Source of the DNA: Alkalicella caledoniensis
Lineage (GTDB): Bacteria > Bacillota > Proteinivoracia > Proteinivoracales > Proteinivoracaceae
DNA length: 64,000 nucleotides
Direction: 5' to 3'
Assembly (NCBI RefSeq): GCF_014467015.1
Contig: NZ_CP058559.1
Location: forward strand, 1,240,001 to 1,304,000
Below the pieces are notes generated by a model. The model saw only the letters and a program-made list of their open reading frames with translations. It was not told the DNA's origin and searched no databases. The position numbers were made by a program, and so were the translations under genes. How positions within the stretch are numbered: position 1 is the stretch's first letter; every line of letters starts with the position of its first letter. Of the stretch, positions 1 to 64,000 are shown in pieces.

Positions 1-59
1 ATCACTCATTTCTTTTAGAGTTTTCTATATGTTTATATATGCATGATTTCCAATAACGT

Positions 60-200
60 CTCTGCCATTCCCATGTGCCCGTAATTGGCGCAAGACTTGC
101 CCCTCCTACAATACAGTCTCTAGTTGCAAGTCTTGTGACAAATGCATGTGGGTGCGGCAAGCCCCAGAGCCTGTCCACACCTCGCCTGTGGGAATGGTGC
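60..200. repeat. Imperfect palindromic repeat, copy 1
   Basis: The block contains GGCGCAAGACTTGC (87-100) and GCAAGTCTTGTGACA (126-140), which are complementary to each other. GCCATTCCCA near 63 faces TGGGAATGGT near 189. A related block lies at 869-995 with the same order of motifs, including CATGTGG and CAACCCC/CAAGCCCC. The two copies flank the gene at 223-759. It has no coding features and looks like a small non-autonomous or REP-like element. Confidence 0.6.
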
Positions 201-222
201 GTAGAAATCGTTTTCGCGAATG

Positions 223-759
223 TTAGTATGTTTCCCAAGAAATCTTGTCCAATTCATTCAATAAACTATCCCAAACTTCACCTTCAAACCATTCGACTTT
301 TCCTTTATCAATTTTGCCAAGTGAAACCAACCATTCTGGCGCATAGCTCTTATTCCCATTATAAAGTCGCCATTCAAACCCATTGGTATAAAGAACTTTT
401 TTAAACTTAGCAATATGATCTAGTAGTTGTTTTGATTTACCATTTAGCTTCACTGTCATACGTTTTATTTCAACTGCGCCAAGAATTTTACTTGTATCTC
501 TAAATTTGTCATCAAACAAATAGAAGTCTTCAGATAGTATAACAAAATCTGGAAACCCAGACTTACTAGCATAAATCTCAGAACCTGAAAATTCGCTTTT
601 GCGTCTAGTAGAAACATCTCGCAAAGAAATTTTTTTATTCTGATTTCTTTCTCTAATCAAACACGCAACAATCGAGTATAGTTCACACTCGATCGGATTT
701 TGCATATAAATTAATTCCAGCTCCCGCTGATATAACCTGAAATCATCTGAATTCTTCAT
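223..759 (-). CDS. Small PD-(D/E)XK nuclease-like hypothetical protein
   Basis: This is a protein of 178 residues that I do not recognise as a named family. The start is placed at the ATG at 759 because GGAGGAG lies five bases upstream; a longer reading frame to 795 has no ribosome site. The middle of the protein reads GFPDFVIL, then about 25 residues later GAVEIKR. This is the spacing and residue pattern (PD...ExK) of the PD-(D/E)XK nuclease fold seen in restriction enzymes, resolvases and some phage or defence proteins. No signal peptide or membrane segment is visible. It stands alone between two copies of a palindromic repeat, which hints at acquired DNA. The nuclease assignment is inference from a short motif; the fold could equally be a non-catalytic relative. 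Confidence 0.55.
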   Translation of the reverse strand: MKNSDDFRLYQRELELIYMQNPIECELYSIVACLIRERNQNKKISLRDVSTRRKSEFSGSEIYASKSGFPDFVILSEDFYLFDDKFRDTSKILGAVEIKRMTVKLNGKSKQLLDHIAKFKKVLYTNGFEWRLYNGNKSYAPEWLVSLGKIDKGKVEWFEGEVWDSLLNELDKISWETY

Positions 760-868
760 TACTCTCCTCCTAAAAATATGTTTCTTACATTTCATCCGGT
801 TGTGCTATCCTTCTTTATCACATTTATATTATACTGCCAATTGATTCTTTCGCCTAACATCCTGCTAC

Positions 869-995
869 TCCCAACATGGTCGCCTCTTTAGGCTGGCGCA
901 AGACTTGCATTCACCCTTTGCCATCCAGAGTCGCAAGTCTTGTGACAGAGGACATGTGGCGCGCAACCCCCAGGTCTTAAAAACAGGGAATGGTT
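869..995. repeat. Imperfect palindromic repeat, copy 2
   Basis: The second copy carries GGCGCAAGACTTGC at 895-908, GCAAGTCTTGTGACA at 933-947 and CAGGGAATGG at 984-993, in the same order as the copy at 60-200. The remaining gene-free DNA up to 1118 shows only a weak inverted repeat (CTCTAACTGG facing CCAGTTAAGAG) and no gene. Confidence 0.6.
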
Positions 996-1118
996 TGTTA
1001 TCAACCGTGATAATCTCTTAGCTTCGACTTCTCTAACTGGAACTAAAAGACAAATCTACCAGTTAAGAGATTTGATGGGTTGACCTTGCCTTATCAGACA
1101 AAAATTTACTATTTACTT

Positions 1119-2039
1119 TTATTTTTTAATAATGTATTTAATTCCTGTTACCAATACTGCTATAACACCAACAACACTACCTATCAAAGTTGCTAACCTT
1201 TCATCTTTGAAGATTAAAAAAATTAAACTGAATCCGGCAAAAACCCAAGTTGATAATATTATATACCTCTTCTTTCCTCTTAATAATGATTCACTCTTAG
1301 TTGATGAGAATTGAACGTCCTCGTCTGTAATGAATAAATCTAATTCGTGAAAAAGCTCATCATATTTTTGATTGTATAAATTCCTAACTTCCTTCGATGT
1401 ATTAGCCATTTCTGTATCTGTTTCAGAGTACAACGCTGTGTTACCAATAAGAAGCATATATTGTTTTTCGAGCTTATTTAATAACTCTACATATTTTTCT
1501 TTTATTTCCTCATTATCTATCTGTATAACAAAATATCCATTTAATAATTTAACTATCTTGTCTACCTTCTGGACAATATCTTCTTTATCTTTTAAGAAAA
1601 CAAAAGAATTCTCCAGGTTATATTTTAAAGTATATAAATCATTAACTATGATTCTGATAATAAATTTAAGCCTTAATTTTTGGTATAAACTATTGTATTG
1701 ATTAGATCTATAAACATTAATCTGTTTTATTAAGTAATGAATCCAGCAAAAAACCTTATCGTTTATACTAATCTTACTTAATGGGTTAATACTCTCATTC
1801 GTTATAAAAATAATAGAAGAAATAAAAACAATCGCTATGCCAACGAAATAATAAGTATCTTTAAAGGCGATTCTAAAGTATAAACCCTTAAAAAAACTTA
1901 TTAGCATAATCAATACTCCAACTATGGCTAATATAATAAACATAGTAACAACAATAATATCTCGAATTATTATCTGGCTTAATTTATTTTCAGTATTTGT
2001 ACCTAGAACTCTTTTGTAGTGCCAATCAGTATTTTGCAT
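1119..2039 (-). CDS. Membrane protein of unknown function
   Basis: This is a 306-residue protein not recognised as a known family. The ATG at 2039 follows AAGGGGG with suitable spacing; a TTG seven codons upstream overlaps that ribosome site and is less likely. Two hydrophobic segments lie near the N-terminus (around residues 27-50 and 60-75), followed by a long lysine- and glutamate-rich helical middle portion that is probably cytoplasmic. Two further membrane helices lie at the C-terminus (about 255-275 and 280-300). The architecture of two helices, a helical domain and two helices resembles small membrane proteins of accessory regions, including some with SLATT-type topology, but I cannot show homology. 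It is very AT-rich and has no partner genes, so transfer is plausible. Confidence 0.6.
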   Translation of the reverse strand: MQNTDWHYKRVLGTNTENKLSQIIIRDIIVVTMFIILAIVGVLIMLISFFKGLYFRIAFKDTYYFVGIAIVFISSIIFITNESINPLSKISINDKVFCWIHYLIKQINVYRSNQYNSLYQKLRLKFIIRIIVNDLYTLKYNLENSFVFLKDKEDIVQKVDKIVKLLNGYFVIQIDNEEIKEKYVELLNKLEKQYMLLIGNTALYSETDTEMANTSKEVRNLYNQKYDELFHELDLFITDEDVQFSSTKSESLLRGKKRYIILSTWVFAGFSLIFLIFKDERLATLIGSVVGVIAVLVTGIKYIIKK

Positions 2040-2340
2040 AAGTACCCCCTTCTTTCTCAAATTATTATGTATGATAACTCATATATTCCTAACCCGTTTC
2101 GCTAATACTACCTATCAAAGCTGATCTAAAGGGTTAGATATTTTTAATAAAGACTATACCGAGACATGAATATAGTTCTCCGTTGTTTTGTTACTTTTGT
2201 GACAAAGCAGTTCTCTGAATATACCTTAATCTACACCCGCCCAGCATTTGTTTGCGTAGTAATACCTCTAACAATAAATATAGACTTTTTTAACCCATAA
2301 CAGTCCCTTATTTTATTCGCTAAAATAACCTCTATTTCCT

Positions 2341-2421
2341 TTATTTTCTAGTTATTTTTCTATTTATTAAGAATTCTCGACATTTTTCACACACATTAAA
2401 ACCCCTACTCTGTTCTTTCAT
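2341..2421 (-). CDS. Possible 26-residue CxxC microprotein
   Basis: An ATG at 2421 is preceded by AGGTGGAG at good spacing and opens a 26-codon frame containing CEKC, a potential zinc or metal-binding knuckle. It may be a real small protein, the remnant of a longer zinc-ribbon protein, or chance. The rest of the 2040-2512 gap shows nothing else I can support. Confidence 0.22.
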   Translation of the reverse strand: MKEQSRGFNVCEKCREFLINRKITRK

Positions 2422-2512
2422 TTTTGAGCTCCACCTTTTACTAGTAGATAGTCATGCAAGTTCAGTATGACTTCTCTTACATCTTAGCAATAAGCATATT
2501 CTGACCCTCTCA

Positions 2513-2630
2513 GACTGTTCAAAAGTCTTCAGATTCTAGGCGCAAGAAAAAACCAGCCCGGAGCGTATACTCAATACGTGAGGACTGGTTTTTTTGAAGC
2601 AACGACGAAGATGATGGCTTTTCAACAGTC
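2513..2630. repeat. MITE-like palindromic element with 13-bp terminal repeats
   Basis: The 118-bp element has ends GACTGTTCAAAAG (2513-2525) and CTTTTCAACAGTC (2618-2630), which are inverted repeats with one mismatch. Inside, AAAAACCAGCCC faces GGACTGGTTTTT around a 25-bp centre. It contains no open frame. The layout is that of a non-autonomous miniature element or a large bidirectional hairpin. Confidence 0.7.
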
Positions 2631-2635
2631 GCATA

Positions 2636-2667
2636 TACAAAAAACCCTAAGCTTATGGCTTAGGGTT
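2636..2667 (-). terminator. Rho-independent terminator of ssrA
   Basis: Reading the minus strand, a perfect 10-bp stem (AACCCTAAGC / GCTTAGGGTT) with a 5-nt loop is followed by TTTTTTGT. It lies 15 nt after the tmRNA 3' end. Confidence 0.9.
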
Positions 2668-2681
2668 CATATCTCCATATT

Positions 2682-3038
2682 TGGTGGAGGCGGGGGGAGT
2701 CGAACCCCCGTCCGAAGGCATCTTAACAGCAGTCTCTCCGAGCGCAGTCTCTAATTTGGAGTTCGCATCTTTAGGCTTCTAGAGACAAAATCTTAAAGAT
2801 ACTAGCTTCTTAGTTTCCTTACCAAGTCGAAGCAACTTTGGAAAGTAGTCTGCTATTTGTTTTCGTCTTATTCACCAGTCACAGACAAACTAGTGGTAAG
2901 ACGTCCGCTGACTATGCAGCGAAAGCTAAATTATTGTTTGTTTTAGCGTTTAATTTAAGTTTCCAGTTATTAACGTGGCCCTGGCCCACGGCTCGCTACT
3001 CCCATCTCAACTACCCCCGTCGAAACCATTACGCCCCC
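2682..3038 (-). ncRNA. ssrA: Transfer-messenger RNA (tmRNA)
   Basis: tmRNA frees ribosomes stalled on broken mRNAs and adds a degradation tag, acting with SmpB. On the minus strand the molecule begins GGGGGCGTAATGGTTTCGAC, the usual tmRNA 5' end, and finishes with a T-arm (GGTTCGACTCC) and an encoded CCA. The 5' GGGGGCG pairs with CGCCTCC of the 3' end to make the alanine-type acceptor stem. The tag reading frame is visible at 2912-2947: GCT resume codon, then AKTNNNLAFAA followed by TAG. The tag ends LAFAA instead of the more common ALAA. The length, 357 nt, is normal. Its neighbour smpB has been pushed 1.8 kb away by an insertion sequence. Confidence 0.96.
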
Positions 3039-3089
3039 ATGTTAGTGGGGTTGACGCAGGTTTTTAGGAAATGCTTTGATGTAAAGTTT

Positions 3090-3118
3090 ATTATAACACA
3101 AATGTAGTAATAAGTAAA
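3090..3118 (-). promoter_or_regulatory. ssrA promoter (sigma-A type)
   Basis: On the minus strand TTTACT (3118-3113) is followed by a 17-nt spacer and TATAAT (3095-3090). Transcription would begin about 45 nt upstream of the mature tmRNA 5' end. The -35 hexamer abuts the 28-bp direct repeat that bounds the insertion sequence, so the promoter just survived the insertion. Confidence 0.7.
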
Positions 3119-3145
3119 CTTACATTTTTTGTCTTTCCCGGAATG
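3118..3145. repeat. 28-bp direct repeat, left target duplication
   Basis: The segment from ACTTACATTTTTTGTC to CCCGGAATG is identical to 4952-4979. It is the left flank of the IS1202-type element and a copy of the 3' end of smpB (codons for FRERQKM and the stop). It is best explained as a long target-site duplication. Confidence 0.88.
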
Positions 3146-4951
3146 TATGATTCATATATGATAATGTCTAGTTATACCACAAAAGATTATGTCCTAAAAG
3201 TGATTCATATATTATAATACCCTCATGACTATAAAAATGAGGTGGACAAGATGAGAAAGGTGATATTAACTATGGATGAGAATCAGAAATATGAAATAAT
3301 TAAAAAGTTGGTAGAAACTAATGGCAACAAGAAAACTGCAGCCCTTAAAATCGGGTGTACACCTAGGCATATCAGTAGGCTAATCAAAGGGTATAAAGAA
3401 AAAGGTAAAGCTTTTTTCATTCATGGAAACCGTGGTAGGCAACCTTCAATAACCTTATCTGAAGATACCAAGAAGTTAATCTTAGACTTATACCGCACTA
3501 AGTATTATGATTGTAATCTAACCCATTTTTCAGAGCTTCTTAATGAGATGGAAGACATCAAAGTATCTGTCGGTACCATTACTTCTATTCTTAGGAAAGA
3601 GTTCATCCTTTCGCCAATGGCAACACGATCTTCTAGGAAAGCATTGAAGAAAGAACTAAAGGATCTTCAAGCTAAAACTAAATCTATGAAGAAGGCAGCT
3701 GTCATTCAAAGCTCCATTTTAGATATAGAGGACTCTCATCCTAGGCGTCCTAGGTGTGCTTACTTTGGAGAAATGCTCCAAATGGACGCTTCCATGCATG
3801 AGTGGTTTGGTGGCATAAAAACACACCTTCATGTAGCAATCGATGATGCCACAGGGCAAATGTTAGGCGCTTACTTTGATGAGCAGGAAACGTTAAAAGG
3901 CTACTACAATGTTCTTAATCAGGTCCTAACTAACTATGGAATCCCTTATCAGTTTTTTACAGATAATCGCACTGTATTTGAGTATAAAAGAAAATACGAA
4001 AAGAAAAAAGAAGCTTCAGTTGAAAAAGATACATTTACTCAGTTCGGATATGCATGTAAGCAGTTAGGAATCGACATTCAGACATCTAGCGTTCCACAAG
4101 CAAAAGGGCGGGTTGAAAGAGTATTTGGCACTCTTCAATCCCGCCTAGTCGTAGAGCTACGCTTGAGAGGTGTCTCCTCAATTGAGGAGGCAAACAAATT
4201 CCTTTACTCCTACATAAAAAAATTCAACAAGCGATTCGCTTTACCTATTGATAGTATCAAATCTGTGTTCGAAACGCAACCAGATAATGATAAAATCAAT
4301 CTAACACTGGCGGTAATTTCTTCTAGAAAAATTGATAATGGGAGTTGTATTAAATATCATAATGAGTATTATCTGCCTGTTAATGCTTATGGAGTTGCAG
4401 TGCATTACCGTAAGGGTACTACAGCTATGGTCATTAAAGCCTTTGATGGGGACATTTACTGCTGTATTGGTGAACAGGTTTATTTGCTTGAGTTGCTACC
4501 ACATCATAAACCCTCTTCAAAAGCATTTGATCTAGCAACTCTTCCTGAGAAACCTAAGAAAAAATATATTCCTCCAATGAGTCACCCATGGAAACAGGCA
4601 TCATTTGAAAGATATTTAAAAAAGCAATTACATAGGAACAACATAGCTTAGCAAGAATCTTAGAAATCACTAGGTTTATTAAAGTTACGCAAAAACAAGG
4701 TGCATTCTAGGCACTGCCTTTTTGTTTTACGGCGAGTACAAAGTCCTACCATCATACTGTTCATTTTGAATGTCAGCCGAAGCTGAAGCATCGGCTACAA
4801 CTGTCTTTTGTGAAAGCCATGAACAACAACAGATTGTCGCAGTATTAAAAGTTAATAGCATAACTATTCTGAAAAGTGTTTTTAGAATTTAGCACCAGAA
4901 ATCTGGTGCTTATGTTAAGACTTTTTTAGGACATTTTCAAAAATGGTTGAC
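3146..4951 (+). mobile_element. IS1202-type (ISNCY) insertion sequence
   Basis: This segment of about 1.8 kb is bounded by identical 28-bp direct repeats and carries one transposase gene. The ends form imperfect inverted repeats: CATATATGATAATGTC near 3153 matches the complement of the right end, CATTTTTGAAAATGTC. The left end motif TGATTCATAT recurs at about 3200, probably as a second transposase-binding site. From memory, IS1202 relatives make unusually long target duplications of about 27 bp, which agrees with the repeats here. The exact terminal bases are uncertain by one or two. The 3' tail (4652-4951) holds a hairpin at 4689-4725, one REP-like palindrome at 4776-4804 and a hairpin AGCACCAGA/TCTGGTGCT near 4891. 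Confidence 0.85.
3251..4651 (+). CDS. IS1202/ISNCY-family DDE transposase
   Basis: The protein catalyses cut-and-paste or copy-type movement of the surrounding element. It is 466 residues long from the ATG at 3251, which has GAGGTGG five bases upstream; the GTG at 3242 overlaps that ribosome site. The N-terminus holds a helix-turn-helix (about residues 10-45) of the type that binds the terminal repeats. The central integrase-like domain shows the acidic triad in QMDAS (Asp179), FTDNR (Asp238) and RVERVFG (Glu289). The C-terminal part is the beta-rich region usual in this group. No frameshift or internal stop is seen, so the element may still be active. Confidence 0.9.
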   Translation: MRKVILTMDENQKYEIIKKLVETNGNKKTAALKIGCTPRHISRLIKGYKEKGKAFFIHGNRGRQPSITLSEDTKKLILDLYRTKYYDCNLTHFSELLNEMEDIKVSVGTITSILRKEFILSPMATRSSRKALKKELKDLQAKTKSMKKAAVIQSSILDIEDSHPRRPRCAYFGEMLQMDASMHEWFGGIKTHLHVAIDDATGQMLGAYFDEQETLKGYYNVLNQVLTNYGIPYQFFTDNRTVFEYKRKYEKKKEASVEKDTFTQFGYACKQLGIDIQTSSVPQAKGRVERVFGTLQSRLVVELRLRGVSSIEEANKFLYSYIKKFNKRFALPIDSIKSVFETQPDNDKINLTLAVISSRKIDNGSCIKYHNEYYLPVNAYGVAVHYRKGTTAMVIKAFDGDIYCCIGEQVYLLELLPHHKPSSKAFDLATLPEKPKKKYIPPMSHPWKQASFERYLKKQLHRNNIA

Positions 4952-4979
4952 ACTTACATTTTTTGTCTTTCCCGGAATG
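4952..4979. repeat. 28-bp direct repeat, right target duplication inside smpB
   Basis: This copy is identical to 3118-3145. It includes the last seven sense codons and the stop codon of smpB, so the duplication kept the smpB frame intact despite the insertion. Confidence 0.88.
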
Positions 4980-5406
4980 CTTTTTCCATTTCTCTTTTTG
5001 CTGTTTTTTCAGCAATTGTCGCACGTTTGTCATGGAGTTTTTTACCTTGGGCTAGTGCTAGCTCCATTTTAACTCTTCCTTTTGAGAAGTATAGCTTTAG
5101 TGGAATTAGTGATAGTCCTTTTTCCCGTGTTATGCCGAAGAGTTTGTTTATTTCGCTTTTGTGTAGTAGTAATTTTCTCGGTCTTACAGGATCATGGTTA
5201 TTGCGATTACCTTGTTCATACTCGCTTATGTGCATCTGGTACACGAATATTTCACCGTTTTCCACTCGGCAGAAGGATTCTTTCAAGTTTACCCTACCGT
5301 TGCGGATGGATTTTACTTCAGTTCCTTTGAGTGCTAACCCTGCTTCATATGTTTCTTTTATGAAGTATTCATGACGTGCTTTTCTGTTGTCTGTTATGAT
5401 TTTCAT
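4954..5406 (-). CDS. smpB: SsrA-binding protein SmpB
   Basis: SmpB binds tmRNA, brings it to stalled ribosomes and mimics the missing codon-anticodon helix in the decoding site. The 150-residue length is normal. The sequence shows [10 protein letters not shown] near the start, [19 protein letters not shown] (the tmRNA-binding OB-fold core) and a basic C-terminal tail with [16 protein letters not shown]-like spacing that inserts into the mRNA channel. AAGGTGG precedes the ATG. It lies downstream of rnr. The ssrA gene, normally next door, is separated by an insertion sequence whose target duplication covers the smpB stop codon. Confidence 0.96.
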
Positions 5407-5700
5407 TTTGTCACCACCTTGTTTGCGTTGTTACTATTCTTTCACTGCAATTGGAAAGTATTTTACTTCTCGGAATATTTTTTGATTATTAGTTTGCTAT
5501 AAATACTTCTTAAGTGTGTTATTTCTGGACTATGTGTGTCCTCAAAGACTTTTAACTCTTTTCAAAATTTACAGTCATTATATGATTATGCAGTAAATAT
5601 TTTACCATAAATATACTAAAATTCATAGGGGGTATCTTCCATTTACCTTTTCATAATATTCAGATAAAGTAATAGTTTTAATTTGTCCATATATAGGGGT

Positions 5701-5727
5701 AGACACACGGCGGGTAACCGTGTGTCT
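5701..5727. other. Perfect 10-bp stem-loop between rnr and smpB
   Basis: AGACACACGG (5701-5710) and CCGTGTGTCT (5718-5727) form a perfect stem with a 7-nt loop. No T-run follows on either strand, so it is not a standard terminator. It sits in the 392-bp rnr-smpB gap, where it could be an RNA-processing or stability element; the rest of that gap is AT-rich with nothing recognised. Confidence 0.5.
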
Positions 5728-5798
5728 GGGTAAAGGGTTAATGGGTATAACTTTGGGGTACCTTTATAGTATCATAGACCTAACATATTTTCAAGAGG

Positions 5799-7904
5799 TT
5801 AAATTAAAATAAAATCAATATTTTTTTCTTCTTTATTTACCTTTGTAACTTTTATATTTACCTTTTCTCCTAGACGGAATGTTCTTCTGGATTTTTCTCC
5901 AACTAAGGAGTAGGCTTTTTCGTTATAGTGATAATAATCATCAGTCATGTTACTTATGTGAACCAAACCTTCAACTGTGTTCTCTAGTTCAACAAAAATA
6001 CCGAAATTCGTAACACTGCTAATAATTCCCTCAAATTCTTCACCAAGATGTCTTTCCATGTACTGAACTTTTTTGAGGTCTAAGGTTTCTCGCTCTGCTT
6101 CCTCTGCCCTTCGTTCTAATTGGGATGTATGAACACCAGCTAAAGGTAAGTTTTTAGTTAAATTTTTGATTCGCTTTTCTGACATCTGGCCTGTCAGTAT
6201 CCATCTTAATACCCTATGGACTATAAGGTCAGGGTACCTTCTAATGGGTGAAGTGAAGTGAGTATAGTAATGTGCTGCAAGTCCAAAATGTCCCATGTTT
6301 TCAGCGGTGTATTTAGCTTGTTTCATGGATCGTAAAACTACGGTATTTATTATTTTTTCTTCTTTTTCACCTTTGACCTTATCAAGTAATTCCTGAAGTA
6401 ATTTTGGATGTAGCTTTTCTGCAGATCCTTTTAGTTGGAAACCGAAGTTGTGGATGAATTCATTTAGGGAAGTTATTTTGTCTGTTGATGGTTTTTCATG
6501 GATACGGTAAATGAAGGGTAACTCCATTCGGGATACATGTTCTGCTACTGTTTCATTTGCCACGAGCATAAATTCTTCAATGATTTTTTCAGCTATGGTT
6601 CTTGGTCTTGGCACAATGGCAATAGGTTTGCCGTCTGAATCTAGCTCGACTTTTGCTTCTTGGAAGTCAAAGTCAATAGCTCCCCTTTTCACCCTGCGGC
6701 TATTTAAAATCTCCATGAGCTCATGCATTTGTTTGAACATGGGTACCAATGGCTTATATCTTTCTATAAGTTCTTGATCCTCATCCACTAGGATTTTTTT
6801 AACATCTGTGTAAGTCATTCTTTCCACTGTTTTAATTATACCTTGAGTCACTTCATAGTCAACTACTCTACCGTTGTTATCTATTTCCATTACCAGTGAC
6901 ATGGTAAATCTATCTACCTTAGGGTTCAAACTGCATATTCCATTGGAGAGTCTTTCTGGAAGCATGGGTATAACCCTATCAGCTAGATATACACTTGTTC
7001 CCCTAGTATATGCTTCTTTGTCTATGGGGGAGTTTGCTTCTACATAGTAGGAAACGTCTGCGATGTGAACACTTAGCTCGTAGTTTCCATTGTCTAGTTT
7101 GTTGACATATACTGCGTCATCTAAATCCTTTGCATCTGCTCCGTCTATTGTAACTATAGGTAGGTGTCTGAAATCTGTTCTATGGGATATATCCCTTTGG
7201 TCTATTATTTCTGGTACGTTCTGAGCAGCACTCATTACCTCAGGTGGAAATTCCATAGGTAGTTTGTGTTTTGCCATTATAGCTAAAATATCTGTGCCAG
7301 GTGCATTTCTATTACCAATCCTTTGTATTATTCTTCCTTCAGGGTTTCTTCTTGGTTCTGGCCACCTTGTTATTTCTACAACTACTACTTCGTTTTGTTG
7401 TGCCCCATTGAACTCGCTTTTAGGGACGAATATATCCTGACCTATTCTCTTATCTTCAGGCACAACAAAGGCAAAGTTTTGACTCTTTTCAAAGGTTCCA
7501 ACTACAGTAGTGTTGGCTCTCTTGAGTATACGGATTACTTCTCCTTCTTGTTTTCCCATGACCCCACCTTTATGTAGGCGTACTATAATTTTGTCGTTAT
7601 GCATGGCGCTGTTCATGTCCTGGGAGCTAATGTAAACATCTTCTAGTTCTGGGTCTAAAGGAAGTAAAAAACCAAATCCTTTGGAATGAGCCTGTAGCAT
7701 TCCTACTACTAAGTTCATTCTCTCAGGTACGCCGTACCGATTTGACCTGGTTTTGATTATTTCTCCTTCTTCCTCCATTTCTTCTAATACCCTTTGAAAG
7801 TCGGATATTTCTTTTCCCTGTAAGTTGTAAGATGATACCAATTCTTCTAATGTCAGTGGCTTATAAGCTTCTTCGCGCATGAACTGCAAGATTTTTTCTT
7901 TCAT
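5799..7904 (-). CDS. rnr: Ribonuclease R
   Basis: RNase R is a processive 3'-5' exoribonuclease that degrades structured RNA and the defective mRNAs released by trans-translation. The 701-residue protein has an N-terminal winged-helix segment (about 1-65), cold-shock OB domains (about 70-220), the RNB catalytic domain with GADAKDLDDAV (the metal-binding aspartate cluster, near 255-268) and TSPIRRYPDL, and a C-terminal S1 domain from about residue 620 (GEEFEGIISSVTNFGIFVEL). AAGGAGG precedes the ATG. The position upstream of smpB and ssrA is the standard Firmicutes arrangement and matches the joint role in ribosome rescue. Confidence 0.96.
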   Translation of the reverse strand: MKEKILQFMREEAYKPLTLEELVSSYNLQGKEISDFQRVLEEMEEEGEIIKTRSNRYGVPERMNLVVGMLQAHSKGFGFLLPLDPELEDVYISSQDMNSAMHNDKIIVRLHKGGVMGKQEGEVIRILKRANTTVVGTFEKSQNFAFVVPEDKRIGQDIFVPKSEFNGAQQNEVVVVEITRWPEPRRNPEGRIIQRIGNRNAPGTDILAIMAKHKLPMEFPPEVMSAAQNVPEIIDQRDISHRTDFRHLPIVTIDGADAKDLDDAVYVNKLDNGNYELSVHIADVSYYVEANSPIDKEAYTRGTSVYLADRVIPMLPERLSNGICSLNPKVDRFTMSLVMEIDNNGRVVDYEVTQGIIKTVERMTYTDVKKILVDEDQELIERYKPLVPMFKQMHELMEILNSRRVKRGAIDFDFQEAKVELDSDGKPIAIVPRPRTIAEKIIEEFMLVANETVAEHVSRMELPFIYRIHEKPSTDKITSLNEFIHNFGFQLKGSAEKLHPKLLQELLDKVKGEKEEKIINTVVLRSMKQAKYTAENMGHFGLAAHYYTHFTSPIRRYPDLIVHRVLRWILTGQMSEKRIKNLTKNLPLAGVHTSQLERRAEEAERETLDLKKVQYMERHLGEEFEGIISSVTNFGIFVELENTVEGLVHISNMTDDYYHYNEKAYSLVGEKSRRTFRLGEKVNIKVTKVNKEEKNIDFILI

Positions 7905-8079
7905 TTTGTTCCTCCTTGATTATTTAGTTTTCTAAGGTAGCCTCCCAAAAACGGGCTATGTCACATTATTGGAGCTTAGATGTTTAAATTTATTTATAAA
8001 AAATGAACAAAAAAGGAATTTTTTTATTATAATAGAATATTCTTAATTAAAGGTTTTTTTAAGTGAGGGGGTTTTGTAA

Positions 8080-9456
8080 TTGAATATTTATTCTAGATTA
8101 ATTTCCCGTTTTTATCCAGTGTTCTTAAAACAATTTAACCAGAAAATTACCAAACTTGCAACCAAAATAGGAATAAATACTAAAAACAAAAGTGTGCTCT
8201 TTGAAAGTTCTTTGACTGTGGAGCCTGCTATAAGGGAAAGGAACATCTCTTTTCTTCTTAGTTATGATTGCCATTTATATGAGGTTAGTTACTTAGGCAT
8301 TCCACTTAAATATAAACTTAAGCCAGTACGCTTTTACAATGGTCTACAGCTCGTTGTAATTGAGCTTCCTATGTTACCGAATGCCAACACAAAAATTAAT
8401 ATCACTTTTAAGTATTATTGTACCCAAAATGATTATATATCTTTCAATAAAGGGAATTTTTTATTAAATAATAATGCTGGTTTCTTTCCACATATCCCTA
8501 CTGGAGATAGTTATGAGTGCGAAGCAGTTATAAGCATGCCTGAGGGGTGGAACTTAATGACAGGATGCATAGAGGTAAAAAAAGATATTAAGTATAGTGG
8601 ACAAGTAGTCACTGTGGTTGGGGATAATAATGGTCTATCTTTTATTGGGTATCCGTCTTTAAGAACAAGTGATAGTTATGGTGGTATGAGTATTAATCTT
8701 TTATATCCTAGGCAGTATCTAAATCAAGCTAGACTTTTAAATAGTTTGACTAAAGGTTTAGCTGATTATTTCCTGACTAACTTAGGGAAAGGTTCTATTG
8801 ATAAAGTTAATATCGCTGTAGTCCAGGGGGCTTTTGATCCTTATTTTGATGGCAGTAACATTGTTTTCCCTTGTGAGTGGTTAGATAGTATTAAAAGCTT
8901 GGGTAAGACCCCTAAGGAAAGGGAAAAGCTTATATTCAGGGATTTATCAGCTTTGGTTAGTAAAATGTGGTGGAGCCAGGTAAATGTTAAACACCCTGAT
9001 GATGTATGGTTAAAGGATGGGTTTAGTGAGTACTTTGCTCTGTTGGCAATAGAGAATAAGTACGGAAATACAGATTTTCGCCACAAAATCAAGGAGTTAC
9101 AACTACTATATAGAGAGAGTCGTGGTTTCTTAGAAGGACTGACTTTAAGAAATGCGTCCTATGGAATGGGTAAAGAATTAGATGGGGTATACCCTTTGAA
9201 TATTTTATTGATTCATCTATTGCATTTTGTATTGGATGAAAATTTCTTTTCTTTTAGCCAAAAATTTATCAGTTGGAATGATTTGAGTTGGGATAATGTT
9301 GAAGAGTATATACATAAAGTATCTGACAAAGATATCAGTTGGATACGTGAGTGTTATATTTTAAAACATAATAACGTGAACACCAATCTGGCAAGAATTG
9401 ATTATGATGGGATAGTGCTGAAGGGCAATATGGGTATTGAACATAAGGTTGAATGA
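8080..9456 (+). CDS. M1 aminopeptidase-like protein with lost active site
   Basis: A 458-residue protein starting at a TTG with GAGGGGG upstream and a TATAAT-like box near 8030. The first 190 residues look like the beta-rich N-terminal domain of M1 (gluzincin) peptidases. Residues 291-330 can be aligned by eye to the M1 active-site stretch through MWWSQV and DDVWLKDGFSEYFALLA (family form: HELAHQWFG...LWLNEGFATYF). The zinc signature HExxH is replaced by ALVSK and the distal zinc-ligand Glu by Asp (WLKDG), so peptidase activity is not expected. No signal peptide or membrane helix is clear. It is the only plus-strand gene between rnr and the HD gene. The role is unknown; a binding or scaffolding role is a guess. 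Confidence 0.6.
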   Translation: MNIYSRLISRFYPVFLKQFNQKITKLATKIGINTKNKSVLFESSLTVEPAIRERNISFLLSYDCHLYEVSYLGIPLKYKLKPVRFYNGLQLVVIELPMLPNANTKINITFKYYCTQNDYISFNKGNFLLNNNAGFFPHIPTGDSYECEAVISMPEGWNLMTGCIEVKKDIKYSGQVVTVVGDNNGLSFIGYPSLRTSDSYGGMSINLLYPRQYLNQARLLNSLTKGLADYFLTNLGKGSIDKVNIAVVQGAFDPYFDGSNIVFPCEWLDSIKSLGKTPKEREKLIFRDLSALVSKMWWSQVNVKHPDDVWLKDGFSEYFALLAIENKYGNTDFRHKIKELQLLYRESRGFLEGLTLRNASYGMGKELDGVYPLNILLIHLLHFVLDENFFSFSQKFISWNDLSWDNVEEYIHKVSDKDISWIRECYILKHNNVNTNLARIDYDGIVLKGNMGIEHKVE

Positions 9457-9490
9457 GCGGAAGAGGTCAAGAAAGCAGAAGGAATGGTAT

Positions 9491-9530
9491 AAAAAATCGC
9501 CCAAGTTTTTTGTTCTTGGGCGTTTTTTTA
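9491..9530. terminator. Bidirectional terminator
   Basis: CGCCCAAG (9498-9505) and CTTGGGCG (9515-9522) form a stem flanked by AAAAAAT on one side and TTTTTTTA on the other. It can end both the plus-strand peptidase-like gene and the converging HD gene. Confidence 0.88.
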
Positions 9531-10079
9531 TAAACCTAGTTCTTTATGGTTCTTCTGCATGGCTTTAAGACCGATGTCGATAAACTCTTCTAGGGTTAGT
9601 CCTATTTCTTCGCATTTAGCTATTTGCTCTCTGTTTGCACCTTTTGCGAAGTGTTTTTCATTGAAACGATTAAGAACGAATTGAGTGTCGATGGAGTTTA
9701 GTTTTTTGTCAGGGTGTATTAGTGCAGATGCCACAATAAGTCCCGTTAGTGGATCTGAGCTATGTAGGGCTTTGTCTAGCTTTGTTATTCTTTCAAACCC
9801 ATGGGCTTCATTATGTACCTTCACTGCATAGACAATTTCTGGATTTATGTTATGTGATTCAAGTATTTGGGCACCTAGTATGCTATGTTTTTTAGGGTCG
9901 TCTGCTGTTTGGTCGTAGTCAATGTCGTGTAGGAGTCCTGCGAGGCTCCATTTTTCTTTGTCTTCATTGAAGTTTTCTGCTAAGTGTCCTAGTACATATT
10001 CAGCAGCTAGCATATGTTTTACTAGGTTTTTGTTTTTAACATGTTCTTTTACAAGTGATAGTGCTTGTTGTCTTTCCAT
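9528..10079 (-). CDS. HD-domain phosphohydrolase
   Basis: A 183-residue soluble protein with an HD metal-dependent phosphohydrolase domain. The HD pair is in AGLLHDIDYDQT (about residues 48-58). Further histidines in KKHSILGAQ and KVHNEAHG fit the remaining metal ligands. The closest general description is the predicted HDIG/HDIY hydrolase group; the substrate (nucleotide or other phosphate ester) is unknown. AAGGAGG precedes the ATG. It is separated from the next gene by a REP-like repeat cluster and shares a bidirectional terminator with the converging gene. Confidence 0.8.
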   Translation of the reverse strand: MERQQALSLVKEHVKNKNLVKHMLAAEYVLGHLAENFNEDKEKWSLAGLLHDIDYDQTADDPKKHSILGAQILESHNINPEIVYAVKVHNEAHGFERITKLDKALHSSDPLTGLIVASALIHPDKKLNSIDTQFVLNRFNEKHFAKGANREQIAKCEEIGLTLEEFIDIGLKAMQKNHKELGL

Positions 10080-10112
10080 TGGTTTTGCCTCCTTGGTGCT
10101 TGTTGTGTGGTT

Positions 10113-10270
10113 GTCCCAACCTAAAGGGTGGGCTACAAGTTTGTGGTGGGTGTACCAACAATTACTGCTGGGGTTCGTTGCGTGGGTCCGGGCAGGTACG
10201 GAGCCCTGCGCCCTACAGTATTGGATGGTTTTGTGGGGTGGCCAACCCTGAACGGTGGGCTACAGTTTGT
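10113..10270. repeat. Cluster of three REP-like palindromes
   Basis: Three short stem-loops lie in a row: CCCAACCTAAAGGGTGGGCTACAA (positions 10115-10138, given here only as a description of its arms CCCAACC/GGGTGGG), a GGGCAGG...GAGCCCTGCGCCCTACAG unit (10184-10219), and GCCAACCC/GGTGGGC followed by TACAG (10241-10265). Arms vary but the tails GGCTACAA or CCCTACAG recur. The same units occur at 11654-11860 and 21841-21951. Short open frames here are products of the repeats. Confidence 0.75.
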
Positions 10271-10281
10271 GTGGGTGGTGT

Positions 10282-10821
10282 CTAACAGATGTGGATTAGT
10301 TCTGATGTGTCTTGGTTGAAGTTGAAGCCTGCTATTTCAATATCCCTTGGTATTAGTGGATGTTTTTTCAGTAGGTCTACCATATCAATCACGTTATCCT
10401 TTGAGTCACAGAATGTTTCAAACCATTCTTTCAAGTCCCCTAATTCTTCGATGGCTTTAGGCTCTACACCCCTTGCTATCATTTTTTCTGTCAGGATTTC
10501 AACATCAAGGTTAGCCATACCACAGTCTGGATGACCTATAACCATTATTTTGTCTACTTTTAAGGCAAATATAGCAACTATTAAACTTCTTAATTCTTGA
10601 CCACGCATGTTATTTCCTGCTGTTTTTAATTCTATGGCATCTCCACGGTCAAGCCCTAAGGCTTTTTCTAGCTGTAAGGTTAGCCTTGTGTCCATGCATG
10701 TTAAGATTGCGACCTTTTCTCTAGGGTATTTAGGCAAACAACATTTGCATTGTTCCCCTTCTCTTTCTCTGTATAGTTTATTAAAGTGCATTACCCTTTC
10801 AAACAAATTATTACTTTCCAA
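10282..10821 (-). CDS. Beta-class carbonic anhydrase-like protein
   Basis: Beta carbonic anhydrases interconvert CO2 and bicarbonate using a zinc held by two Cys, one His and often an Asp. The 179-residue protein has LTCMDTRL (CxDxR motif, about residue 40) and GHPDCGM (HxxC, about residue 97), which supply the ligands. The length fits the short bacterial type. The start is a TTG at 10821 with AAAGGAGAG about ten bases upstream; an ATG ten codons inside with a weaker site is the alternative. It is upstream of the repeat cluster and downstream of an esterase-like gene in the same direction. Some members of this short group bind but do not hydrate CO2, so activity is not certain. Confidence 0.82.
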   Translation of the reverse strand: MESNNLFERVMHFNKLYREREGEQCKCCLPKYPREKVAILTCMDTRLTLQLEKALGLDRGDAIELKTAGNNMRGQELRSLIVAIFALKVDKIMVIGHPDCGMANLDVEILTEKMIARGVEPKAIEELGDLKEWFETFCDSKDNVIDMVDLLKKHPLIPRDIEIAGFNFNQDTSELIHIC

Positions 10822-10843
10822 TTTAATTAGACTCTCCTTTTTA

Positions 10844-11578
10844 TTAGATCTTACTTAAAAAATCATATATTTGATTAAATACTTCGTCTCTACCATTTTC
10901 CACTGTTATCATATGGCTTCTTTTTTGGTAGAACTTAATTTCTTTTATGTGTGATTTGACATTTTTGTATATATAGTCAGCACTCTTAGGTATCACCACA
11001 TTATCTTCATCACCTTGGATGATTAGTATAGGATGCTTGACTTTTGATAGGTTTGATTTAACTAGGGTTATTAGTCGTAAAAGACTTGATACTGATTTGA
11101 TTGGTGTTTTATCATAGCTAAAGATTGGCACGTTAAAATTTGGTTTGCGTTTTTTCTCTTTGAACCTTCTTATATATTGTAGTATGGGTGTAAAGTATGC
11201 TTTTTTGTCCACAAGGTAAATGGGTGCAGATATGGATACTATCCCTTGGATTTCATATTTCATACTTAGATATAGGGTTATGCATCCTCCCATGGAGAAC
11301 CCTACCATATATACTTCTTTGTATTTTTCCTTTAGGCTTTTTAGGGTAGCTTCCGCTGTGCCAACCCAGTCCTTCCATGTTGTTTCTTCCATTTCTTCAG
11401 GTGTAGTACCATGCCCTGAAAGTAGTGGGCAGTATACGGAAAATCCTTTTTTGTGTAGGTATTTTCCTAGAGGTTCCATTTCTGTGGGTGAACCTGTAAA
11501 ACCATGTATTAGCAGCACAGCTTTATTTTTATCCCCATGATATCTAAAGGGTTCAGCATTTTTTTGTCTTATAGCCAT
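10844..11578 (-). CDS. Alpha/beta hydrolase, carboxylesterase family
   Basis: The 244-residue protein resembles small serine carboxylesterases (Est30 type) that cleave short acyl esters in the cytoplasm. It shows an oxyanion-hole segment LLIHGFTGSPTEM, the nucleophile elbow GFSMGG, a likely Asp in IIQGDEDNVVIP and a likely His in KRSHMITVE. The start is set at the ATG at 11578 behind GGGAGGG; the open frame reaches 11659 but has no signal there. It lies 23 bp upstream of the carbonic anhydrase-like gene, so the two are probably co-transcribed. The natural substrate is unknown; monoacylglycerol lipase-like activity is possible. Confidence 0.87.
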   Translation of the reverse strand: MAIRQKNAEPFRYHGDKNKAVLLIHGFTGSPTEMEPLGKYLHKKGFSVYCPLLSGHGTTPEEMEETTWKDWVGTAEATLKSLKEKYKEVYMVGFSMGGCITLYLSMKYEIQGIVSISAPIYLVDKKAYFTPILQYIRRFKEKKRKPNFNVPIFSYDKTPIKSVSSLLRLITLVKSNLSKVKHPILIIQGDEDNVVIPKSADYIYKNVKSHIKEIKFYQKRSHMITVENGRDEVFNQIYDFLSKI

Positions 11579-11653
11579 TAAAATCCCTCCCTTAATAAAA
11601 GTATACTCCTCTGACAGGGTGAAGGCAACTTTTTTTGGGGTAATTTTCGGGGG

Positions 11654-11860
11654 TTCCAAGGCTGAAGCCTTGGCTACAATTGTACGTAGGTGTGACGGCG
11701 GGGGATTTTTGTGGGTCCGGGTAGGTTCGGAGCCCTACCTTACAGTACTGGACGATTTTTGCGGGGGTTCCAAGGCTAAAGCCTTGGCTACAATTGTATG
11801 GTGGGTGGTAATGGGGTGGGAGTTTTGTGGGTTGCCCACCCTAAAGGGATGGGCTACAAT
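11654..11860. repeat. Cluster of four REP-like palindromes
   Basis: The units are CCAAGGC/GCCTTGG + TACAATTGTA (11656-11684), a GGGTAGG/CCCTACC + TTACAG unit (11713-11745), a second nearly identical CCAAGGC/GCCTTGG unit (11770-11798) and CCCACCC/GGGATGGG + CTACAA (11834-11859). The two CCAAGGC units differ by one base in the loop, so they are recent copies. The cluster fills the 380-bp gap between the esterase gene and hppA; no gene is seen in it. Confidence 0.78.
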
Positions 11861-11917
11861 ATGTCGTTGTAGGTGTTGGATAGGTGGTGCAAAGTGAGTA
11901 CAAGAAGCCATAAAAGC

Positions 11918-11951
11918 AAAAACTCCCCGGAGCTTCTGCTCTGGGGAGTTT
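11918..11951 (-). terminator. Terminator of hppA
   Basis: AACTCCCC and GGGGAGTT form a stem around a GC-rich loop. On the minus strand it is followed by TTTTTGCTTTTA. It lies eight bases past the hppA stop codon. Confidence 0.85.
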
Positions 11952-11958
11952 GTTTGAA

Positions 11959-13938
11959 TTATAGTATTCCTGCTCCAAATAGTGGGGCGAATACTAGGGA
12001 TACGATTGTCATTAGTTTGATTAGGATGTTGATTGATGGTCCTGAGGTGTCTTTGAATGGATCACCTACAGTGTCACCTACTACTACTGCAGCGTGGGTA
12101 TCAGTACCTTTACCGCCGTAAGCTCCACCTTCAACATATTTTTTAGCGTTATCCCATGCTCCACCGGCGTTAGCCATCATGATAGCCATAAGTACACCAC
12201 TGGAAAGTGCTCCCGCTAGTAAACCACCTAGTGCTTCAGCTCCTAGTAAGAAACCGATGAAGATAGGTACACCTACTGCCAATAGACCTGGAACAACCAT
12301 TTCTTTGATAGCAGCTGCAGTTGAGATTTCAACACAACGTGCATAGTCAGGCTTAGCTTTTTCTTCCATGATTCCTGGGATTTCTTTAAATTGACGACGA
12401 ACTTCTTCAATCATTGCGAATGCTGCTTTACCAACAGCTTCCATGGTGATTGCAGAGAACAAAAATGGAAGCATAGCTCCGATAAATAATCCAGCGATTA
12501 CTGTCGCGTCTGTTAGGTTAATAGATTCTAATCCTACTGCTGCAGTAAAAGCTGAGAATAGTGCTAGAGATGTTAGAGCTGCAGAGCCGATAGCAAAACC
12601 TTTACCAATTGCTGCAGTTGTGTTACCAACAGCATCTAGTTGGTCAGTGATTGCCCTTACACTCTTATCTAAGTGAGCCATTTCAGCGATACCACCAGCA
12701 TTGTCTGCAATTGGGCCGTAAGCATCAACAGCGATAGTCATACCAGCAGTTGCTAGCATACCAACAGCAGCGATAGCGATACCGTAAAGTCCAGCAAATC
12801 CAAATGCTACTAGTATGGCGATAGCGATAACGATAATTGGTAACATCGTACTTCTCATACCTACAGCTAGTCCACTAATTATTGTTGTAGCTGGACCAGT
12901 TTGACCAGCTTCAGCAATACCTTGAACTGGTTTGTGGTCAGCTGAAGTATAGTACTCAGTAATTCTACCGATTGCTAGGCCTGCAACAAGACCAGCAACG
13001 ATTGCGAAGAATACTCCGTTTTCGCCAGTTAGGTTGGCGTTTATAAAGTATGCTGCGATTAGTGTAAGCACACCACTTACAATGGTACCTGTCTCAAGGG
13101 CAGAACTTAAGCTCTTTCCTTCTTTTGCTTTAACAAAGAATGTACCTACGATAGAGAACACAATTCCTACTGCAGCAAGTGCTAGTGGAAGCATAATTCC
13201 ATCTATGCCAAATTGGTTAACACCAAGTACCATTGCAGCGATAATTGAACCAACATATGATTCGAAAAGGTCAGCACCCATACCAGCAACGTCTCCTACG
13301 TTATCACCAACATTATCAGCGATAACAGCTGGGTTTCTTGGGTCGTCCTCTGGGATACCAGCTTCTACTTTACCTACAAGGTCAGCTCCAACGTCAGCAG
13401 CTTTGGTGTAGATACCACCACCAACTCTAGCGAAAAGAGCTATTGAACTTGCACCTAGTGAAAAGCCATTAACTATAGATGGATCTTCAAAAATTATGTA
13501 TAGTACACTAACTCCGAATAATCCTAAACCTACAACAGCCATACCCATTACAGCTCCACCGTTAAATGCAACTTGAAGAGCTGGGTTCATACCTTCTCTT
13601 GCAGCATTAGCAGTACGAACGTTAGCTTTAGTAGCAACACGCATACCGATGTTACCAGCAACTGCTGAGAAAATAGCACCAATTAGAAAAGAAATTGCTG
13701 TTTGAATTCCTAAGGCTGGTACTACTGCTAGTACTATAGCAACAACTGCTACGAAGATAGATAGTGTCTTGTATTCTTTACTTAAGAATGCCATTGCTCC
13801 TTCGTGGATAGCATCGGCTAATTCTTTCATTCTATCTGTACCAGCGTCAAGCTTGTTAATTTTTTGCGATAGTATGAATGCGTAAACCAGTGCTACTATT
13901 CCTAGAATAGGAGCTAAATATAGGTAGATATTTTCCAT
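11959..13938 (-). CDS. hppA: Membrane-bound K+-dependent pyrophosphatase (ion pump)
   Basis: HppA hydrolyses pyrophosphate and pumps H+ or Na+ across the membrane, recovering energy from biosynthesis in anaerobes. The 659-residue protein is almost wholly made of membrane helices, about 16. The pyrophosphate site is visible in [19 protein letters not shown] and in [20 protein letters not shown], with the matching C-terminal [14 protein letters not shown] and [32 protein letters not shown] carries Ala and Gly at the positions where K+-independent enzymes have Lys and Thr, so K+ dependence is inferred. Whether Na+ or H+ is pumped cannot be told by eye. GGGAGG precedes the ATG. It follows secG on the same strand, 80 bp downstream. 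Confidence 0.95.
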
Positions 13939-14018
13939 GTGGTCATTTCCTCCCTTTTGATAGAAAAAAGTAGTTACAATAGAATCACCCCAACTATTGT
14001 TAGGGTGGGTGGGTAATT

Positions 14019-14246
14019 TTATCGCCCTAATAAGAAAGATAACAATACTGAGCTGATCATAAATAGAACAGCTACGTATTTAGTGATCTTAGATAGCTTT
14101 TCGTCTAAGGTTTTTGTTTTGAATGACTGTGTTCCGCCACCGCCGATAGCGCCTGATAGTCCACCACTTTTACCGGACTGTAGCAGTACTCCAGCTATTA
14201 AACCTATAGCTAACAGGGCATGTATTATTTGAAAGATTAAATCCAA
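14019..14246 (-). CDS. secG: Preprotein translocase subunit SecG
   Basis: SecG is the small stimulatory subunit of the SecYEG channel. The protein has two hydrophobic helices (about residues 3-22 and 48-70) joined by a glycine-rich loop [12 protein letters not shown], as expected, and a family-typical length near 75. The start is taken as the TTG at 14246 because AGGAGG lies eight bases before it; a GTG at 14255 overlaps the ribosome site. secG upstream of rnr-smpB-ssrA is the usual Gram-positive order, here loosened by intervening genes. A hairpin (CCCTAAC/GTTGGGG, about 13990-14010) sits between secG and hppA and may dampen readthrough. Confidence 0.92.
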
Positions 14247-14601
14247 CTTCCCCACCTCCTTGTTTGGATACTATTGTATATTTTTATTATTATACCATCT
14301 GTAATTTTACCATATCGACTGGTAAATAGCAACTTTTAAACATTGAAATTGAGTATTATTATGCCCACAATTCCGGGTAAAATTCAAAGGCAGCGCAGTA
14401 GTTTAGCGGCAAGCAGTTCACGAAGCGGATAGATCAAAGCTAATTCGGGTCTTTGACAGTTGTTTAGATAAAGTTCTCGTAATCCTTGATATAGGTTTAT
14501 TTTCTGTCATACTTTATTTTAGTCCACATGTAATATAGTATAGGTAATTGTTGATTAGGGTGGATAAAATAAAAGAGGCTACAAATTGTTAATTCAAAAA
14601 A

Positions 14602-14730
14602 ATGCTTGCATCTTTATATGTGGTTAAATCTGTTTACGAAAATGGAAAGCGCTCTTCTAAAGATGTTGAAAATCTCGGCACTGTTGCTGATTTAGAAATA
14701 AGGTTGGGCCAAACTTGTTGCCCCTGGTAA
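14602..14730 (+). pseudogene. Remnant of IS1634-type transposase
   Basis: A 43-codon frame reads LYVVKSVYENGKRSSKDVEN and then LGTVADLEIRLG before a stop. This looks like the N-terminus of IS1634-family transposases (a YVVESYRENGK...LG pattern) cut off after about 40 residues. The upstream DNA from about 14370 (including GTTTAGATAAAGTTCTCG and TTGATTAGGGTGGATAAA) has the character of the 5' part of such an element, but no matching 3' part follows. The rest of 14256-14827 shows no gene. Confidence 0.55.
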
Positions 14731-14827
14731 ATCTTAAATCAAGTATCATCAATCCGAGTGCGGTTAACAAACCCTACCACAACTTTTTTAAAAGGAGAAG
14801 GAAAATGTCGGTCATGGTATGAATTTA

Positions 14828-14876
14828 GTGAACATAAAAAAGGCATCTTTTTTATAGATGCCTTTTTTATGTTCAC
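14828..14876. terminator. Very long perfect-stem bidirectional terminator
   Basis: GTGAACATAAAAAAGGCATC (from 14828) is repeated in inverse from 14856 to 14876, giving a perfect 21-bp stem with a 7-nt loop. It contains AAAAAA/TTTTTT tracts in both arms. It begins at the stop codon of the small membrane-protein gene that ends at 14876. Confidence 0.85.
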
Positions 14877-15112
14877 TAGCAGTTTGTATTTTTATATTTT
14901 TCGTTTAGTAAAGCTAAAGAGAATAAAGATCCTAGTACCCAACTAGGTATAAAGTACAAACTTATGTTTAGTAAATGCTCTGCAGGAAAACTTGGATTTA
15001 CTGAAATTAGGAGAACTAACCATATAACAGCACCTACTCCCTGAATGATTTTATAGTATTTTTTACCAACGATAGGTATGGCAAACGTAAAAAATGCTAG
15101 TAATATAGCCAA
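14876..15112 (-). CDS. Small three-helix membrane protein
   Basis: A hydrophobic protein of about 78 residues that I do not recognise. Three membrane helices can be drawn (about residues 1-15, 25-40 and 50-70), with a positively charged KKYYK loop after the first and a polar C-terminal tail NEKYKNTNC. The start is ambiguous: GGGAGG is one base from a TTG at 15121 but ten bases from a second TTG at 15112, which I prefer. It follows the secreted protein gene by about 20 bp, so the two probably form an operon, and it could be a membrane partner, anchor or immunity-type protein for it; this is inference. Confidence 0.6.
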   Translation of the reverse strand: MAILLAFFTFAIPIVGKKYYKIIQGVGAVIWLVLLISVNPSFPAEHLLNISLYFIPSWVLGSLFSLALLNEKYKNTNC

Positions 15113-15132
15113 ATAATTCAAACCTCCCTTGA

Positions 15133-16590
15133 TTATTGTTTTATCCTAAGTGAGTCACGTCTTTCCATAAAAGTTCTATATGTAGAACCTTCATATATGG
15201 GCACATAAAACATATTGAAAATTTGAGCATTATCATTTAAATTCCTATTGATTCCTTGGTTTATATATAGCCTACTCCTCAAACCAAAGAGAGCATTGGC
15301 TTGGGTCAATCTATGATTGTTAAATTCTACAGCATGACTTTTTCGGTTCAGTGACCAATCATACGTATGATAAGTTAAGTTCCCTTCTGAAGCTCTTAAT
15401 CCCAAATCAGAACCATTACTTAAAACTATGTTTATAGTTGCAAGAAGCGCAGAATTTGGATTAAATATAGTAGCAAAAGAAGAAGTTACAGCACCTAGTT
15501 TCGCAACATTTGAAGCAAGAGCCCTCTGTGAGGCGTTCTGTCTGTATCCATAATAACCACGAAATGTAATATCATTATTATTAGAATTGTTAATACTATG
15601 GAGAATTTTAACTGATTTACTACTCCCAAAATCCCCCAAATTTAGCATGTTTGAATTTACAGGAGCTCTACCCATTTCTGTTTCAGTCCATTTCCGGTTT
15701 ATAAATACTTTAGAAAAAAAATTACTCCCAAACCCATGTGTTGGATAATAAGACTCGATGTTCATTTGAGTAATAAATTCAATGTGATATTTCTCCGTTA
15801 ATTGTAACCAAACAGACCAAGCTGGGTCATAATACGAAAAAGTCCGCTGAGTACTATACCTATACAATCTCTGAATAAAATCTGGGCCAATAAAGGAAGA
15901 TGTTGGAGGAACGCTTAAGATGTTGAATTCACTAGATACGTTATCATTATGAGAACTTAAAAGGTTTCCATTGGAATACTCCCAATATCCTACTTCTTCT
16001 AAGTTTTCTTGAATAGGATCAATGAGTTTATGGTACCAAAATTCATTATCAAATGCTTCATCATCGTTAACCTCGTTAATTATGTCGAAACTCAAATGTT
16101 TGTTTCCTCTTATATTATCTATTTTAGTCTCTAAAATTATAAATTCTCTTGTGTTTTTCCTCATTAAATACAATCTGAGGAGTTTGGTTCCACTTTTTAC
16201 GTCGTGGTATATTAACTCTCTTTCGTCGATCTTATCTGAGTTAATAATACTAAAATGTATTACATCAAAGTTATTCTCTAAATCTTCAAAAGAAGCTGCA
16301 AAACCATCAAATGAGTTAGCTTTAAATAAATCTCCTTTAAGTTTAATAGGATAAGTATTGTTATCATAACTAATCTCCCCATGAAATCGAACTAGCGATT
16401 TATTAATAACAAAATTTTTAACATCGAGGTAAACCTCTTCGGTAACTACAAAAGTTCCCTCTTTTGAGAAATTTAAATCGACTACTCCACGTATGTCTTC
16501 AAACTGTCCTTTTGCATGAATCAAACTACTCAGCCCCAAATTTACAAACATAATTAAAACAATAGTTAATACACATATAACCCTTTTCAT
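15133..16590 (-). CDS. Secreted protein of unknown function
   Basis: A 485-residue protein with a clear signal peptide: basic MKR, a hydrophobic core to about residue 22, and a likely cleavage after SLIHA. No known domain is recognised. The first 200 residues look beta-rich, with alternating hydrophobic and charged residues. The central part is aromatic-rich (RLYRYSTQRTFSYYDPAWSV). A later segment rich in Ala, Ser and Asn (about 345-400) may be helical. There are no cysteines after the signal peptide, no cell-wall anchor and no catalytic motif I can name. GGGAGG precedes the ATG. It is followed by a small three-helix membrane protein gene in the same direction. Toxin, adhesin or bacteriocin-like roles are all possible and unsupported. 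Confidence 0.65.
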   Translation of the reverse strand: MKRVICVLTIVLIMFVNLGLSSLIHAKGQFEDIRGVVDLNFSKEGTFVVTEEVYLDVKNFVINKSLVRFHGEISYDNNTYPIKLKGDLFKANSFDGFAASFEDLENNFDVIHFSIINSDKIDERELIYHDVKSGTKLLRLYLMRKNTREFIILETKIDNIRGNKHLSFDIINEVNDDEAFDNEFWYHKLIDPIQENLEEVGYWEYSNGNLLSSHNDNVSSEFNILSVPPTSSFIGPDFIQRLYRYSTQRTFSYYDPAWSVWLQLTEKYHIEFITQMNIESYYPTHGFGSNFFSKVFINRKWTETEMGRAPVNSNMLNLGDFGSSKSVKILHSINNSNNNDITFRGYYGYRQNASQRALASNVAKLGAVTSSFATIFNPNSALLATINIVLSNGSDLGLRASEGNLTYHTYDWSLNRKSHAVEFNNHRLTQANALFGLRSRLYINQGINRNLNDNAQIFNMFYVPIYEGSTYRTFMERRDSLRIKQ

Positions 16591-16917
16591 ATTATCCCTC
16601 CCAAAATGTAATATTAATAGTTATTCTACTCTCTCTAACAATAATCCTGCAAGAATGTATTAATTATTTCTAAATTTATAATATTCTACCAGTATGAGCT
16701 GTTGTAATTTTTTTTATTATTTAACTGTATTTATTTAAGAAAATACTCTTAAATAAATTTTTTAGAAATTTATAATAATTATACCAAATTACATAGTATA
16801 GATTTTCTCATCTTTAAGGGCTTTTATATATGTGTTAATCTGTGTTGATCCTTGGCTGTGTTTGCTTTTATTTAATTAAGGTCCGTGGCTATGGTTTGTG
16901 AACAACTAACGATATTA

Positions 16918-16951
16918 GAAAACCCAAGGGGAGGTTGGCCCTTGGGTTTTC
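16918..16951 (-). terminator. Terminator of the glycolytic operon
   Basis: A perfect 13-bp stem (GAAAACCCAAGGG / CCCTTGGGTTTTC) lies about 70 bp past eno. The rest of the 16591-17019 gap is AT-rich with no gene visible. Confidence 0.75.
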
Positions 16952-17019
16952 TTGGGATTGTTTAGTTTGTTATAACTCAAGAAGGTATTAATTTAATATA
17001 TTATATATATTAAAGGAGA

Positions 17020-18303
<1,284 letters not shown>

Positions 18304-18320
18304 TTACTTACCTCCTAAGA

Positions 18321-19835
18321 TTAAAATAGTGTTTTTCCTGACATTTCTACAGGTTGTTCAAGACCCATGATCTTTAATACAGTTGGAGCGATGTCACAAA
18401 GTGCTCCTTGTGTTAATTTTATATCACCTAAACCAGCCACTATTAAAGGAACTGGGTTGGATGTATGGGCGGTGTGAGCCTTACGGGTTTTTAAATCTAA
18501 CATTTGATCTGCATTACCGTGGTCAGATGTAAGCATTACTACACCGTTTTTCTCTAGTACTTTAGGGATTACTTGAGAAATACAGTCATCCACCACTTCG
18601 CATGCTTTAACAGCTGCTTCCATGATACCAGTATGTCCTACCATATCAGGGTTAGCATAGTTAATTAGGATAAAATCATAGTTACCATTTTCTATTGCCT
18701 TTATCACTTCTTCAGTAACTTCATATGCACTCATTTCTGGTTTCAAATCATATGTTGCAACTTTAGGTGATGGTATCAACAATCTTTCTTCTTTATCATT
18801 TGGCGCTTCTACTCCACCGTTAAAGAAGAAAGTAACATGGGCGTATTTTTCTGTTTCGGCAATCCTTAGTTGGTTTTTATTAGCTTTTGCAAGTACTTCC
18901 CCTAAGGTGTTGTTAATGTTTTGGGGCTTGAATGCAACTGGCACTTCTAGGGTTTCATCATACTGAGTGAAGCAAGTATAATGAACTTTTGGAAATGCTT
19001 TGCGCTCTAGGCCTTCTAAATTTCCATCAACAAAAGCTCTAGTTATCTGTCTAGCTCTATCAGGTCTGAAATTGAAGAATATCAGTGAGTCTTGGTCTTC
19101 TATTTTTTTGCCACCAACTATTACAGTGGGTTTTACGAACTCATCGTTCTCGTCACGGTCATAAGCTGTGTTCAAAGCTTCCATGGCAGTTTCAACTTTG
19201 TAGCCTTGACCTTCCACGTAAGTTGAATACGCAAGGGAAGTTCTTTCCCATCTTTTATCTCTGTCCATGGCATAGTATCTACCTGATACTGTAGCAATTT
19301 TGCCTAAACCGATTTCTTTTAGCTTTTGTTCAAGTTCTTCTATATATTTAGCTGCACTTCTAGGTGGCACGTCCCTGCCATCTAAAATTGCGTGAATGTA
19401 AAGTTCGGTAAGGCCTCTTTTTTTAGCCAATTCTACCAATGCAAACAGGTGCTTTAGATGGCTGTGTACTCCACCATCAGATAATAGCCCCATTAGATGT
19501 AGTGCAGAGTTGTTCTGGATACAATTTTCCATACTGGCGTTTAGCTCTGTGTTATCAAAGAAATCACCATCGGATATTGATTTTGTTATTCTAGTAAGTT
19601 CTTGATAAACAACCCTTCCAGCACCTATATTTAAGTGACCAACTTCTGAGTTTCCCATTTGGCCTTCAGGAAGACCTACACTTAACCCGCTTGCTGCAAG
19701 TGTTGTAGCTGGGTATTGTTTAGAAAATTGATCGTAGTATGGCTTGTTAGAGTTAACTATGGCGTTTCCTTCTGCTTCTTGGCTTAAGGCCCATCCATCA
19801 AGAATCATTAGTACTACAGGTTTTGGTGTATTCAT
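18321..19835 (-). CDS. gpmI: 2,3-bisphosphoglycerate-independent phosphoglycerate mutase
   Basis: GpmI interconverts 3- and 2-phosphoglycerate using two Mn ions and a phosphoserine. The 504-residue protein has the alkaline-phosphatase-like fold with VVLMILDGWAL (first Asp ligand), GQMGNSEVGHLNIGAGR (catalytic Ser), DGRDVPPRSA, RYYAMDRDKRWER and the metal site TSDHGNADQM near the C-terminus. The start is put at the ATG at 19835 with AGGGAG nine bases upstream; a TTG at 19844 lies within the spacer. It follows tpiA closely and precedes eno in the operon. Confidence 0.97.
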   Translation of the reverse strand: MNTPKPVVLMILDGWALSQEAEGNAIVNSNKPYYDQFSKQYPATTLAASGLSVGLPEGQMGNSEVGHLNIGAGRVVYQELTRITKSISDGDFFDNTELNASMENCIQNNSALHLMGLLSDGGVHSHLKHLFALVELAKKRGLTELYIHAILDGRDVPPRSAAKYIEELEQKLKEIGLGKIATVSGRYYAMDRDKRWERTSLAYSTYVEGQGYKVETAMEALNTAYDRDENDEFVKPTVIVGGKKIEDQDSLIFFNFRPDRARQITRAFVDGNLEGLERKAFPKVHYTCFTQYDETLEVPVAFKPQNINNTLGEVLAKANKNQLRIAETEKYAHVTFFFNGGVEAPNDKEERLLIPSPKVATYDLKPEMSAYEVTEEVIKAIENGNYDFILINYANPDMVGHTGIMEAAVKACEVVDDCISQVIPKVLEKNGVVMLTSDHGNADQMLDLKTRKAHTAHTSNPVPLIVAGLGDIKLTQGALCDIAPTVLKIMGLEQPVEMSGKTLF

Positions 19836-19851
19836 TTTTGCCAACTCCCTA

Positions 19852-20607
19852 CTAAAACTTCGTTAAGTCTAGGAATGATTTTACAGTTAGAGATGCTCCT
19901 CCAACTAATGCTCCGTCAATATGTTCCATACTCATATATTCTGCTATATTTTCAGGTTTTACACTTCCCCCGTATTGTATGCGGATTACACTAGCTACTT
20001 CAGCTCCTGCTAATTGTTCCACAACTGAGCGGATATATCCTATTGTTTCATTAGCGTCTTCCTTTGTAGCTGATTTGCCAGTTCCTATTGCCCATACTGG
20101 TTCGTATGCTATTACTACTTTTTGAATTTCTTCAGCAGTTAAACCTTTTAGTCCTTCAACCGTTTGGGTCTTGCATACTTTTTCTGTGTCCCCATTTTCC
20201 CTCTCCGTCAATGTTTCACCCACACACATGATGGGATACATTCCCGTTTCTAAAACAGATTTAACTTTTTTATTCACTAGTTCATCTGTTTCTTGGAAGT
20301 ACTGACGTCTTTCTGAGTGACCAATTATACAGTAGTCTACCCCTATGGTTTTAAGCATACCTGGTGATATCTCGCCAGTAAAAGCACCTTGACTTTCAAA
20401 GTGAACATTTTGTGCTCCTAAATTTACACTGCTATCCTTTAATAATGCAGATACACTTTCCAAACTTGTAAAGGTTGGACATACAACTAGCTCCACATCC
20501 TTGGTAACATCAAATGTTAAAAGTTCCTTTACAAAGTCTGTTGCTTCAAATACAGTTTTATGCATTTTCCAGTTTCCAGCGATTATAGGCTTTCTAGTGT
20601 TTGACAT
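19852..20607 (-). CDS. tpiA: Triosephosphate isomerase
   Basis: TpiA interconverts dihydroxyacetone phosphate and glyceraldehyde 3-phosphate. The 251-residue (beta/alpha)8 protein shows the substrate Lys in GNWKMHKT, the electrophilic His in IIGHSERRQ, the catalytic Glu in AYEPVWAIGTGK and the phosphate loop YGGSVKPEN...DGALVGGASL. GGGAGG precedes the ATG. It lies 13 bp after pgk and is in one operon with it. Confidence 0.98.
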   Translation of the reverse strand: MSNTRKPIIAGNWKMHKTVFEATDFVKELLTFDVTKDVELVVCPTFTSLESVSALLKDSSVNLGAQNVHFESQGAFTGEISPGMLKTIGVDYCIIGHSERRQYFQETDELVNKKVKSVLETGMYPIMCVGETLTERENGDTEKVCKTQTVEGLKGLTAEEIQKVVIAYEPVWAIGTGKSATKEDANETIGYIRSVVEQLAGAEVASVIRIQYGGSVKPENIAEYMSMEHIDGALVGGASLTVKSFLDLTKF

Positions 20608-20620
20608 TATTAGAACCTCC

Positions 20621-21802
20621 CTACTTATCTTTTAAGCTTTCCACTCCTGGCAATACTTTACCCTCTAAATACTCTAAGGATGCACCACCACCTGTGGATA
20701 TATGGCTCATCTTATCAGCTAAGCCTACTTTCTCAACAGCAGCAGCAGAGTCTCCACCGCCAACTATACTAATAGCGCTGCTACTAGCTAGAGCTTTTGC
20801 TACACTTTCAGTTCCCTTTGCAAAAACGTCCATTTCAAAAACTCCCATCGGACCGTTCCATACAACTGTTTTAGCGTTTGTTACACGGTCTGAGAATTCT
20901 TGTGCTGCTTTAGGTCCGATATCTAGGGCCATCCATTCAGCTGGAATTTGATCTGCTGGCACAACTTGTGTTGCAGCATCGGCAGCAAACTTATCTGCTA
21001 CAAGTAAATCAGATGGAAGAAGTAATTCAACGTTTTTCTCTGCAGCTAGTGCTAGTAATTCTCTAGCTAATTCAACTTTATCTGCCTCAACTAAAGATTT
21101 GCCTAGTTCGTAGCCCTTAGCTGCTAAGAAAGTGTTTGCCATTCCGCCACCTATTATTAGGGTATCTACTTTAGATAGAAGGTTTTGGATTACGCCTATT
21201 TTATCACTTACTTTTGCTCCACCGATAATTGCTACAAAGGGTCTTTGTGGGTTTTCCACAGAATTACCTAGCATTTCTATTTCTTTTTCTAGTAAGAATC
21301 CAGCAACTGCTGGTATGAATTCAGCTATACCTGCTGTGGAAGAGTGGGCTCTGTGAGCAGCTCCGAAAGCGTCGTTTACAAATATTTCTGCAAGTTCAGC
21401 CATTTGTTTAGCTAATTCTTTATCATTTTTCTCTTCACCTGGCATAAATCTAACGTTTTCTAGCAAGATTACGTCTCCGTTTTGCATCTGAGCGATTGTT
21501 TCTTTTACATCTTCGCCTACAACGGTTTCAGTTATCTTTACTTCTTTGTTAAGGTGTTGTGCAAGCCTTTCAGCAACTTTCTTCAAGCTAAATTTTGAAT
21601 TAAATTCACCCTTAGGTCTTCCTAGATGGGAAGCTAATATTACTTTTCCACCTTGTTCCACCAAATGTTTGATTGTTGGTAAAGCAGCTCTTATGCGGGT
21701 GTCGTCAGTAATTTCACCATCTGCCATAGGAACATTAAAATCAACTCTAACGAATATTTTTTTACCTTTAGCATCTATATCGCGTACGGACATTTTATTC
21801 AT
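20621..21802 (-). CDS. pgk: Phosphoglycerate kinase
   Basis: Pgk transfers the acyl phosphate of 1,3-bisphosphoglycerate to ADP. The 393-residue length is normal. It shows [27 protein letters not shown], the nucleotide-binding [14 protein letters not shown] and [19 protein letters not shown] and the C-terminal [11 protein letters not shown]...[13 protein letters not shown]. The ATG at 21802 follows AAGGAGG; the open frame runs 32 codons further into a REP-like repeat and is not used. A 240-bp gap with repeats separates it from gap, which may weaken operon coupling or provide mRNA processing. Confidence 0.98.
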
Positions 21803-21840
21803 AGTGAGGACCTCCTTAACTTGTTTACTGCAATTTTTGC

Positions 21841-21951
21841 GGGTCACGGGCAGATTTGAGCCCTGCGCCCTACAGTATATGGGATGATTTGTATTCACCC
21901 ACCCTAAAGGGATGGGCTACAACTACTAAGGCTGAAGCCTAGGCTCAACAG
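21841..21951. repeat. Cluster of three REP-like palindromes between gap and pgk
   Basis: The units are GGGCAGA/GAGCCCTG + CGCCCTACAG (21848-21875), CCCACCC/GGGATGGG + CTACAA (21897-21922) and CTAAGGC/GCCTAGG (21927-21944). They repeat unit types seen at 10113-10270 and 11654-11860. They lie inside the glycolytic operon between gap and pgk, so they would be part of its mRNA. Confidence 0.75.
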
Positions 21952-22041
21952 TCTTATTAAAATTCTATAAAGAAAAAGGGACAGGGATTGACCCTATCCC
22001 CAGATCTTACCATTTCATTTCTAGAAAATCTAGTTTTTGAG

Positions 22042-23061
<1,020 letters not shown>

Positions 23062-23114
23062 TTATTTACCTTTAATGTACTTCTTCTATCCAAAGCCTAT
23101 TATTTAGGCTGGGA

Positions 23115-24131
23115 TTAACATAATTTTAGTAGTTCTAATGCAGCGCCTTCGTCGGTAATAAGTACGTGTTGTCTATGGTTTAGAGCTACTGCTTTAATTG
23201 CCCTAGCTTTGTTACTTCCACCTGCTATTGCTAGTATTACTGGTATCTTTTGTAGATCAGAAAATCTTATTCCAACGCTATTTGCATGGTAGACAATTTT
23301 TCCTTCTTTTTCGAAATAGTAACCAAATGCTTCGGCCACTGCTCCATTATCCAATAGATGCTGTATACTTTCAGGTTCACAGCCTCTTCTTTTAGCCATT
23401 TGAATGGCATCCCCTACACCATGAATAAGTATATTAGCTTTTTTTATAGCAGCTATTGCATCTTTTATCTTAGGATCTTCGTATAGTTTTTCCATGGTTT
23501 CTAGTTCTAAATTATCTGGTACATGGAGCATTTTATAGCTACCACCCAGTTGAGATGCCAGTGCAGCCACTATGGTGTTTGCTTGGATTTCCACTTCTTC
23601 TCCTAGGGCGCCTCTACCAGGAACTACCATTACATTTTTGTTAAGTTTAGGTAGGTGCTTTGGGATAGTCGCTATGGTAGAACCACCTGTTATGGCTAAT
23701 ATGTCTCCATTGTTAACCATTCTTTGTAATACTTTTGCAGCAGCTCTACCTAGCTCCCCTTTTATAAGGGGGTCTTTAGAACTATCGCCTGGCACGATAG
23801 TAACTTGACCTATGCCAAGTTTCAATTCCAGTTGTTCTTCTATATGTTTTAAGCCTAGTAGTTCCTTCACATATTCAGACATGGATGCCAATAAGCTCCA
23901 TCCACTTTGTGTTAAAGACATTCCAGTTGCATTTACATCTATTAAACCCTGGTCTTTTAGGAAATCAACCTCTGAACGCAAGATGCGTTCTCCTAAGCCT
24001 AGTTGCACTGCAAGTCCCCTTCTTCCAATGGGTTCTAGATGACCAATACTTCTGAGTATATTATGCCTTTTTTTTATTATTTCAATTGTTTCTGGGGCAA
24101 TTTTCTTTTGTATAGCAATAATATCTTTCAT
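23115..24131 (-). CDS. cggR: Central glycolytic genes regulator CggR
   Basis: CggR is a SorC-family repressor that controls the lower glycolytic operon and responds to fructose 1,6-bisphosphate. The 338-residue protein has an N-terminal winged helix (about residues 20-85, containing RRGLAVQLGLGERILRSEVD) and a C-terminal sugar-phosphate-binding domain with GGSTIATIPK, VVPGRGALGEEVEIQANT and AIAGGSNKARAI. AGGAGGG precedes the ATG. It is first in the operon, and a close match to the known CggR operator lies directly upstream, so the protein very probably autoregulates the whole operon. Confidence 0.96.
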   Translation of the reverse strand: MKDIIAIQKKIAPETIEIIKKRHNILRSIGHLEPIGRRGLAVQLGLGERILRSEVDFLKDQGLIDVNATGMSLTQSGWSLLASMSEYVKELLGLKHIEEQLELKLGIGQVTIVPGDSSKDPLIKGELGRAAAKVLQRMVNNGDILAITGGSTIATIPKHLPKLNKNVMVVPGRGALGEEVEIQANTIVAALASQLGGSYKMLHVPDNLELETMEKLYEDPKIKDAIAAIKKANILIHGVGDAIQMAKRRGCEPESIQHLLDNGAVAEAFGYYFEKEGKIVYHANSVGIRFSDLQKIPVILAIAGGSNKARAIKAVALNHRQHVLITDEGAALELLKLC

Positions 24132-24156
24132 GATTTTGCCCTCCTATTTCTAATAG

Positions 24157-24192
24157 GACAAATTCAGTCCCACTGATTACTTTTTTGTCCCA
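24157..24192 (-). promoter_or_regulatory. CggR operator
   Basis: On the minus strand the 36-bp site reads TGGGAC-N6-GTAA-N4-TGGGAC-N6-TGTC. The B. subtilis CggR operator, from memory, is CGGGAC-N6-TGTC-N4-CGGGAC-N6-TGTC, so the spacing is identical and only one half-site deviates. A TACTAT box (24201-24196) just upstream could be the -10 element, placing the operator at the transcription start. Confidence 0.82.
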
Positions 24193-24347
24193 CTAATAGT
24201 AAAAAAAATAATTCCCTGAATTAGTATATGTAATGCATTCCTTTATTACACCTTTATATTATCAATGATTTCAGGAGAAGTCAATAGGTTTTCTGGAAAA
24301 TAAAATGAAGTTTTTGGGCCAGGGTTCTAGGGGAGGGGCAGGAGCCC

Positions 24348-24857
24348 CTAATTAAGTTCGTCGGCTTCCATTAAGATGTTTAGTAGGTTGTTGTAATTGC
24401 TTCCTTGATCTTGATGGTGATGTCTTACAAGGTAAATAATTTCTTCTTGTACGTTACATTGTTTTAGGATCTCTGCCCCTATTTCTGGGTGGTTGTAATA
24501 CCCGTTCATGAATTTCATTTTACCAGTGAGCCTCATTGCACTTTGTCTGTTTATTTTATCAAATATTACTGCTACAGATTTAGTTACAGGATTTAGACCC
24601 ATGTTTAGCTTCCCTAAGTCGTGCAGCAATGCTGCTTGCATTATTGTATGTTTTTGTTCTTCATTTAACTGTTCACTGAACTGCTTTTGGATTGTTTGGG
24701 CCACATCAATACAGTGGCGTTGCTCAAATACTGGTAGCAGTAAGAATAGTTCTTTTAGGCGTTTTTGATCTCCTAGGTATTTGTTCATTAATTCATAGTC
24801 TTCTTTTGTTATTCTAGCAGTTATGCTTTTTATAAACTGAGTGATTCTTTGAGTCAT
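24348..24857 (-). CDS. HD-domain protein
   Basis: A 169-residue soluble protein with a short N-terminal helical segment and an HD domain. RHCIDVAQTI supplies the first His, AALLHDLGKL the His-Asp pair (about residue 76) and YNHPEIGAEIL plus VRHHHQDQ the downstream histidines. This is the arrangement of HD phosphohydrolases related to RpfG or HDIG proteins, without the GYP signature, so cyclic-di-GMP hydrolysis is not supported. CGGAGG precedes the ATG at 24857. It lies between rpoN and cggR, transcribed in the same direction; the substrate is unknown. Confidence 0.75.
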   Translation of the reverse strand: MTQRITQFIKSITARITKEDYELMNKYLGDQKRLKELFLLLPVFEQRHCIDVAQTIQKQFSEQLNEEQKHTIMQAALLHDLGKLNMGLNPVTKSVAVIFDKINRQSAMRLTGKMKFMNGYYNHPEIGAEILKQCNVQEEIIYLVRHHHQDQGSNYNNLLNILMEADELN

Positions 24858-24945
24858 GGGATACCTCCGTTGGGAAAACATTGTTGTTGCCATAGGCGGT
24901 TATGAAATAAGATAAAACTAAAGACCTTGCCTTGGCTAATAGTAA

Positions 24946-24967
24946 AGGGCAGGTTTCTCCCTGCCCT
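24946..24967 (-). terminator. Probable terminator of rpoN
   Basis: AGGGCAGG and CCTGCCCT form an 8-bp stem with a 6-nt loop, followed on the minus strand by TTTACTATT. It lies about 27 bp past the rpoN stop. Confidence 0.6.
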
Positions 24968-24993
24968 GGTATCTTGCTGTTTGCTGACTACTT

Positions 24994-26364
24994 TTATTTA
25001 TATCTTTTCCTTTTAGATGATGATGGTATATTGCCTTCGTCTCTGTATTTTGCAACTGTCCTTCTGGATATTGTTATACCATCTTTTTGTAAGATGTCGG
25101 CTATTTGTTGGTCACTTAGTGGCTTTGAAGTATCTTCTTTTTCTATCATATCATAAATTCTTTGTTTTATTCCAAGTGTAGCTATTTCTCCATCACCTTT
25201 GTCTAAGCTACCGCTAAAGAAATATTTCAATTCATATATACCCCTTGGGGTGTCTGCGAATTTGCCGTTTGTTGCTCTACTTACTGTTGATTCGTGAATT
25301 TCTAAATTTTCCGCTACATCCTTTAGCCTAAGTGGCTTAAGGTGTTTTACTCCATGCTTAAAGAAGTCCTTTTGGTATCCCACTATATACTCCACTACTT
25401 GCTGCAATGTTTTTTTCCGTTGTTCGATAGCTTTAATCAAGTAAAAGGCATTATTTAGTGTTTCTTTAATATATTGTTGTTCTTTTTCACTACCTGTATT
25501 AAGAAGTGATTTATAGTAGTCGTTTATTTGTAATTTTGGTATTGTATTGTCGTTTACCATTATGATGTATTCGTCTTGGAAGTCTAAAACCGTTACATCT
25601 GGTTGTATATATCTGTTATCCATTGTTGAAGCAAAGGCAAGCCCTGGCTTTGGGTTAAGTTTTTTTATGAAGTCAACAATTTTTTGTACATCTATCAGTG
25701 GCAAACCTAGTTTTTCCGATATCTTAGGCAGCTTCATATCTGCCACTAATTCTAAGTAGTTGTCTATTACGTCATAGGTTTTAGGGGGACTATCTGTTCT
25801 GAATTTTACTTGTAAGAGCAGACATTCTTTAAGGTCCCTTGCACCGATACCAGGTTCAAGCTGTTGCACTATTTCAAGGACATTTTCTATGGATTCTTCA
25901 TCTACACCAAGATTTTTTGCTAATTCGTTAATTGGTGTTTTCAAATAGCCTGTATCGTCTAAACTGCCCACAATGTATTCAGCAATTTTTTGATCTTCTT
26001 TCGAGAGATCTAGGATCCCTAACTGTTGTTCAAAGTACTCTAAGAAGGTAATGTCTTTGCTAGTATAGGTATCAAAGCTGTCTCTTTCGATTACTTCTTT
26101 ACCAAAGCTGATCTCCCCATAGTCGCTTATCCCATTAAAGTATTCTTGCCAGTCAACAGGTCCTTTAACTTCTTTTTCTGGTTGGTACTCATTTTTCACT
26201 TCATCTTCTGTAACTTCTAAAACTGGGTTTTCCTCTATCTTTTGTTGGACATATTCTTGAAGTTCAAAGGCAGGCATCTGTAATATCTTTATGGCTTGTT
26301 TTAATTGGGGAGTCATTAATAGTTTTTGTACCTGTTGCATCTGCAAACTAAAATCCAGCTTCAT
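24994..26364 (-). CDS. rpoN: RNA polymerase sigma-54 factor RpoN
   Basis: Sigma-54 directs RNA polymerase to -24/-12 promoters and needs an ATP-driven activator. The 456-residue protein has the glutamine- and leucine-rich N-terminal region (LQMQQVQKLLMTPQLKQAIKILQM), the core-binding middle region, a helix-turn-helix (LRLKDVAENLEIHESTVSRATNGK) and the C-terminal RpoN box (ISRRTVAKYRDE). The ATG at 26364 follows GGAGGG. No sigma-54 activator gene is in the window. In Clostridia and Bacilli this gene often sits upstream of the glycolytic operon, as here. Confidence 0.96.
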   Translation of the reverse strand: MKLDFSLQMQQVQKLLMTPQLKQAIKILQMPAFELQEYVQQKIEENPVLEVTEDEVKNEYQPEKEVKGPVDWQEYFNGISDYGEISFGKEVIERDSFDTYTSKDITFLEYFEQQLGILDLSKEDQKIAEYIVGSLDDTGYLKTPINELAKNLGVDEESIENVLEIVQQLEPGIGARDLKECLLLQVKFRTDSPPKTYDVIDNYLELVADMKLPKISEKLGLPLIDVQKIVDFIKKLNPKPGLAFASTMDNRYIQPDVTVLDFQDEYIIMVNDNTIPKLQINDYYKSLLNTGSEKEQQYIKETLNNAFYLIKAIEQRKKTLQQVVEYIVGYQKDFFKHGVKHLKPLRLKDVAENLEIHESTVSRATNGKFADTPRGIYELKYFFSGSLDKGDGEIATLGIKQRIYDMIEKEDTSKPLSDQQIADILQKDGITISRRTVAKYRDEGNIPSSSKRKRYK

Positions 26365-26450
26365 TTTCTCCCTCCTATAACTCTTTCTAATAAATATTAT
26401 ATTCGCTATGGCATTGCTTTTATCCTTCAATGTTTTTTATTGCGTTAACA

Positions 26451-26472
26451 CTTTCAATCATTACGTTGAAAG
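26451..26472. promoter_or_regulatory. Inverted repeat in the divergent rpoN-rpmE region
   Basis: CTTTCAA and TTGAAAG flank an 8-nt centre. The site lies about 87 bp upstream of rpoN and 200 bp upstream of rpmE, in a 310-bp AT-rich divergent gap. It may be an operator, but nothing identifies a regulator. Confidence 0.3.
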
Positions 26473-26674
26473 TAATCATTTAAACAAGAATTATTTCTAA
26501 CTACATTGCATATTGTTATTATATATCAAAATCACATTTTCGAACATATTTTGTTTTTTTAATTGAAGCTTTAATTTCTAACTATTTCCATATTTACATA
26601 TATTCTAAATTATGTTACTATTTAGTTAGTTTTTAAGCTTTTTTAACAATATCTTATAGGGGGAGAGGATTGTT

Positions 26675-26884
26675 ATGAAAACTGGTATTCATCCTAAGTA
26701 TCAAGCAACAACTATTCAATGTGTTTGTGGGTCTACCATCGAAACTGGTTCCACAAAAGGTAGTTTGAAGGTGGAGATTTGCTCCAACTGCCATCCTTTT
26801 TATACGGGAGTCCAAAAGGTGGTAGACACAGCTGGAAGAATCGAGAAGTTCCAAAGAAAGTATAGGCCGGGGGTTAAGAGCTAG
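26675..26884 (+). CDS. rpmE: 50S ribosomal protein L31, zinc-binding type
   Basis: L31 bridges the two ribosomal subunits. The 69-residue protein begins MKTGIHPKY and has the four-cysteine set CVCG...[10 protein letters not shown] of the zinc-containing (C+) form, ending [18 protein letters not shown] precedes the ATG. It is transcribed alone on the plus strand between rpoN and whiA and ends in a hairpin shared with whiA. It is not the zinc-free stress paralog, which lacks the cysteines; no paralog is in the window. Confidence 0.96.
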
Positions 26885-26949
26885 ATTTTTAAGTTGCATT
26901 TGATAGTTAAGAATCTGTGATAATTTAGATTTAATAATAGACATATCAT

Positions 26950-26973
26950 AAAAACGGCCATGTGGCCGTTTTT
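26950..26973. terminator. Bidirectional terminator between rpmE and whiA
   Basis: AAAAACGGCCA and TGGCCGTTTTT form a perfect stem with T-runs on both strands. It ends both converging genes. Confidence 0.88.
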
Positions 26974-26982
26974 ATTTATGTT

Positions 26983-27945
26983 TCAACCCTTTTTATTTTT
27001 TTGTTTATATTTGCCAGTTCTTATTTCGTCTGCAATTTTTTCAATTCTTTTTAGTCTGTGGTTTATTCCCGATTTTCCTACTGGTGGATTGAGTCTCTCA
27101 CCTAGCTCCTTAAGACTTAGTGATGGATCATTTAGTCTCTCTAGGGCTACTTCTATAAGTGATTGGGGCAAGCTGTTTAATCCTATTGTTTCTTCTATAT
27201 AGTTGATTTGCTCAACTTGTTTGTGGGATGCATCTACTATCTTATTGAGATTTGCAGTTTCACAGTTTACAACTCTATTTACCTGGTTACGCATCTCTTT
27301 ATATACCCGTGCATTTTCAAAGGTAAGTAGAGCGTTATGAGCTCCTATCACGTTTAAAAAGTCCACTATATCATCACTATCTTTTAGGTATAGCACATAG
27401 TGACTTCTTCTTTGAAAGCTTTTTACGGGTATTTCGAAATGCTTACATAAGTCAACTAGATATTCACAATGATTTTGAGATCCTACATTTATTTCACAAT
27501 GATATGTTGTGCTATCTGGATTGTTCACAGATCCAGCTGCTAAAAAACTTCCCCGAATGAATGCTCTTTTACAACATTTTTTTCTAAGGAGCATTTTATG
27601 TATTCTCTCTTTTACACCCTCATCTCTACCAAGAAGGTGTAATATATCCAACAAATTTTCCACGTTTTCCTTACCACTTACTTCTACTAAATAGCTATTA
27701 TTTTTCTTGAGCCTAGTTTTACGTTTTACAAATATACTACCATTTATGCTGAATGCGTCCTTTATGAGGGTGTAGATTCTTTTTGCAATTGTGGCATTTT
27801 CAGTGGTAACGTTTAGTACCATTCCCTTAGAATTTATCTGAACCGTACCATTAATAAGAAACAGTGCAGCCAGTTCACTTTTTATACAGCAGTCATGACT
27901 TTTTATCCTACATAGTTCTGATTTTATATCTGAAGCGAAGGACAT
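26983..27945 (-). CDS. whiA: DNA-binding protein WhiA
   Basis: WhiA is a conserved Gram-positive regulator linked to cell division and sporulation, combining a homing-endonuclease-like fold with a C-terminal helix-turn-helix. The 320-residue protein has the N-terminal SFASDIKSELCR, LAGR-like region KRAFIRGSFLAAGSVNNPD, and a C-terminal HTH with SLKELGERLNPPVGKSGINHRLKRI. The ATG at 27945 sits eight bases after AAAGGG; an upstream GTG at 27954 overlaps that site. It is the last gene of the rapZ-glmR-whiA group, though a terminator-like hairpin lies between glmR and whiA. Confidence 0.96.
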   Translation of the reverse strand: MSFASDIKSELCRIKSHDCCIKSELAALFLINGTVQINSKGMVLNVTTENATIAKRIYTLIKDAFSINGSIFVKRKTRLKKNNSYLVEVSGKENVENLLDILHLLGRDEGVKERIHKMLLRKKCCKRAFIRGSFLAAGSVNNPDSTTYHCEINVGSQNHCEYLVDLCKHFEIPVKSFQRRSHYVLYLKDSDDIVDFLNVIGAHNALLTFENARVYKEMRNQVNRVVNCETANLNKIVDASHKQVEQINYIEETIGLNSLPQSLIEVALERLNDPSLSLKELGERLNPPVGKSGINHRLKRIEKIADEIRTGKYKQKNKKG

Positions 27946-28147
27946 ATTGATCACCCTTTAATTTTTAATACCTAAATTATATCAGATACGGGGCTTTGAT
28001 TAAAGTTAATTTATTTCCAGTAATGGTTATATTTTTTTAAGTTTGTGGTGATAATATAGATGGACGAATGAAAGACATTCACTTTTCATACCCCCTTAAC
28101 ATTGCAGGGGAGACCCTGCAACCCCATTTATCTTTCACGTAGGTAAT

Positions 28148-28183
28148 AATTAAAGGAACCTTTTTTACAAGGTTCCTTTAATT
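28148..28183 (-). terminator. Terminator at the end of glmR
   Basis: A perfect 13-bp stem (AATTAAAGGAACC / GGTTCCTTTAATT) overlaps the glmR stop codon and is followed on the minus strand by TATTACC. The T-run is short, so partial readthrough into whiA is possible. Confidence 0.7.
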
Positions 28184-29516
28184 ATTTTTTGTCATATAAT
28201 TTTCTTTCTAAAAGTAGCTGGTCTATTATGCTTTTCCCTGTATAGTGATTTTCCAGTAGATTTGATAATATCATATTTGCTATTTTGTCAGGGTTGTGAC
28301 GTACTTGAGATGTGTCAGCTAAAAGGTTTCCTTGTAGTACCTTAACCTTCATTTTTCCTAATCTTTTAGGATTGATTTTAACTGTTGATGCGTTTTCTAA
28401 TAGATAAAGGTGCTTTTGCCTTGATGATATATCTTTGTTATTTAGCACTATGTAGTCAACTATCCCAGGAAAAGTATGTTTTTCTATTGCCTCTACGTGG
28501 TCTGCAGCACCGTAACCTTGTGTTTCTCCCTTTTGGGTCATTATGTTACATACGTAGTAGACAGGCACTTTACATTCTTTAATGGCATTTCGAACATCAT
28601 TTACCAATAGGTTTGGGATTATACTTGTGTACAAGCTTCCTGGTCCTAAGATTATGGCATCTGCATCTTTTATTGCTTCAATGGTATCCTTTAGAGCCCT
28701 TGCGTGTGTGGGTATAAGTGTTACACGATCGATTGGACTTTGGGTATTAGGAATTTTAGATTCACCTCTGACTATTGAACCATCCTTAAGCTTAGCCTGC
28801 AACGTAACATTTTCTAGTGTTACTGGTAGCACTTTTCCCCTTACTGCAAGTACCTTAGCAGACTCTTTAACTGCTTGCTCAAAACCTAGTATCTCAGTGA
28901 ATGCAGCTAAGAAGAGATTTCCAAAGCTATGTCCTTCAAGGCCTTTACCTGAAGTAAATCTATGTTGAAATATTTTTTCCAATAAAGGTTCTGCCTCGGA
29001 TAAAGCTATAAGACAGTTACGTATGTCACCAGGTGGCAACATACCCATCTCTCCCCTAAGCCTACCTGAGCTTCCTCCATCATCTGCAACTGTTACTACG
29101 GCAGTTATGTTTGAGGTATAGTTTTTTAGACCCCTTAGAAGGACTGAAAGACCTGTTCCACCACCTAATACTACAAGCTTTGGTCCTCGACTTAGATGTC
29201 TTCTGTTATACATTATATCCACAAGTTTATCGTCTGTGGGTATTAAAAATCTTAGTATTGCTTGATTTGCTTTAATTGTTGCTATTGTAAGCAAAGCAAG
29301 ACTAAATAAAGCCATTATTATACCTACTATATATGTATACTGACCTAAAGACTCAAAAACTTCGCCGAAAATAAACCTACCCAAATAACCTATATTGTTA
29401 AACCCCAGTATTATTGTGGAAAAGCTAAATAGTAATAAAGCCAGTGAAATTATTATCACTGTTATCCACCTTTTAATTCCAAGGCCAGGATACAGCCACT
29501 TTAAAAGATCCCCCAT
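28182..29516 (-). CDS. glmR: GlmR/YvcK (CofD-like) with N-terminal membrane domain
   Basis: YvcK/GlmR proteins bind UDP-GlcNAc or related sugars and adjust flux into cell-wall precursors. The 444-residue protein has two N-terminal membrane helices (about 17-38 and 58-85), then the CofD-like domain beginning KLVVLGGGTGLSVLLRGLK (about residue 113), VTVADDGGSSGRLR, LPPGDIRNCL, GHSFGNLFL and IILGPGSLYTSIIPNLL. The membrane extension is absent from the B. subtilis protein but common in clostridial homologs. GGGGGG precedes the ATG. It follows rapZ by 30 bp, the standard order. Confidence 0.94.
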   Translation of the reverse strand: MGDLLKWLYPGLGIKRWITVIIISLALLLFSFSTIILGFNNIGYLGRFIFGEVFESLGQYTYIVGIIMALFSLALLTIATIKANQAILRFLIPTDDKLVDIMYNRRHLSRGPKLVVLGGGTGLSVLLRGLKNYTSNITAVVTVADDGGSSGRLRGEMGMLPPGDIRNCLIALSEAEPLLEKIFQHRFTSGKGLEGHSFGNLFLAAFTEILGFEQAVKESAKVLAVRGKVLPVTLENVTLQAKLKDGSIVRGESKIPNTQSPIDRVTLIPTHARALKDTIEAIKDADAIILGPGSLYTSIIPNLLVNDVRNAIKECKVPVYYVCNIMTQKGETQGYGAADHVEAIEKHTFPGIVDYIVLNNKDISSRQKHLYLLENASTVKINPKRLGKMKVKVLQGNLLADTSQVRHNPDKIANMILSNLLENHYTGKSIIDQLLLERKLYDKK

Positions 29517-29546
29517 ATTTTGTTGCCCCCCAAATTGTATTTTATC

Positions 29547-30398
29547 TTATTTGCCTTTGTCTATGTCTCTGTTGTATATTTTTACTCTCTTTCCATCCCG
29601 CTCTAGTTTTTCTTTTAATTTGTTTGAGATTGTAACTGATCTATGTTTTCCACCTGTACATCCTATGGATATTACAAGTTGACTTTTTCCCTCGTCAACA
29701 TAACACGGGATAAGAAAGTCTACCATATCTTCTAGTTTTTGTAAAAACTCTGCGGTTTTGTTGCCAGCCATTACATATTCTTGAACACTTTTATCGTTTC
29801 CTGTATAGTGCTTAAGCTCGGGGTCATAAAATGGGTTTGGTAAAAACCTCACATCAAATACCATATCCGAGTCTATGGGGATTCCATATTTAAAGCCAAA
29901 GGACATTATGGTTATACTTAAACCTTCTTTTTCACCCTTTTTTGTAAATATTTCTTTGATTTTTGCTATTAACTGATGACCAGTAAAATTTGATGTGTCC
30001 AATACTAGATTGGCTCTGTCCTTAAAAATTTCAAGTATTTCTTTTTCTTTGTTTATCCCATCTATAATTCTTTCATCTAGTGCCAGTGGGTGGCTACGCT
30101 TTGTTTCTTTAAATCTTCTTATTATGACATCATCATTTGCCTCTAAAAACAAAATATTAACTTCCATGGGCATGTTTTCAAGGACTTTTTGTAGATCTTT
30201 AAAGAACAAGCCTCCTCTTATGTCAACAACGATGGCAACTTTATTGATATTACCTTCTGATTGATTACATAGATCCGCAAACTTTGGTATAAGCGCGGGA
30301 GGCAGGTTGTCAATACAGAAATATCCCATATCTTCAAAACTCCTAAGTGCCAAGGTTTTACCTGCCCCAGACATTCCTGTAAGTATTACAAACTCCAT
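29547..30398 (-). CDS. rapZ: RNase adapter RapZ / YvcJ nucleotide-binding protein
   Basis: The RapZ/YvcJ family binds nucleotides and, in enterobacteria, regulates GlmS through small-RNA decay; in Gram-positives the role is less clear. The 283-residue protein starts with the Walker A motif LTGMSGAGKTLALRSFEDMG and has CIDNLPPALIP, DVRFLPNPFY and the C-terminal SIGCTGGKHRSVTIS signature. GGGAGGA precedes the ATG. It is in line with glmR and whiA and follows a PHP gene by 14 bp. Confidence 0.95.
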   Translation of the reverse strand: MEFVILTGMSGAGKTLALRSFEDMGYFCIDNLPPALIPKFADLCNQSEGNINKVAIVVDIRGGLFFKDLQKVLENMPMEVNILFLEANDDVIIRRFKETKRSHPLALDERIIDGINKEKEILEIFKDRANLVLDTSNFTGHQLIAKIKEIFTKKGEKEGLSITIMSFGFKYGIPIDSDMVFDVRFLPNPFYDPELKHYTGNDKSVQEYVMAGNKTAEFLQKLEDMVDFLIPCYVDEGKSQLVISIGCTGGKHRSVTISNKLKEKLERDGKRVKIYNRDIDKGK

Positions 30399-30412
30399 AT
30401 GTCTTTCCTCCC

Positions 30413-31135
30413 TTAAATACTGTTTATTATGACCTCTTTAGGTATATTGAGCTCATTAGCTAGTTTTATTCCTTCATCCATTACTCCCACATCCTTTGGG
30501 TGATGTGCGTCTGAGTTTATATAGAATTTTACCCCCTCATCTAGGGCTGTATCAACAAAATCTTTTAATTTATGTCCTTGCCTACAGTTAATTTCCAGTG
30601 CTGTATTTCTTTTTGCACACACCTTTGCTAGTTCATGGGTGTCGATATCAATCTTATGTCCAGGGTGTGTAATTATGCTTATATCATGTTTATTTATTGC
30701 GTTTATCATGGCTGTGGTATTAAGTTTTCTTGCTATTTTTTTTCTTGAACTACTGAATTTTGCCATACAGTTATTATACAAAATTGGAAGGTAGCCCCTA
30801 GAAGGGATTATGTTTGGGTGGAATCCAACAAGTAACATGTCTAGTCTTGGAACTATTGTCCTTGGAACATCAATGTTCCCTTCTAAGTCTAGGATGTTAG
30901 CCTCCATGTTGAAAAGTATCTTAATCTCCTTATATTTATCTTTTAAGTCTTCTATTTGATCTGCTATAACATGTAGCTTTTTTTCAGATACTCCAACAAA
31001 AAGGGTCTTAGGACCATGTTCTGCTATCCCTATTTCTTTCATCCCCCGTTGGATTGCGCTAATAACATTTTCTTCTACAGTGCCTTTGGCATGACTGAAG
31101 TTTGTATGTGTATGATAATCACCTATGATTTTCAC
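30413..31135 (-). CDS. PHP-domain phosphoesterase
   Basis: A 240-residue stand-alone PHP protein. Metal-binding motifs are visible: GDYHTHTNFSH near the start, IAEHGPK, LFNMEAN, LVGFHPN, ITHPGHKID and NSDAHHPKDVG. They match the three-metal phosphoesterase centre of histidinol phosphatase-like or YcdX-like PHP enzymes. The start is a GTG at 31135 behind GGAGGA. A paralog lies at 32186-32926, and both flank a ROK glucokinase. The substrate cannot be inferred; other possibilities are nucleotide or sugar phosphate hydrolysis. It lies directly upstream of rapZ. Confidence 0.87.
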   Translation of the reverse strand: MKIIGDYHTHTNFSHAKGTVEENVISAIQRGMKEIGIAEHGPKTLFVGVSEKKLHVIADQIEDLKDKYKEIKILFNMEANILDLEGNIDVPRTIVPRLDMLLVGFHPNIIPSRGYLPILYNNCMAKFSSSRKKIARKLNTTAMINAINKHDISIITHPGHKIDIDTHELAKVCAKRNTALEINCRQGHKLKDFVDTALDEGVKFYINSDAHHPKDVGVMDEGIKLANELNIPKEVIINSI

Positions 31136-31191
31136 TAGGAATTCCTCCTAAAATAAGGGTTTTTATCATTATGCCCGTAATTATGTAAAAT

Positions 31192-31213
31192 AAAAAGCGG
31201 TTACCCGCTTTTT
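31192..31213 (-). terminator. Terminator at the end of the glucokinase gene
   Basis: AAAAAGCGG and CCGCTTTTT form a 9-bp stem with a 4-nt loop and an A/T-flanked end. It begins at the stop codon of the ROK gene, so rapZ and its PHP gene may have a separate promoter. Confidence 0.78.
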
Positions 31214-32160
31214 TATTTTATAAGGGCTGCTGCTCCTATTATTCCTGCATCATTTCCTAGTTGAGCAGCTACTATTTCAACGTCGTTGTAAAGGTCTTTC
31301 AAAGCTCTTTCTTCTACTACCTTTTTAAGAGGTACAAAAAGCGTTTCTCCAGCTGCTGCTACGCCACCGCCTATAACTATTAGTTCTGGGTTTAGTAGGT
31401 TTATAACATTGGCTAGTGCAAGACCTAAGTATCTTGCAACATCTTCAACTATTTTGTTAGCTACAAGGTCGCCCTCTTTAGCAGAGTCAAAAACTTCTTT
31501 AGCAGTTAATCCAGTAAAGTCTTCTCCTTGCACATAATTGTTAAGGATAGTCTCTTTACCTTCTAGTACAGCGTCTTTAGCAATTCTTGCAATTCCAGGT
31601 GCTGCTGCTAATGTCTCTAAGCAACCTGTGTTACCACAGTTACATTTTGGGCCATCTTCTAAAACTGTTACGTGCCCTAGTTCTCCTGCAGTTTGAGCCC
31701 CGTGGAAAATATCTCCATTTAGTATAAGACCTGAACCTACACCGGTTCCTAATGTTATACATACGATATGCCTTTTATCTTTTCCTGCTCCTGTCCAAGC
31801 TTCACCTAAGGCTGCAGCGTTAGCATCGTTATCTATGTATGTAGGGATATTAAACTCTTTTTGTAGTATTTCTTTTATGGGTACATTTTTCCAAAATAAA
31901 TTTGGTGCGAATTTTACTATTCCATTAGGGATGTCACAAACACCAGGTACACCTATACCTATTCCCTTATACTCTGCCCTTGAGTCATATTTTTCAATTA
32001 GTTCTTTAATGGTTCCAATTATCCTATTTACTGTTCCTTCTTGTCCTTCTTTTGCCATAGTGGGGTTTGAGATCTTTAATAATATCTCCCCTGAGTTGTT
32101 TACTACAGCTGCTGCTATGTTTGTACCTCCAAGATCCACACCAATTCTCAAATTCATCAT
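31213..32160 (-). CDS. glk: ROK-family glucokinase
   Basis: ROK glucokinase phosphorylates glucose with ATP, feeding glycolysis. The 315-residue protein has the phosphate loop IGVDLGGTNIAAAVV, the sugar site YIDNDANAAALGEAW, TLGTGVGSGLI, the zinc-binding ROK motif GHVTVLEDGPKCNCGNTGCLE (three Cys and a His) and GGGVAAAGE. The start is ATGATG with GGAGG ten bases upstream; either ATG (32160 or 32157) is possible. It lies between two PHP-domain genes in one direction. Confidence 0.93.
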   Translation of the reverse strand: MMNLRIGVDLGGTNIAAAVVNNSGEILLKISNPTMAKEGQEGTVNRIIGTIKELIEKYDSRAEYKGIGIGVPGVCDIPNGIVKFAPNLFWKNVPIKEILQKEFNIPTYIDNDANAAALGEAWTGAGKDKRHIVCITLGTGVGSGLILNGDIFHGAQTAGELGHVTVLEDGPKCNCGNTGCLETLAAAPGIARIAKDAVLEGKETILNNYVQGEDFTGLTAKEVFDSAKEGDLVANKIVEDVARYLGLALANVINLLNPELIVIGGGVAAAGETLFVPLKKVVEERALKDLYNDVEIVAAQLGNDAGIIGAAALIK

Positions 32161-32185
32161 TTTCCCTTTTCCTCCTCTTTATACC

Positions 32186-32926
32186 TTACTTAATTTCTAA
32201 GTATCTTGCTCTGTTCCTTGTTCTTAAAAACTCTTTGATTTTTGCTATATCAGTATTTATTATATGATCTTTTGTAAGACCAACATTTTCAATCAAACCA
32301 TAAGCCTTTTCAAAGTTTCCTACGTCATATGATATATGTGCATCACTACCAAGGGAAACTTTCCAATCATTCTTCACTATCTCCTTGGCAAATTCTAAGC
32401 AGTTTTCAAAGCTCCCTTTTCTGCTTCCTCCATGGGTTAATGAGCTGTTGTTTATTTCTATTAATACATTATGTTCCTTTGCTGCCTTAACAACTTTCTC
32501 AGGATCGATAAGGAATTCTGGGTTTCCTGGATGTACTAATATATCAATCTTTGAGTTTTTCATGGCGTTTATGGCAGCCTTTGTATTTTCTTCCACACTC
32601 CCTGGGTCAAAGCACAGGTAGTGGAATCCACCTAGAACTATGTCTAAATTGCGTTGAAAGTACTCAGGCACATCTATGTTACCATCTTGATCTAAAATAT
32701 TTGCTTCCACGCCCTTTAGAATCTCAACTCCATGAATTTCTTCGGGCAGTGCACGTAGGTTTCCGAAGTGATATAGGTGTGGAGCTCCAGGCATTTTGGG
32801 ACCGTGGTCTGTCATGGCTAGCATCTCTAAACCCTTGTCACTAGCTCCTTTAGCCATTTCTTGTATTGTACTGTATGCATGGCCACTAGATATTGTATGT
32901 GTGTGTAGATCAGCTAAAAATTTCAT
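32186..32926 (-). CDS. PHP-domain phosphoesterase, YcdX-like
   Basis: A 246-residue PHP protein with LADLHTHTISSGHAYST, TDHGPKMPGAPH, KGVEANILDQDG, GGFHYLCF, ILVHPGNPEF and SLGSDAHISYDVG. These are the conserved metal ligands of the YcdX-type phosphatase group. Its order of motifs is closer to E. coli YcdX than the paralog at 30413-31135. AAGGAG precedes the ATG at 32926; an in-frame GTG nine bases upstream overlaps that site. The substrate is unknown. Confidence 0.88.
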   Translation of the reverse strand: MKFLADLHTHTISSGHAYSTIQEMAKGASDKGLEMLAMTDHGPKMPGAPHLYHFGNLRALPEEIHGVEILKGVEANILDQDGNIDVPEYFQRNLDIVLGGFHYLCFDPGSVEENTKAAINAMKNSKIDILVHPGNPEFLIDPEKVVKAAKEHNVLIEINNSSLTHGGSRKGSFENCLEFAKEIVKNDWKVSLGSDAHISYDVGNFEKAYGLIENVGLTKDHIINTDIAKIKEFLRTRNRARYLEIK

Positions 32927-32996
32927 CAAAAACACTCCTTGTTAGTGCTTAGCAGTTGGCTTTTAGTTTTTTAGTTGTTACTTACGAACAAGTTTA

Positions 32997-33016
32997 GCCA
33001 CTGTATATACAGTGGC
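32997..33016. promoter_or_regulatory. Perfect 20-bp palindrome
   Basis: GCCACTGTATATACAGTGGC reads the same on both strands. It lies between the spoIIP stop (33065) and the downstream PHP gene start (32926), about 70 bp upstream of the latter. Lacking a T-run on the minus strand, it is more like an operator than a terminator, though its plus-strand flank is T-rich. Confidence 0.45.
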
Positions 33017-33064
33017 ATTTATTTACTTTATTTAATTTAATCATCCTTTGCTTGTACTGTCAAC

Positions 33065-34255
33065 TTATTCCTTTGGCTTTTTACTATTTTTTCCCTTTAA
33101 AGTATTAGCAAACTCTTTTGTAAAAAACCCTCTTAGTTTTCTCTCAATTTCCCTTGTATCACCAACACTGATTAAAAGATATCCTCCGCCGCCAATTACT
33201 GTTAGAAGGATAACAGTGAGGAACCCCTTTAGTAATCCTCCTGAACCTGTTCCTCCGTGATTTTCCGTAGATTGAACTGTAGGTGGTAGCGCATCATCAT
33301 CATCAGCATCATCGCCATCTACGTCGTCACTTTCAAGATCAAGGGTTGTATTAGGGGCCTCAAACTCTCCATAGAGGGTTTGGGATATCACATCAGCAAA
33401 AAGTGCTGCTCCCCTTTCGGCATCTTCCCTTTTATTAGTATGAGCACCTATTTCTAGTAGTAAAGCCCTGGGGTGAAGGTCTTGGTTATATGAACCTCTG
33501 GCATAGAAGATACCTTTTACTAAGTCTGGAATATTTTCATCTGCCACTGATTTTAGCTGCCAAGCGAATTCCTCATTAACAGCCTGGGCAGGATTTTGTC
33601 TACCAACAACTATTAGTATTTGGGTGATTTGTTCACCGTCTATTTCTTCTAAATATGCTTGGGGTGGTGTTGCATCTCTGTGCACATCAAAAATGGCATC
33701 TACATCTCTTCCTATTATTTCAATGGCTGTTCTTCTGGATCTTCTATATGATCCTGAGTATGGGAAATGAGTGCGCTGACTATCTATGACTTCTATATCA
33801 AATTCTTCTAAGGTGGCCGCTAGTACTCCACCAACTTTATAAATTCCTCCCCTTCTTTTATCAGTCTGGGCGTACCCTTCAGTGGGGACGTAGCTTTCCC
33901 CACTATGGGTATAGTATAGACCTATCCGCCTTTCATCAGCTCCCTCTAGTTGAGCAAATTCTGCAAAGCTTGGTTTTGAGGGTTCTGACTCTTCTATTTT
34001 TTTTGCCCAAGCTTTAAAGTTCTCTGCATCCACTTTGTGAACTAAATATTGTATATTGTTATGGTCTACAAACTTGTCACCCACATGAATTATTATTCCT
34101 GTACGCAGTAAGACATTATCCTCTTCATCATAAAGTGTGTAATATTGCCCTTCTTCTAACTCTAGCTCCGGCTGTTGTTCTGGCTCTGCCAGTACTGTCA
34201 AACTAGGCATAACCAATAAAATAGCCATCATTATTATTGCTATTTTATTTCTCAA
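33065..34255 (-). CDS. spoIIP: Stage II sporulation protein P
   Basis: SpoIIP is a peptidoglycan amidase/endopeptidase that, with SpoIID and SpoIIM, drives engulfment of the forespore. The protein of about 396 residues has an N-terminal hydrophobic signal or anchor, then the amidase domain with IGLYYTHSGESYVPTEG (zinc-ligand His and Glu), AIFDVHRDATP and ALLLEIGAHTN. Unusually it ends with an acidic linker (DLESDDVDGDDADDDD) and a second membrane helix near residue 355, followed by a basic tail. A TTG at 34255 has GGGGTGA six bases upstream and is preferred over the GTG at 34264. Sigma-E control is expected for the family; I found no convincing promoter. Confidence 0.85.
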   Translation of the reverse strand: MRNKIAIIMMAILLVMPSLTVLAEPEQQPELELEEGQYYTLYDEEDNVLLRTGIIIHVGDKFVDHNNIQYLVHKVDAENFKAWAKKIEESEPSKPSFAEFAQLEGADERRIGLYYTHSGESYVPTEGYAQTDKRRGGIYKVGGVLAATLEEFDIEVIDSQRTHFPYSGSYRRSRRTAIEIIGRDVDAIFDVHRDATPPQAYLEEIDGEQITQILIVVGRQNPAQAVNEEFAWQLKSVADENIPDLVKGIFYARGSYNQDLHPRALLLEIGAHTNKREDAERGAALFADVISQTLYGEFEAPNTTLDLESDDVDGDDADDDDALPPTVQSTENHGGTGSGGLLKGFLTVILLTVIGGGGYLLISVGDTREIERKLRGFFTKEFANTLKGKNSKKPKE

Positions 34256-34527
34256 TTTAATCACCCCATATTAGTTTAATTTATACTGTTATGTTTTCCT
34301 GTATTTCAAGAAATTAAACTATGATTGTTAAAGTAGAAATAAAAAATAAAAATTTTAAAAACTTGAACACGGATTACACGGCAAATTATTGTAACTATTT
34401 TTTTGTTTTGGATTGTGATTTTATAATTTTGTTCCCTAATTATCGATTTTGATAAGTAGATTAACAGTATTTTTTAGAAAAGTTATTCTCTGAGGGTTTG
34501 ATTTGAGAATTTCACTGTTTAAACCTA

Positions 34528-34566
34528 AAAAAGTAACCAAATCAAAGTTTGATTTGGTTACTTTTT
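34528..34566. terminator. Bidirectional terminator
   Basis: AAAAAGTAACCAAATCAAA is followed by its exact inverse complement, leaving a minimal loop, with T-runs on both strands. It ends at the stop of the NapH-like gene. The remaining 34256-34527 stretch is AT-rich and shows no gene. Confidence 0.85.
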
Positions 34567-35199
34567 CTACTTAATTTTTATTTGTTTAGTTGGGCATTTT
34601 TCTACGCAGGCCATACAGTTTATACAACGGTCTCCGATGAATACTTGACCTTCTTTCTCTCTTCTTTCATCTAGTGTTTTGTTCAGTTGTGTGGGTACAT
34701 TGCAAACAGTTGTACACAACCTACAGTCTTTACACTTATCAGCTATTTCAAGTTTAAACCTTCTTTTAAAGCTGACTGTTGTCATGAGTGTTCCCCAAGG
34801 GCAAAGATGTCCACACCACGTTCTTGGTTGATAAAAAAGAGCTAGAAGTGTTGCCATAGTAGCAACTGAGAACATCATCCCCAGTACAACATAGAGTGAT
34901 TCAAAGTTTCTTCTTCCTATGAATATGGCTACAAAAAAGAATAATACAAAGGCATATTGAAACCATTTACTACTGAAAATTTTGTGTGGTGGACGATTCT
35001 TTGAGATTTTTACTAGGACTCTTTCCGCAAAGGAACCCATTGGACAAAACCATCCACAAAAATATCTTCCCATAAAAATTGATAGGATAAGTCCTGATGC
35101 AACTAATAAAAAGTTAAAATACCAAATTCCTGCAACTAATAATACCAATTTAAAGATAACTCCAAATAACTGTGAAACCTTTCGTAGTTCTTGTAACAT
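34567..35199 (-). CDS. NapH-like membrane 4Fe-4S ferredoxin protein
   Basis: A 210-residue integral membrane electron-transfer protein. Four membrane helices are visible. Two CxxxCP motifs at helix ends (CGWFCPMG and CGHLCPWG) are those of the NapH/CcoG/NosR/RdxA family. The C-terminal cytoplasmic domain has two 4Fe-4S sets, CKDCRLCTTVC and CINCMACVEKCP. The ATG at 35199 follows GGGGAGGAA. It stands alone, with no nap or nos genes nearby, and has its own promoter with a CsoR/CstR-like palindrome. An electron donor to a copper, sulfur or quinone-linked reductase is possible; the partner is unknown. Confidence 0.85.
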   Translation of the reverse strand: MLQELRKVSQLFGVIFKLVLLVAGIWYFNFLLVASGLILSIFMGRYFCGWFCPMGSFAERVLVKISKNRPPHKIFSSKWFQYAFVLFFFVAIFIGRRNFESLYVVLGMMFSVATMATLLALFYQPRTWCGHLCPWGTLMTTVSFKRRFKLEIADKCKDCRLCTTVCNVPTQLNKTLDERREKEGQVFIGDRCINCMACVEKCPTKQIKIK

Positions 35200-35221
35200 T
35201 TTATTCCTCCCCAACATTTTT

Positions 35222-35273
35222 TATACCCCTACAGGGTATATGTATATTATAAATGATTATAAAAAGATGTCAA
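35222..35273 (-). promoter_or_regulatory. Promoter with CsoR/CstR-like operator
   Basis: On the minus strand TTGACA (35273-35268), a 16-nt spacer and TATAAT (35251-35246) form a strong promoter. The palindrome TATACCCTGTAGGGGTATA (35240-35222) starts six bases after the -10 box and overlaps the expected transcription start. Its ACCC...GGGTAT arms resemble operators of the CsoR/RcnR/CstR repressor family. A sister site lies before trxB. Confidence 0.75.
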
Positions 35274-35284
35274 GGGGGGATGAA

Positions 35285-35315
35285 AAAAACAAGCGTCATT
35301 ACGACGCTTGTTTTT
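35285..35315. terminator. Terminator of degV
   Basis: A 13-bp stem, AAAAACAAGCGTC / GACGCTTGTTTTT, has T-runs in both directions and overlaps the degV stop codon. It insulates degV from the promoter just downstream. Confidence 0.88.
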
Positions 35316-36162
35316 ACCAGGTACCGCAGGCTGCTAGGAAGTCAGGACCACCGTGCACAGCTATTGCTACTCCAGCTTGGAATACAAATCCTTCTTTTAA
35401 GTTGTACTTTTCTTTCATACGCCCTAAGACTTCTTCAGCATAAGCCTTATCTGTACCATATGCTAAAGCTATCTTGATTGGTGTATTTGCATCTACACCC
35501 CACAGTTTTTCGAAGGAAGCTATGAAAGAGTCTATGGCTTTGTTCTTACCTCTAGACTTTGAAAATTCTTTTACCGTTCCATTTTCGAAGTAGATTACGG
35601 GTTTTACATTCAACATAGAACCAACTACGCCTTTAAGTTTACTTACTCTGCCGCCCCTCACTGCGTATTCTAGGGTATCTAGATAGATTACAACCTTTGT
35701 AGTTTCTATAAGCTTTTCTGCTTGTTCAACTATTTGGTGGAATTCTAATCCTTGTTCCATTGCTTCTATTATTTTTACAGCCAGCCATCCTGCTCCCATG
35801 GTAGTTGTTTGCGAGTCGATGATTTTCACCTTATCGCTACCTACCATTTCTGCTGCCGTTTGTGCCGATTGAGTGGTTCCACTGAATCCGCCGGTTATAT
35901 GTACGGATATAATCTTATCATACCCTGAATCCAGTGCTTTTTGATATACTTCTGCAAATTCACCTACTGGTGGCTGAGATGTTTTCGGATGATCATCCAC
36001 TGAAACAAGTTTTGCGTATAATTCATCACTTGTCATATCAACTCCATCTTTGAAGCTCCCACCCATCCAGTTAATTGTTAGTGGAACTACTGAGATGTCA
36101 TGTTTTTCGATCAGTTCTTTTGGCACATCACAAGTACTGTCTACAACTAATTTAATTTTCAT
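35314..36162 (-). CDS. DegV-family fatty-acid-binding protein
   Basis: DegV/FakB proteins bind a fatty acid in a buried pocket and present it to the kinase FakA. The 282-residue protein begins KIKLVVDSTCDVPKELIEKHDI and has the family features VDMTSDELYAKL, TSQPPVGEF, ISVHITGGFSGTTQSA (fatty-acid carboxylate site), IDSQTTTMGAGWL and RGGRVSKLKG. The ATG at 36162 follows GAGGAG; a GTG three codons upstream overlaps it. No fakA gene is in the window. Confidence 0.92.
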   Translation of the reverse strand: MKIKLVVDSTCDVPKELIEKHDISVVPLTINWMGGSFKDGVDMTSDELYAKLVSVDDHPKTSQPPVGEFAEVYQKALDSGYDKIISVHITGGFSGTTQSAQTAAEMVGSDKVKIIDSQTTTMGAGWLAVKIIEAMEQGLEFHQIVEQAEKLIETTKVVIYLDTLEYAVRGGRVSKLKGVVGSMLNVKPVIYFENGTVKEFSKSRGKNKAIDSFIASFEKLWGVDANTPIKIALAYGTDKAYAEEVLGRMKEKYNLKEGFVFQAGVAIAVHGGPDFLAACGTW

Positions 36163-36415
36163 TTTTATCACTCCTCAAAAGATTACCCCAAAATTTCTTT
36201 ATCTTTGTTTATATTACCCTCATTTTTATCTGACTATTTGACTCTCTTCATTATATTAGACTGTTTTTTTTATAATAAGTGTCATTTGTTTTAAATCTTT
36301 TTTGGAAAAGCAAATAACTGTATCGAAACAGTTGTAATTTCCTTTGTTTTCATCTTTTAGGGGTTTAGTTTTTTTGTTACATTTAGATTAATAAACATTT
36401 TGGAGGTAAATATAC

Positions 36416-37306
36416 ATGAAATTTTATAAAAGAATTTCCACTATCCTTATTGCTTTTTTAATTTTAGCTTTGGTTTCAGGATGTACTAATAACACTAGTA
36501 ATGAAGATGTCCTTGTAATGGGGTTTGTTCCCATGAGAGATGGGGATGCATTGATAGAATCTGTTAAACCTTTAGAAGAGCTTTTATCTCAAGAGTTAGG
36601 AATAAAAGTCAAAGCTTTTACTGCCACTAATTATGTTGGTGTAGTAGAGGGGTTAGGTTCAGGGCAGGTAGATTTTGGTTTTATTCCACCCTTTGCTTAT
36701 GTTCTAGCTAATAGTGAAAATAAGGCCCAAGTGATCCTTACTGCTTTGAATAGTAGTGGAAAGAGTAACTATAGATCTCAATTTCTAGTTTCAAGTGATG
36801 ATAATTCAATAAGTAGTTTAGAAGACTTACAAGGCAAGAAAGTTGCTTTTGTAGATTTTTCTTCAACATCTGGATATCTTTTTCCAGGTGCCCATTTAGC
36901 AGGACTTGGTCTTGAGTTAGACAATGATATAGAAGTAATTATTGCTGGTGGTCATGATAAAGCTTTACAACTTTTGCTAAATGGTGATGTTGATGCTGCT
37001 ACAACCTTTGTAGATGCCCGTGATAGATATGCCAGTGATTTCCCAGGTGCCATGGAAAAAACAAGGGTTTTAGGGTATACTGACTACATCCCTAATATAA
37101 CTGTTACCACCAGGGGTACTATGGAAAGTGAGTTACAAGGTAGAATCCAAGCTGCATTATTAAATATAGCTGAAAGTGAAGAAGGAGCAGAAATGCTTAA
37201 AGAGCTATTTAATATGTACGGATTTGTTAAAGCTTCTGATAGTGATTATGATATTATTAGAGAAACTGCAAGGCTTATGAACGTAAATCTAAAAGAACAA
37301 GATTAG
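36416..37306 (+). CDS. phnD: Phosphonate-type ABC transporter binding lipoprotein PhnD
   Basis: This is the extracellular binding component of a phosphonate- or phosphite-type importer. The 296-residue protein has a lipoprotein signal ending LVSGC at Cys23, then a periplasmic-binding fold with VLVMGFVPMRDGDAL, VDFGFIPPFAYVLA, LVSSDDNSISSLEDLQGKKVAFVDFSSTSGYLFPG-like segments and GDVDAATTFVDARDRY. GGAGG precedes the ATG. It starts the phnD-phnC-phnE operon. No C-P lyase or phosphite dehydrogenase is nearby, so the ligand could be a phosphonate, phosphite or another small anion. Confidence 0.9.
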   Translation: MKFYKRISTILIAFLILALVSGCTNNTSNEDVLVMGFVPMRDGDALIESVKPLEELLSQELGIKVKAFTATNYVGVVEGLGSGQVDFGFIPPFAYVLANSENKAQVILTALNSSGKSNYRSQFLVSSDDNSISSLEDLQGKKVAFVDFSSTSGYLFPGAHLAGLGLELDNDIEVIIAGGHDKALQLLLNGDVDAATTFVDARDRYASDFPGAMEKTRVLGYTDYIPNITVTTRGTMESELQGRIQAALLNIAESEEGAEMLKELFNMYGFVKASDSDYDIIRETARLMNVNLKEQD

Positions 37307-37319
37307 GCTTGGTGATAAT

Positions 37320-38057
37320 ATGATTCATGTGGAAAATGTTTCCGTTATTTACAATAAAGGAACTCCTGCCCTTAAGGGTGTAAACCTTTCAGTGGATAAG
37401 GGTGAGTTTGTGGGTATTTTGGGTCTAAGCGGTAGTGGAAAATCTACTTTACTCAAATCAATTAATTTAATTGTAAGGCCTACTTTTGGGAAGATATCCA
37501 TTGATGGAGACCTAATTACTAATGCAAATCCGAAAAAGCTACGTACTATCAGGCGTAAAGTTGGTCTAATATTTCAGGACTACAATTTAATTGAAAGATC
37601 TTCTGTACTCACAAATGTCCTGTTAGGTAGATTAGGATATAAGTCTAGACTCCAATCTTTTTTGGGGTCTTTTACTCCTTCGGAATATAGTTTGGCTATG
37701 GATGCTTTAAAAAGAGTTGGTTTAGAAGAAAAGTCTTTTGTGAGGGCTGACAGGCTAAGTGGTGGTCAAAAACAAAGGGTAGCCATAGCCAGAACACTAT
37801 GTCAGCAGCCCAGTGTTATTTTAGCAGATGAGCCAATATCAAACTTAGACAAATACACTGGTGAACTGGTAATGGAATATCTATATGAAATAAATAAGAG
37901 CAGCGGTATTACAGTGCTTGTTAATTTACATGACACTTCCACTGCCCTTAAATATTGCTCTAGGATAATCGCTTTGAAGGATGGGAAAATAGTATTCGAT
38001 AAAGCTGCGGGGGATGTTACCGATGAACTACTACGTGGTGTATATGAAGAAAAGTAA
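37320..38057 (+). CDS. phnC: Phosphonate-type ABC transporter ATP-binding protein PhnC
   Basis: The 245-residue ATPase has Walker A GLSGSGKSTLLKS, Q-loop FQDYNLIERSS, the ABC signature LSGGQKQRVAIARTL, Walker B VILADEPISNLD and the switch His in NLHDTS. The pattern NxxxxVLLGRLGYKS is typical of PhnC. It starts 14 bp after phnD and overlaps the start of the permease gene by 14 bp, so translation is coupled. Confidence 0.93.
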   Translation: MIHVENVSVIYNKGTPALKGVNLSVDKGEFVGILGLSGSGKSTLLKSINLIVRPTFGKISIDGDLITNANPKKLRTIRRKVGLIFQDYNLIERSSVLTNVLLGRLGYKSRLQSFLGSFTPSEYSLAMDALKRVGLEEKSFVRADRLSGGQKQRVAIARTLCQQPSVILADEPISNLDKYTGELVMEYLYEINKSSGITVLVNLHDTSTALKYCSRIIALKDGKIVFDKAAGDVTDELLRGVYEEK

Positions 38058-39597
38058 AATCTTAAAGTTTCTTATAGTAGGTATTATTATCTTAGCTATT
38101 TTCTTACTAAGTCATGGTGTACAGTTCAATCTATTTAGGGTAATCAACGGATTACCTAGCATGCTTGATTTACTTTCCCGTATGTCTAGCCCCAATTGGG
38201 ATTACACAGTACAGGTTTTTGATAAACTCATTGAGACAGTTGAGATAGCAATTGTTTCAACAATCATGGGACTTCTTTTAGCCATACCCTTTTCACTTTT
38301 ATCTGCTAGTAATATCTCTCCATTTAAGATAATGCCCTATATTTTAAATCCCCTTCTTTCCCTAATGCGGACAATACCCAATCTCGTTTGGGCTGCTTTA
38401 TTAGTGAGCATATTTAGCGTTGGTAAACTTCCAGGAATTATAGCTTTGTTGATAACAGCTTTCTTAATATCCACTAAGCTATTGAAAGAGCAGATTGAGG
38501 CTATAAGTGATAACTTTTTAAGCTCTGTTGTAGCTACTGGCGCCTCCTCTTTTCAAGTATTAAAGTATTGTGTCTTGCCTACAATTAAAACTTCTGCTTT
38601 TTCAGTGTTTTTTGCTGTATTTGAGATCAATATCAGAAGTGCAACAGTCCTAGGCCTTGTAGGTGCTGGAGGGATTGGCCAAATTCTATGGAGGGATCTA
38701 AATCATCTAAGATATGATAATATAGCAACGTTGATCCTTATGCTTTTTTTAACCATAGCTTTGATTGATATGGCCAGTATCTTTTTTAGGAAGGTTTGGG
38801 ATGAATTCTATATTACAGTAAAAGATGACCGATTATATAAGTTATACCAAAGGGTCAAACCTATTTTTACTTCTGTCTTTGTTGGGCTTTTGATTTTTAT
38901 AACCATGAGAAATATAGATCTGAATAGGGTCATCTTAGGTCTAGGTCAGTCAAATCAAATGATTTTACGTATGTTTAACGCTGATTTTACTTATTTTTCA
39001 AATATGATTGTTGGTATAAGGGAAAGCTTGTTTATTGCACTATTTGCCACTTTAGTGGGAGGTATCCTTGCAATCCCCCTCTCTTATCTAGCTGCTTATG
39101 GAGTATCTTTTTCAAATGTTATGGCTTTTATAATAAAACTTATTGTAAATATATTGCGAACCTTTCCACCTATTATCATGGCAATTATTTTCTTTAGGGG
39201 TGTAGGGCCTGGTCCCCTTTCTGGTGCTTTAGCTTTAAGTATATACACCACCGGTGTACTGGTTAAGCTATATGGTGAAGTGCTAGAAAATACCCCTAAG
39301 AATATTAAACTTAGTCTTTTATCTGTGGGTGGTGGTAGCTTTGAAATCTTTCAATACGGCCTTTTCCCCCATACTTTTTCTGCATATGTTTCCCTAGTTT
39401 TGTATAGGCTAGAGTCTAATATTAGGACATCTACTATTTTAGGCATAATAGGTGCTGGTGGAGTAGGTACCATGCTAACGAACAATATCAATTGGCGTAA
39501 TTGGGAAAGGGTTGGCCTACTAATCCTTGGTATGGCGGTAATGATTATTATTGTTGATGGGTTTAGCTGGTTTGTAAGGCGTAAGATTATAAGATAG
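38044..39597 (+). CDS. phnE: Phosphonate-type ABC permease, fused double PhnE
   Basis: The 517-residue protein contains two consecutive PhnE-type permease domains, about residues 1-265 and 275-517. Each has its own set of membrane helices and its own EAA-like coupling loop (VVATGASSFQVLKYCVLP in the first, LLSVGGGSFEIFQYGLFP in the second) and a GIIGAGGVG/GLVGAGGIG element. Single-domain PhnE proteins of about 270 residues usually dimerise, so this is a tandem fusion giving a self-contained channel. The ATG at 38044 is chosen as the residues before it lie inside phnC; the open frame starts at 38014. Confidence 0.92.
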   Translation: MKKSKILKFLIVGIIILAIFLLSHGVQFNLFRVINGLPSMLDLLSRMSSPNWDYTVQVFDKLIETVEIAIVSTIMGLLLAIPFSLLSASNISPFKIMPYILNPLLSLMRTIPNLVWAALLVSIFSVGKLPGIIALLITAFLISTKLLKEQIEAISDNFLSSVVATGASSFQVLKYCVLPTIKTSAFSVFFAVFEINIRSATVLGLVGAGGIGQILWRDLNHLRYDNIATLILMLFLTIALIDMASIFFRKVWDEFYITVKDDRLYKLYQRVKPIFTSVFVGLLIFITMRNIDLNRVILGLGQSNQMILRMFNADFTYFSNMIVGIRESLFIALFATLVGGILAIPLSYLAAYGVSFSNVMAFIIKLIVNILRTFPPIIMAIIFFRGVGPGPLSGALALSIYTTGVLVKLYGEVLENTPKNIKLSLLSVGGGSFEIFQYGLFPHTFSAYVSLVLYRLESNIRTSTILGIIGAGGVGTMLTNNINWRNWERVGLLILGMAVMIIIVDGFSWFVRRKIIR

Positions 39598-39636
39598 AAT
39601 GTCACGGGTTTTATCTTAAAGACTAAAAAAGAGTAA

Positions 39637-39680
39637 ACAAAAAGACCGAGGAATTTATTAATTTCTCGGCCTTTTTGTTT
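39637..39680. terminator. Bidirectional terminator between phnE and trxA
   Basis: AAAAAGACCGAG and CTCGGCCTTTTTG form an imperfect 12-bp stem with T-runs on both strands. It serves the two converging operons. Confidence 0.85.
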
Positions 39681-39687
39681 CATAAAT

Positions 39688-40011
39688 TTATAGGTTTGAA
39701 TCTATCTTTTCCGCTAGTTTCTTTTTAGGCATGAATCCTGTTATTGTATCTTTTTCTTGTCCTTTGTCAAATAGAATAAGTGTTGGGATACTCATGATAC
39801 CGTATTTTGATGCTATTTCTTGGTTTTCATCTACATTTACTTTTACGATTTTAACTTTACCTTGGTAGTCTCCTACTAGTTCATCAATAATTGGAGCTAA
39901 CATTTTACACGGTCCACACCATGGTGCCCAGAAATCTACTAACACAGGAGTGTCGTTATTTAATACCTCTTGTTCAAAACTTTGAGTAGTTACTTCTAAT
40001 GCCTTTGACAT
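39688..40011 (-). CDS. trxA: Thioredoxin
   Basis: Thioredoxin reduces protein disulfides. The 107-residue protein has the active site FWAPWCGPCKML, the cis-proline loop MSIPTLILF and normal length. AAGGAGG precedes the ATG. It lies 13 bp after trxB and is expected to be reduced by that enzyme. The pair is transcribed from a promoter with a CsoR/CstR-like operator. Confidence 0.97.
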   Translation of the reverse strand: MSKALEVTTQSFEQEVLNNDTPVLVDFWAPWCGPCKMLAPIIDELVGDYQGKVKIVKVNVDENQEIASKYGIMSIPTLILFDKGQEKDTITGFMPKKKLAEKIDSNL

Positions 40012-40024
40012 AATAAATTCCTCC

Positions 40025-40939
40025 TTATTCTAGGTTCTCTATATATTTTTCTGCCATTACCGAAGCTATGGCTCCATCGGCTGCAGCAGTAACAATTTGC
40101 CTTAGTACTTTGACTCTTATATCCCCAGCTGCAAATACACCGGGTACATTGGTTTCCATGTTTTCATTAGTAATAATATATCCTTGCTCACTTAAACTTA
40201 TTTGGCCTTTCAAAAAGTCAGTGCTGGGGTCGTTTCCAACATAGATGAAAACTCCATCAGCTTCAATTGCACTTTTTTCCTTGGTATTAACATTTTCAAT
40301 AAGGACACTGTCAACTTTGTTTTCCCCTTGAATCTCTTTAACAACTGAGTCATATACAAACTCAATCTTCTCATTTGCAAATGCCCTTTTCTGTACTATT
40401 TTTGTTGCTCTAAGCTCATCTCTACGATGTATTATATAAAGCTTCTCTACAAATCGGGTTAGGAAATTTGCTTCTTCTACTGCGGAGTCACCGCCACCTA
40501 CAACTGCAACAGTTTTTCCTTTGAAGAATGCTCCATCACATGTGGCACAATAAGAAACTCCCTTACCTCTAAAATGAATTTCTCCTGGGACATTTAGTTG
40601 CCTTGGCTTAACGCCTGTGGCAAGAATCACTGTTTTCCCTTTGTACTCTCCACCATCAGTAATAATTTCCTTAACTTCTCCTTGTAGGGTTAGGTCTGTG
40701 ATTTCTTCGATGGCAATATCGACACCAAGATCCATGGCTTGATTGAACATACTTGTTGCCAAGTCCGGACCTGTGATTGACGCAAAGCCAGGATAGTTTT
40801 CTACTAAATGTGTTGTTGCAGCTTGACCTCCAGGCCCTTGCTTATCTATAAGTAAAGTTTTAAGTTCAGCCCTTGCTGAATAGATAGCTGCAGACAGACC
40901 TGCTGGTCCTGCTCCAATTATTATACAATCGTAAATCAT
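40025..40939 (-). CDS. trxB: Thioredoxin reductase
   Basis: TrxB passes electrons from NADPH through FAD to thioredoxin. The 304-residue protein has the FAD motif IIGAGPAGLSAAIYSARA, the redox pair CATCDGAFF, the NADPH motif VVGGGDSAVEEA and the second FAD motif GVFAAGDIRVK. GGAGGGA precedes the ATG. It heads the trxB-trxA operon. A strong promoter and a 17-bp GC-rich palindrome lie immediately upstream. In anaerobes some relatives use ferredoxin; the NADPH-type motif GGGDSA...HRRDELRA is present here, favouring NADPH. Confidence 0.96.
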   Translation of the reverse strand: MIYDCIIIGAGPAGLSAAIYSARAELKTLLIDKQGPGGQAATTHLVENYPGFASITGPDLATSMFNQAMDLGVDIAIEEITDLTLQGEVKEIITDGGEYKGKTVILATGVKPRQLNVPGEIHFRGKGVSYCATCDGAFFKGKTVAVVGGGDSAVEEANFLTRFVEKLYIIHRRDELRATKIVQKRAFANEKIEFVYDSVVKEIQGENKVDSVLIENVNTKEKSAIEADGVFIYVGNDPSTDFLKGQISLSEQGYIITNENMETNVPGVFAAGDIRVKVLRQIVTAAADGAIASVMAEKYIENLE

Positions 40940-40951
40940 AGCTTCCCTCCT

Positions 40952-41009
40952 ATACCCTAAGGGGGTATTTTGTTATTTCTATTGTACTAGTAATCATTCC
41001 CAATGTCAA
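40952..41009 (-). promoter_or_regulatory. trxB promoter with CsoR/CstR-like operator
   Basis: On the minus strand TTGACA (41009-41004), exactly 17 nt, then TACAAT (40986-40981) form a near-consensus sigma-A promoter. The palindrome ATACCCCCTTAGGGTAT (40968-40952) begins about six bases past the likely start site. Read on the plus strand it is ATACCCTAAGGGGGTAT, one base away from the B. subtilis CsoR site as I remember it (ATACCCTACGGGGGTAT). A repressor bound here would block clearance. Confidence 0.8.
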
Positions 41010-41011
41010 CA

Positions 41012-42250
41012 CTACATTTGTAAATTTTGAGTTAATTGAGACTTATCTTTTTCTATATGGTTAAACCACTTATAAAATAATATGGTTGCAAATACATAAA
41101 TAATACATGTTAAGTAATATGGGATTGTATAGCCTATATTACTCATTAAATAACCACCTAATAGTACACTGAATGCTCTTCCAACACTGTCCATGGTTTT
41201 AAGTAGGGCACTAAGGGGAGCCCTTTCTTCTTTTTCAACTAGCCCCATGGATAGCTCGGATTCCACTGGGTGTGTCATATTCATCAAACTACTTCTGATA
41301 AATACTGCTACACCTACAACATAGACATTTTGTAAAAGTGCAATGGCCAAAAGAAAAGGAATAGAAGACAGACGCAGTAGTGATATCCCTTTTATTTTCC
41401 CAAGGCGAAGTACTATAAATGGTGCCATCAATGCGGCAAATGCAGTTGTTGTTTGTGATATTGACATAATAGTACCAATTTGCCCTATTGTTGCCCCAAC
41501 ATTTTCTTTGAGAAACACATTGAGTAATGGAACGATCAAGCCTGCACCTACACCTATTAATATGTGACAGGTTAGAAGTTTTGGAACATAATTGTTTTTT
41601 GTTGCCAAGTTTATTATACCCTTTAATTGTCCCTGCAAACTAAAGTTAAATGGTTTTATTGTTTCCTTGATTCCCGTTAAGAAGAGTATTCCCACTAAAG
41701 TAAAAGAAGTAAATAGGCCTAAGGTTATTCTGTAGCTAAAAAGGGTTTCATAGGGTAAAAATTCAACTAACCTCCCTGAGATAAGATTTCCCATCATCTG
41801 AGATAACATCATAACTGCAAAATTTATACTAAATGCTTGCTGCCTTTGTCTTGGTTCTGCATTTTCCTGGATAAATGGAGGTGCACTTACAGCAAAAACG
41901 GACAAGCCAAGTCCCCAAACAAAGCTACTTAAGTAAACAAATAGTTGATGGTCAAAAAATACCAGTATTAATATTCCCGTTCCTATAAAAAACAAACCTT
42001 GTTTAAGGCTCCACTTAAACCCCATTTTATTGCATACCATCCCTGCAGGTAAAGCAAGTAAGCCAGTGGTAAACAATTTTATTGACTGATACATCCCCAC
42101 CACGTCCGCTGAAAATCCCTTTTCTACTAAATAAAGATTCACAAGAACATTTCCTGCACCTAACCCTAAGTATGCAAAAAAAGATGCTGTAAAGTATAGC
42201 TTTAAGTTTTTAGACATCTTTTTCACCAAGGTAAAATAACTTTCTGGCAT
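41012..42250 (-). CDS. Major facilitator superfamily transporter
   Basis: A 412-residue polytopic protein with about 12 membrane helices in two halves. MFS features include GAGNVLVNLYLVEKGFS at helix 1, GMVCNKMGFKWSL as the loop 2-3 motif, and APFIVLRLGKIKG as the equivalent loop in the second half. No substrate-specific motif is recognised. GGGAGATGGA precedes the ATG. It stands alone between trxB and a binding-protein gene. Drug or metabolite efflux is a guess. Confidence 0.85.
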   Translation of the reverse strand: MPESYFTLVKKMSKNLKLYFTASFFAYLGLGAGNVLVNLYLVEKGFSADVVGMYQSIKLFTTGLLALPAGMVCNKMGFKWSLKQGLFFIGTGILILVFFDHQLFVYLSSFVWGLGLSVFAVSAPPFIQENAEPRQRQQAFSINFAVMMLSQMMGNLISGRLVEFLPYETLFSYRITLGLFTSFTLVGILFLTGIKETIKPFNFSLQGQLKGIINLATKNNYVPKLLTCHILIGVGAGLIVPLLNVFLKENVGATIGQIGTIMSISQTTTAFAALMAPFIVLRLGKIKGISLLRLSSIPFLLAIALLQNVYVVGVAVFIRSSLMNMTHPVESELSMGLVEKEERAPLSALLKTMDSVGRAFSVLLGGYLMSNIGYTIPYYLTCIIYVFATILFYKWFNHIEKDKSQLTQNLQM

Positions 42251-42398
42251 TTATTCCATCTCCCTAATATTTTTATACTCTAAATATATTCTAACATAAA
42301 GAGTACATTAAAAAAACGTCTAAAAATACAAATGGCCTTGGTCTAAGACTAAGAAAATTTTATAGCTAAGGTGCAATAGATTCTAAGGTAGTATTTGA

Positions 42399-42422
42399 CA
42401 AAAAAAAGCGCCTCGGGGGCGC
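42399..42422 (-). terminator. Terminator of the binding-protein gene
   Basis: GCGCCCCCGAGGCGC on the minus strand folds into a GC-rich hairpin followed by TTTTTTTT. It lies about 46 bp past the stop of the solute-binding lipoprotein gene. Confidence 0.88.
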
Positions 42423-42468
42423 AAATTCTTAAATGATCTTTTTGGGTCATGATATCTATTCTTTCCCC

Positions 42469-43728
42469 TTAGTCTTTTTGTGTCTCTCCATTTAGTTCAG
42501 AGGTTATATCCATAAGAACATGTTCTAAACGTTTTTCTCCTTTGAAGACCTTTTGCATCTCCATATTGAATAGTTCTTCCATTTGAGAGTAATTCGGTAG
42601 AGCAGGCTTTGGTATAACGTTGCTTACTTGTTCCATAAATATCTCTAAATATGGATGTTTATTAACATCAACATTTTTAAAAGAATCCTTATTAACAGGT
42701 AGTTGACCCAATTCATCAGCCCATAAGGCTTGAATTTTTGAAGATGTAAGGAATTTCAAAAACTCATAGGCTTCCCTAGGATGTTCTGTATCTTTAAATA
42801 TAACCATACTTGTTCCGTCAATATTTGAAACACTTCCTGCTGGACCATGGGGAAGTTTTGTTACCCCAAAACGGATACCTGAGTCTTCAATTTTTGGAAT
42901 GGAATTGGAGTCTAATATTACCATTGCGGCATCCTTGTTAATAAAGGATTGGATTGGAGACCCAGTCCAACCTTCTACATCCAATTGATAACCATAAAGC
43001 AGGTTTAATGCTTTCACCACTTCAGGGGAATCTATTTCTATCCTTTTATTCTCACTGTTATAGATGGTAGCACCGTAACTTCCCATATATGGAGATAGTT
43101 CCCACAAACTACTTCCATAACTTAATCCTATAACATCTGGATTCCTGTCTGATACTTTTCTTGCCAGTTGCATCAAATCCTCCCAGGACCAATTTGAATC
43201 AGGGATGTCAGATCCCGATTCTTCAAGGAGTCTTACATTGTAAAATAGAGCACTTGTATAGATTTGATCTGGGATTCCCCATACTCTTTTGTTATAGGTA
43301 TTAGAAAGTATGGCTCCTTCAACAAGTGTTTCTTTATGGTCTTCTGCCCAGAAAAGCTCCATGGGTAAAATGGTTCCTCTATCTGCCAGTGTAGCTATAT
43401 ACTCCATCTCCACCCTGGCAATATCAGGGGTTTCCTTTGTGGCTAAAGCTTGGGTAAGCCTTGACCACTGTGCCCCTTTAGGAATTCTCTCGACCTTTAC
43501 GGTTATATCTGGGTTATCTTCATTAAACATATCAACTATAGTCTGAAATACTTGATGTTCCTCGTCAGTGTATGTTTCATGTATTACCAACTCCACCGTT
43601 GTTCCTTCTTCCCGTTCAGGTGGTAACTGGTAGCCCTTAAATACTTCTTCACTGCTGCCATTACATCCAACAAGAGGTAATATAGTAGCTATTAGAATGA
43701 TTAGTGATAGGTATAATAATCCCTTCAA
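42469..43728 (-). CDS. Extracellular solute-binding lipoprotein, sugar type
   Basis: A 419-residue family 1 solute-binding protein. The signal ends LPLVGC with lipid attachment at Cys22. The mature part has FNEDNPDITVKVERIP, KETPDIARVEMEYIATLADRG and the C-terminal AYEFLKFLTSSKIQALWADELGQLPVNKD, which is the standard form for carbohydrate-binding components. The start is a TTG with GGGAGGGG upstream. No permease or ATPase for it is in the window, so it must use subunits encoded elsewhere, or act as a surface sensor. It is preceded by a glucodextranase-C-like surface protein gene, supporting an oligosaccharide ligand. Confidence 0.88.
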   Translation of the reverse strand: MKGLLYLSLIILIATILPLVGCNGSSEEVFKGYQLPPEREEGTTVELVIHETYTDEEHQVFQTIVDMFNEDNPDITVKVERIPKGAQWSRLTQALATKETPDIARVEMEYIATLADRGTILPMELFWAEDHKETLVEGAILSNTYNKRVWGIPDQIYTSALFYNVRLLEESGSDIPDSNWSWEDLMQLARKVSDRNPDVIGLSYGSSLWELSPYMGSYGATIYNSENKRIEIDSPEVVKALNLLYGYQLDVEGWTGSPIQSFINKDAAMVILDSNSIPKIEDSGIRFGVTKLPHGPAGSVSNIDGTSMVIFKDTEHPREAYEFLKFLTSSKIQALWADELGQLPVNKDSFKNVDVNKHPYLEIFMEQVSNVIPKPALPNYSQMEELFNMEMQKVFKGEKRLEHVLMDITSELNGETQKD

Positions 43729-43791
43729 CTGTTTCCCCTCCCATACCTTTTGCTTTAATTTTACCTAACTGAGTACATCAAAAATATATTT

Positions 43792-44667
43792 CTAATAACG
43801 TCTTCTTTTGATCAACATAAACCCGCTACCTAACACTAGAAGTGCCACAAGTACTATAATTAGAAGTTTATATGGTATTTTAATACCCGTTCCTCCCACG
43901 GGTTTTAATGTAGCTAGTTTGCCTTCCTTCCATTTTAACTGGCTGTATTGTTCTTCTGCAGTTTCAGCAAGTATATCGTAAACATTTGGATTAATCTCCT
44001 CGTCGGCCCCGCCACCTCCGACGTATTTACCACTTTGTTCAGTAACTGGTCGATAGTCATCTGGCCCGTATCCATCGTGATGCCCAACCAAAACGTAATA
44101 CTGAGTTTTATTATCTATTAATCCAATTAGGTTTTTTGCTATTGTTACTACTATATCTTTATTTTCTACCTTAATTGTAAAATTTTCACCTTGGCTGATT
44201 CCCTGACTAGCATTTGCCACATCACTTTCACTGTGAAATAACTTACCTTGATTCCAATCAGCTATTTTTATAACTTTATCCCATGGAGTATCAAACTGTA
44301 CCATGGCACCTTTATTAAATGTGTCTGTTCTACCTTTTCCTTCTCCGGTAACTAAATATATATCCACCCTATGAAAGTTAAAACCGTTACCTTCCCAAGG
44401 TGTTACATGGTTTGGTTCTAAGGCAAAGGTTAGCCTAAATTCTATCTTTTGTCCTAAGTCAGTAACTTTAAAGTTAGTTAGATCTAACATCTGTTCTACC
44501 TTATCGCCAAATTCCTCGGAAGTGGCGTATGTATACGTACCTGGTCCATTTGAGTCCCCTTGAGGATCTTGCATCTCAAATATAACTGTCTTTTGATTTT
44601 CAGCAAATGCTGGTAAAGTCATTAGCAAAATCATGATAATTGCTAAAACCATAGAGCCTTTTTTCAA
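43792..44667 (-). CDS. Membrane-anchored surface protein with glucodextranase-C-like domain
   Basis: A 291-residue protein with a signal peptide (cleavage likely after PAFA) and a C-terminal membrane helix (about 266-284) ending in KRRRY. The ectodomain begins FEMQDPQGDSNGPGTYTYAT and has LDLTNFKVTDLGQKIEFRLTF, GFNFHRVDIYL and the C-terminal YVLVGHHDGYGPDDYR. This pattern is that of the C-terminal beta-sandwich of glucodextranase and pullulanase-type enzymes, here without a catalytic domain. Start TTG behind AAGGGGG. It lies just upstream of a sugar-type binding lipoprotein in the same direction. A carbohydrate-binding surface function is inferred. Confidence 0.65.
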   Translation of the reverse strand: MKKGSMVLAIIMILLMTLPAFAENQKTVIFEMQDPQGDSNGPGTYTYATSEEFGDKVEQMLDLTNFKVTDLGQKIEFRLTFALEPNHVTPWEGNGFNFHRVDIYLVTGEGKGRTDTFNKGAMVQFDTPWDKVIKIADWNQGKLFHSESDVANASQGISQGENFTIKVENKDIVVTIAKNLIGLIDNKTQYYVLVGHHDGYGPDDYRPVTEQSGKYVGGGGADEEINPNVYDILAETAEEQYSQLKWKEGKLATLKPVGGTGIKIPYKLLIIVLVALLVLGSGFMLIKRRRY

Positions 44668-44929
44668 CTGAATTACCCCCTTATCTTTACATTCCAGTAT
44701 CCAATCCTGATGGATACATCAAGTTATTTAGTGCTACTTCTATAAATTATATTCTGCTTCAAAAAAAACAGACCTTATGAGGGTAATATAGACCAGAGAA
44801 TTAGTGGATAATTTGAGAACTTTTCTTACCTTAGTTAAATTTTACTCCTGTGACAATAAGTTGTCAATGGAAAGGAGAGGTGGGGTGTATTCTGAAATGA
44901 GTTTAGAGAACTGGGCTTATTAATAAATA

Positions 44930-44965
44930 AAAAACCTCGAACAGTGGCCTAGACCGTTCGAGGTT
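44930..44965 (-). terminator. Terminator of the pyrophosphatase gene
   Basis: AACCTCGAAC / GTTCGAGGTT stems are followed on the minus strand by TTTTTTATTTATT. It is about 85 bp past the stop. The rest of the 44668-45051 gap holds nothing else I can support. Confidence 0.85.
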
Positions 44966-45051
44966 TGCACAGGGGGCTAATGAGAATGTTCATTAACCAT
45001 TATTAGTTTGGGCAGATTAAAGGAAAATATACATTATAACTAAAAAATATA

Positions 45052-46677
45052 TTAACTGTTTAATACACCACTTAGTGGGGGGACTATCTGGAGTTTCCTT
45101 GACATTACTCCATTTAATTTGTGTATTTCGTTTTCTGGTGCTCCAAAGGCTTGGTTTATATAGGATTTAAGGTTTCCTACTGAAAGCAGATAGGAATCTC
45201 CTTCTACTATGTTTGTTATAGCCAATAGTACATGGTCTAAGTTTCTCTTTCTTATCATTCTTTCCATTTCTTTTATTAGCTCTGACCTTAGTTTAAGGAC
45301 AGTTTCTGAGTCTGTGGTTTCGAACTGTCCAATGGCCATTTTTCCTTTTAGGAAGGAGAACTCTTTTAGATCGAGGGTTAGCATTTCAAAGGGTGTTATG
45401 TTGTCTAGATTGTTTGACCATGAGTATATGCTTTTTCCAAATTCCTTGATGGATAGCTCAGAAACAGTTGATAAATACTTAGCTGCATCTCTATCCTGGT
45501 CAGTTGTAGTAGGAGATTTTAGTATAACTGTATCGGATAAAATGGCAGCCAACATCAATGATGCTATCTTTTTATTTGGTGTTATGTTGTGTTGTTGGTA
45601 CATCTCAGCCACCAGTGTTGCAGTACTTCCCACAGGTTTACAGTTGATATATATTGGCTTGGTAGTTTGGATATCACCTAGTCTATGATGGTCTATTATC
45701 TCAATAACTTCGCCCCACTCAAGGCCTTCTACGCTTTGGGATCTCTCATTGTGATCCACTAAAATAATTTTTTTTGGTTTTGAATTTAGTATCTCTCCCT
45801 TAGTGACGATACCTAAGAGCTTCCCTTCGTCATCTACAACGGGAAATGATCTAAATCCTTTCTGGGCAAACATATCTTTAATCTCAGTAACAGTACTGTT
45901 AATATCTAGTGTTAAGGGATTTTTTGTCATGATATTCTTTCCACTACGGGAAAGGGATATAAGTCTTGCAGCAGTGAAGGTGTCACCATTAAAGCCAATA
46001 ACAGGTGTGTTTTTTACCTTTGCCATTTCAAGTACTTTTTCAGTGGGCTTTACACCCCCTGTTATTATAAGACCGTTTATTCCATGTTCCAAAGCTGCTA
46101 AATGACAGTTCTCACGGTCTCCAACTATTAAAATATCAGTGACTTCAAGGTTTTCTAAAAGTTTTTCCACACTCATGGCACCTACTAGTATCCTTCCAGA
46201 TATCCTTTCATCACTATCACCACTATAAATTATTCCGTTAAGTGTAGTTCGGATTTTTTCCAGTCTTATGGGTGCAGAAATAATCTCGCCACTATAAATT
46301 TCTTGCAGATATAGTTTCGCAAAATCCCCCGCGGTGATTATTCCTTTGATTACCCCTTCAGTATCCACAAGGGGTATAGTTTTAACTCTGTTTTGTTCCA
46401 TGGCAAATCCTATGTTTTTAAGGGATTCTCCTTCCCACAAAGAAGGATGCTCTGTGTTCATTATATCAATTGCCCTAAGCTCCATTGTTTCCAATAGCTT
46501 TGGTGCTTCAATATCTAACAATTCTAGCACATGTTTTGCTTCCCCAGTAATAGCACTACAAACCTTTGGAACACTGCTTTGACCTAGTTTGTTCTTCAAA
46601 GCGCTATATGATATGGCAGATGCCACAGAATCTGTATCAGGATTTTTATGTCCAAGTATAATTATTTCCTTTTTCAT
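45052..46677 (-). CDS. Manganese-dependent inorganic pyrophosphatase with CBS/DRTGG insert
   Basis: A family II pyrophosphatase hydrolyses PPi in the cytoplasm with Mn or Co. The 541-residue protein is longer than the classic 310 because a regulatory insert splits the DHH domain: IILGHKNPDTDS, then CBS (about 65-120), a DRTGG domain (about 120-235), a second CBS (about 240-300), then ILVDHNERSQ, IIDHHRLGD and the DHHA2 C-terminal domain. Inserts of this kind bind adenine nucleotides and Ap4A, which tune activity. The ATG at 46677 follows GGAGGGG. With the membrane pyrophosphatase at 11959-13938 the genome can either dissipate PPi or harvest it. Confidence 0.93.
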   Translation of the reverse strand: MKKEIIILGHKNPDTDSVASAISYSALKNKLGQSSVPKVCSAITGEAKHVLELLDIEAPKLLETMELRAIDIMNTEHPSLWEGESLKNIGFAMEQNRVKTIPLVDTEGVIKGIITAGDFAKLYLQEIYSGEIISAPIRLEKIRTTLNGIIYSGDSDERISGRILVGAMSVEKLLENLEVTDILIVGDRENCHLAALEHGINGLIITGGVKPTEKVLEMAKVKNTPVIGFNGDTFTAARLISLSRSGKNIMTKNPLTLDINSTVTEIKDMFAQKGFRSFPVVDDEGKLLGIVTKGEILNSKPKKIILVDHNERSQSVEGLEWGEVIEIIDHHRLGDIQTTKPIYINCKPVGSTATLVAEMYQQHNITPNKKIASLMLAAILSDTVILKSPTTTDQDRDAAKYLSTVSELSIKEFGKSIYSWSNNLDNITPFEMLTLDLKEFSFLKGKMAIGQFETTDSETVLKLRSELIKEMERMIRKRNLDHVLLAITNIVEGDSYLLSVGNLKSYINQAFGAPENEIHKLNGVMSRKLQIVPPLSGVLNS

Positions 46678-46783
46678 TTCTACCCCTCCGTTAATTAAGT
46701 TCACACACAATAATTTATTATATTATATCCACATCATATGTAAAGTAGCAATTTTGAATAAGAACAAATATTAGTACCATAAC

Positions 46784-46808
46784 TAAAAACAGAGCCAATG
46801 GCTCTGTT
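46784..46808 (-). terminator. Terminator of the bsh operon
   Basis: AACAGAGCC / GGCTCTGTT forms a 9-bp stem with a 3-nt loop followed on the minus strand by TTTTTAGTT. It overlaps the stop codon of the last gene. Confidence 0.8.
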
Positions 46809-47202
46809 AATGTGTTTGTTTGATTCTTCCTATATAACATGCAATTATTGTAAGTGCGCTGGATATTAGAGTTAAATAAATTCCTTCTCCTATATATTCT
46901 AATGCCCCATTTATTGAAGATGCTTTAATGTTGTAACGATGTGTAAATGTAAAAACATAGTAAAGTAAACAAATGATTATTACCATGGTTATTCTTGAGA
47001 TCCATTTCAAGTCTAGCTTTTGTACTAGCAGTATCAGTGCTATGCCGATAACGGCGAGAACAAATACAACCTTTCCCATGATTCCATCTATTCCCTTTGT
47101 ATTGTCTGTTACTAATCCAGACCAGTCCATCAAAGTACCAAACACCACAAAAATCAATGTACAAAAGACAAAACTCTTAAACCTAGGCCACGGGTCATTC
47201 AC
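46807..47202 (-). CDS. Small four-helix membrane protein
   Basis: A 131-residue membrane protein with four predicted helices (about residues 10-30, 42-60, 70-88 and 105-125). I do not recognise the family. Polar loops carry DWSGLVTDNTKGIDG and THRYNIKASSINGA. Start GTG behind GGAAGGG. It follows bshA by about 100 bp in the same direction and ends in a terminator, so it may be the last gene of the bacillithiol operon. No functional link is shown. Confidence 0.65.
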   Translation of the reverse strand: MNDPWPRFKSFVFCTLIFVVFGTLMDWSGLVTDNTKGIDGIMGKVVFVLAVIGIALILLVQKLDLKWISRITMVIIICLLYYVFTFTHRYNIKASSINGALEYIGEGIYLTLISSALTIIACYIGRIKQTH

Positions 47203-47306
47203 TTTATTTCCCTTCCTTTATGTGTGTATTTTACCTTTTTAATAGGCAAGCATTTCCATCTTATATATATCTATTCCATTCAAAGTTTAAAATTCCTGCC
47301 TCTATA

Positions 47307-48404
47307 CTAAAGTTTATTGTAAATATTTAGGTAATTACCTATGATTGTATCCTTATCAAAAAGATCTACAGCCCTTTTCCTAGCCCTTTGCCCAAAGTCT
47401 TCCCTAAGAGAATTATTTGTCAAGATAGTTAGGCCTTTTTCAATAAATCCTTGGACATTACCTACATCCACTAAGTATCCAGTTTTACCTTCATCCACAA
47501 CTTCTGGTACTCCACCGACATTACTAGCAACAACAGGCACGTTACATGCCATGGCTTCTAGGGCAACTAAACCGAAGCTCTCCTGTTCTGAGGGTAGTAA
47601 CAGTAGATCGGTTATGGAAAGAAACTGAATTACGTTTTGTTGCTTACCTAGAAACTTCACATCAAGGTTGTATTTATGTGCCAATAGCTCAGCCTTACTT
47701 CTTTCAATACCGTCACCGATCATTAGTAGTACAGCATCAACCTCTCTAGCAATCCCTCTAAATGCATCTATTACATCCTCTATTCTTTTCACTGGCCTAA
47801 AATTTGATATATGTGTGACCACTTTCTTACCCTTTGTTAGATTCCTTTGTAATTCTTTATCCACAGTTTTCTTATATATGGTTGTGTCTACAAAGTTATA
47901 CACAACATCAATTTCTTTACTTGTTTCAAAAATCCTTTTTGTATCATCTTTCAAACTTTTAGAGACTGCAGTTACTGCATCACTAGCTTCTATTGCAAAT
48001 TTCGTTATGGGGAAAAAAGTTTGATCATTGCCAACTAGGGTGATGTCTGTACCATGTAAAGTAGTCACAAGCTTTAAATTTGGCACCATTTGCTTGGCTA
48101 AGTATCCACATATGGAGTGAGGTATGGCATAATGGGCATGGATTACATCTAGGCCCTCCATTTGTGCCACTTCTGCAATTCTAGAGGCAAGGGCCAAGGT
48201 ATAAGGCGGGTATTTGAATAGGGGGTATGTGGGTACCTCTAAATGATGAAAAACAACCCTTTCGTTATAACCATTTAGTCTAAAGGGAATCTCATAGTTA
48301 ATAAAGTGAACAGTGTGACCTTTATCAGCTAAGGTTTTCCCAAGTTCTGTTGCCATGGCTCCACTACCGCCATATGAAGGGTAACATGTTATACCTATTT
48401 TCAT
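47307..48404 (-). CDS. bshA: N-acetyl-alpha-D-glucosaminyl L-malate synthase BshA
   Basis: BshA is the GT4 glycosyltransferase that joins GlcNAc from UDP-GlcNAc to L-malate, the first step of bacillithiol synthesis. The 365-residue protein has the N-terminal [21 protein letters not shown] typical of Bsh[34 protein letters not shown] and the donor-binding [19 protein letters not shown] with VDVGN. AAGGGGAG precedes the ATG. It lies 14 bp after bshB1 and in line with bshC, giving a complete biosynthetic set. Confidence 0.95.
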
Positions 48405-48418
48405 AAAAACTCCCCTTA

Positions 48419-49114
48419 CTACTTAATATTTAGGATGTTATCAAAGGACAATACCCCTTTGTAGAACAAGGCCTCACCGTACTTGGCACCTATCATTTGA
48501 CCATAGTATTTTGCACTTGTTTCTATCCTATCAAATATATCAAAACGATTTACATTTGTGGTAAAGCCACTTTCCCTAGATAAAAATTGACTTTCGTGGG
48601 CACGAAGAGCTTCCATTTTTGTTTCAAAGGATGAGCTTATATCAATTATAAATGAAGGTTGAATAAACCTTGGAGCAAAAAACTGAAATATCTTTTGGGG
48701 TCTAAATCTTTCACCTTGAGCTGGATATTTTCTTAGGCCTGCCAAAGTAGCTGCTTGGGTTACTAATTTAGAGCCGTTTTGGTGGTCGGGATGCTGTGTA
48801 TCGTCGTTAAAGTGGGTAAGGATTATTTTAGGCCTGTATTCTCTAATGACTTCTATTACTTTTATCAGGCTTTCTTCATCCACTTGTATCTTCCCGTCAG
48901 GAAGGCCAACAACTACCCTTTTTGCACCTAGTATCTCAGCGGCTTTTAAACCCTCACCCCTTCTTATTTCAGGGGTTCCGTTTGTCCCCATTTCTCCACG
49001 GGTTAGGTCTACTATCATTGTTTTAACATCAGTATTTTTATAGTTTGCTAGGATACCACCAACGCCAATTTCCACATCATCTGGGTGTGCACCTATTGCC
49101 ATAATATCAATCAT
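48419..49114 (-). CDS. bshB1: GlcNAc-malate deacetylase BshB1
   Basis: BshB1 removes the acetyl group from GlcNAc-malate to give GlcN-malate. The 231-residue zinc deacetylase of the LmbE/PIG-L type shows AIGAHPDDVEIGVGG (His-Pro-Asp-Asp zinc site), LTRGEMGTNGT, LPDGKIQ and THFNDDTQHPDHQNGSKLV (second metal ligand). The phrase GEMGTNGTPEIR is typical of BshB1. AAGGAGG precedes the ATG. It is between bshC and bshA. Confidence 0.95.
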   Translation of the reverse strand: MIDIMAIGAHPDDVEIGVGGILANYKNTDVKTMIVDLTRGEMGTNGTPEIRRGEGLKAAEILGAKRVVVGLPDGKIQVDEESLIKVIEVIREYRPKIILTHFNDDTQHPDHQNGSKLVTQAATLAGLRKYPAQGERFRPQKIFQFFAPRFIQPSFIIDISSSFETKMEALRAHESQFLSRESGFTTNVNRFDIFDRIETSAKYYGQMIGAKYGEALFYKGVLSFDNILNIK

Positions 49115-49183
49115 TCTTAAATCCTCCTTCTCTTATAATAAAACTAAATTCATTTTCTTAGTTAGGCCACAGGGTGCCACTAC

Positions 49184-50752
49184 CTAAAGTTCTATATACT
49201 GTAGACTAAAGTTTGTAATATCCATACCTTCTGTCACCTTTTGTATAAAACTAAAATCATATTTTATAAGATAGTAAATAATACTTAGACTTCTTTGTTG
49301 CTCTATATTGTTTGGATAAAGATTTTTTTCTATTTTATTAAAATGCTCTAGCACTAAACAGTGGTTTTCCTTGTGGAAATTAAAGGCCTTTTTCTCTAAA
49401 TAGCCCACTTGGTTTGTAATTAACTGTAGATTTTTTTCACCAATTGTGGATAACTGTGTATTTATTGTTGATATCTTGTCAGTAAGTCTTTTATATTGTT
49501 GAATTATGTCATTTTTTACAAGCTCGAACTCCTTTTGTATCAGTTCCCACTCACCATTGTGGATAAGTTTATTTTTTTCTAGGTCTAGGTTGTGGATATG
49601 TGTATAATTCAGTGAATATCTTTTCATAAGTTTATTAATAGGGGACTCAATTACCATAAAACTCTGTCTTGGGAAAATTACAGGGAGCTTGCTATTAGTA
49701 ATGCTGTGGTACAAATCTTTTATTTGGGCTAAATAGCTTATCTCCCCTGGCCCCCCAACAAATGCCACTGTGGGTAAGGATGTATCTTGGACAATAAGTC
49801 TTAAAAACACGTTAGGGCTTACAAGTCCTTTATTTATATAGTCTTTCACATCTTCTTTTGTAAGTACTTCCCCTGTCTTGATGGAATATTGCTCATTACC
49901 AAGATACTTAAGCTTGTACCTTTTGTTATCTTTAAAAATAAATAGATTACTTTCTTCTACCTCGTCAAATGGGTTTTGAAGATTATACCCCAGTTCTTTG
50001 ATTTTCGTGCTAACTGTGGATAAGTTTTGAATTAACTCACTTCTCTTTTCTATCATGTTAGTAAATACTTCTTTACCTTGCTCTTTTAAAATATCCGCCT
50101 TTGAATCGATTAGAATGAGACCAGTGTCTTTCAAAATGTATGTTAGTAATTTTGCAAACCATTTACTGAAATTCTTTGAGTAGGTATCTACCAGCATATT
50201 TCTAACGGTTTTAGTGAAGCTTTGATCAAACCCAAGTTCTTGAATAAACCCTAATAGTTCCTCTAGGTTTTCTTCCTGCAGATTGATGTGATGTACAGGG
50301 CTGTCTTGTACATCTAATTCTATTTTAAGCTTTTGAGGATTCCCCTTTACATCTAATAGGTATGTGTGGTTCACTTCTTGCCAGTCATGATCTTCGTCTG
50401 CGATCCAGAAAACAGGAACGACGTCTTTACCTTCTTTGGTAAGCTGCTCAGCAAGTCTTACTGCAGTCAGTGCCTTGTAAATTGTATATGTTGGACCTAG
50501 AAGTAATCCACTTTGCTGCCCTGTTACTACAGTTTTTGCACCATTTCTTAATCTTTGTATATTTTCTAGGGTTTTCTTGCTGCATCCTAAGCTGTTGTTA
50601 TATCCTTCGAGATAGGTACAAAGCTTTACAGTTGCTTTCTTGTCATTTATTTCTTCATATCGATTATGTATTTGGGGTATTGTTGGGGAATAGTCAAATA
50701 AAGAAAGGGCGGACCCCTTCTCAGCTATGTATTCTTGATATATATTAGGCAT
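49184..50752 (-). CDS. bshC: Bacillithiol biosynthesis cysteine-adding enzyme BshC
   Basis: BshC adds cysteine to GlcN-malate in the last step of bacillithiol synthesis. The 522-residue protein has a Rossmann-like core with TVVTGQQSGLLLGPTYTIYKALTAVRLA, PVFWIADEDHDWQEVNHTYLLD, FVGGPGEISYLAQIKDLY and PVIFPRQSFMVIES, which are diagnostic for the family. It contains a long coiled-coil region near residues 395-440. GAGGTGAAG precedes the ATG. It is the first gene of bshC-bshB1-bshA, and an IS3 element sits about 80 bp upstream, so its native promoter may be altered. Confidence 0.95.
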   Translation of the reverse strand: MPNIYQEYIAEKGSALSLFDYSPTIPQIHNRYEEINDKKATVKLCTYLEGYNNSLGCSKKTLENIQRLRNGAKTVVTGQQSGLLLGPTYTIYKALTAVRLAEQLTKEGKDVVPVFWIADEDHDWQEVNHTYLLDVKGNPQKLKIELDVQDSPVHHINLQEENLEELLGFIQELGFDQSFTKTVRNMLVDTYSKNFSKWFAKLLTYILKDTGLILIDSKADILKEQGKEVFTNMIEKRSELIQNLSTVSTKIKELGYNLQNPFDEVEESNLFIFKDNKRYKLKYLGNEQYSIKTGEVLTKEDVKDYINKGLVSPNVFLRLIVQDTSLPTVAFVGGPGEISYLAQIKDLYHSITNSKLPVIFPRQSFMVIESPINKLMKRYSLNYTHIHNLDLEKNKLIHNGEWELIQKEFELVKNDIIQQYKRLTDKISTINTQLSTIGEKNLQLITNQVGYLEKKAFNFHKENHCLVLEHFNKIEKNLYPNNIEQQRSLSIIYYLIKYDFSFIQKVTEGMDITNFSLQYIEL

Positions 50753-50854
50753 TTTACTTTCTTCACCTCATCTTATTCAATAGTCTAGATATTATTTTAT
50801 ATTACTTCATTACTTTAGTCAAAAAAACAAAAAAGCGTCTGTTTGATATGCTCC

Positions 50855-50899
50855 CCTTGTAGTAAACAGTTTAAATAATAAAAACTGTTTACTACAAGG
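50855..50899 (+). promoter_or_regulatory. Leader hairpin masking the transposase ribosome site
   Basis: CCTTGTAGTAAACAGTTT (50855-50872) and its exact inverse complement (50882-50899) form an 18-bp stem with a 9-nt loop. The right arm takes up the AAGG of the orfA Shine-Dalgarno AAGGAGGAG (50896-50904). Transcripts entering from outside would fold and hide the site, a known IS strategy to avoid activation by readthrough. Confidence 0.7.
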
Positions 50900-50912
50900 A
50901 GGAGTATTTTTT

Positions 50913-51596
50913 ATGGGACGGAAAAGTAAATTCTCACCAGAAGAAAAATTAGAATATGTTCTTAGGTGTATAGAAGGGAAAGATTCCTTTAGCCATGCAG
51001 CTAAGTTAATTGGTGTTGGCAAAGATACCATGAGGAGATGGGTTAGCAATTATAAGTCGTTGGGTATTAAAGGATTGAATACTAGTTCTAAGAATTTCAG
51101 TCACTCTTCACATGTAAAGGAAATGGCAGTAAGCGAATACCTTTCTGGTAAGGGTTCCTTGCACGATATATGTTTTGAATATGGAATACGCTCTACAGGG
51201 ATGCTTCATACGTGGGTTATGAAGTATAATAGTCATGAGAAACTAAAATCTTCTGGTACTGGAGGAGTATCTATCATGACTAAAGGAAGAAAAACTGATT
51301 TTGATGAAAGAGTAGAAATAGTAAAGTACTGCATTGAAAATAAACACAACTATGCCGAAACAGCGCAGAAGTTTAAGGTATCTTACCAACAGGTCAATTC
51401 ATGGACTAATAAATACTTAAAACAAGGTATAGATGCCCTTCAAGACAAGCGTGGTAAAAGAAAAACAGAAGATGAGATGTCTGAGATGGACAAACTCAAA
51501 GCCCAAAACAAACTGCTTGAAGCTGAGATTCTCGAAAAGCAAATGGAGATAGATTTTCTAAAAAAGTTGGAAGAAATACAAAGGAGGCGGTCTTAA
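50913..51596 (+). CDS. IS3/IS150-group transposase OrfA
   Basis: The 227-residue protein has two helix-turn-helix units in tandem, about residues 5-50 (FSPEEKLEYVLRCIEGKDSF) and 130-175 (DFDERVEIVKYCIENKHNYA), and a C-terminal leucine-zipper coiled coil (about 185-222), the standard IS150-group OrfA layout. AAGGAGGAG precedes the ATG. Near the end, A AAA AAG at 51560-51566 is in the OrfA frame and is a classic -1 slippery heptamer leading into orfB. Confidence 0.9.
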   Translation: MGRKSKFSPEEKLEYVLRCIEGKDSFSHAAKLIGVGKDTMRRWVSNYKSLGIKGLNTSSKNFSHSSHVKEMAVSEYLSGKGSLHDICFEYGIRSTGMLHTWVMKYNSHEKLKSSGTGGVSIMTKGRKTDFDERVEIVKYCIENKHNYAETAQKFKVSYQQVNSWTNKYLKQGIDALQDKRGKRKTEDEMSEMDKLKAQNKLLEAEILEKQMEIDFLKKLEEIQRRRS

Positions 51597-52486
51597 GCCA
51601 GGTAAGGTATGAAACCATCTATCTGACAATACATGAACTTCATGATACTAAAGGTTATGCACTCACAAAACTATGTAATTTTGCTGGAATTGAACGATCT
51701 TCATATTACAAATGGTTAAACAGAGAAGCAAGTGGCAATGAGCAGTTTAACAAGACTTTAATACCGTTGATCCGAGATGCTTATGAAGAGAGAGGCGGTA
51801 TACTTGGGTATCGTCAGATGACAATCAAGTTAAACAGAGAGCAAGAATTCCATGTAAACCATAAGAGAATCTACAGACTGATGAAAATACTAGGTTTAAA
51901 ATCTGTATGCCGTAGAAAGAGAAAGAACTACATCAAATCCACACCAGAAATAACTGCAAAAAACGTACTAAGCAGGAACTTTAATGCAAATGGATTTGGG
52001 GAGAAATGGCTTACTGATGTAACAGAGATGAAATATGGAATCAGTGGAAAAGCCTATCTAAGTGCCATACTTGACCTCGGAGATAAGAGCATAGTGTCCT
52101 TTGTCTTGGGTCATTCAAATAACAATGCACTGGTATTTAGAACGTTTGACATTGCCCATGAGCAGCACCCTGATGCAAAGCCGATCTTCCACAGTGATAG
52201 GGGATTTCAATACACCTCAAAAATGTTCAAAAACAAGTTGGATAATGCGGGTATGACACAAAGTATGTCTAGAGTATCCCGTTGCATAGATAACGGCCCT
52301 ATGGAGGCATTTTTTGGTACTCTTAAGTCAGAAATGTACTACCTAAGTAAATTCAATTCATATGAGGAGTTGGAAGCCGCGGTCATTGAATACATAGAGT
52401 ATTACAATAACCGTCGTTACCAGAAGAGGCTTGAGTGCATGACACCAATGGAGTATAGGCAGCACCTTTTAAGTAAGGTAGCATAA
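51566..52486 (+). CDS. IS3/IS150-group transposase OrfB (expressed by -1 frameshift)
   Basis: The frame continues from the slippery site as VGRNTKEAVLSQVRYETIYL and gives an OrfAB fusion of about 524 residues. No ATG start precedes the conserved domain; the first ordinary candidate is a TTG at 51767, too late to include the N-terminal HTH_21 region. The catalytic core shows the DDE triad in WLTDVTEM, HSDRGFQYTS and CIDNGPMEAFFGTLKSE. The C-terminus ends YNNRRYQKRLECMTPMEYR, complete for the family. No internal stop is seen, so the element may be active. Confidence 0.88.
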   Translation, partial: VGRNTKEAVLSQVRYETIYLTIHELHDTKGYALTKLCNFAGIERSSYYKWLNREASGNEQFNKTLIPLIRDAYEERGGILGYRQMTIKLNREQEFHVNHKRIYRLMKILGLKSVCRRKRKNYIKSTPEITAKNVLSRNFNANGFGEKWLTDVTEMKYGISGKAYLSAILDLGDKSIVSFVLGHSNNNALVFRTFDIAHEQHPDAKPIFHSDRGFQYTSKMFKNKLDNAGMTQSMSRVSRCIDNGPMEAFFGTLKSEMYYLSKFNSYEELEAAVIEYIEYYNNRRYQKRLECMTPMEYRQHLLSKVA

Positions 52487-52514
52487 GCTTTTATGCCGCG
52501 AAAGCCTGTTTATA

Positions 52515-52616
52515 TGGGGTGTACCCTCTGGTAAAATGTGTGTGGCGGAAGCCAAATATTTGTTTAGTATCAACTTCCGCCCAAGAATGGGAGTCCAGAG
52601 GGTACAGGGGACCCCA
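52515..52616. other. Nested long stem-loop in the IS3 3' region
   Basis: An outer stem joins GTACCCTCTGG (52521-52531) to CCAGAGGGTAC (52595-52605), with TGGGGT and ACCCCA further out. An inner stem joins GGCGGAAG (52544-52551) to CTTCCGCC (52574-52581). The base composition is more GC-rich than the surroundings. It may be an IS-borne structured RNA, or a small nested element. Confidence 0.55.
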
Positions 52617-52699
52617 TGTCAACAGGACCGTGGAATAAATGCGGGTAATTAAATTCTTATGTATAAAGGTGATATTTTCACTTGATAAAACAAACCTAC

Positions 52700-52736
52700 A
52701 AAAAAATAACGCCAATCAAATTAGATGATTGACGTC
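52700..52736 (-). terminator. Terminator reading out of the hydroxyacid dehydrogenase gene
   Basis: On the minus strand ACGTCAATC pairs with GATTGGCGT around a short loop, followed by TATTTTTTTG. It lies about 70 bp past the stop at 52804, within what I take as the IS3 right end, so it may be an IS terminator that now serves the host gene. Confidence 0.7.
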
Positions 52737-52803
52737 AAAGCATTTTTTGTTTTTTCTACTGTCTACTTGACAGGGGCATGTTCAGTTTAGCAGACGCTTC
52801 TTA

Positions 52804-53814
52804 TTATTTATATACTACAGCTCCATTTATTTCCCTAGTTGATCCACAACCAGTTAAGATCATTGCTTGGAATAGCTGGTTTCTGATTGCTATATAGTGA
52901 TTCTCCACACCTTCTGCCCCACCACCAAAGGCTTGAGTTACAAAGGGCCTTCCAATTAGTACGCAGTCAGCTCCAAGGGCTAACATTTTTAGCACATCCA
53001 TACCTGTTCTTACTCCACCGTCTGCAAAAATTGTAACTTTCCCCTTCACTTTTTCAGCGATGGCAGGGAGTACGTCCGCAGCACCTGGACAAAAGTCAAG
53101 AACTCGCCCACCGTGGTTTGAAACAACAATGGCCTTAGCACCTATCTCTACAGCCATTTCAGCCTCTTCGACTGTCATAATGCCTTTAAGGATAAATGGC
53201 AGATCTGTTGACTGCACTAGTTCCTTTAATTCTTCTTTTGTTTTAGGTCCCACTGGCTGTCCTTTAAGGGCCATGGTTATAAGACCTGCCCCATCTATAT
53301 CCACACCAACTGCCACGGCTCCAGCTACTTCTGCTTGTTTAATTTTTTTAAGGATTTCCTCGTTTGAACGGGGTTTTATAATTGGTATACCGCCACCAAA
53401 TTCCTTTATGGCTTCAAGGCCTGATTCATACATTGTAGGATCTGCACCATCGCCAGTCATGGCGAAGGATTTTGCCTTTAAACTTCCTTCCACCACATAT
53501 TTTGCGAAGTCATTTTCACTTACTTTGCCACCCATGTTATATGTGGAACCTGTCATGGGTCCTACCATAACAGGTACTGAAAGTTTTTGTCCAAAGATTT
53601 CAACACTTGTATCTGGATTAACGTTATGGTGGATTGTCCTCATGTTTAGCTTTACCTTAGCTAAACTTTCCATGTTTGCAAAAAAGGAACTACCGGTACC
53701 TGTGCCGCCCATGCCTGGCACTTGTCCTTTACATGCCCTACCATCACATACTGGACATACTTTGCAAAATCCTGACATCAAATCCCTTGCTTTTTTTCTT
53801 ACTTCTGTTGGCAT
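52804..53814 (-). CDS. FMN-dependent alpha-hydroxyacid dehydrogenase family protein
   Basis: A 336-residue (beta/alpha)8 flavoprotein of the lactate oxidase / glycolate oxidase family. It has KLSVPVMVGPMTGS, PFILKGIMTVEEAEMAVEIGAKAIVVSNHGGRVLD (the active-site Lys and the His-Gly-Gly-Arg substrate and FMN motif), and DGGVRTGMDVLKMLALGADCVLIGRP (phosphate site). An N-terminal cysteine set CKVCPVCDGRACKG is an extra feature of the clostridial subgroup and may bind a metal or cluster. Start ATG with AAGGGGG upstream. Substrate not determined; isopentenyl-diphosphate isomerase type 2 is a related fold but its motifs are not seen. Confidence 0.85.
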   Translation of the reverse strand: MPTEVRKKARDLMSGFCKVCPVCDGRACKGQVPGMGGTGTGSSFFANMESLAKVKLNMRTIHHNVNPDTSVEIFGQKLSVPVMVGPMTGSTYNMGGKVSENDFAKYVVEGSLKAKSFAMTGDGADPTMYESGLEAIKEFGGGIPIIKPRSNEEILKKIKQAEVAGAVAVGVDIDGAGLITMALKGQPVGPKTKEELKELVQSTDLPFILKGIMTVEEAEMAVEIGAKAIVVSNHGGRVLDFCPGAADVLPAIAEKVKGKVTIFADGGVRTGMDVLKMLALGADCVLIGRPFVTQAFGGGAEGVENHYIAIRNQLFQAMILTGCGSTREINGAVVYK

Positions 53815-53829
53815 ATAAATAAATCCCCC

Positions 53830-54177
53830 TTAATTTTGATCAGTTATTAGATTAGTTAAAACTGAGCTTATGATACTAAGAACAATGGCTCCCAGTACTG
53901 CAGGCCAAAAGCCAGCAACTGTAAAACCAGTTACATTCGCAGCTACTAACCACAGTATAAATCCATTTATTACAAAGGTAAAAAGACCAAGTGTAAGTAT
54001 AGTTATAGGAAAAGCAACTAGTTTTATTATAGGCCTTATAACTGCATTTGCTAAACCTAATACCAATGCTGCAATTAAAGCAGAACCAAAACTTGTTATT
54101 TCTATACTTTGGATAATCTGTGCTGTTAAAAACAACGCTAACCCATTTATTATCCATCTCCATACTAATCCTCTCAT
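53830..54177 (-). CDS. Four-helix membrane protein of the phage-holin 4 superfamily (YvlD-like)
   Basis: A 115-residue protein with four hydrophobic helices and the family motif LVLGLANAVIRPIIKLVAFPITILTLGLF. Homologs such as B. subtilis YvlD are chromosomal and associated with envelope stress operons; despite the family name there is no phage context here. GGAGGAG precedes the ATG. It is 15 bp upstream of the flavoprotein gene, same direction. Confidence 0.85.
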   Translation of the reverse strand: MRGLVWRWIINGLALFLTAQIIQSIEITSFGSALIAALVLGLANAVIRPIIKLVAFPITILTLGLFTFVINGFILWLVAANVTGFTVAGFWPAVLGAIVLSIISSVLTNLITDQN

Positions 54178-54366
54178 TGTATCTCCTCCTCGTATAATAA
54201 GTTTTAAGCCTTTATCTCTTATTTAAATAATAGCATATTTTATAGTACTTTGATAATTTGTTTGCATAATTTTACAAAATTCATACCTGTGTTGCATGAA
54301 AACCATCCTTAGGTGGATAAACAAAGAAACCACTTTATGCAAGTGGTCTCTTTGTGGCCTATTGAT

Positions 54367-55068
54367 TTAATCGTTATCTGGTTGTGGTGGATAAAAATCT
54401 GGGAAAGGTAGCAGATCGAATTCTTCACATGGGTCAACATCTGGGAATTCTTCACATAGGGGAGGTGTTGGGCAAAATCCAAAAGTTGGTACAAGAAGTT
54501 GTACTTCTGCTACGGATTTTAGAATAATGAATGCTCCGATAGGTATGAATGCTAATGCATCTCCATCTTCTGTTGTGTCAGGGAATTCTAAAATGGGATC
54601 CCCAGCAACTTGGAATATGGCTTCTGCTATTGCTTCCATTCTATCAAGTTCAGGCATATATAAAATTACATCTTTCTCGAAGCATACAATATTTTCAAAC
54701 TCATCTCCATTGGAAGGTATTACCTGGACTTCAATACCTTGTGCATTTACAACAAATAATTCAACCCTTGCACAAACTTCAATTTGAATTCTTGCTAACG
54801 GTCCACCGTTAATAAGCTCTCTATTTAGAACTTCGTACTCTACAGAGTTAGGAACTATCCTAGCAAATGAAAAAGTTACATCTTCCTCATCCCAACCATC
54901 TGGTAGTTCCCAAGCAAATTCAAAGAATTCACATTCTTGCTGTCTACAAGCATCGTAAACTTTTGTAGTTATTATGCAGTCAATTTCAGGAGCTGGTGGT
55001 GTCGGTGGTTTGGGGGGCTTAGGCTTAAAAAATGTTTCTTGAACAGCATCTTTCATTTTCTCGTCCAT
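54367..55068 (-). CDS. Acidic Cys-rich protein A, probable spore coat/exosporium protein
   Basis: A 233-residue protein of unknown family. A proline-rich lead (KPKPPKPPTPPAPE) is followed by a conserved block CIITTKVYDACRQQECEFF. Other conserved parts are GGPLAR, CFEKDVILY, AIAEAIFQ, IPIGAFII, KSVAEVQLLVP and a C-terminal FCPTPPLCEEFPDVD. There are eight or so cysteines and a strongly acidic overall charge. A paralog lies at 56157-56834, about 1.1 kb away on the other strand. No signal peptide is seen, as for many coat proteins. GGAGG precedes the ATG and a sigma-K-like promoter lies upstream. The coat role is inferred from the promoter and neighbours. Confidence 0.65.
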   Translation of the reverse strand: MDEKMKDAVQETFFKPKPPKPPTPPAPEIDCIITTKVYDACRQQECEFFEFAWELPDGWDEEDVTFSFARIVPNSVEYEVLNRELINGGPLARIQIEVCARVELFVVNAQGIEVQVIPSNGDEFENIVCFEKDVILYMPELDRMEAIAEAIFQVAGDPILEFPDTTEDGDALAFIPIGAFIILKSVAEVQLLVPTFGFCPTPPLCEEFPDVDPCEEFDLLPFPDFYPPQPDND

Positions 55069-55109
55069 ATATCTGAACCTCCTATAACTTAATTGGATTA
55101 TCTTCTCTA

Positions 55110-55138
55110 CAAGATATGTATCACTCCCCTAAGTGGTG
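55110..55138 (-). promoter_or_regulatory. Sigma-K-like promoter of protein A
   Basis: On the minus strand CACC (55138-55135), 16 nt, then CATATCTTG (55118-55110). The mother-cell sigma-K consensus is roughly mACm-N16-CATAnnnTA, so only the last base of the -10 differs. The paralog has the same CACC-N16-CATA layout. Confidence 0.5.
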
Positions 55139-55165
55139 AATGCCTAATTTAAAAACTAATAAAAA

Positions 55166-55195
55166 AAATCATAGGCCTTGGGCCTATGATTTACT
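55166..55195 (-). terminator. Terminator of the CAP-domain gene
   Basis: AAATCATAGGCC / GGCCTATGATTT forms a 12-bp stem with a 3-nt loop followed on the minus strand by TTTTTATTAG. It overlaps the stop codon region. Confidence 0.85.
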
Positions 55196-55940
55196 TTTGT
55201 ATAAATAATTGGGTTACAAGTACACCTGATGAGTTCTGATCTACTATCCCGATACCAACATGGGTAAAGTTGGGATTTAATATATTGTTTTTATGACCTG
55301 TACTTGCCATCAATCTTAAATGTGAAATATAAGGGCTTTGTGATGCCGAGATGTTTTCCGCAGCTCTTCTATATGAAATACCTGCATTTCTCATCATTTC
55401 AAATGGAGTCCCGTAGGTTGGTGAATTATGAGCAAAGTAATTTAAGTCTTTCATATCCTGGCTTTTAATGCGAGCCCATTTGCTAACCTCAACGTCAATT
55501 TGTAGTGGAGCCACACCAACTTTTGCTCTTTCCTCATTGATTCTACTTAGCATTTCCATTTCCCTTTGGGATACTGTGTGGTTTGCTGAGGGTTGAGGGC
55601 TTACTTGTGGTTGTGGTGCTGGAGTTGGAGCAGGATTTTGTTGTGTTGGTTGACTGTGTTGTGGTGCAGGATCTTGCGCTGTAGTGGTTGGGGGTGTACT
55701 AATTCTTGACCTTCTATTTGTCCAAAAATCTCCCAAGTTGTTATTTTGAGTGGATGGTGCTGGGGTTGTTGTACTTGGTTGTACTGGAGTGCTGTTATTG
55801 GTAGGTACTGTCTGCTGGTTACTTACGTAATTTTGTAAAAAATTTCTATATGTGCTTGCTTGCACAGACAGGGGTGTACTAAGAATGGCAGTAATTGATA
55901 ATCCAGTTATTAAAGTTACTGTAATTATTTTTCTCTTCAA
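55191..55940 (-). CDS. Secreted CAP-domain (SCP/YkwD-like) protein
   Basis: A 249-residue exported protein. The signal peptide ends near SVQAS. A low-complexity linker rich in Pro, Thr, Gln and Asn (about residues 45-120) is followed by a CAP domain from about residue 125: EMLSRINEERAKVGVAPLQIDVEVSKWA-type helix, DLNYFAHNSPTYGTPFEMM, RRAAENISASQSP, WMxSxGHKxNIL-like STGHKNNILNPNFTHVGIGI and LVTQLFIQK. Homologs such as YkwD and the spore protein YabG-associated CAP proteins are secreted or coat-linked. The start is a TTG behind AGGAGGA. It lies between the two paralogous acidic proteins. Confidence 0.88.
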   Translation of the reverse strand: MKRKIITVTLITGLSITAILSTPLSVQASTYRNFLQNYVSNQQTVPTNNSTPVQPSTTTPAPSTQNNNLGDFWTNRRSRISTPPTTTAQDPAPQHSQPTQQNPAPTPAPQPQVSPQPSANHTVSQREMEMLSRINEERAKVGVAPLQIDVEVSKWARIKSQDMKDLNYFAHNSPTYGTPFEMMRNAGISYRRAAENISASQSPYISHLRLMASTGHKNNILNPNFTHVGIGIVDQNSSGVLVTQLFIQK

Positions 55941-56104
55941 TCTAGTTCCTCCTCTATTTTGTCTATATAAACATTCTAAGGGTCTTTTTGCATACTATCA
56001 AATGTAATATCTGCCTAGGTTGGTATAAAACTGAAATTAAACCAGTGTTATGTAATTTTTAAGGAATAAGTTGGAATTTATGCAATTCCCAAGGATAAAT
56101 CCTG

Positions 56105-56133
56105 CACCAACACTGATTTCTAAACATAAATTA
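56105..56133 (+). promoter_or_regulatory. Sigma-K-like promoter of protein B
   Basis: CACC (56105-56108), 16 nt, then CATAAATTA (56125-56133) matches the sigma-K consensus -10 (CATAnnnTA) fully. It lies 23 bp before the ATG at 56157. This points to late mother-cell expression. Confidence 0.6.
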
Positions 56134-56156
56134 TTGTGAAAGGAGGGTATAAGTAA

Positions 56157-56834
56157 ATGAGAGAAAAATACAATCCTAGTACAAGACACGCTGGTTCATT
56201 CCCTGATCCAACGGGGGTAGACTGTATCATTACTACAAAGGTTTACGATGCCTGTAGACAACAAGAATGTGAGTTTTTTGAGTTTGGAGCTTTTGAAGTA
56301 CCATTCGGATGGGACTTCGAGGATATTTTCGCGTATGCTGAGGTAGTACCTAGTTCAGTAAGTTTTGACGTTCTAAATATTAGTCTAATTGAAGGTGGTC
56401 CCCTTGCACGGGTTCAGATGAGAGTTTGTGCTGATATCAATGCTTTTATAGTAAACACTAGAACAGGTGAAGAAGAACAAATAATAGGCGATAATGGTTT
56501 TGAAGACAATGAAGTTTGCTTTGAGAAAGATGTTATTTTATATCTTCCAGAACCTGATAAAATGGATGCAATTGCTGAAGCAATCTTCCAAATAGCTGGT
56601 GAGCCTGTTATAGAAGAGTTTGACGACACTGAAGATGAAATGTTTAATATTTTTATTCCTATTGGTGCATTTATTATTGTCAAGTCAGTGGCCGAAGTTC
56701 AATTGTTAGTACCTGTTTATGGTTTTTGCCCAACACCACCACTTTGCGAAGAGTTTCCTGATGTCGATGCTTGTGAAGAATTCCAACTATTACCATTCCC
56801 CGATTTTTATCCACCTCAGCCTGAGGATGAATAG
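56157..56834 (+). CDS. Acidic Cys-rich protein B, probable spore coat/exosporium protein
   Basis: A 225-residue paralog of the protein at 54367-55068. Both share the block CIITTKVYDACRQQECEFF, GGPLAR, CFEKDVILYLP, MDAIAEAIFQ, IPIGAFII and the C-terminal run FCPTPPLCEEFPDVD...FPDFYPPQP almost unchanged, while the N-terminal 20 residues and the middle differ. The cysteine positions are conserved, which suggests disulfide or metal cross-linking in an assembled layer. GGAGGG precedes the ATG. It is followed by a GerE-like regulator and a coat-associated ATP-grasp gene. No database family is recognised. Confidence 0.68.
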   Translation: MREKYNPSTRHAGSFPDPTGVDCIITTKVYDACRQQECEFFEFGAFEVPFGWDFEDIFAYAEVVPSSVSFDVLNISLIEGGPLARVQMRVCADINAFIVNTRTGEEEQIIGDNGFEDNEVCFEKDVILYLPEPDKMDAIAEAIFQIAGEPVIEEFDDTEDEMFNIFIPIGAFIIVKSVAEVQLLVPVYGFCPTPPLCEEFPDVDACEEFQLLPFPDFYPPQPEDE

Positions 56835-56879
56835 CAATTGCCGGTTTTTTCCGGCTAATGCTATATGAGGATGAAAATT

Positions 56880-57491
56880 ATGAATCTGCTTATAATCGTC
56901 CATAACAGTTTTGATAGTATAAATAATGAGATAATTATTTATTTAAAAAACAAGCAAAAGGTTCAGGTGGTAGATGTTGATAATAGCAATTTTAAGAGTA
57001 TATTAGAAAACTACAAAGGTGTAAAAATTTGGGCCAGTAATTGTTCTAATTTCCTTGGCGATATCTGGGAAGATATTTTACAAGATAAAAGTAGTAGCCT
57101 TGTTTTAACAGAAAATAACTCTGTACTAAAAACTGATAAATTTATAGCTCAGGGGGTAAATTTCATAGTCCTTCCTCCCAATCAGTGCCTCTATCTAAAT
57201 ACCAAAAACCACAAAGTCCTAAGGGCTGCTGTTGAAATATTAACTTGGTCTGTTGATAAGATGAAAATAAAAGAGCGTAGCTTAGTTGCCTTAAGTAGAA
57301 AAGAAAATGAAGTTGTCAATTTGTTGTTACAAGGATTAGATGATAGAGAAATAGCTAAGCAACTATTTATCAGTGACAAAACAGTCAGGAACCACATAAG
57401 TAATATCTTACAAAAAATCTGTCTTAGAAATCGTACTCAACTTGTTTTGTGGGCTTTACAGGAAATGGGAGAAATAGAGCAGCTATCGTAA
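56880..57491 (+). CDS. GerE-like LuxR-family regulator
   Basis: A 203-residue protein with a C-terminal LuxR/GerE helix-turn-helix: LSRKENEVVNLLLQGLDDREIAKQLFISDKTVRNHISNILQKI (about residues 140-183). The N-terminal 125 residues look like a receiver-shaped alpha/beta fold (MNLLIIVHNSF start) but lack the phosphoacceptor Asp and the usual Lys, so response to a kinase is not supported. I prefer the ATG at 56880 (GAGG nine bases upstream) over the one at 56865. It follows the sigma-K-type gene for protein B by 45 bp. By analogy with GerE it may tune late coat genes. Confidence 0.8.
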   Translation: MNLLIIVHNSFDSINNEIIIYLKNKQKVQVVDVDNSNFKSILENYKGVKIWASNCSNFLGDIWEDILQDKSSSLVLTENNSVLKTDKFIAQGVNFIVLPPNQCLYLNTKNHKVLRAAVEILTWSVDKMKIKERSLVALSRKENEVVNLLLQGLDDREIAKQLFISDKTVRNHISNILQKICLRNRTQLVLWALQEMGEIEQLS

Positions 57492-57508
57492 AAGATAGCT
57501 GCTTTTTC
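57478..57508 (+). terminator. Terminator of the LuxR gene
   Basis: AGCAGCTATC (57478-57487) and GATAGCTGCT (57494-57503) form a perfect 10-bp stem followed by TTTTTC. It overlaps the stop codon. Confidence 0.88.
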
Positions 57509-57556
57509 ATCAACTTCTTTTTATTCTTCACATAAGTTTGTAAAGGTTGTGAAAAA

Positions 57557-58393
57557 ATGAGAAACAAAAATGTAAGGGCTAAAAGTTTAGCTAGTAAGTT
57601 ATCCAAATATAAAATTCTACTTCAATCAGACTTTATTCGTCCTCATTTGTTAGAAACTATTGAGTTCACAGAAGAAAGCCTTTTAAGGATGATTGAAAAA
57701 TATAGTTTTATTTATATAAAACCTGTTTCTGGTTCTTTCGGTAGGGATATTTTATCCTTGGAGATAGCCAAGGAACCTAACACTCATTACGTTGTTAGAA
57801 ACGATGATAAAATCTTGTGGAAAGGTAATTTTAAGGAATCAGTGTATATCATTAATGCGTATATTGCTAGAAGAAAATTTCTAATACAACAGGGAATAAG
57901 ACCATTTGAGTACAAAGGTAAACATGTTGATATCAGGGTATTTATTCAAAAACCTGATAAGCTCTGGATTGTCTCTGGTCTAGGTGTTAAGGTGGCTAAG
58001 TCTAAAAATATGATAGTAACGAATTATAATCAGGGTGCTAGTATCTTAAGTCTAAAGGATTATCTGTCCTCTGGAAATTTTCAACATGATTTCATTAAAA
58101 TTAATCATGTATTAGAAGAGCTTTGTCTCGAAGGTGGTGAAGTATTAAACTCATATTATCCTCGATTTAGGGAGTTAGGGTTTGATGTGATCTTAGATGA
58201 ATACTTGAAGCCATGGATAATAGAGGTAAATACTAAGCCCAAGTATGAAATGTTTAGGGAGATTGATGTGCAGCTATATAAAAAAATAGACAGATATCAT
58301 GAAGACATTCTTAGGCAGTATAAAAAGGAAAAAGCAAGTTTTAAAAAAGTCGATAAAATATACTCACCCTTTAATGGAAAGCGAATAGACTAA
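57557..58393 (+). CDS. YheC/YheD-like ATP-grasp, endospore coat-associated
   Basis: YheC and YheD are ATP-grasp proteins that join the B. subtilis spore coat early. The 278-residue protein shows YIKPVSGSFGRDILSLE (the ATP-grasp lysine and glycine loop), DIRVFIQKPDKLWIVSGLGVKV (the RxxV/DxR nucleotide site), NYNQGASILSL and FDVILDEYLKPWIIEVNTKPK (metal ligands Asp, Glu and Asn). The N-terminal YheC domain is short, at about 40 residues. AAAGG precedes the ATG. The substrate of any ligase activity is unknown. It is followed by a gene with GGAGGTG ribosome site 30 bp downstream. Confidence 0.82.
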   Translation: MRNKNVRAKSLASKLSKYKILLQSDFIRPHLLETIEFTEESLLRMIEKYSFIYIKPVSGSFGRDILSLEIAKEPNTHYVVRNDDKILWKGNFKESVYIINAYIARRKFLIQQGIRPFEYKGKHVDIRVFIQKPDKLWIVSGLGVKVAKSKNMIVTNYNQGASILSLKDYLSSGNFQHDFIKINHVLEELCLEGGEVLNSYYPRFRELGFDVILDEYLKPWIIEVNTKPKYEMFREIDVQLYKKIDRYHEDILRQYKKEKASFKKVDKIYSPFNGKRID

Positions 58394-58422
58394 AACATAA
58401 GACAGTATGAGGAGGTGTACAA

Positions 58423-59448
58423 ATGTCCTATAAAGTAATCAAAGGTGCAAAACAGTTAGAAATTGATGGGAAGGAAATCGAAAATAATATATACCTTCCT
58501 TTAGAAGCCTTGTGGGACGATTACACCATATTGAAGGACCATAAAGTAATATTTATAGATAGCCCCCTGAATAACTTAGAAGTAGGTCTATTGCAGTTAA
58601 ATGGCGAAATAAATTCAACCTTTATAGAACCACTACAGAATTTATTGCAGGGTGCTGGATGTAGGGTGCATCTGTTAGATTCCACTGAGAAAGTCAATAA
58701 AAATATAAATTTGGTCCTTGTTATCAATTCACAAGAAGGTGTTTTTCAAACTGGGTACGGTGGTTATAGGTTAAATGGAAGTAAAAAAATTGCAGCAGAT
58801 ATGGGCTGGGCTTTAGCACGCTTTTTTGAACTTGATTATGTTGCACCACCTGTTAAAGAACAAGCCTCTAGTAAAAATCTTGGGCTGTGGAAGAAGTTTA
58901 CTACTCCATTAGTCTATATTAAGTTCAGAACAGGTGAAGGGCACAATTCTCTTTTAGCAATTTCTGTACTTATGGGGCTTTTTAGATTTGCCACTAAAAC
59001 TTTACCAGTAATTGATGAAAAAATTTTTTCCCCTATTCCTCCACCTTTAGAAAGTAGTGAGGTTAGTATTGTTAATAAAGAAACTCTAGTTGAAGAAAAC
59101 CTTATGGATGTAGCAAAAGAAGGTAATAGTCTAATAGAAAAAAACCATACCCATGACAATGATTTGTTTAGGTATATAAAAATTGAACAAGATCAAGGGC
59201 AAGATCAAGATCTAGATGAAGAACGTGTTAATTCAGATTTGAAGGAGGTTGATTTCATGTCAAAGAAAAGTAGTAATAATAGTCAAGGGAAAAAGGGCAG
59301 ATTAGTAACTGACCCCTCCCCGAAACTTAAAGCTCACATGAAAAAGATCATTGCTAAACAAAAGGCCGAAATTGAAAAAGAAAATAAGGCACCTAACAAT
59401 AAGGGTACTGAATATGCAGCTAAGTTGGCTGGTTTAGGTAAAGGGTGA
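58423..59448 (+). CDS. Degenerate N-acetylmuramoyl-L-alanine amidase-like protein
   Basis: A 341-residue protein. Residues 41-190 can be aligned by eye with amidase_3 domains: KVIFIDSPLNN at the place of KIVIDPGHGG, INSTFIEPLQNLLQGAGCRVHLLD at the place of the helix and strand ending in LTR, NLVLVINSQEG for the SIHANA strand, and VYIKFRTGEGHN for the VLVELGFLSN strand. The zinc ligands (His, Glu, His) and the catalytic Glu are all absent, so no amidase activity is expected. The C-terminal 150 residues are low-complexity, acidic then lysine-rich. GGAGGTG precedes the ATG. It may serve as a peptidoglycan- or coat-binding scaffold; homology is inferred, not proven. Confidence 0.55.
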   Translation: MSYKVIKGAKQLEIDGKEIENNIYLPLEALWDDYTILKDHKVIFIDSPLNNLEVGLLQLNGEINSTFIEPLQNLLQGAGCRVHLLDSTEKVNKNINLVLVINSQEGVFQTGYGGYRLNGSKKIAADMGWALARFFELDYVAPPVKEQASSKNLGLWKKFTTPLVYIKFRTGEGHNSLLAISVLMGLFRFATKTLPVIDEKIFSPIPPPLESSEVSIVNKETLVEENLMDVAKEGNSLIEKNHTHDNDLFRYIKIEQDQGQDQDLDEERVNSDLKEVDFMSKKSSNNSQGKKGRLVTDPSPKLKAHMKKIIAKQKAEIEKENKAPNNKGTEYAAKLAGLGKG

Positions 59449-59489
59449 CAAAGCTGTAAATAGTGGGGGGACCCACTTTGAAATAACGC

Positions 59490-59516
59490 AAATAGCCCCA
59501 AAATGGGGCTATTTGT
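59490..59516. terminator. Bidirectional terminator
   Basis: AAATAGCCCCA / TGGGGCTATTT forms an 11-bp stem with a 3-nt loop. It separates the converging amidase-like and yqeC genes; T-runs are short. Confidence 0.75.
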
Positions 59517-59517
59517 C

Positions 59518-60249
59518 TTATATATGGTCATATACTTTGCTTTTACTGAAGGACACGAATAGAATTTTCTCTAAACCTATGCTTGGGCTTAGGAGTATTT
59601 GTTTTGCTTTTTGAGCAAATGGTTTGTAGCTAGCCTTATACCTCTCTTCAACTGTGTCCCACTGATTGAAACATAAGTATACTTTACTTGTGGATGGTAT
59701 GTTAAAGGAGAATACCCCTCTTTCCATCATTTCTAAAATTAGTTGAAAGTTAATTTCTAAGCCATCAAAGGGCAACAGCTGTGACCTATGGACAGTTTCT
59801 GGCCCCCAAGTTTTTCCCAAGACTTTTGCACCGATGTTGATTATGGTATGGGTAGTGCAACTTGGTATAACTGGTTCCCCTTCTTTCCATACCTTTAGTG
59901 CCTTCATCCGTGCTCCGTCCCCTTCACATAGGATATGATCAAAGGGACCTTTTTCGTACAGGGAATTTGCAGTTTCAGGCTTTATACCTAGATATTTTCC
60001 TTCTTCCTTCTCCGAGTAAAGGAGTGGTGTTTTATTAAATCCATGGCTACCAAAAGTTGAAGAAGTACCTTCCCATTGAAGGGGTAGTATATTTTCATTT
60101 ATGGGAGGCTTATATAGTTTGGTAGTGGATGTTATAATACAATTGTGTAATTGACTAGCTATGAGGAACATACCTGTGGTTTTCCCGCCACCACCTACCA
60201 TTGTTATAAAGCTTTTGGGTTTAATGTCTAGCAGTTTAATAATATCCAT
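59518..60249 (-). CDS. yqeC: Selenium-dependent hydroxylase accessory protein YqeC
   Basis: YqeC is a putative GTPase linked to maturation of selenium-dependent molybdenum hydroxylases such as xanthine dehydrogenase. The 243-residue protein has a P-loop MVGGGGKTTGMFLIA, STTKLYKP, HILCEGDGARMKALKVW and VHRSQLL, diagnostic for the family. The start is an ATG with GGGTGG close upstream. None of the other genes of that pathway (yqeB, xdh, selD) are in the window. It lies 10 bp after fetB and could be co-transcribed with it. Confidence 0.88.
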   Translation of the reverse strand: MDIIKLLDIKPKSFITMVGGGGKTTGMFLIASQLHNCIITSTTKLYKPPINENILPLQWEGTSSTFGSHGFNKTPLLYSEKEEGKYLGIKPETANSLYEKGPFDHILCEGDGARMKALKVWKEGEPVIPSCTTHTIINIGAKVLGKTWGPETVHRSQLLPFDGLEINFQLILEMMERGVFSFNIPSTSKVYLCFNQWDTVEERYKASYKPFAQKAKQILLSPSIGLEKILFVSFSKSKVYDHI

Positions 60250-60258
60250 AGGGCCACC

Positions 60259-61020
60259 CTATAGACTTGATTTAAGCTGTAAGTAGTTTGTGAAGTACTG
60301 TTTATAGGCTAGCAGTCCTGTGATGGCTACAGTCAAGAAGGGACTACCTAGAAGCATATACATAATTACAATTTGAAATTTAACTGCTTCTAGGGGAGAA
60401 GCCCCGGCTAAAATCATACCACTCATACCACCAGGCAAACTCACTATTCCCACTACCTTAGCTCTGTCTACAACTGGTACCATGGCAGTTGTGATAGCTT
60501 TTTGTAGGGCAAACTGAATAGCTTGCCTTGGAGTGGCACCAAGGGAAAGGGCTGCTTCTATTTTAGATTTATTGGAGTTGATTTCATCGTGTAGCCTCAT
60601 TAAAGCCAATGATGTTGCATTCATCACATTTCCAATGACCATTCCTGCCACAGGAATGATGAATTGCCCTTCGAAGGGTATAATGTTAAATCCTGAAAGT
60701 ACAATGATGGTAAATAAAGTGGTTGCATATATGGCTATACCACTTATTAAGAAGGAATTTTTAACTTTTTGCCCCCTTTTACCTGAGTTGTATGTTGCAA
60801 CACCGGCCATGATAGAAATCATGATTATAACATAGATGGGGGAGTTTAGGTTGAAGATAAAAGTTAAGACATACCCTATTGCGATCAACTGAACAAAGGA
60901 TCTAACTGCCGCATCTGCAATATCGAAGCCCATTTTAACTTTGAATACGCGGGAAAAGTATATGGCCATAACCACAAAAACCAAAGAAAGTACTACTTGA
61001 AGGGTGGATATCTCTCTCAT
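60259..61020 (-). CDS. fetB: FetB-type ABC permease (UPF0014)
   Basis: FetB forms the membrane part of the FetAB exporter, linked to iron efflux and peroxide resistance in E. coli. The 253-residue protein has about seven membrane helices and the family motifs MAIYFSRVFKVKMGFDIADAAVRSFVQLIAIGY, GMVIGNVMNATSLALMRL and LSLGATPRQAIQFALQKAI with VGIVSLPGGMSGMILAGASP. The start overlaps the fetA stop by one base (TAATG). The metal exported here is assumed, not shown. Confidence 0.9.
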   Translation of the reverse strand: MREISTLQVVLSLVFVVMAIYFSRVFKVKMGFDIADAAVRSFVQLIAIGYVLTFIFNLNSPIYVIIMISIMAGVATYNSGKRGQKVKNSFLISGIAIYATTLFTIIVLSGFNIIPFEGQFIIPVAGMVIGNVMNATSLALMRLHDEINSNKSKIEAALSLGATPRQAIQFALQKAITTAMVPVVDRAKVVGIVSLPGGMSGMILAGASPLEAVKFQIVIMYMLLGSPFLTVAITGLLAYKQYFTNYLQLKSSL

Positions 61021-61751
61021 TATTCTCTACCTCCCTTTAGGAATGTGGTTATATCTAAATCTGTTGATTCAAAGAGTTCTCCTTTGGTACCAAAGAAAGC
61101 AATCTTTTTGATTCCAAGGAGTAAAACTCTCTTGGCTATCCTTTGTATCTGATCTATATTATGGGTTACAAAAATTATAGTTTTGTTATGCTTTTCATTT
61201 AATTCCATCATTAAGTCCTCTATTAGTTTTGTCCCTTGAGGATCAAGGGCAGATGTTGGTTCATCTAAGAGTATTATCTCAGGGTCTAGTGCCAGGGTTC
61301 TTGCTATATTTACACGTTGCTTTTGGCCACCTGAAAGTTTTTCTATGTCACGATCTAAGTATTCTGGATCTAAACCTACCTTTTCTAAAAGAGCTGATGC
61401 TATGGTTTGTTCTTCTTCTTTTTTAATACCTCTTATTCTCAAACCGTAAATAACGTTGTCTAAAACGCTGCCTTCAAATAGTGCAGACTCTTGGAAAACA
61501 AAGCCTACTTTCTCCCGAAGTTTGCGTATATCCCAACTCTTTATCTCTGTATCGTCTAAGTATATTTCCCCACTTGTTGCATCATCTAGTCTGTTAAGGA
61601 GCCTTAGAACTGTACTTTTTCCTGATCCGGAAGGTCCAGCTATTGCAAAGATATCTTCCTTTTGTACTTCTATGTTTAAGTTCTTAATAATTTCCAAATT
61701 GTTTGTGCCATCACTTTTAGAAACATGGATGTTAGATAATTTAATCCCCAC
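61020..61751 (-). CDS. fetA: FetA-type ABC ATP-binding protein
   Basis: The ATPase partner of fetB. The 243-residue protein has Walker A GPSGSGKSTVLRLLNRLD, Q-loop FQESALFEGSV, signature LSGGQKQRVNIARTL, Walker B ILLDEPTSALDP and switch His VTHNIDQ. GTG start behind GGAGGGG. It is translationally coupled to fetB. A phosphate or phospholipid exporter is an alternative annotation for some family members. Confidence 0.9.
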   Translation of the reverse strand: MGIKLSNIHVSKSDGTNNLEIIKNLNIEVQKEDIFAIAGPSGSGKSTVLRLLNRLDDATSGEIYLDDTEIKSWDIRKLREKVGFVFQESALFEGSVLDNVIYGLRIRGIKKEEEQTIASALLEKVGLDPEYLDRDIEKLSGGQKQRVNIARTLALDPEIILLDEPTSALDPQGTKLIEDLMMELNEKHNKTIIFVTHNIDQIQRIAKRVLLLGIKKIAFFGTKGELFESTDLDITTFLKGGRE

Positions 61752-61833
61752 TTCTTCCCCTCCTATAATTGCATTGATATTCTAATTTTACTATAAACTC
61801 CCACTTTTTTAAAGTAAAGGATAGGCTTACATT

Positions 61834-61868
61834 AATAAAAACCTCGATTATATTCGAGGTTTTATTTT
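61834..61868 (-). terminator. Terminator of the opp/dpp operon
   Basis: AATAAAACCTCGA-type arms (AAAACCTCGA / TCGAGGTTTT) form a 10-bp stem followed on the minus strand by TTATTAATG. It overlaps the end of oppF, so fetAB has a separate promoter. Confidence 0.85.
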
Positions 61869-62832
61869 ATTTCATGTATAAATGACAAGCAACTAGTGAC
61901 TTTTCTACTTCCTTTAACACAGGTCTTTCCCCTTTACATAAGTCCATCACCTTAGGGCAACGGGTACTAAAAGGACACCCCTTTGGCGGATTAGAGGGGC
62001 TTGGAACATCCCCTTGAAGTATGAATTTTTCCCTTTTAACTAAGGGGTCAGGTATTGGCACCGCAGCTAGCAAGCTTTGGGTATATGGATGTAAAGGGTT
62101 TGTGTATAGGGTTTTTACATCTGCTTTTTCCATGATGCTACCTAGGTACATTACACCCACTGTGTCGCAAATATGTGATACAACGCTTAAGTCATGGGAA
62201 ATAAACAAGTAGGTTAGGTTTAGTTCTTGTTGTAGTTTAATTAGCAAGTTTAAAATCTGTGACTGTATGGACACATCCAGGGCTGATACAGGTTCATCAA
62301 GTACTACAAACTCAGGTTTAAGAATCAACGCCCTTGCTATACCTATACGTTGGCGTTGACCGCCTGAAAATTCGTGGGGGTAACGGTACATATGATATTC
62401 ACTAAGCCCCACTGCCTCAAGGATTTCCAAAATCATATTTTTTCTTTTATCCTTTGGGACGTTATGGGCACTTAGAGGCTCCATAAGGATATCCATTACT
62501 TTTAGTCTAGGGTTTAAGGAACTATATGGATCTTGAAAAACAATTTGTGCCTTTTTCCGCTCTTGTCTTAGCTTTTCTCCCTTTAGTTTTGCCCAGTTTG
62601 CTCCAGCTATAAACACATCCCCTTCTGTGGGCGTAGCTAGATTTAAGACCAATTTCCCCATGGTAGATTTCCCACAGCCTGATTCACCCACTAGGCCAAG
62701 GGTCTCCCCTTTGTTAATAGACAGATCAACTCCATCCACAGCTTTCACAGAGCCAACAACCTTATTTAGTATCCCACCATAAATGGGGAAGTATTTTTTA
62801 ACACCTTTTACTTCTAATAGTTTCTCCCCCAT
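61867..62832 (-). CDS. oppF: Oligopeptide/dipeptide ABC transporter ATP-binding protein OppF
   Basis: The 321-residue ATPase has Walker A GLVGESGCGKSTMGKLVLNL, signature FSGGQRQRIGIARALIL, Walker B FVVLDEPVSALD and the peptide-transporter C-terminal extension with CPFSTRCPKVMDLC and CHLYMK, whose cysteines may hold an iron-sulfur cluster in relatives. The oppD stop TAA is directly followed by the oppF ATG, and the ribosome site lies in oppD. A nickel importer of the same family cannot be excluded. Confidence 0.93.
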   Translation of the reverse strand: MGEKLLEVKGVKKYFPIYGGILNKVVGSVKAVDGVDLSINKGETLGLVGESGCGKSTMGKLVLNLATPTEGDVFIAGANWAKLKGEKLRQERKKAQIVFQDPYSSLNPRLKVMDILMEPLSAHNVPKDKRKNMILEILEAVGLSEYHMYRYPHEFSGGQRQRIGIARALILKPEFVVLDEPVSALDVSIQSQILNLLIKLQQELNLTYLFISHDLSVVSHICDTVGVMYLGSIMEKADVKTLYTNPLHPYTQSLLAAVPIPDPLVKREKFILQGDVPSPSNPPKGCPFSTRCPKVMDLCKGERPVLKEVEKSLVACHLYMK

Positions 62833-63825
62833 TTACACTACCTCCTCAGTGACTTCATATAAGTGACATCTGCAGCTATGTTTTCTCCCAAAAAGTAATA
62901 GTTCTGGACTGGTTTTTTTACATATATCCATAGCTTCTTCACATCTTGGTGCAAATTTGCAGCCTGTTTCTATGGTCCCTGGTGCAGGGACTTGACCTTT
63001 TATGGATGGTAAAAGGCCACGGCTTTCACCCAATTTAGGAATTGATTTGAGTAGCCCCTTTGTGTATGGGTGTTTAGGGGTTTTAAAGATAGTTACCACA
63101 TCCCCTTGTTCCACTAACTCTCCCGCATACATCACCATTACCCTATCACACATTTGCGCAACAACTCCAAGATCGTGGGTAATAAACAGTATGGACGTTT
63201 CGGTTTCTTCTTTTAGGTTTCCCATTAACTCCAGTATCTGTGCTTGAATAGTTACATCTAGGGCTGTTGTAGGTTCGTCTGCAATTAGTAGTTTTGGCTC
63301 ACAAGCAAGGGCTATGGCAATCATTACCCTTTGACGCATTCCACCAGATAGCTCGTGGGGATAACTTTTATAGACTTCGTCAGGTCTAGGTATTTTTACC
63401 TTTTCAAGCATTTCAATGGATTTATCTTTAATTTGCTTTTTATTTAGATTTGTGTGTATATACAATACTTCGTCTAGTTGTTCTCCTATTGTCATAACGG
63501 GGTTAAGTGAAGTCATAGGCTCTTGAAATATCATGGATATCTCATTGCCTCTGATTTTAGACATGAATTCATCGTTTTTTATTACAAGGTTTTCACCTTT
63601 GTAGGTTATTTCTCCACCATACACTTTTCCTGGTGTGGTGTCCAAAAGACCCATGATAGAAAGGGATGTTACACTTTTACCGCAGCCTGATTCCCCAACT
63701 AAACCTAAGGTTTCGCCTGGATAAATATCGAAGGATATCCCATTTACCACTGTGACACTCCCTTTTTCTTGGGCAAAGTCTATTTTTAGGTCTTTAACTT
63801 CTAGTACTTTTTTTGTGTTGTTCAT
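62833..63825 (-). CDS. oppD: Oligopeptide/dipeptide ABC transporter ATP-binding protein OppD
   Basis: The 330-residue ATPase has Walker A GLVGESGCGKSVTSLSIMGL, QEPMTSLNPVMTIGEQ, signature LSGGMRQRVMIAIAL, Walker B LLIADEPTTALD, switch THDLG and the C-terminal GCKFAPRCEEAMDIC extension. The ATG at 63825 is preferred because GGAGG lies eight bases upstream; an ATG at 63831 is only two bases from that site. It lies between oppC and oppF. Confidence 0.93.
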   Translation of the reverse strand: MNNTKKVLEVKDLKIDFAQEKGSVTVVNGISFDIYPGETLGLVGESGCGKSVTSLSIMGLLDTTPGKVYGGEITYKGENLVIKNDEFMSKIRGNEISMIFQEPMTSLNPVMTIGEQLDEVLYIHTNLNKKQIKDKSIEMLEKVKIPRPDEVYKSYPHELSGGMRQRVMIAIALACEPKLLIADEPTTALDVTIQAQILELMGNLKEETETSILFITHDLGVVAQMCDRVMVMYAGELVEQGDVVTIFKTPKHPYTKGLLKSIPKLGESRGLLPSIKGQVPAPGTIETGCKFAPRCEEAMDICKKTSPELLLFGRKHSCRCHLYEVTEEVV

Positions 63826-63859
63826 GTTCATGCCCTCCTTTAGTTAACCTTAGCTTTGC

Positions 63860-64000
63860 TTAGTCTTTTATTTTGGGGTCTAGAGCATCCCGCAATCCAT
63901 CACCTAATAGGTTAAATGCCAGTACTGTTATAACAATTGCTAATCCTGGAAATAAAGTGGGGTGAAATACATTTCTACTACTGTTTTTCGCTGCATTTAA
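63860..64000 (-). CDS. oppC: Peptide ABC transporter permease OppC/DppC, C-terminal fragment
   Basis: The last 46 codons read on the minus strand end [20 protein letters not shown] and [16 protein letters not shown]. This is the nearly invariant C-terminus of DppC/OppC permeases, with the final membrane helix and the [10 protein letters not shown] box. The rest lies beyond the window. The gene ends 35 bp before oppD, so it belongs to the same operon. Confidence 0.93.

What the first reader, a model, noticed from the sequence alone, without database searches (positions are those of the whole stretch)
54367..59448. Candidate undescribed spore-surface locus: paired acidic Cys-rich paralogs, CAP protein, GerE-like regulator, YheC/D ATP-grasp and a pseudo-amidase
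Two paralogs (54367-55068 minus and 56157-56834 plus) share CIITTKVYDACRQQECEFF and FCPTPPLCEEFPDVD with conserved cysteines, and match no family I know. Both are preceded by CACC-N16-CATA, the layout of sigma-K promoters. Between them is a secreted CAP protein; after them come a GerE-like regulator, a YheC/YheD-like ATP-grasp protein and a degenerate amidase. Together this suggests a late mother-cell module building a disulfide- or metal-linked outer spore layer. Membership and function are inference.
Basis: partly seen in the sequence, partly recalled or inferred. Interest (0 to 1): 0.78.

Follow-up and report, generated by a model that had tools for sequence, protein, structure and literature searches.

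The report
Clostridial outer-spore-layer protein locus
Two sister genes encode sulphur-rich proteins that almost certainly help build the outer shell of a clostridial spore, as distant cousins of a known Bacillus megaterium shell protein; new is that a conserved set of neighbouring genes, above all a CAP-domain gene, travels with them.

Summary
Both paralogs are real, 67-70% identical, and the only two copies in the genome. The claim that they match no family needs correcting. They belong to a large clostridial family that is homologous over its full length to NCBIfam NF052457, "BMQ_0737 family morphogenetic spore coat protein" (profile-profile probability 99.2%, E 1.7e-19), although the window proteins fall below that family's cut-off. 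In 398 genomes of the phylum the family occurs in 143; 142 of these carry spoIVA, and 57 of 58 spoIVA-less genomes lack it. CACC-N16-CATAnnnTA is at chance level in this genome taken alone. Upstream of parB-type genes it is invariant in 10 genomes of the class while its spacer diverges, so it is probably a real sigma-K-type promoter. Five cysteines are nearly invariant. A CAP gene lies within 500 bp in 28 of 67 related loci. The LuxR regulator and the pseudo-amidase (Amidase_3 fold, metal motif lost) are locus partners only within this class, and the YheC/D ATP-grasp is sporadic. Best reading: late mother-cell structural or anchoring proteins of the outer coat/exosporium, cross-linked by disulfides. 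This is a new variant of a known kind; location and cross-linking are untested.

The parts
54367..55068 (-). parA: acidic (pI about 4.05) Cys-rich outer-spore-layer protein, 233 aa, 8 Cys
   Evidence: clusters with the G003 protein of the same family (support 99/99); parA-holin-FMN order also in G003
55111..55138 (-). CACC-N16-CATATCTT, sigma-K-type promoter-like element of parA
   Evidence: G003 parA-type gene has CACC-N15-CATACTAT followed by the same TAGAGAAGATA
55166..55192 (.). Bidirectional terminator-like hairpin separating CAP from parA
55191..55940 (-). CAP-domain (YkwD-like) protein with N-terminal signal-peptide-like segment, 249 aa, TTG start
   Evidence: PF00188 57.4 bits over cut-off 21.1; TIGR02909 E 2.6e-44 but below its cut-off; adjacent to the family in 28 of 67 distinct loci
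56105..56133 (+). CACC-N16-CATAAATTA, footprinted sigma-K-type promoter of parB
   Evidence: Invariant in 10 genomes of the class, spacer about 56% conserved
56134..56149 (+). Conserved leader TTGTGAAAGGAGGGTA with the ribosome-binding site
   Evidence: Nearly invariant in the same 10 genomes
56157..56834 (+). parB: acidic Cys-rich outer-spore-layer protein, 225 aa, 8 Cys
   Evidence: AF2 model pLDDT 85.6, all-beta
56831..56864 (+). Stable hairpin between parB and the regulator, without a U-run
   Evidence: -17 kcal/mol, z -4.0
56865..57491 (+). LuxR-family regulator with degenerate receiver-like N-terminus, 208 aa
   Evidence: PF00196 65.3 bits; alignment A5
57557..58393 (+). YheC/YheD-like ATP-grasp protein, 278 aa, Mg-binding D..E.N residues kept
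   Evidence: PF14398 165.3 bits; A4 invariants K55, D214, E223, N225
58423..59448 (+). Pseudo-amidase: Amidase_3 fold without the zinc-binding GHGG motif, conserved basic tail
   Evidence: CwlD Z 15.8, rmsd 2.3 over 138 residues; DSPL in place of DPGH in the homologs
59488..59516 (.). Terminator-like hairpin closing the yheC-pseudo-amidase unit
53830..54177 (-). Phage_holin_4_2 (YvlD-like) membrane protein, syntenic neighbour in G002, G003, G004, G008
   Evidence: PF04020 118.8 bits

Best explanation
parA and parB are structural or anchoring proteins of the outer spore layers (outer coat or exosporium), divergent relatives of B. megaterium BMQ_0737. Shown: homology, restriction to sporulating genomes, a conserved promoter of the sigma-K layout, near-invariant cysteines, fusions to passenger domains, and a conserved CAP neighbour. 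Inferred: they are made late in the mother cell, fold as a long-stranded beta domain, and are deposited on the forespore surface, where conserved N- and C-terminal cysteines and proline-rich ends (PFPxFxPPQ) join subunits by disulfides. In relatives the domain carries YncE-type propellers or a DUF11 stalk, so it probably fixes other proteins to the spore surface. The LuxR regulator, encoded directly behind parB, probably tunes this late programme, as GerE does in Bacillus. The ATP-grasp protein and the cytosolic pseudo-amidase are likely accessory coat factors.
For: hhalign of the window subfamily with a set of NF052457-matching proteins: probability 99.2, E 1.7e-19, 187 columns; CAP control probability 0.1; all 10 of that set match NF052457, best E 3.9e-15; loci found with NF052457 score full length with our profile down to E 4.5e-35. 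BMQ_0737-GFP lies among the outermost layers of B. megaterium spores (PMC4656864). Co-occurrence with spoIVA 142 to 1, Fisher p 2e-11. Promoter footprint in 10 genomes. Cysteines 23, 33, 191, 197, 206 in 75-79 of 80 sequences. Passenger fusions: YncE-type propellers and a 2829-aa protein with 19 DUF11 matches, an architecture like the F-Anchor described in PMC11952670.
Against: The window proteins do not match NF052457 themselves, and no genome in the 249-genome sample passes its cut-off. Nothing shows where the protein sits or that it is cross-linked. 198 of 340 spoIVA-bearing genomes lack the family, so it is not a core coat component. The predicted fold has no convincing solved match. Genomes in the co-occurrence test are related, so the p value is optimistic. 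The sigma-K assignment rests on a consensus known from other species.
Confidence: 0.75

Rival explanations
1. The proteins are the self-assembling subunit of an exosporium basal lattice (CsxA- or ExsY-like 2D array) rather than an anchor or linker.
For: Cysteine-rich, acidic, no obvious signal peptide; CsxA-type arrays in Clostridium are disulfide-linked and other Cys-rich spore proteins self-assemble (PMC7333573); a CsxA-like domain occurs in a DUF11 fusion in C. aceticum (PMC11952670), much like the DUF11 fusion found here.
Against: Only one or two genes per genome, often as a fusion in Desulfosporosinus; homology to CsxA itself was not tested; only 8 cysteines per chain.
Confidence: 0.3
2. 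They are subunits or anchors of spore appendages (ENA-like fibres).
For: Beta-rich model with long strands, proline-rich termini and terminal cysteines; F-ENA anchors in Clostridia combine DUF11 and lattice domains.
Against: No Pfam match at all for the window proteins and none to an appendage family in any of 27 family members; no PDB match by sequence profile and no significant one by fold.
Confidence: 0.12
3. They are vegetative or general envelope proteins and the spore link is incidental.
For: Co-occurrence is not expression; the CAP neighbour has a signal-peptide-like N-terminus and CAP proteins are common outside spores.
Against: One of 58 spoIVA-less genomes has the family, and that is a 90%-complete MAG whose congeners have spoIVA; sigma-K-type promoter footprint; homology to a spore-coat family.
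Confidence: 0.06
4. The whole stretch 54367-59448 is one functional module in which every gene is needed for the same layer.
For: CAP, regulator and pseudo-amidase keep this neighbourhood across three families of the class.
Against: Terminators split it into about four units; YheC/D is sporadic; outside the class the family keeps CAP but not the regulator or pseudo-amidase, and most often stands next to a propeller/coiled-coil gene absent here.
Confidence: 0.35

Closest known systems
BMQ_0737 family morphogenetic spore coat protein (NCBIfam NF052457; B. megaterium)
   Same: Full-length homology: KVYDxC motif near the N-terminus, LVPxYGFC-x-P motif, C-terminal PPQ, conserved cysteines; spore formers only
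   Different: Window proteins are below detection by the model; different neighbours (CAP, LuxR, pseudo-amidase)
CsxA (C. sporogenes / C. botulinum group I exosporium lattice protein)
   Same: Cysteine-rich clostridial spore-surface protein; CsxA-like domain also found with DUF11 stalks
   Different: Homology not tested; the CsxA locus is described with collagen-like genes beside zapA and a U32 peptidase
YkwD family CAP protein (TIGR02909)
   Same: CAP domain aligned over its full profile, E 2.6e-44
   Different: 152 bits against a cut-off of 171; the genome's other copy passes it
CwlD and other Amidase_3 N-acetylmuramoyl-L-alanine amidases
   Same: Predicted fold, Z 13-16 over about 138 residues
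   Different: Metal-binding motif lost in all aligned homologs; no apparent signal peptide; conserved C-terminal basic tail
YheC/YheD coat-associated ATP-grasp proteins of B. subtilis
   Same: PF14398 well above cut-off; [quoted passage not shown]
   Different: N-terminally shorter (278 aa); function unknown in both

Membership tests
BMQ_0737 family (NF052457) | Score above the curated cut-off of 71 bits | tested here: not met
   Window proteins no match at E<=1; best relative 56.6 bits
BMQ_0737 family (NF052457) | Common descent over the full length | tested here: met
   hhalign E 1.7e-19 over 187 columns through intermediates matching NF052457; control negative
BMQ_0737 family (NF052457) | Found in sporulating bacteria | tested here: met
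   142 of 143 positive genomes have spoIVA
BMQ_0737 family (NF052457) | Outermost location; needed for outer-layer integrity | not testable with these tools
   Needs spores and a mutant
CsxA exosporium lattice protein | Sequence homology to CsxA | not tested
CsxA exosporium lattice protein | Self-assembly into a disulfide-linked 2D array | not testable with these tools
   Experiment needed
Endospore appendage subunits (S-ENA, F-ENA/DUF4183) | Match to a Pfam appendage domain | tested here: not met
   No such family at E<=1 for any of 27 members
Amidase_3 | Amidase_3 fold | tested here: met
   CwlD Z 15.8, 2.3 A over 138 residues; related amidases fill the top rows
Amidase_3 | Zinc-binding GHGG histidine and active site | tested here: not met
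   DSPL or NSPL in place of DPGH in all five aligned homologs
GerE (B. subtilis regulator) | LuxR-type helix-turn-helix | tested here: met
   PF00196 E 3.9e-18
GerE (B. subtilis regulator) | Small protein made of the HTH only | tested here: not met
   208 aa with a conserved receiver-like N-terminus; GerE's size is from memory
YheC/D ATP-grasp | PF14398 above cut-off with ATP-grasp residues | tested here: met
   165.3 bits against 26.8; invariant K, D, E, N
YkwD family CAP (TIGR02909) | Score above 171 bits | tested here: not met
   150-152 bits; PF00188 is met
sigma-K promoter | AC at -35, 15-17 bp spacer, CATAnnnTA at -10, close upstream | tested here: met
   parB in 10 genomes; parA departs at the last base (CATATCTTG). 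Consensus from memory; RNA start not mapped

The most novel reading that the evidence does not exclude
The BMQ_0737-like domain is a general disulfide-linked anchor of the clostridial spore surface, used alone or fused to propellers or DUF11 stalks, and it works with a dedicated CAP protein; in this class a devoted LuxR regulator and a metal-free pseudo-amidase were added, giving a previously undescribed outer-layer assembly system.
Probability: 0.4. Interest if true: 0.68.

Novelty: new variant of a known kind. Interest (0 to 1): 0.5.

Why it matters
Outer spore layers of Clostridia are poorly known and share few proteins with Bacillus. This links a widespread clostridial family, in about a third of sampled genomes of the phylum, to a protein with an outer-layer phenotype in B. 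megaterium. It also points to partners that can be tested: a CAP protein, and a propeller/coiled-coil protein found next to the gene in 60 of 93 related loci.

Tried and rejected
Scanning genome contigs with the single protein found nothing; the alignment was needed. Pfam and PHROGs gave nothing for the paralogs. PDB sequence search gave only chance matches. Fold search with the parB model gave no match at E<=0.001, and the second look gave Z of at most 4.5 to alpha-crystallin domains, taken as a common beta arrangement. The promoter motif as a standalone argument was rejected because it is at chance level in this genome. A separate small gene inside the 3' end of the pseudo-amidase frame (strong ribosome site before ATG 59257) was considered; the tail is conserved in frame in the homologs, so it was not called a separate gene. 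Plasmid search for annotated relatives found none. Literature searches for CAP-domain proteins in spores found nothing specific. The 'metal-linked layer' idea has no support.

Full report
What is there. The two paralogs are 67-70% identical and are the only two copies in the 3.7-Mb single-contig genome. Both are acidic (pI about 4.05) with 8 cysteines each. Their N-termini (MREKYNPSTR..., MDEKMKDAVQ...) show no obvious signal peptide, whereas the CAP protein between them begins with one by eye.

Family. Pfam and PHROGs have nothing for the paralogs, and NCBIfam does not match them directly. A search of 61 genomes found relatives in 22. An alignment of 27 of these (A1) contains 7 members that match NCBIfam NF052457, 'BMQ_0737 family morphogenetic spore coat protein', best E 5.9e-11. 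In reverse, loci found with NF052457 in 249 genomes score along their whole length with the A1 profile, down to E 4.5e-35 for loci not in A1. A direct profile comparison of the window subfamily (A7) with ten NF052457-matching proteins (A8, all ten match) gives probability 99.2 and E 1.7e-19 over 187 columns; a CAP alignment used as control gives probability 0.1. The homology is therefore shown, but membership by the curated cut-off is not met. [quoted passage not shown] megaterium spores (title of Manetsberger 2014, read only as a citation), and its GFP fusion lies among the outermost proteins (PMC4656864).

Distribution. In a 398-genome sample of the phylum (completeness filter 90%), 143 genomes carry the family and 340 carry spoIVA. 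Only one family-positive genome lacks spoIVA (G010, a 90%-complete MAG whose congeners have it); 57 of 58 spoIVA-less genomes lack the family (Fisher p 2e-11, optimistic because genomes are related). Named hosts in the genome collection include Alkaliphilus, Thermoanaerobacter, Caldanaerobacter, Desulfosporosinus, Tissierella and Thermoanaerobacterium.

Promoter. CACC-N15/16-CATAnnnT occurs upstream of both paralogs, but such patterns arise by chance in this genome: 12 hits of the stricter form against 23 for a reversed control. Comparison rescues it. In 10 genomes of the same class, CACC, a 16-bp spacer and CATAnnnTA sit just upstream of the start codon. All 10 fixed motif positions are invariant, while the spacer averages 56% identity to its consensus; the following TTGTGAAAGGAGGGTA, which holds the ribosome site, is also nearly invariant. 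The parA-type genes of the window and of G003 share a second version (CACC-N15/16-CATA followed by TAGAGAAGATA). The layout fits the sigma-K consensus as I know it from Bacillus; the RNA start is not mapped.

Protein. The AlphaFold model of parB (80-sequence alignment A2) has mean pLDDT 85.6 and most of the core above 95. It is all-beta with very long strands (22-47, 83-100, 162-185), and the termini are less sure. No PDB fold matched at E<=0.001, and the second look reached only Z 4.5, which does not prove the fold new. Cysteines 23, 33, 191, 197 and 206 are present in 75-79 of 80 sequences. In Desulfosporosinus and relatives the domain forms the C-terminus of proteins of about 520 aa whose N-terminal part is a YncE/lactonase-type propeller. 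In one genome it ends a 2829-aa protein with 19 DUF11 matches, an architecture close to the F-Anchor of C. aceticum (DUF4183, four DUF11, CsxA-like domain; PMC11952670). These fusions suggest that the domain fixes passengers to the spore surface.

Neighbours. In 28 of 67 distinct non-fusion loci a CAP gene lies within 500 bp, nearly always on the opposite strand. The genome has only two YkwD-type CAP genes, so a chance adjacency would have a probability near 0.001 per locus. The regulator accompanies parB-type genes in G002, G004-G008, G010, G011 and G012 but not the second G008 copy nor the parA-type gene of G003. Hits to LuxR-type proteins in Thermoanaerobacter-like loci are ordinary response regulators several kb away. 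The pseudo-amidase is found in eight relatives plus the window. YheC/D is present in the window, G002, G004, beside the second G008 copy, and in a few distant loci. Across the broader family the commonest neighbour, in 60 of 93 loci at a median of about 110 bp, is a 400-650-aa protein that by eye combines propeller-like repeats with a C-terminal coiled coil and has no significant Pfam family; it was not found in the window's class. Glycosyltransferases are frequent near the fusion forms.

Individual genes. The regulator's HTH is LuxR-type; its N-terminus looks by eye like a receiver without the phospho-acceptor (inference), so 'GerE-like' holds only in the sense of Pfam's family name. The ATP-grasp protein keeps the residues invariant in its group. 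The pseudo-amidase model (moderate confidence, mean pLDDT 65; disordered middle) matches Amidase_3 enzymes with Z 13-16 over about 138 residues, CwlD among the top. The DPGHGG metal motif is replaced by DSPL or NSPL in all five aligned homologs, so it is very likely inactive. It has no apparent signal peptide, unlike CwlD as I know it, which fits a cytosolic mother-cell role.

Transcription units. Terminator-like hairpins lie between CAP and parA and after the pseudo-amidase; a hairpin flanks the end of the regulator gene; a stable hairpin without a U-run lies between parB and the regulator. I read this as parA alone, CAP alone, parB-regulator, and yheC-pseudo-amidase. The tree places parA with the G003 protein (99/99), so the duplication predates the split of these two genera.

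Conclusion. The most likely function is a late mother-cell structural or anchoring protein of the outer coat or exosporium, cross-linked through conserved cysteines. Homology, distribution, promoter conservation and neighbourhood are shown; localisation, cross-linking and the role of each neighbour are inferred. The finding extends a known kind of spore protein into a divergent clostridial form with a newly recognised conserved context.

Noticed in passing
L086:6551-7834 (-), L056:5534-7129 (-), L076:8717-10546 (+) and others: A 400-650-aa protein with propeller-like repeats and a C-terminal coiled coil (by eye; no significant Pfam family for the one scanned) sits about 100 bp from the family gene in 60 of 93 loci but was not found in the window's class. 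It is a strong candidate for an unnamed spore-surface partner.
   Followed up: partly
L108:108-8597 (+): A 2829-aa Desulfosporosinus MAG protein with 19 DUF11 matches ending in the family domain, like a stalk anchored to the spore surface.
   Followed up: partly
L079:1939-2565 and six other loci: A cysteine-rich DUF4489 protein recurs about 2 kb from the family gene in seven loci.
   Followed up: no
window 59242-59448: AAGGAGG followed by an in-frame ATG at 59257 inside the pseudo-amidase gene; the same Met is preceded by GGAGG-like sequence in G004 and G002, so an internal start making a 63-aa basic tail protein is possible.
   Followed up: partly
L059, L099, L124: Family hits in MAG contigs labelled Flavobacteriales, Actinobacteria and Desulfovibrio are most likely clostridial contigs binned wrongly; not checked further.
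   Followed up: no
window 50913-52486: ORFs that look like an IS3-type transposase pair lie about 2 kb from the locus, next to the FMN-dependent dehydrogenase gene; the changed gene order relative to G002/G004 may be linked to it.
   Followed up: no
window 59518-60249: YqeC selenium-cofactor protein gene directly follows the locus on the other strand; a yqeC gene also lies near the pseudo-amidase in G002.
   Followed up: no
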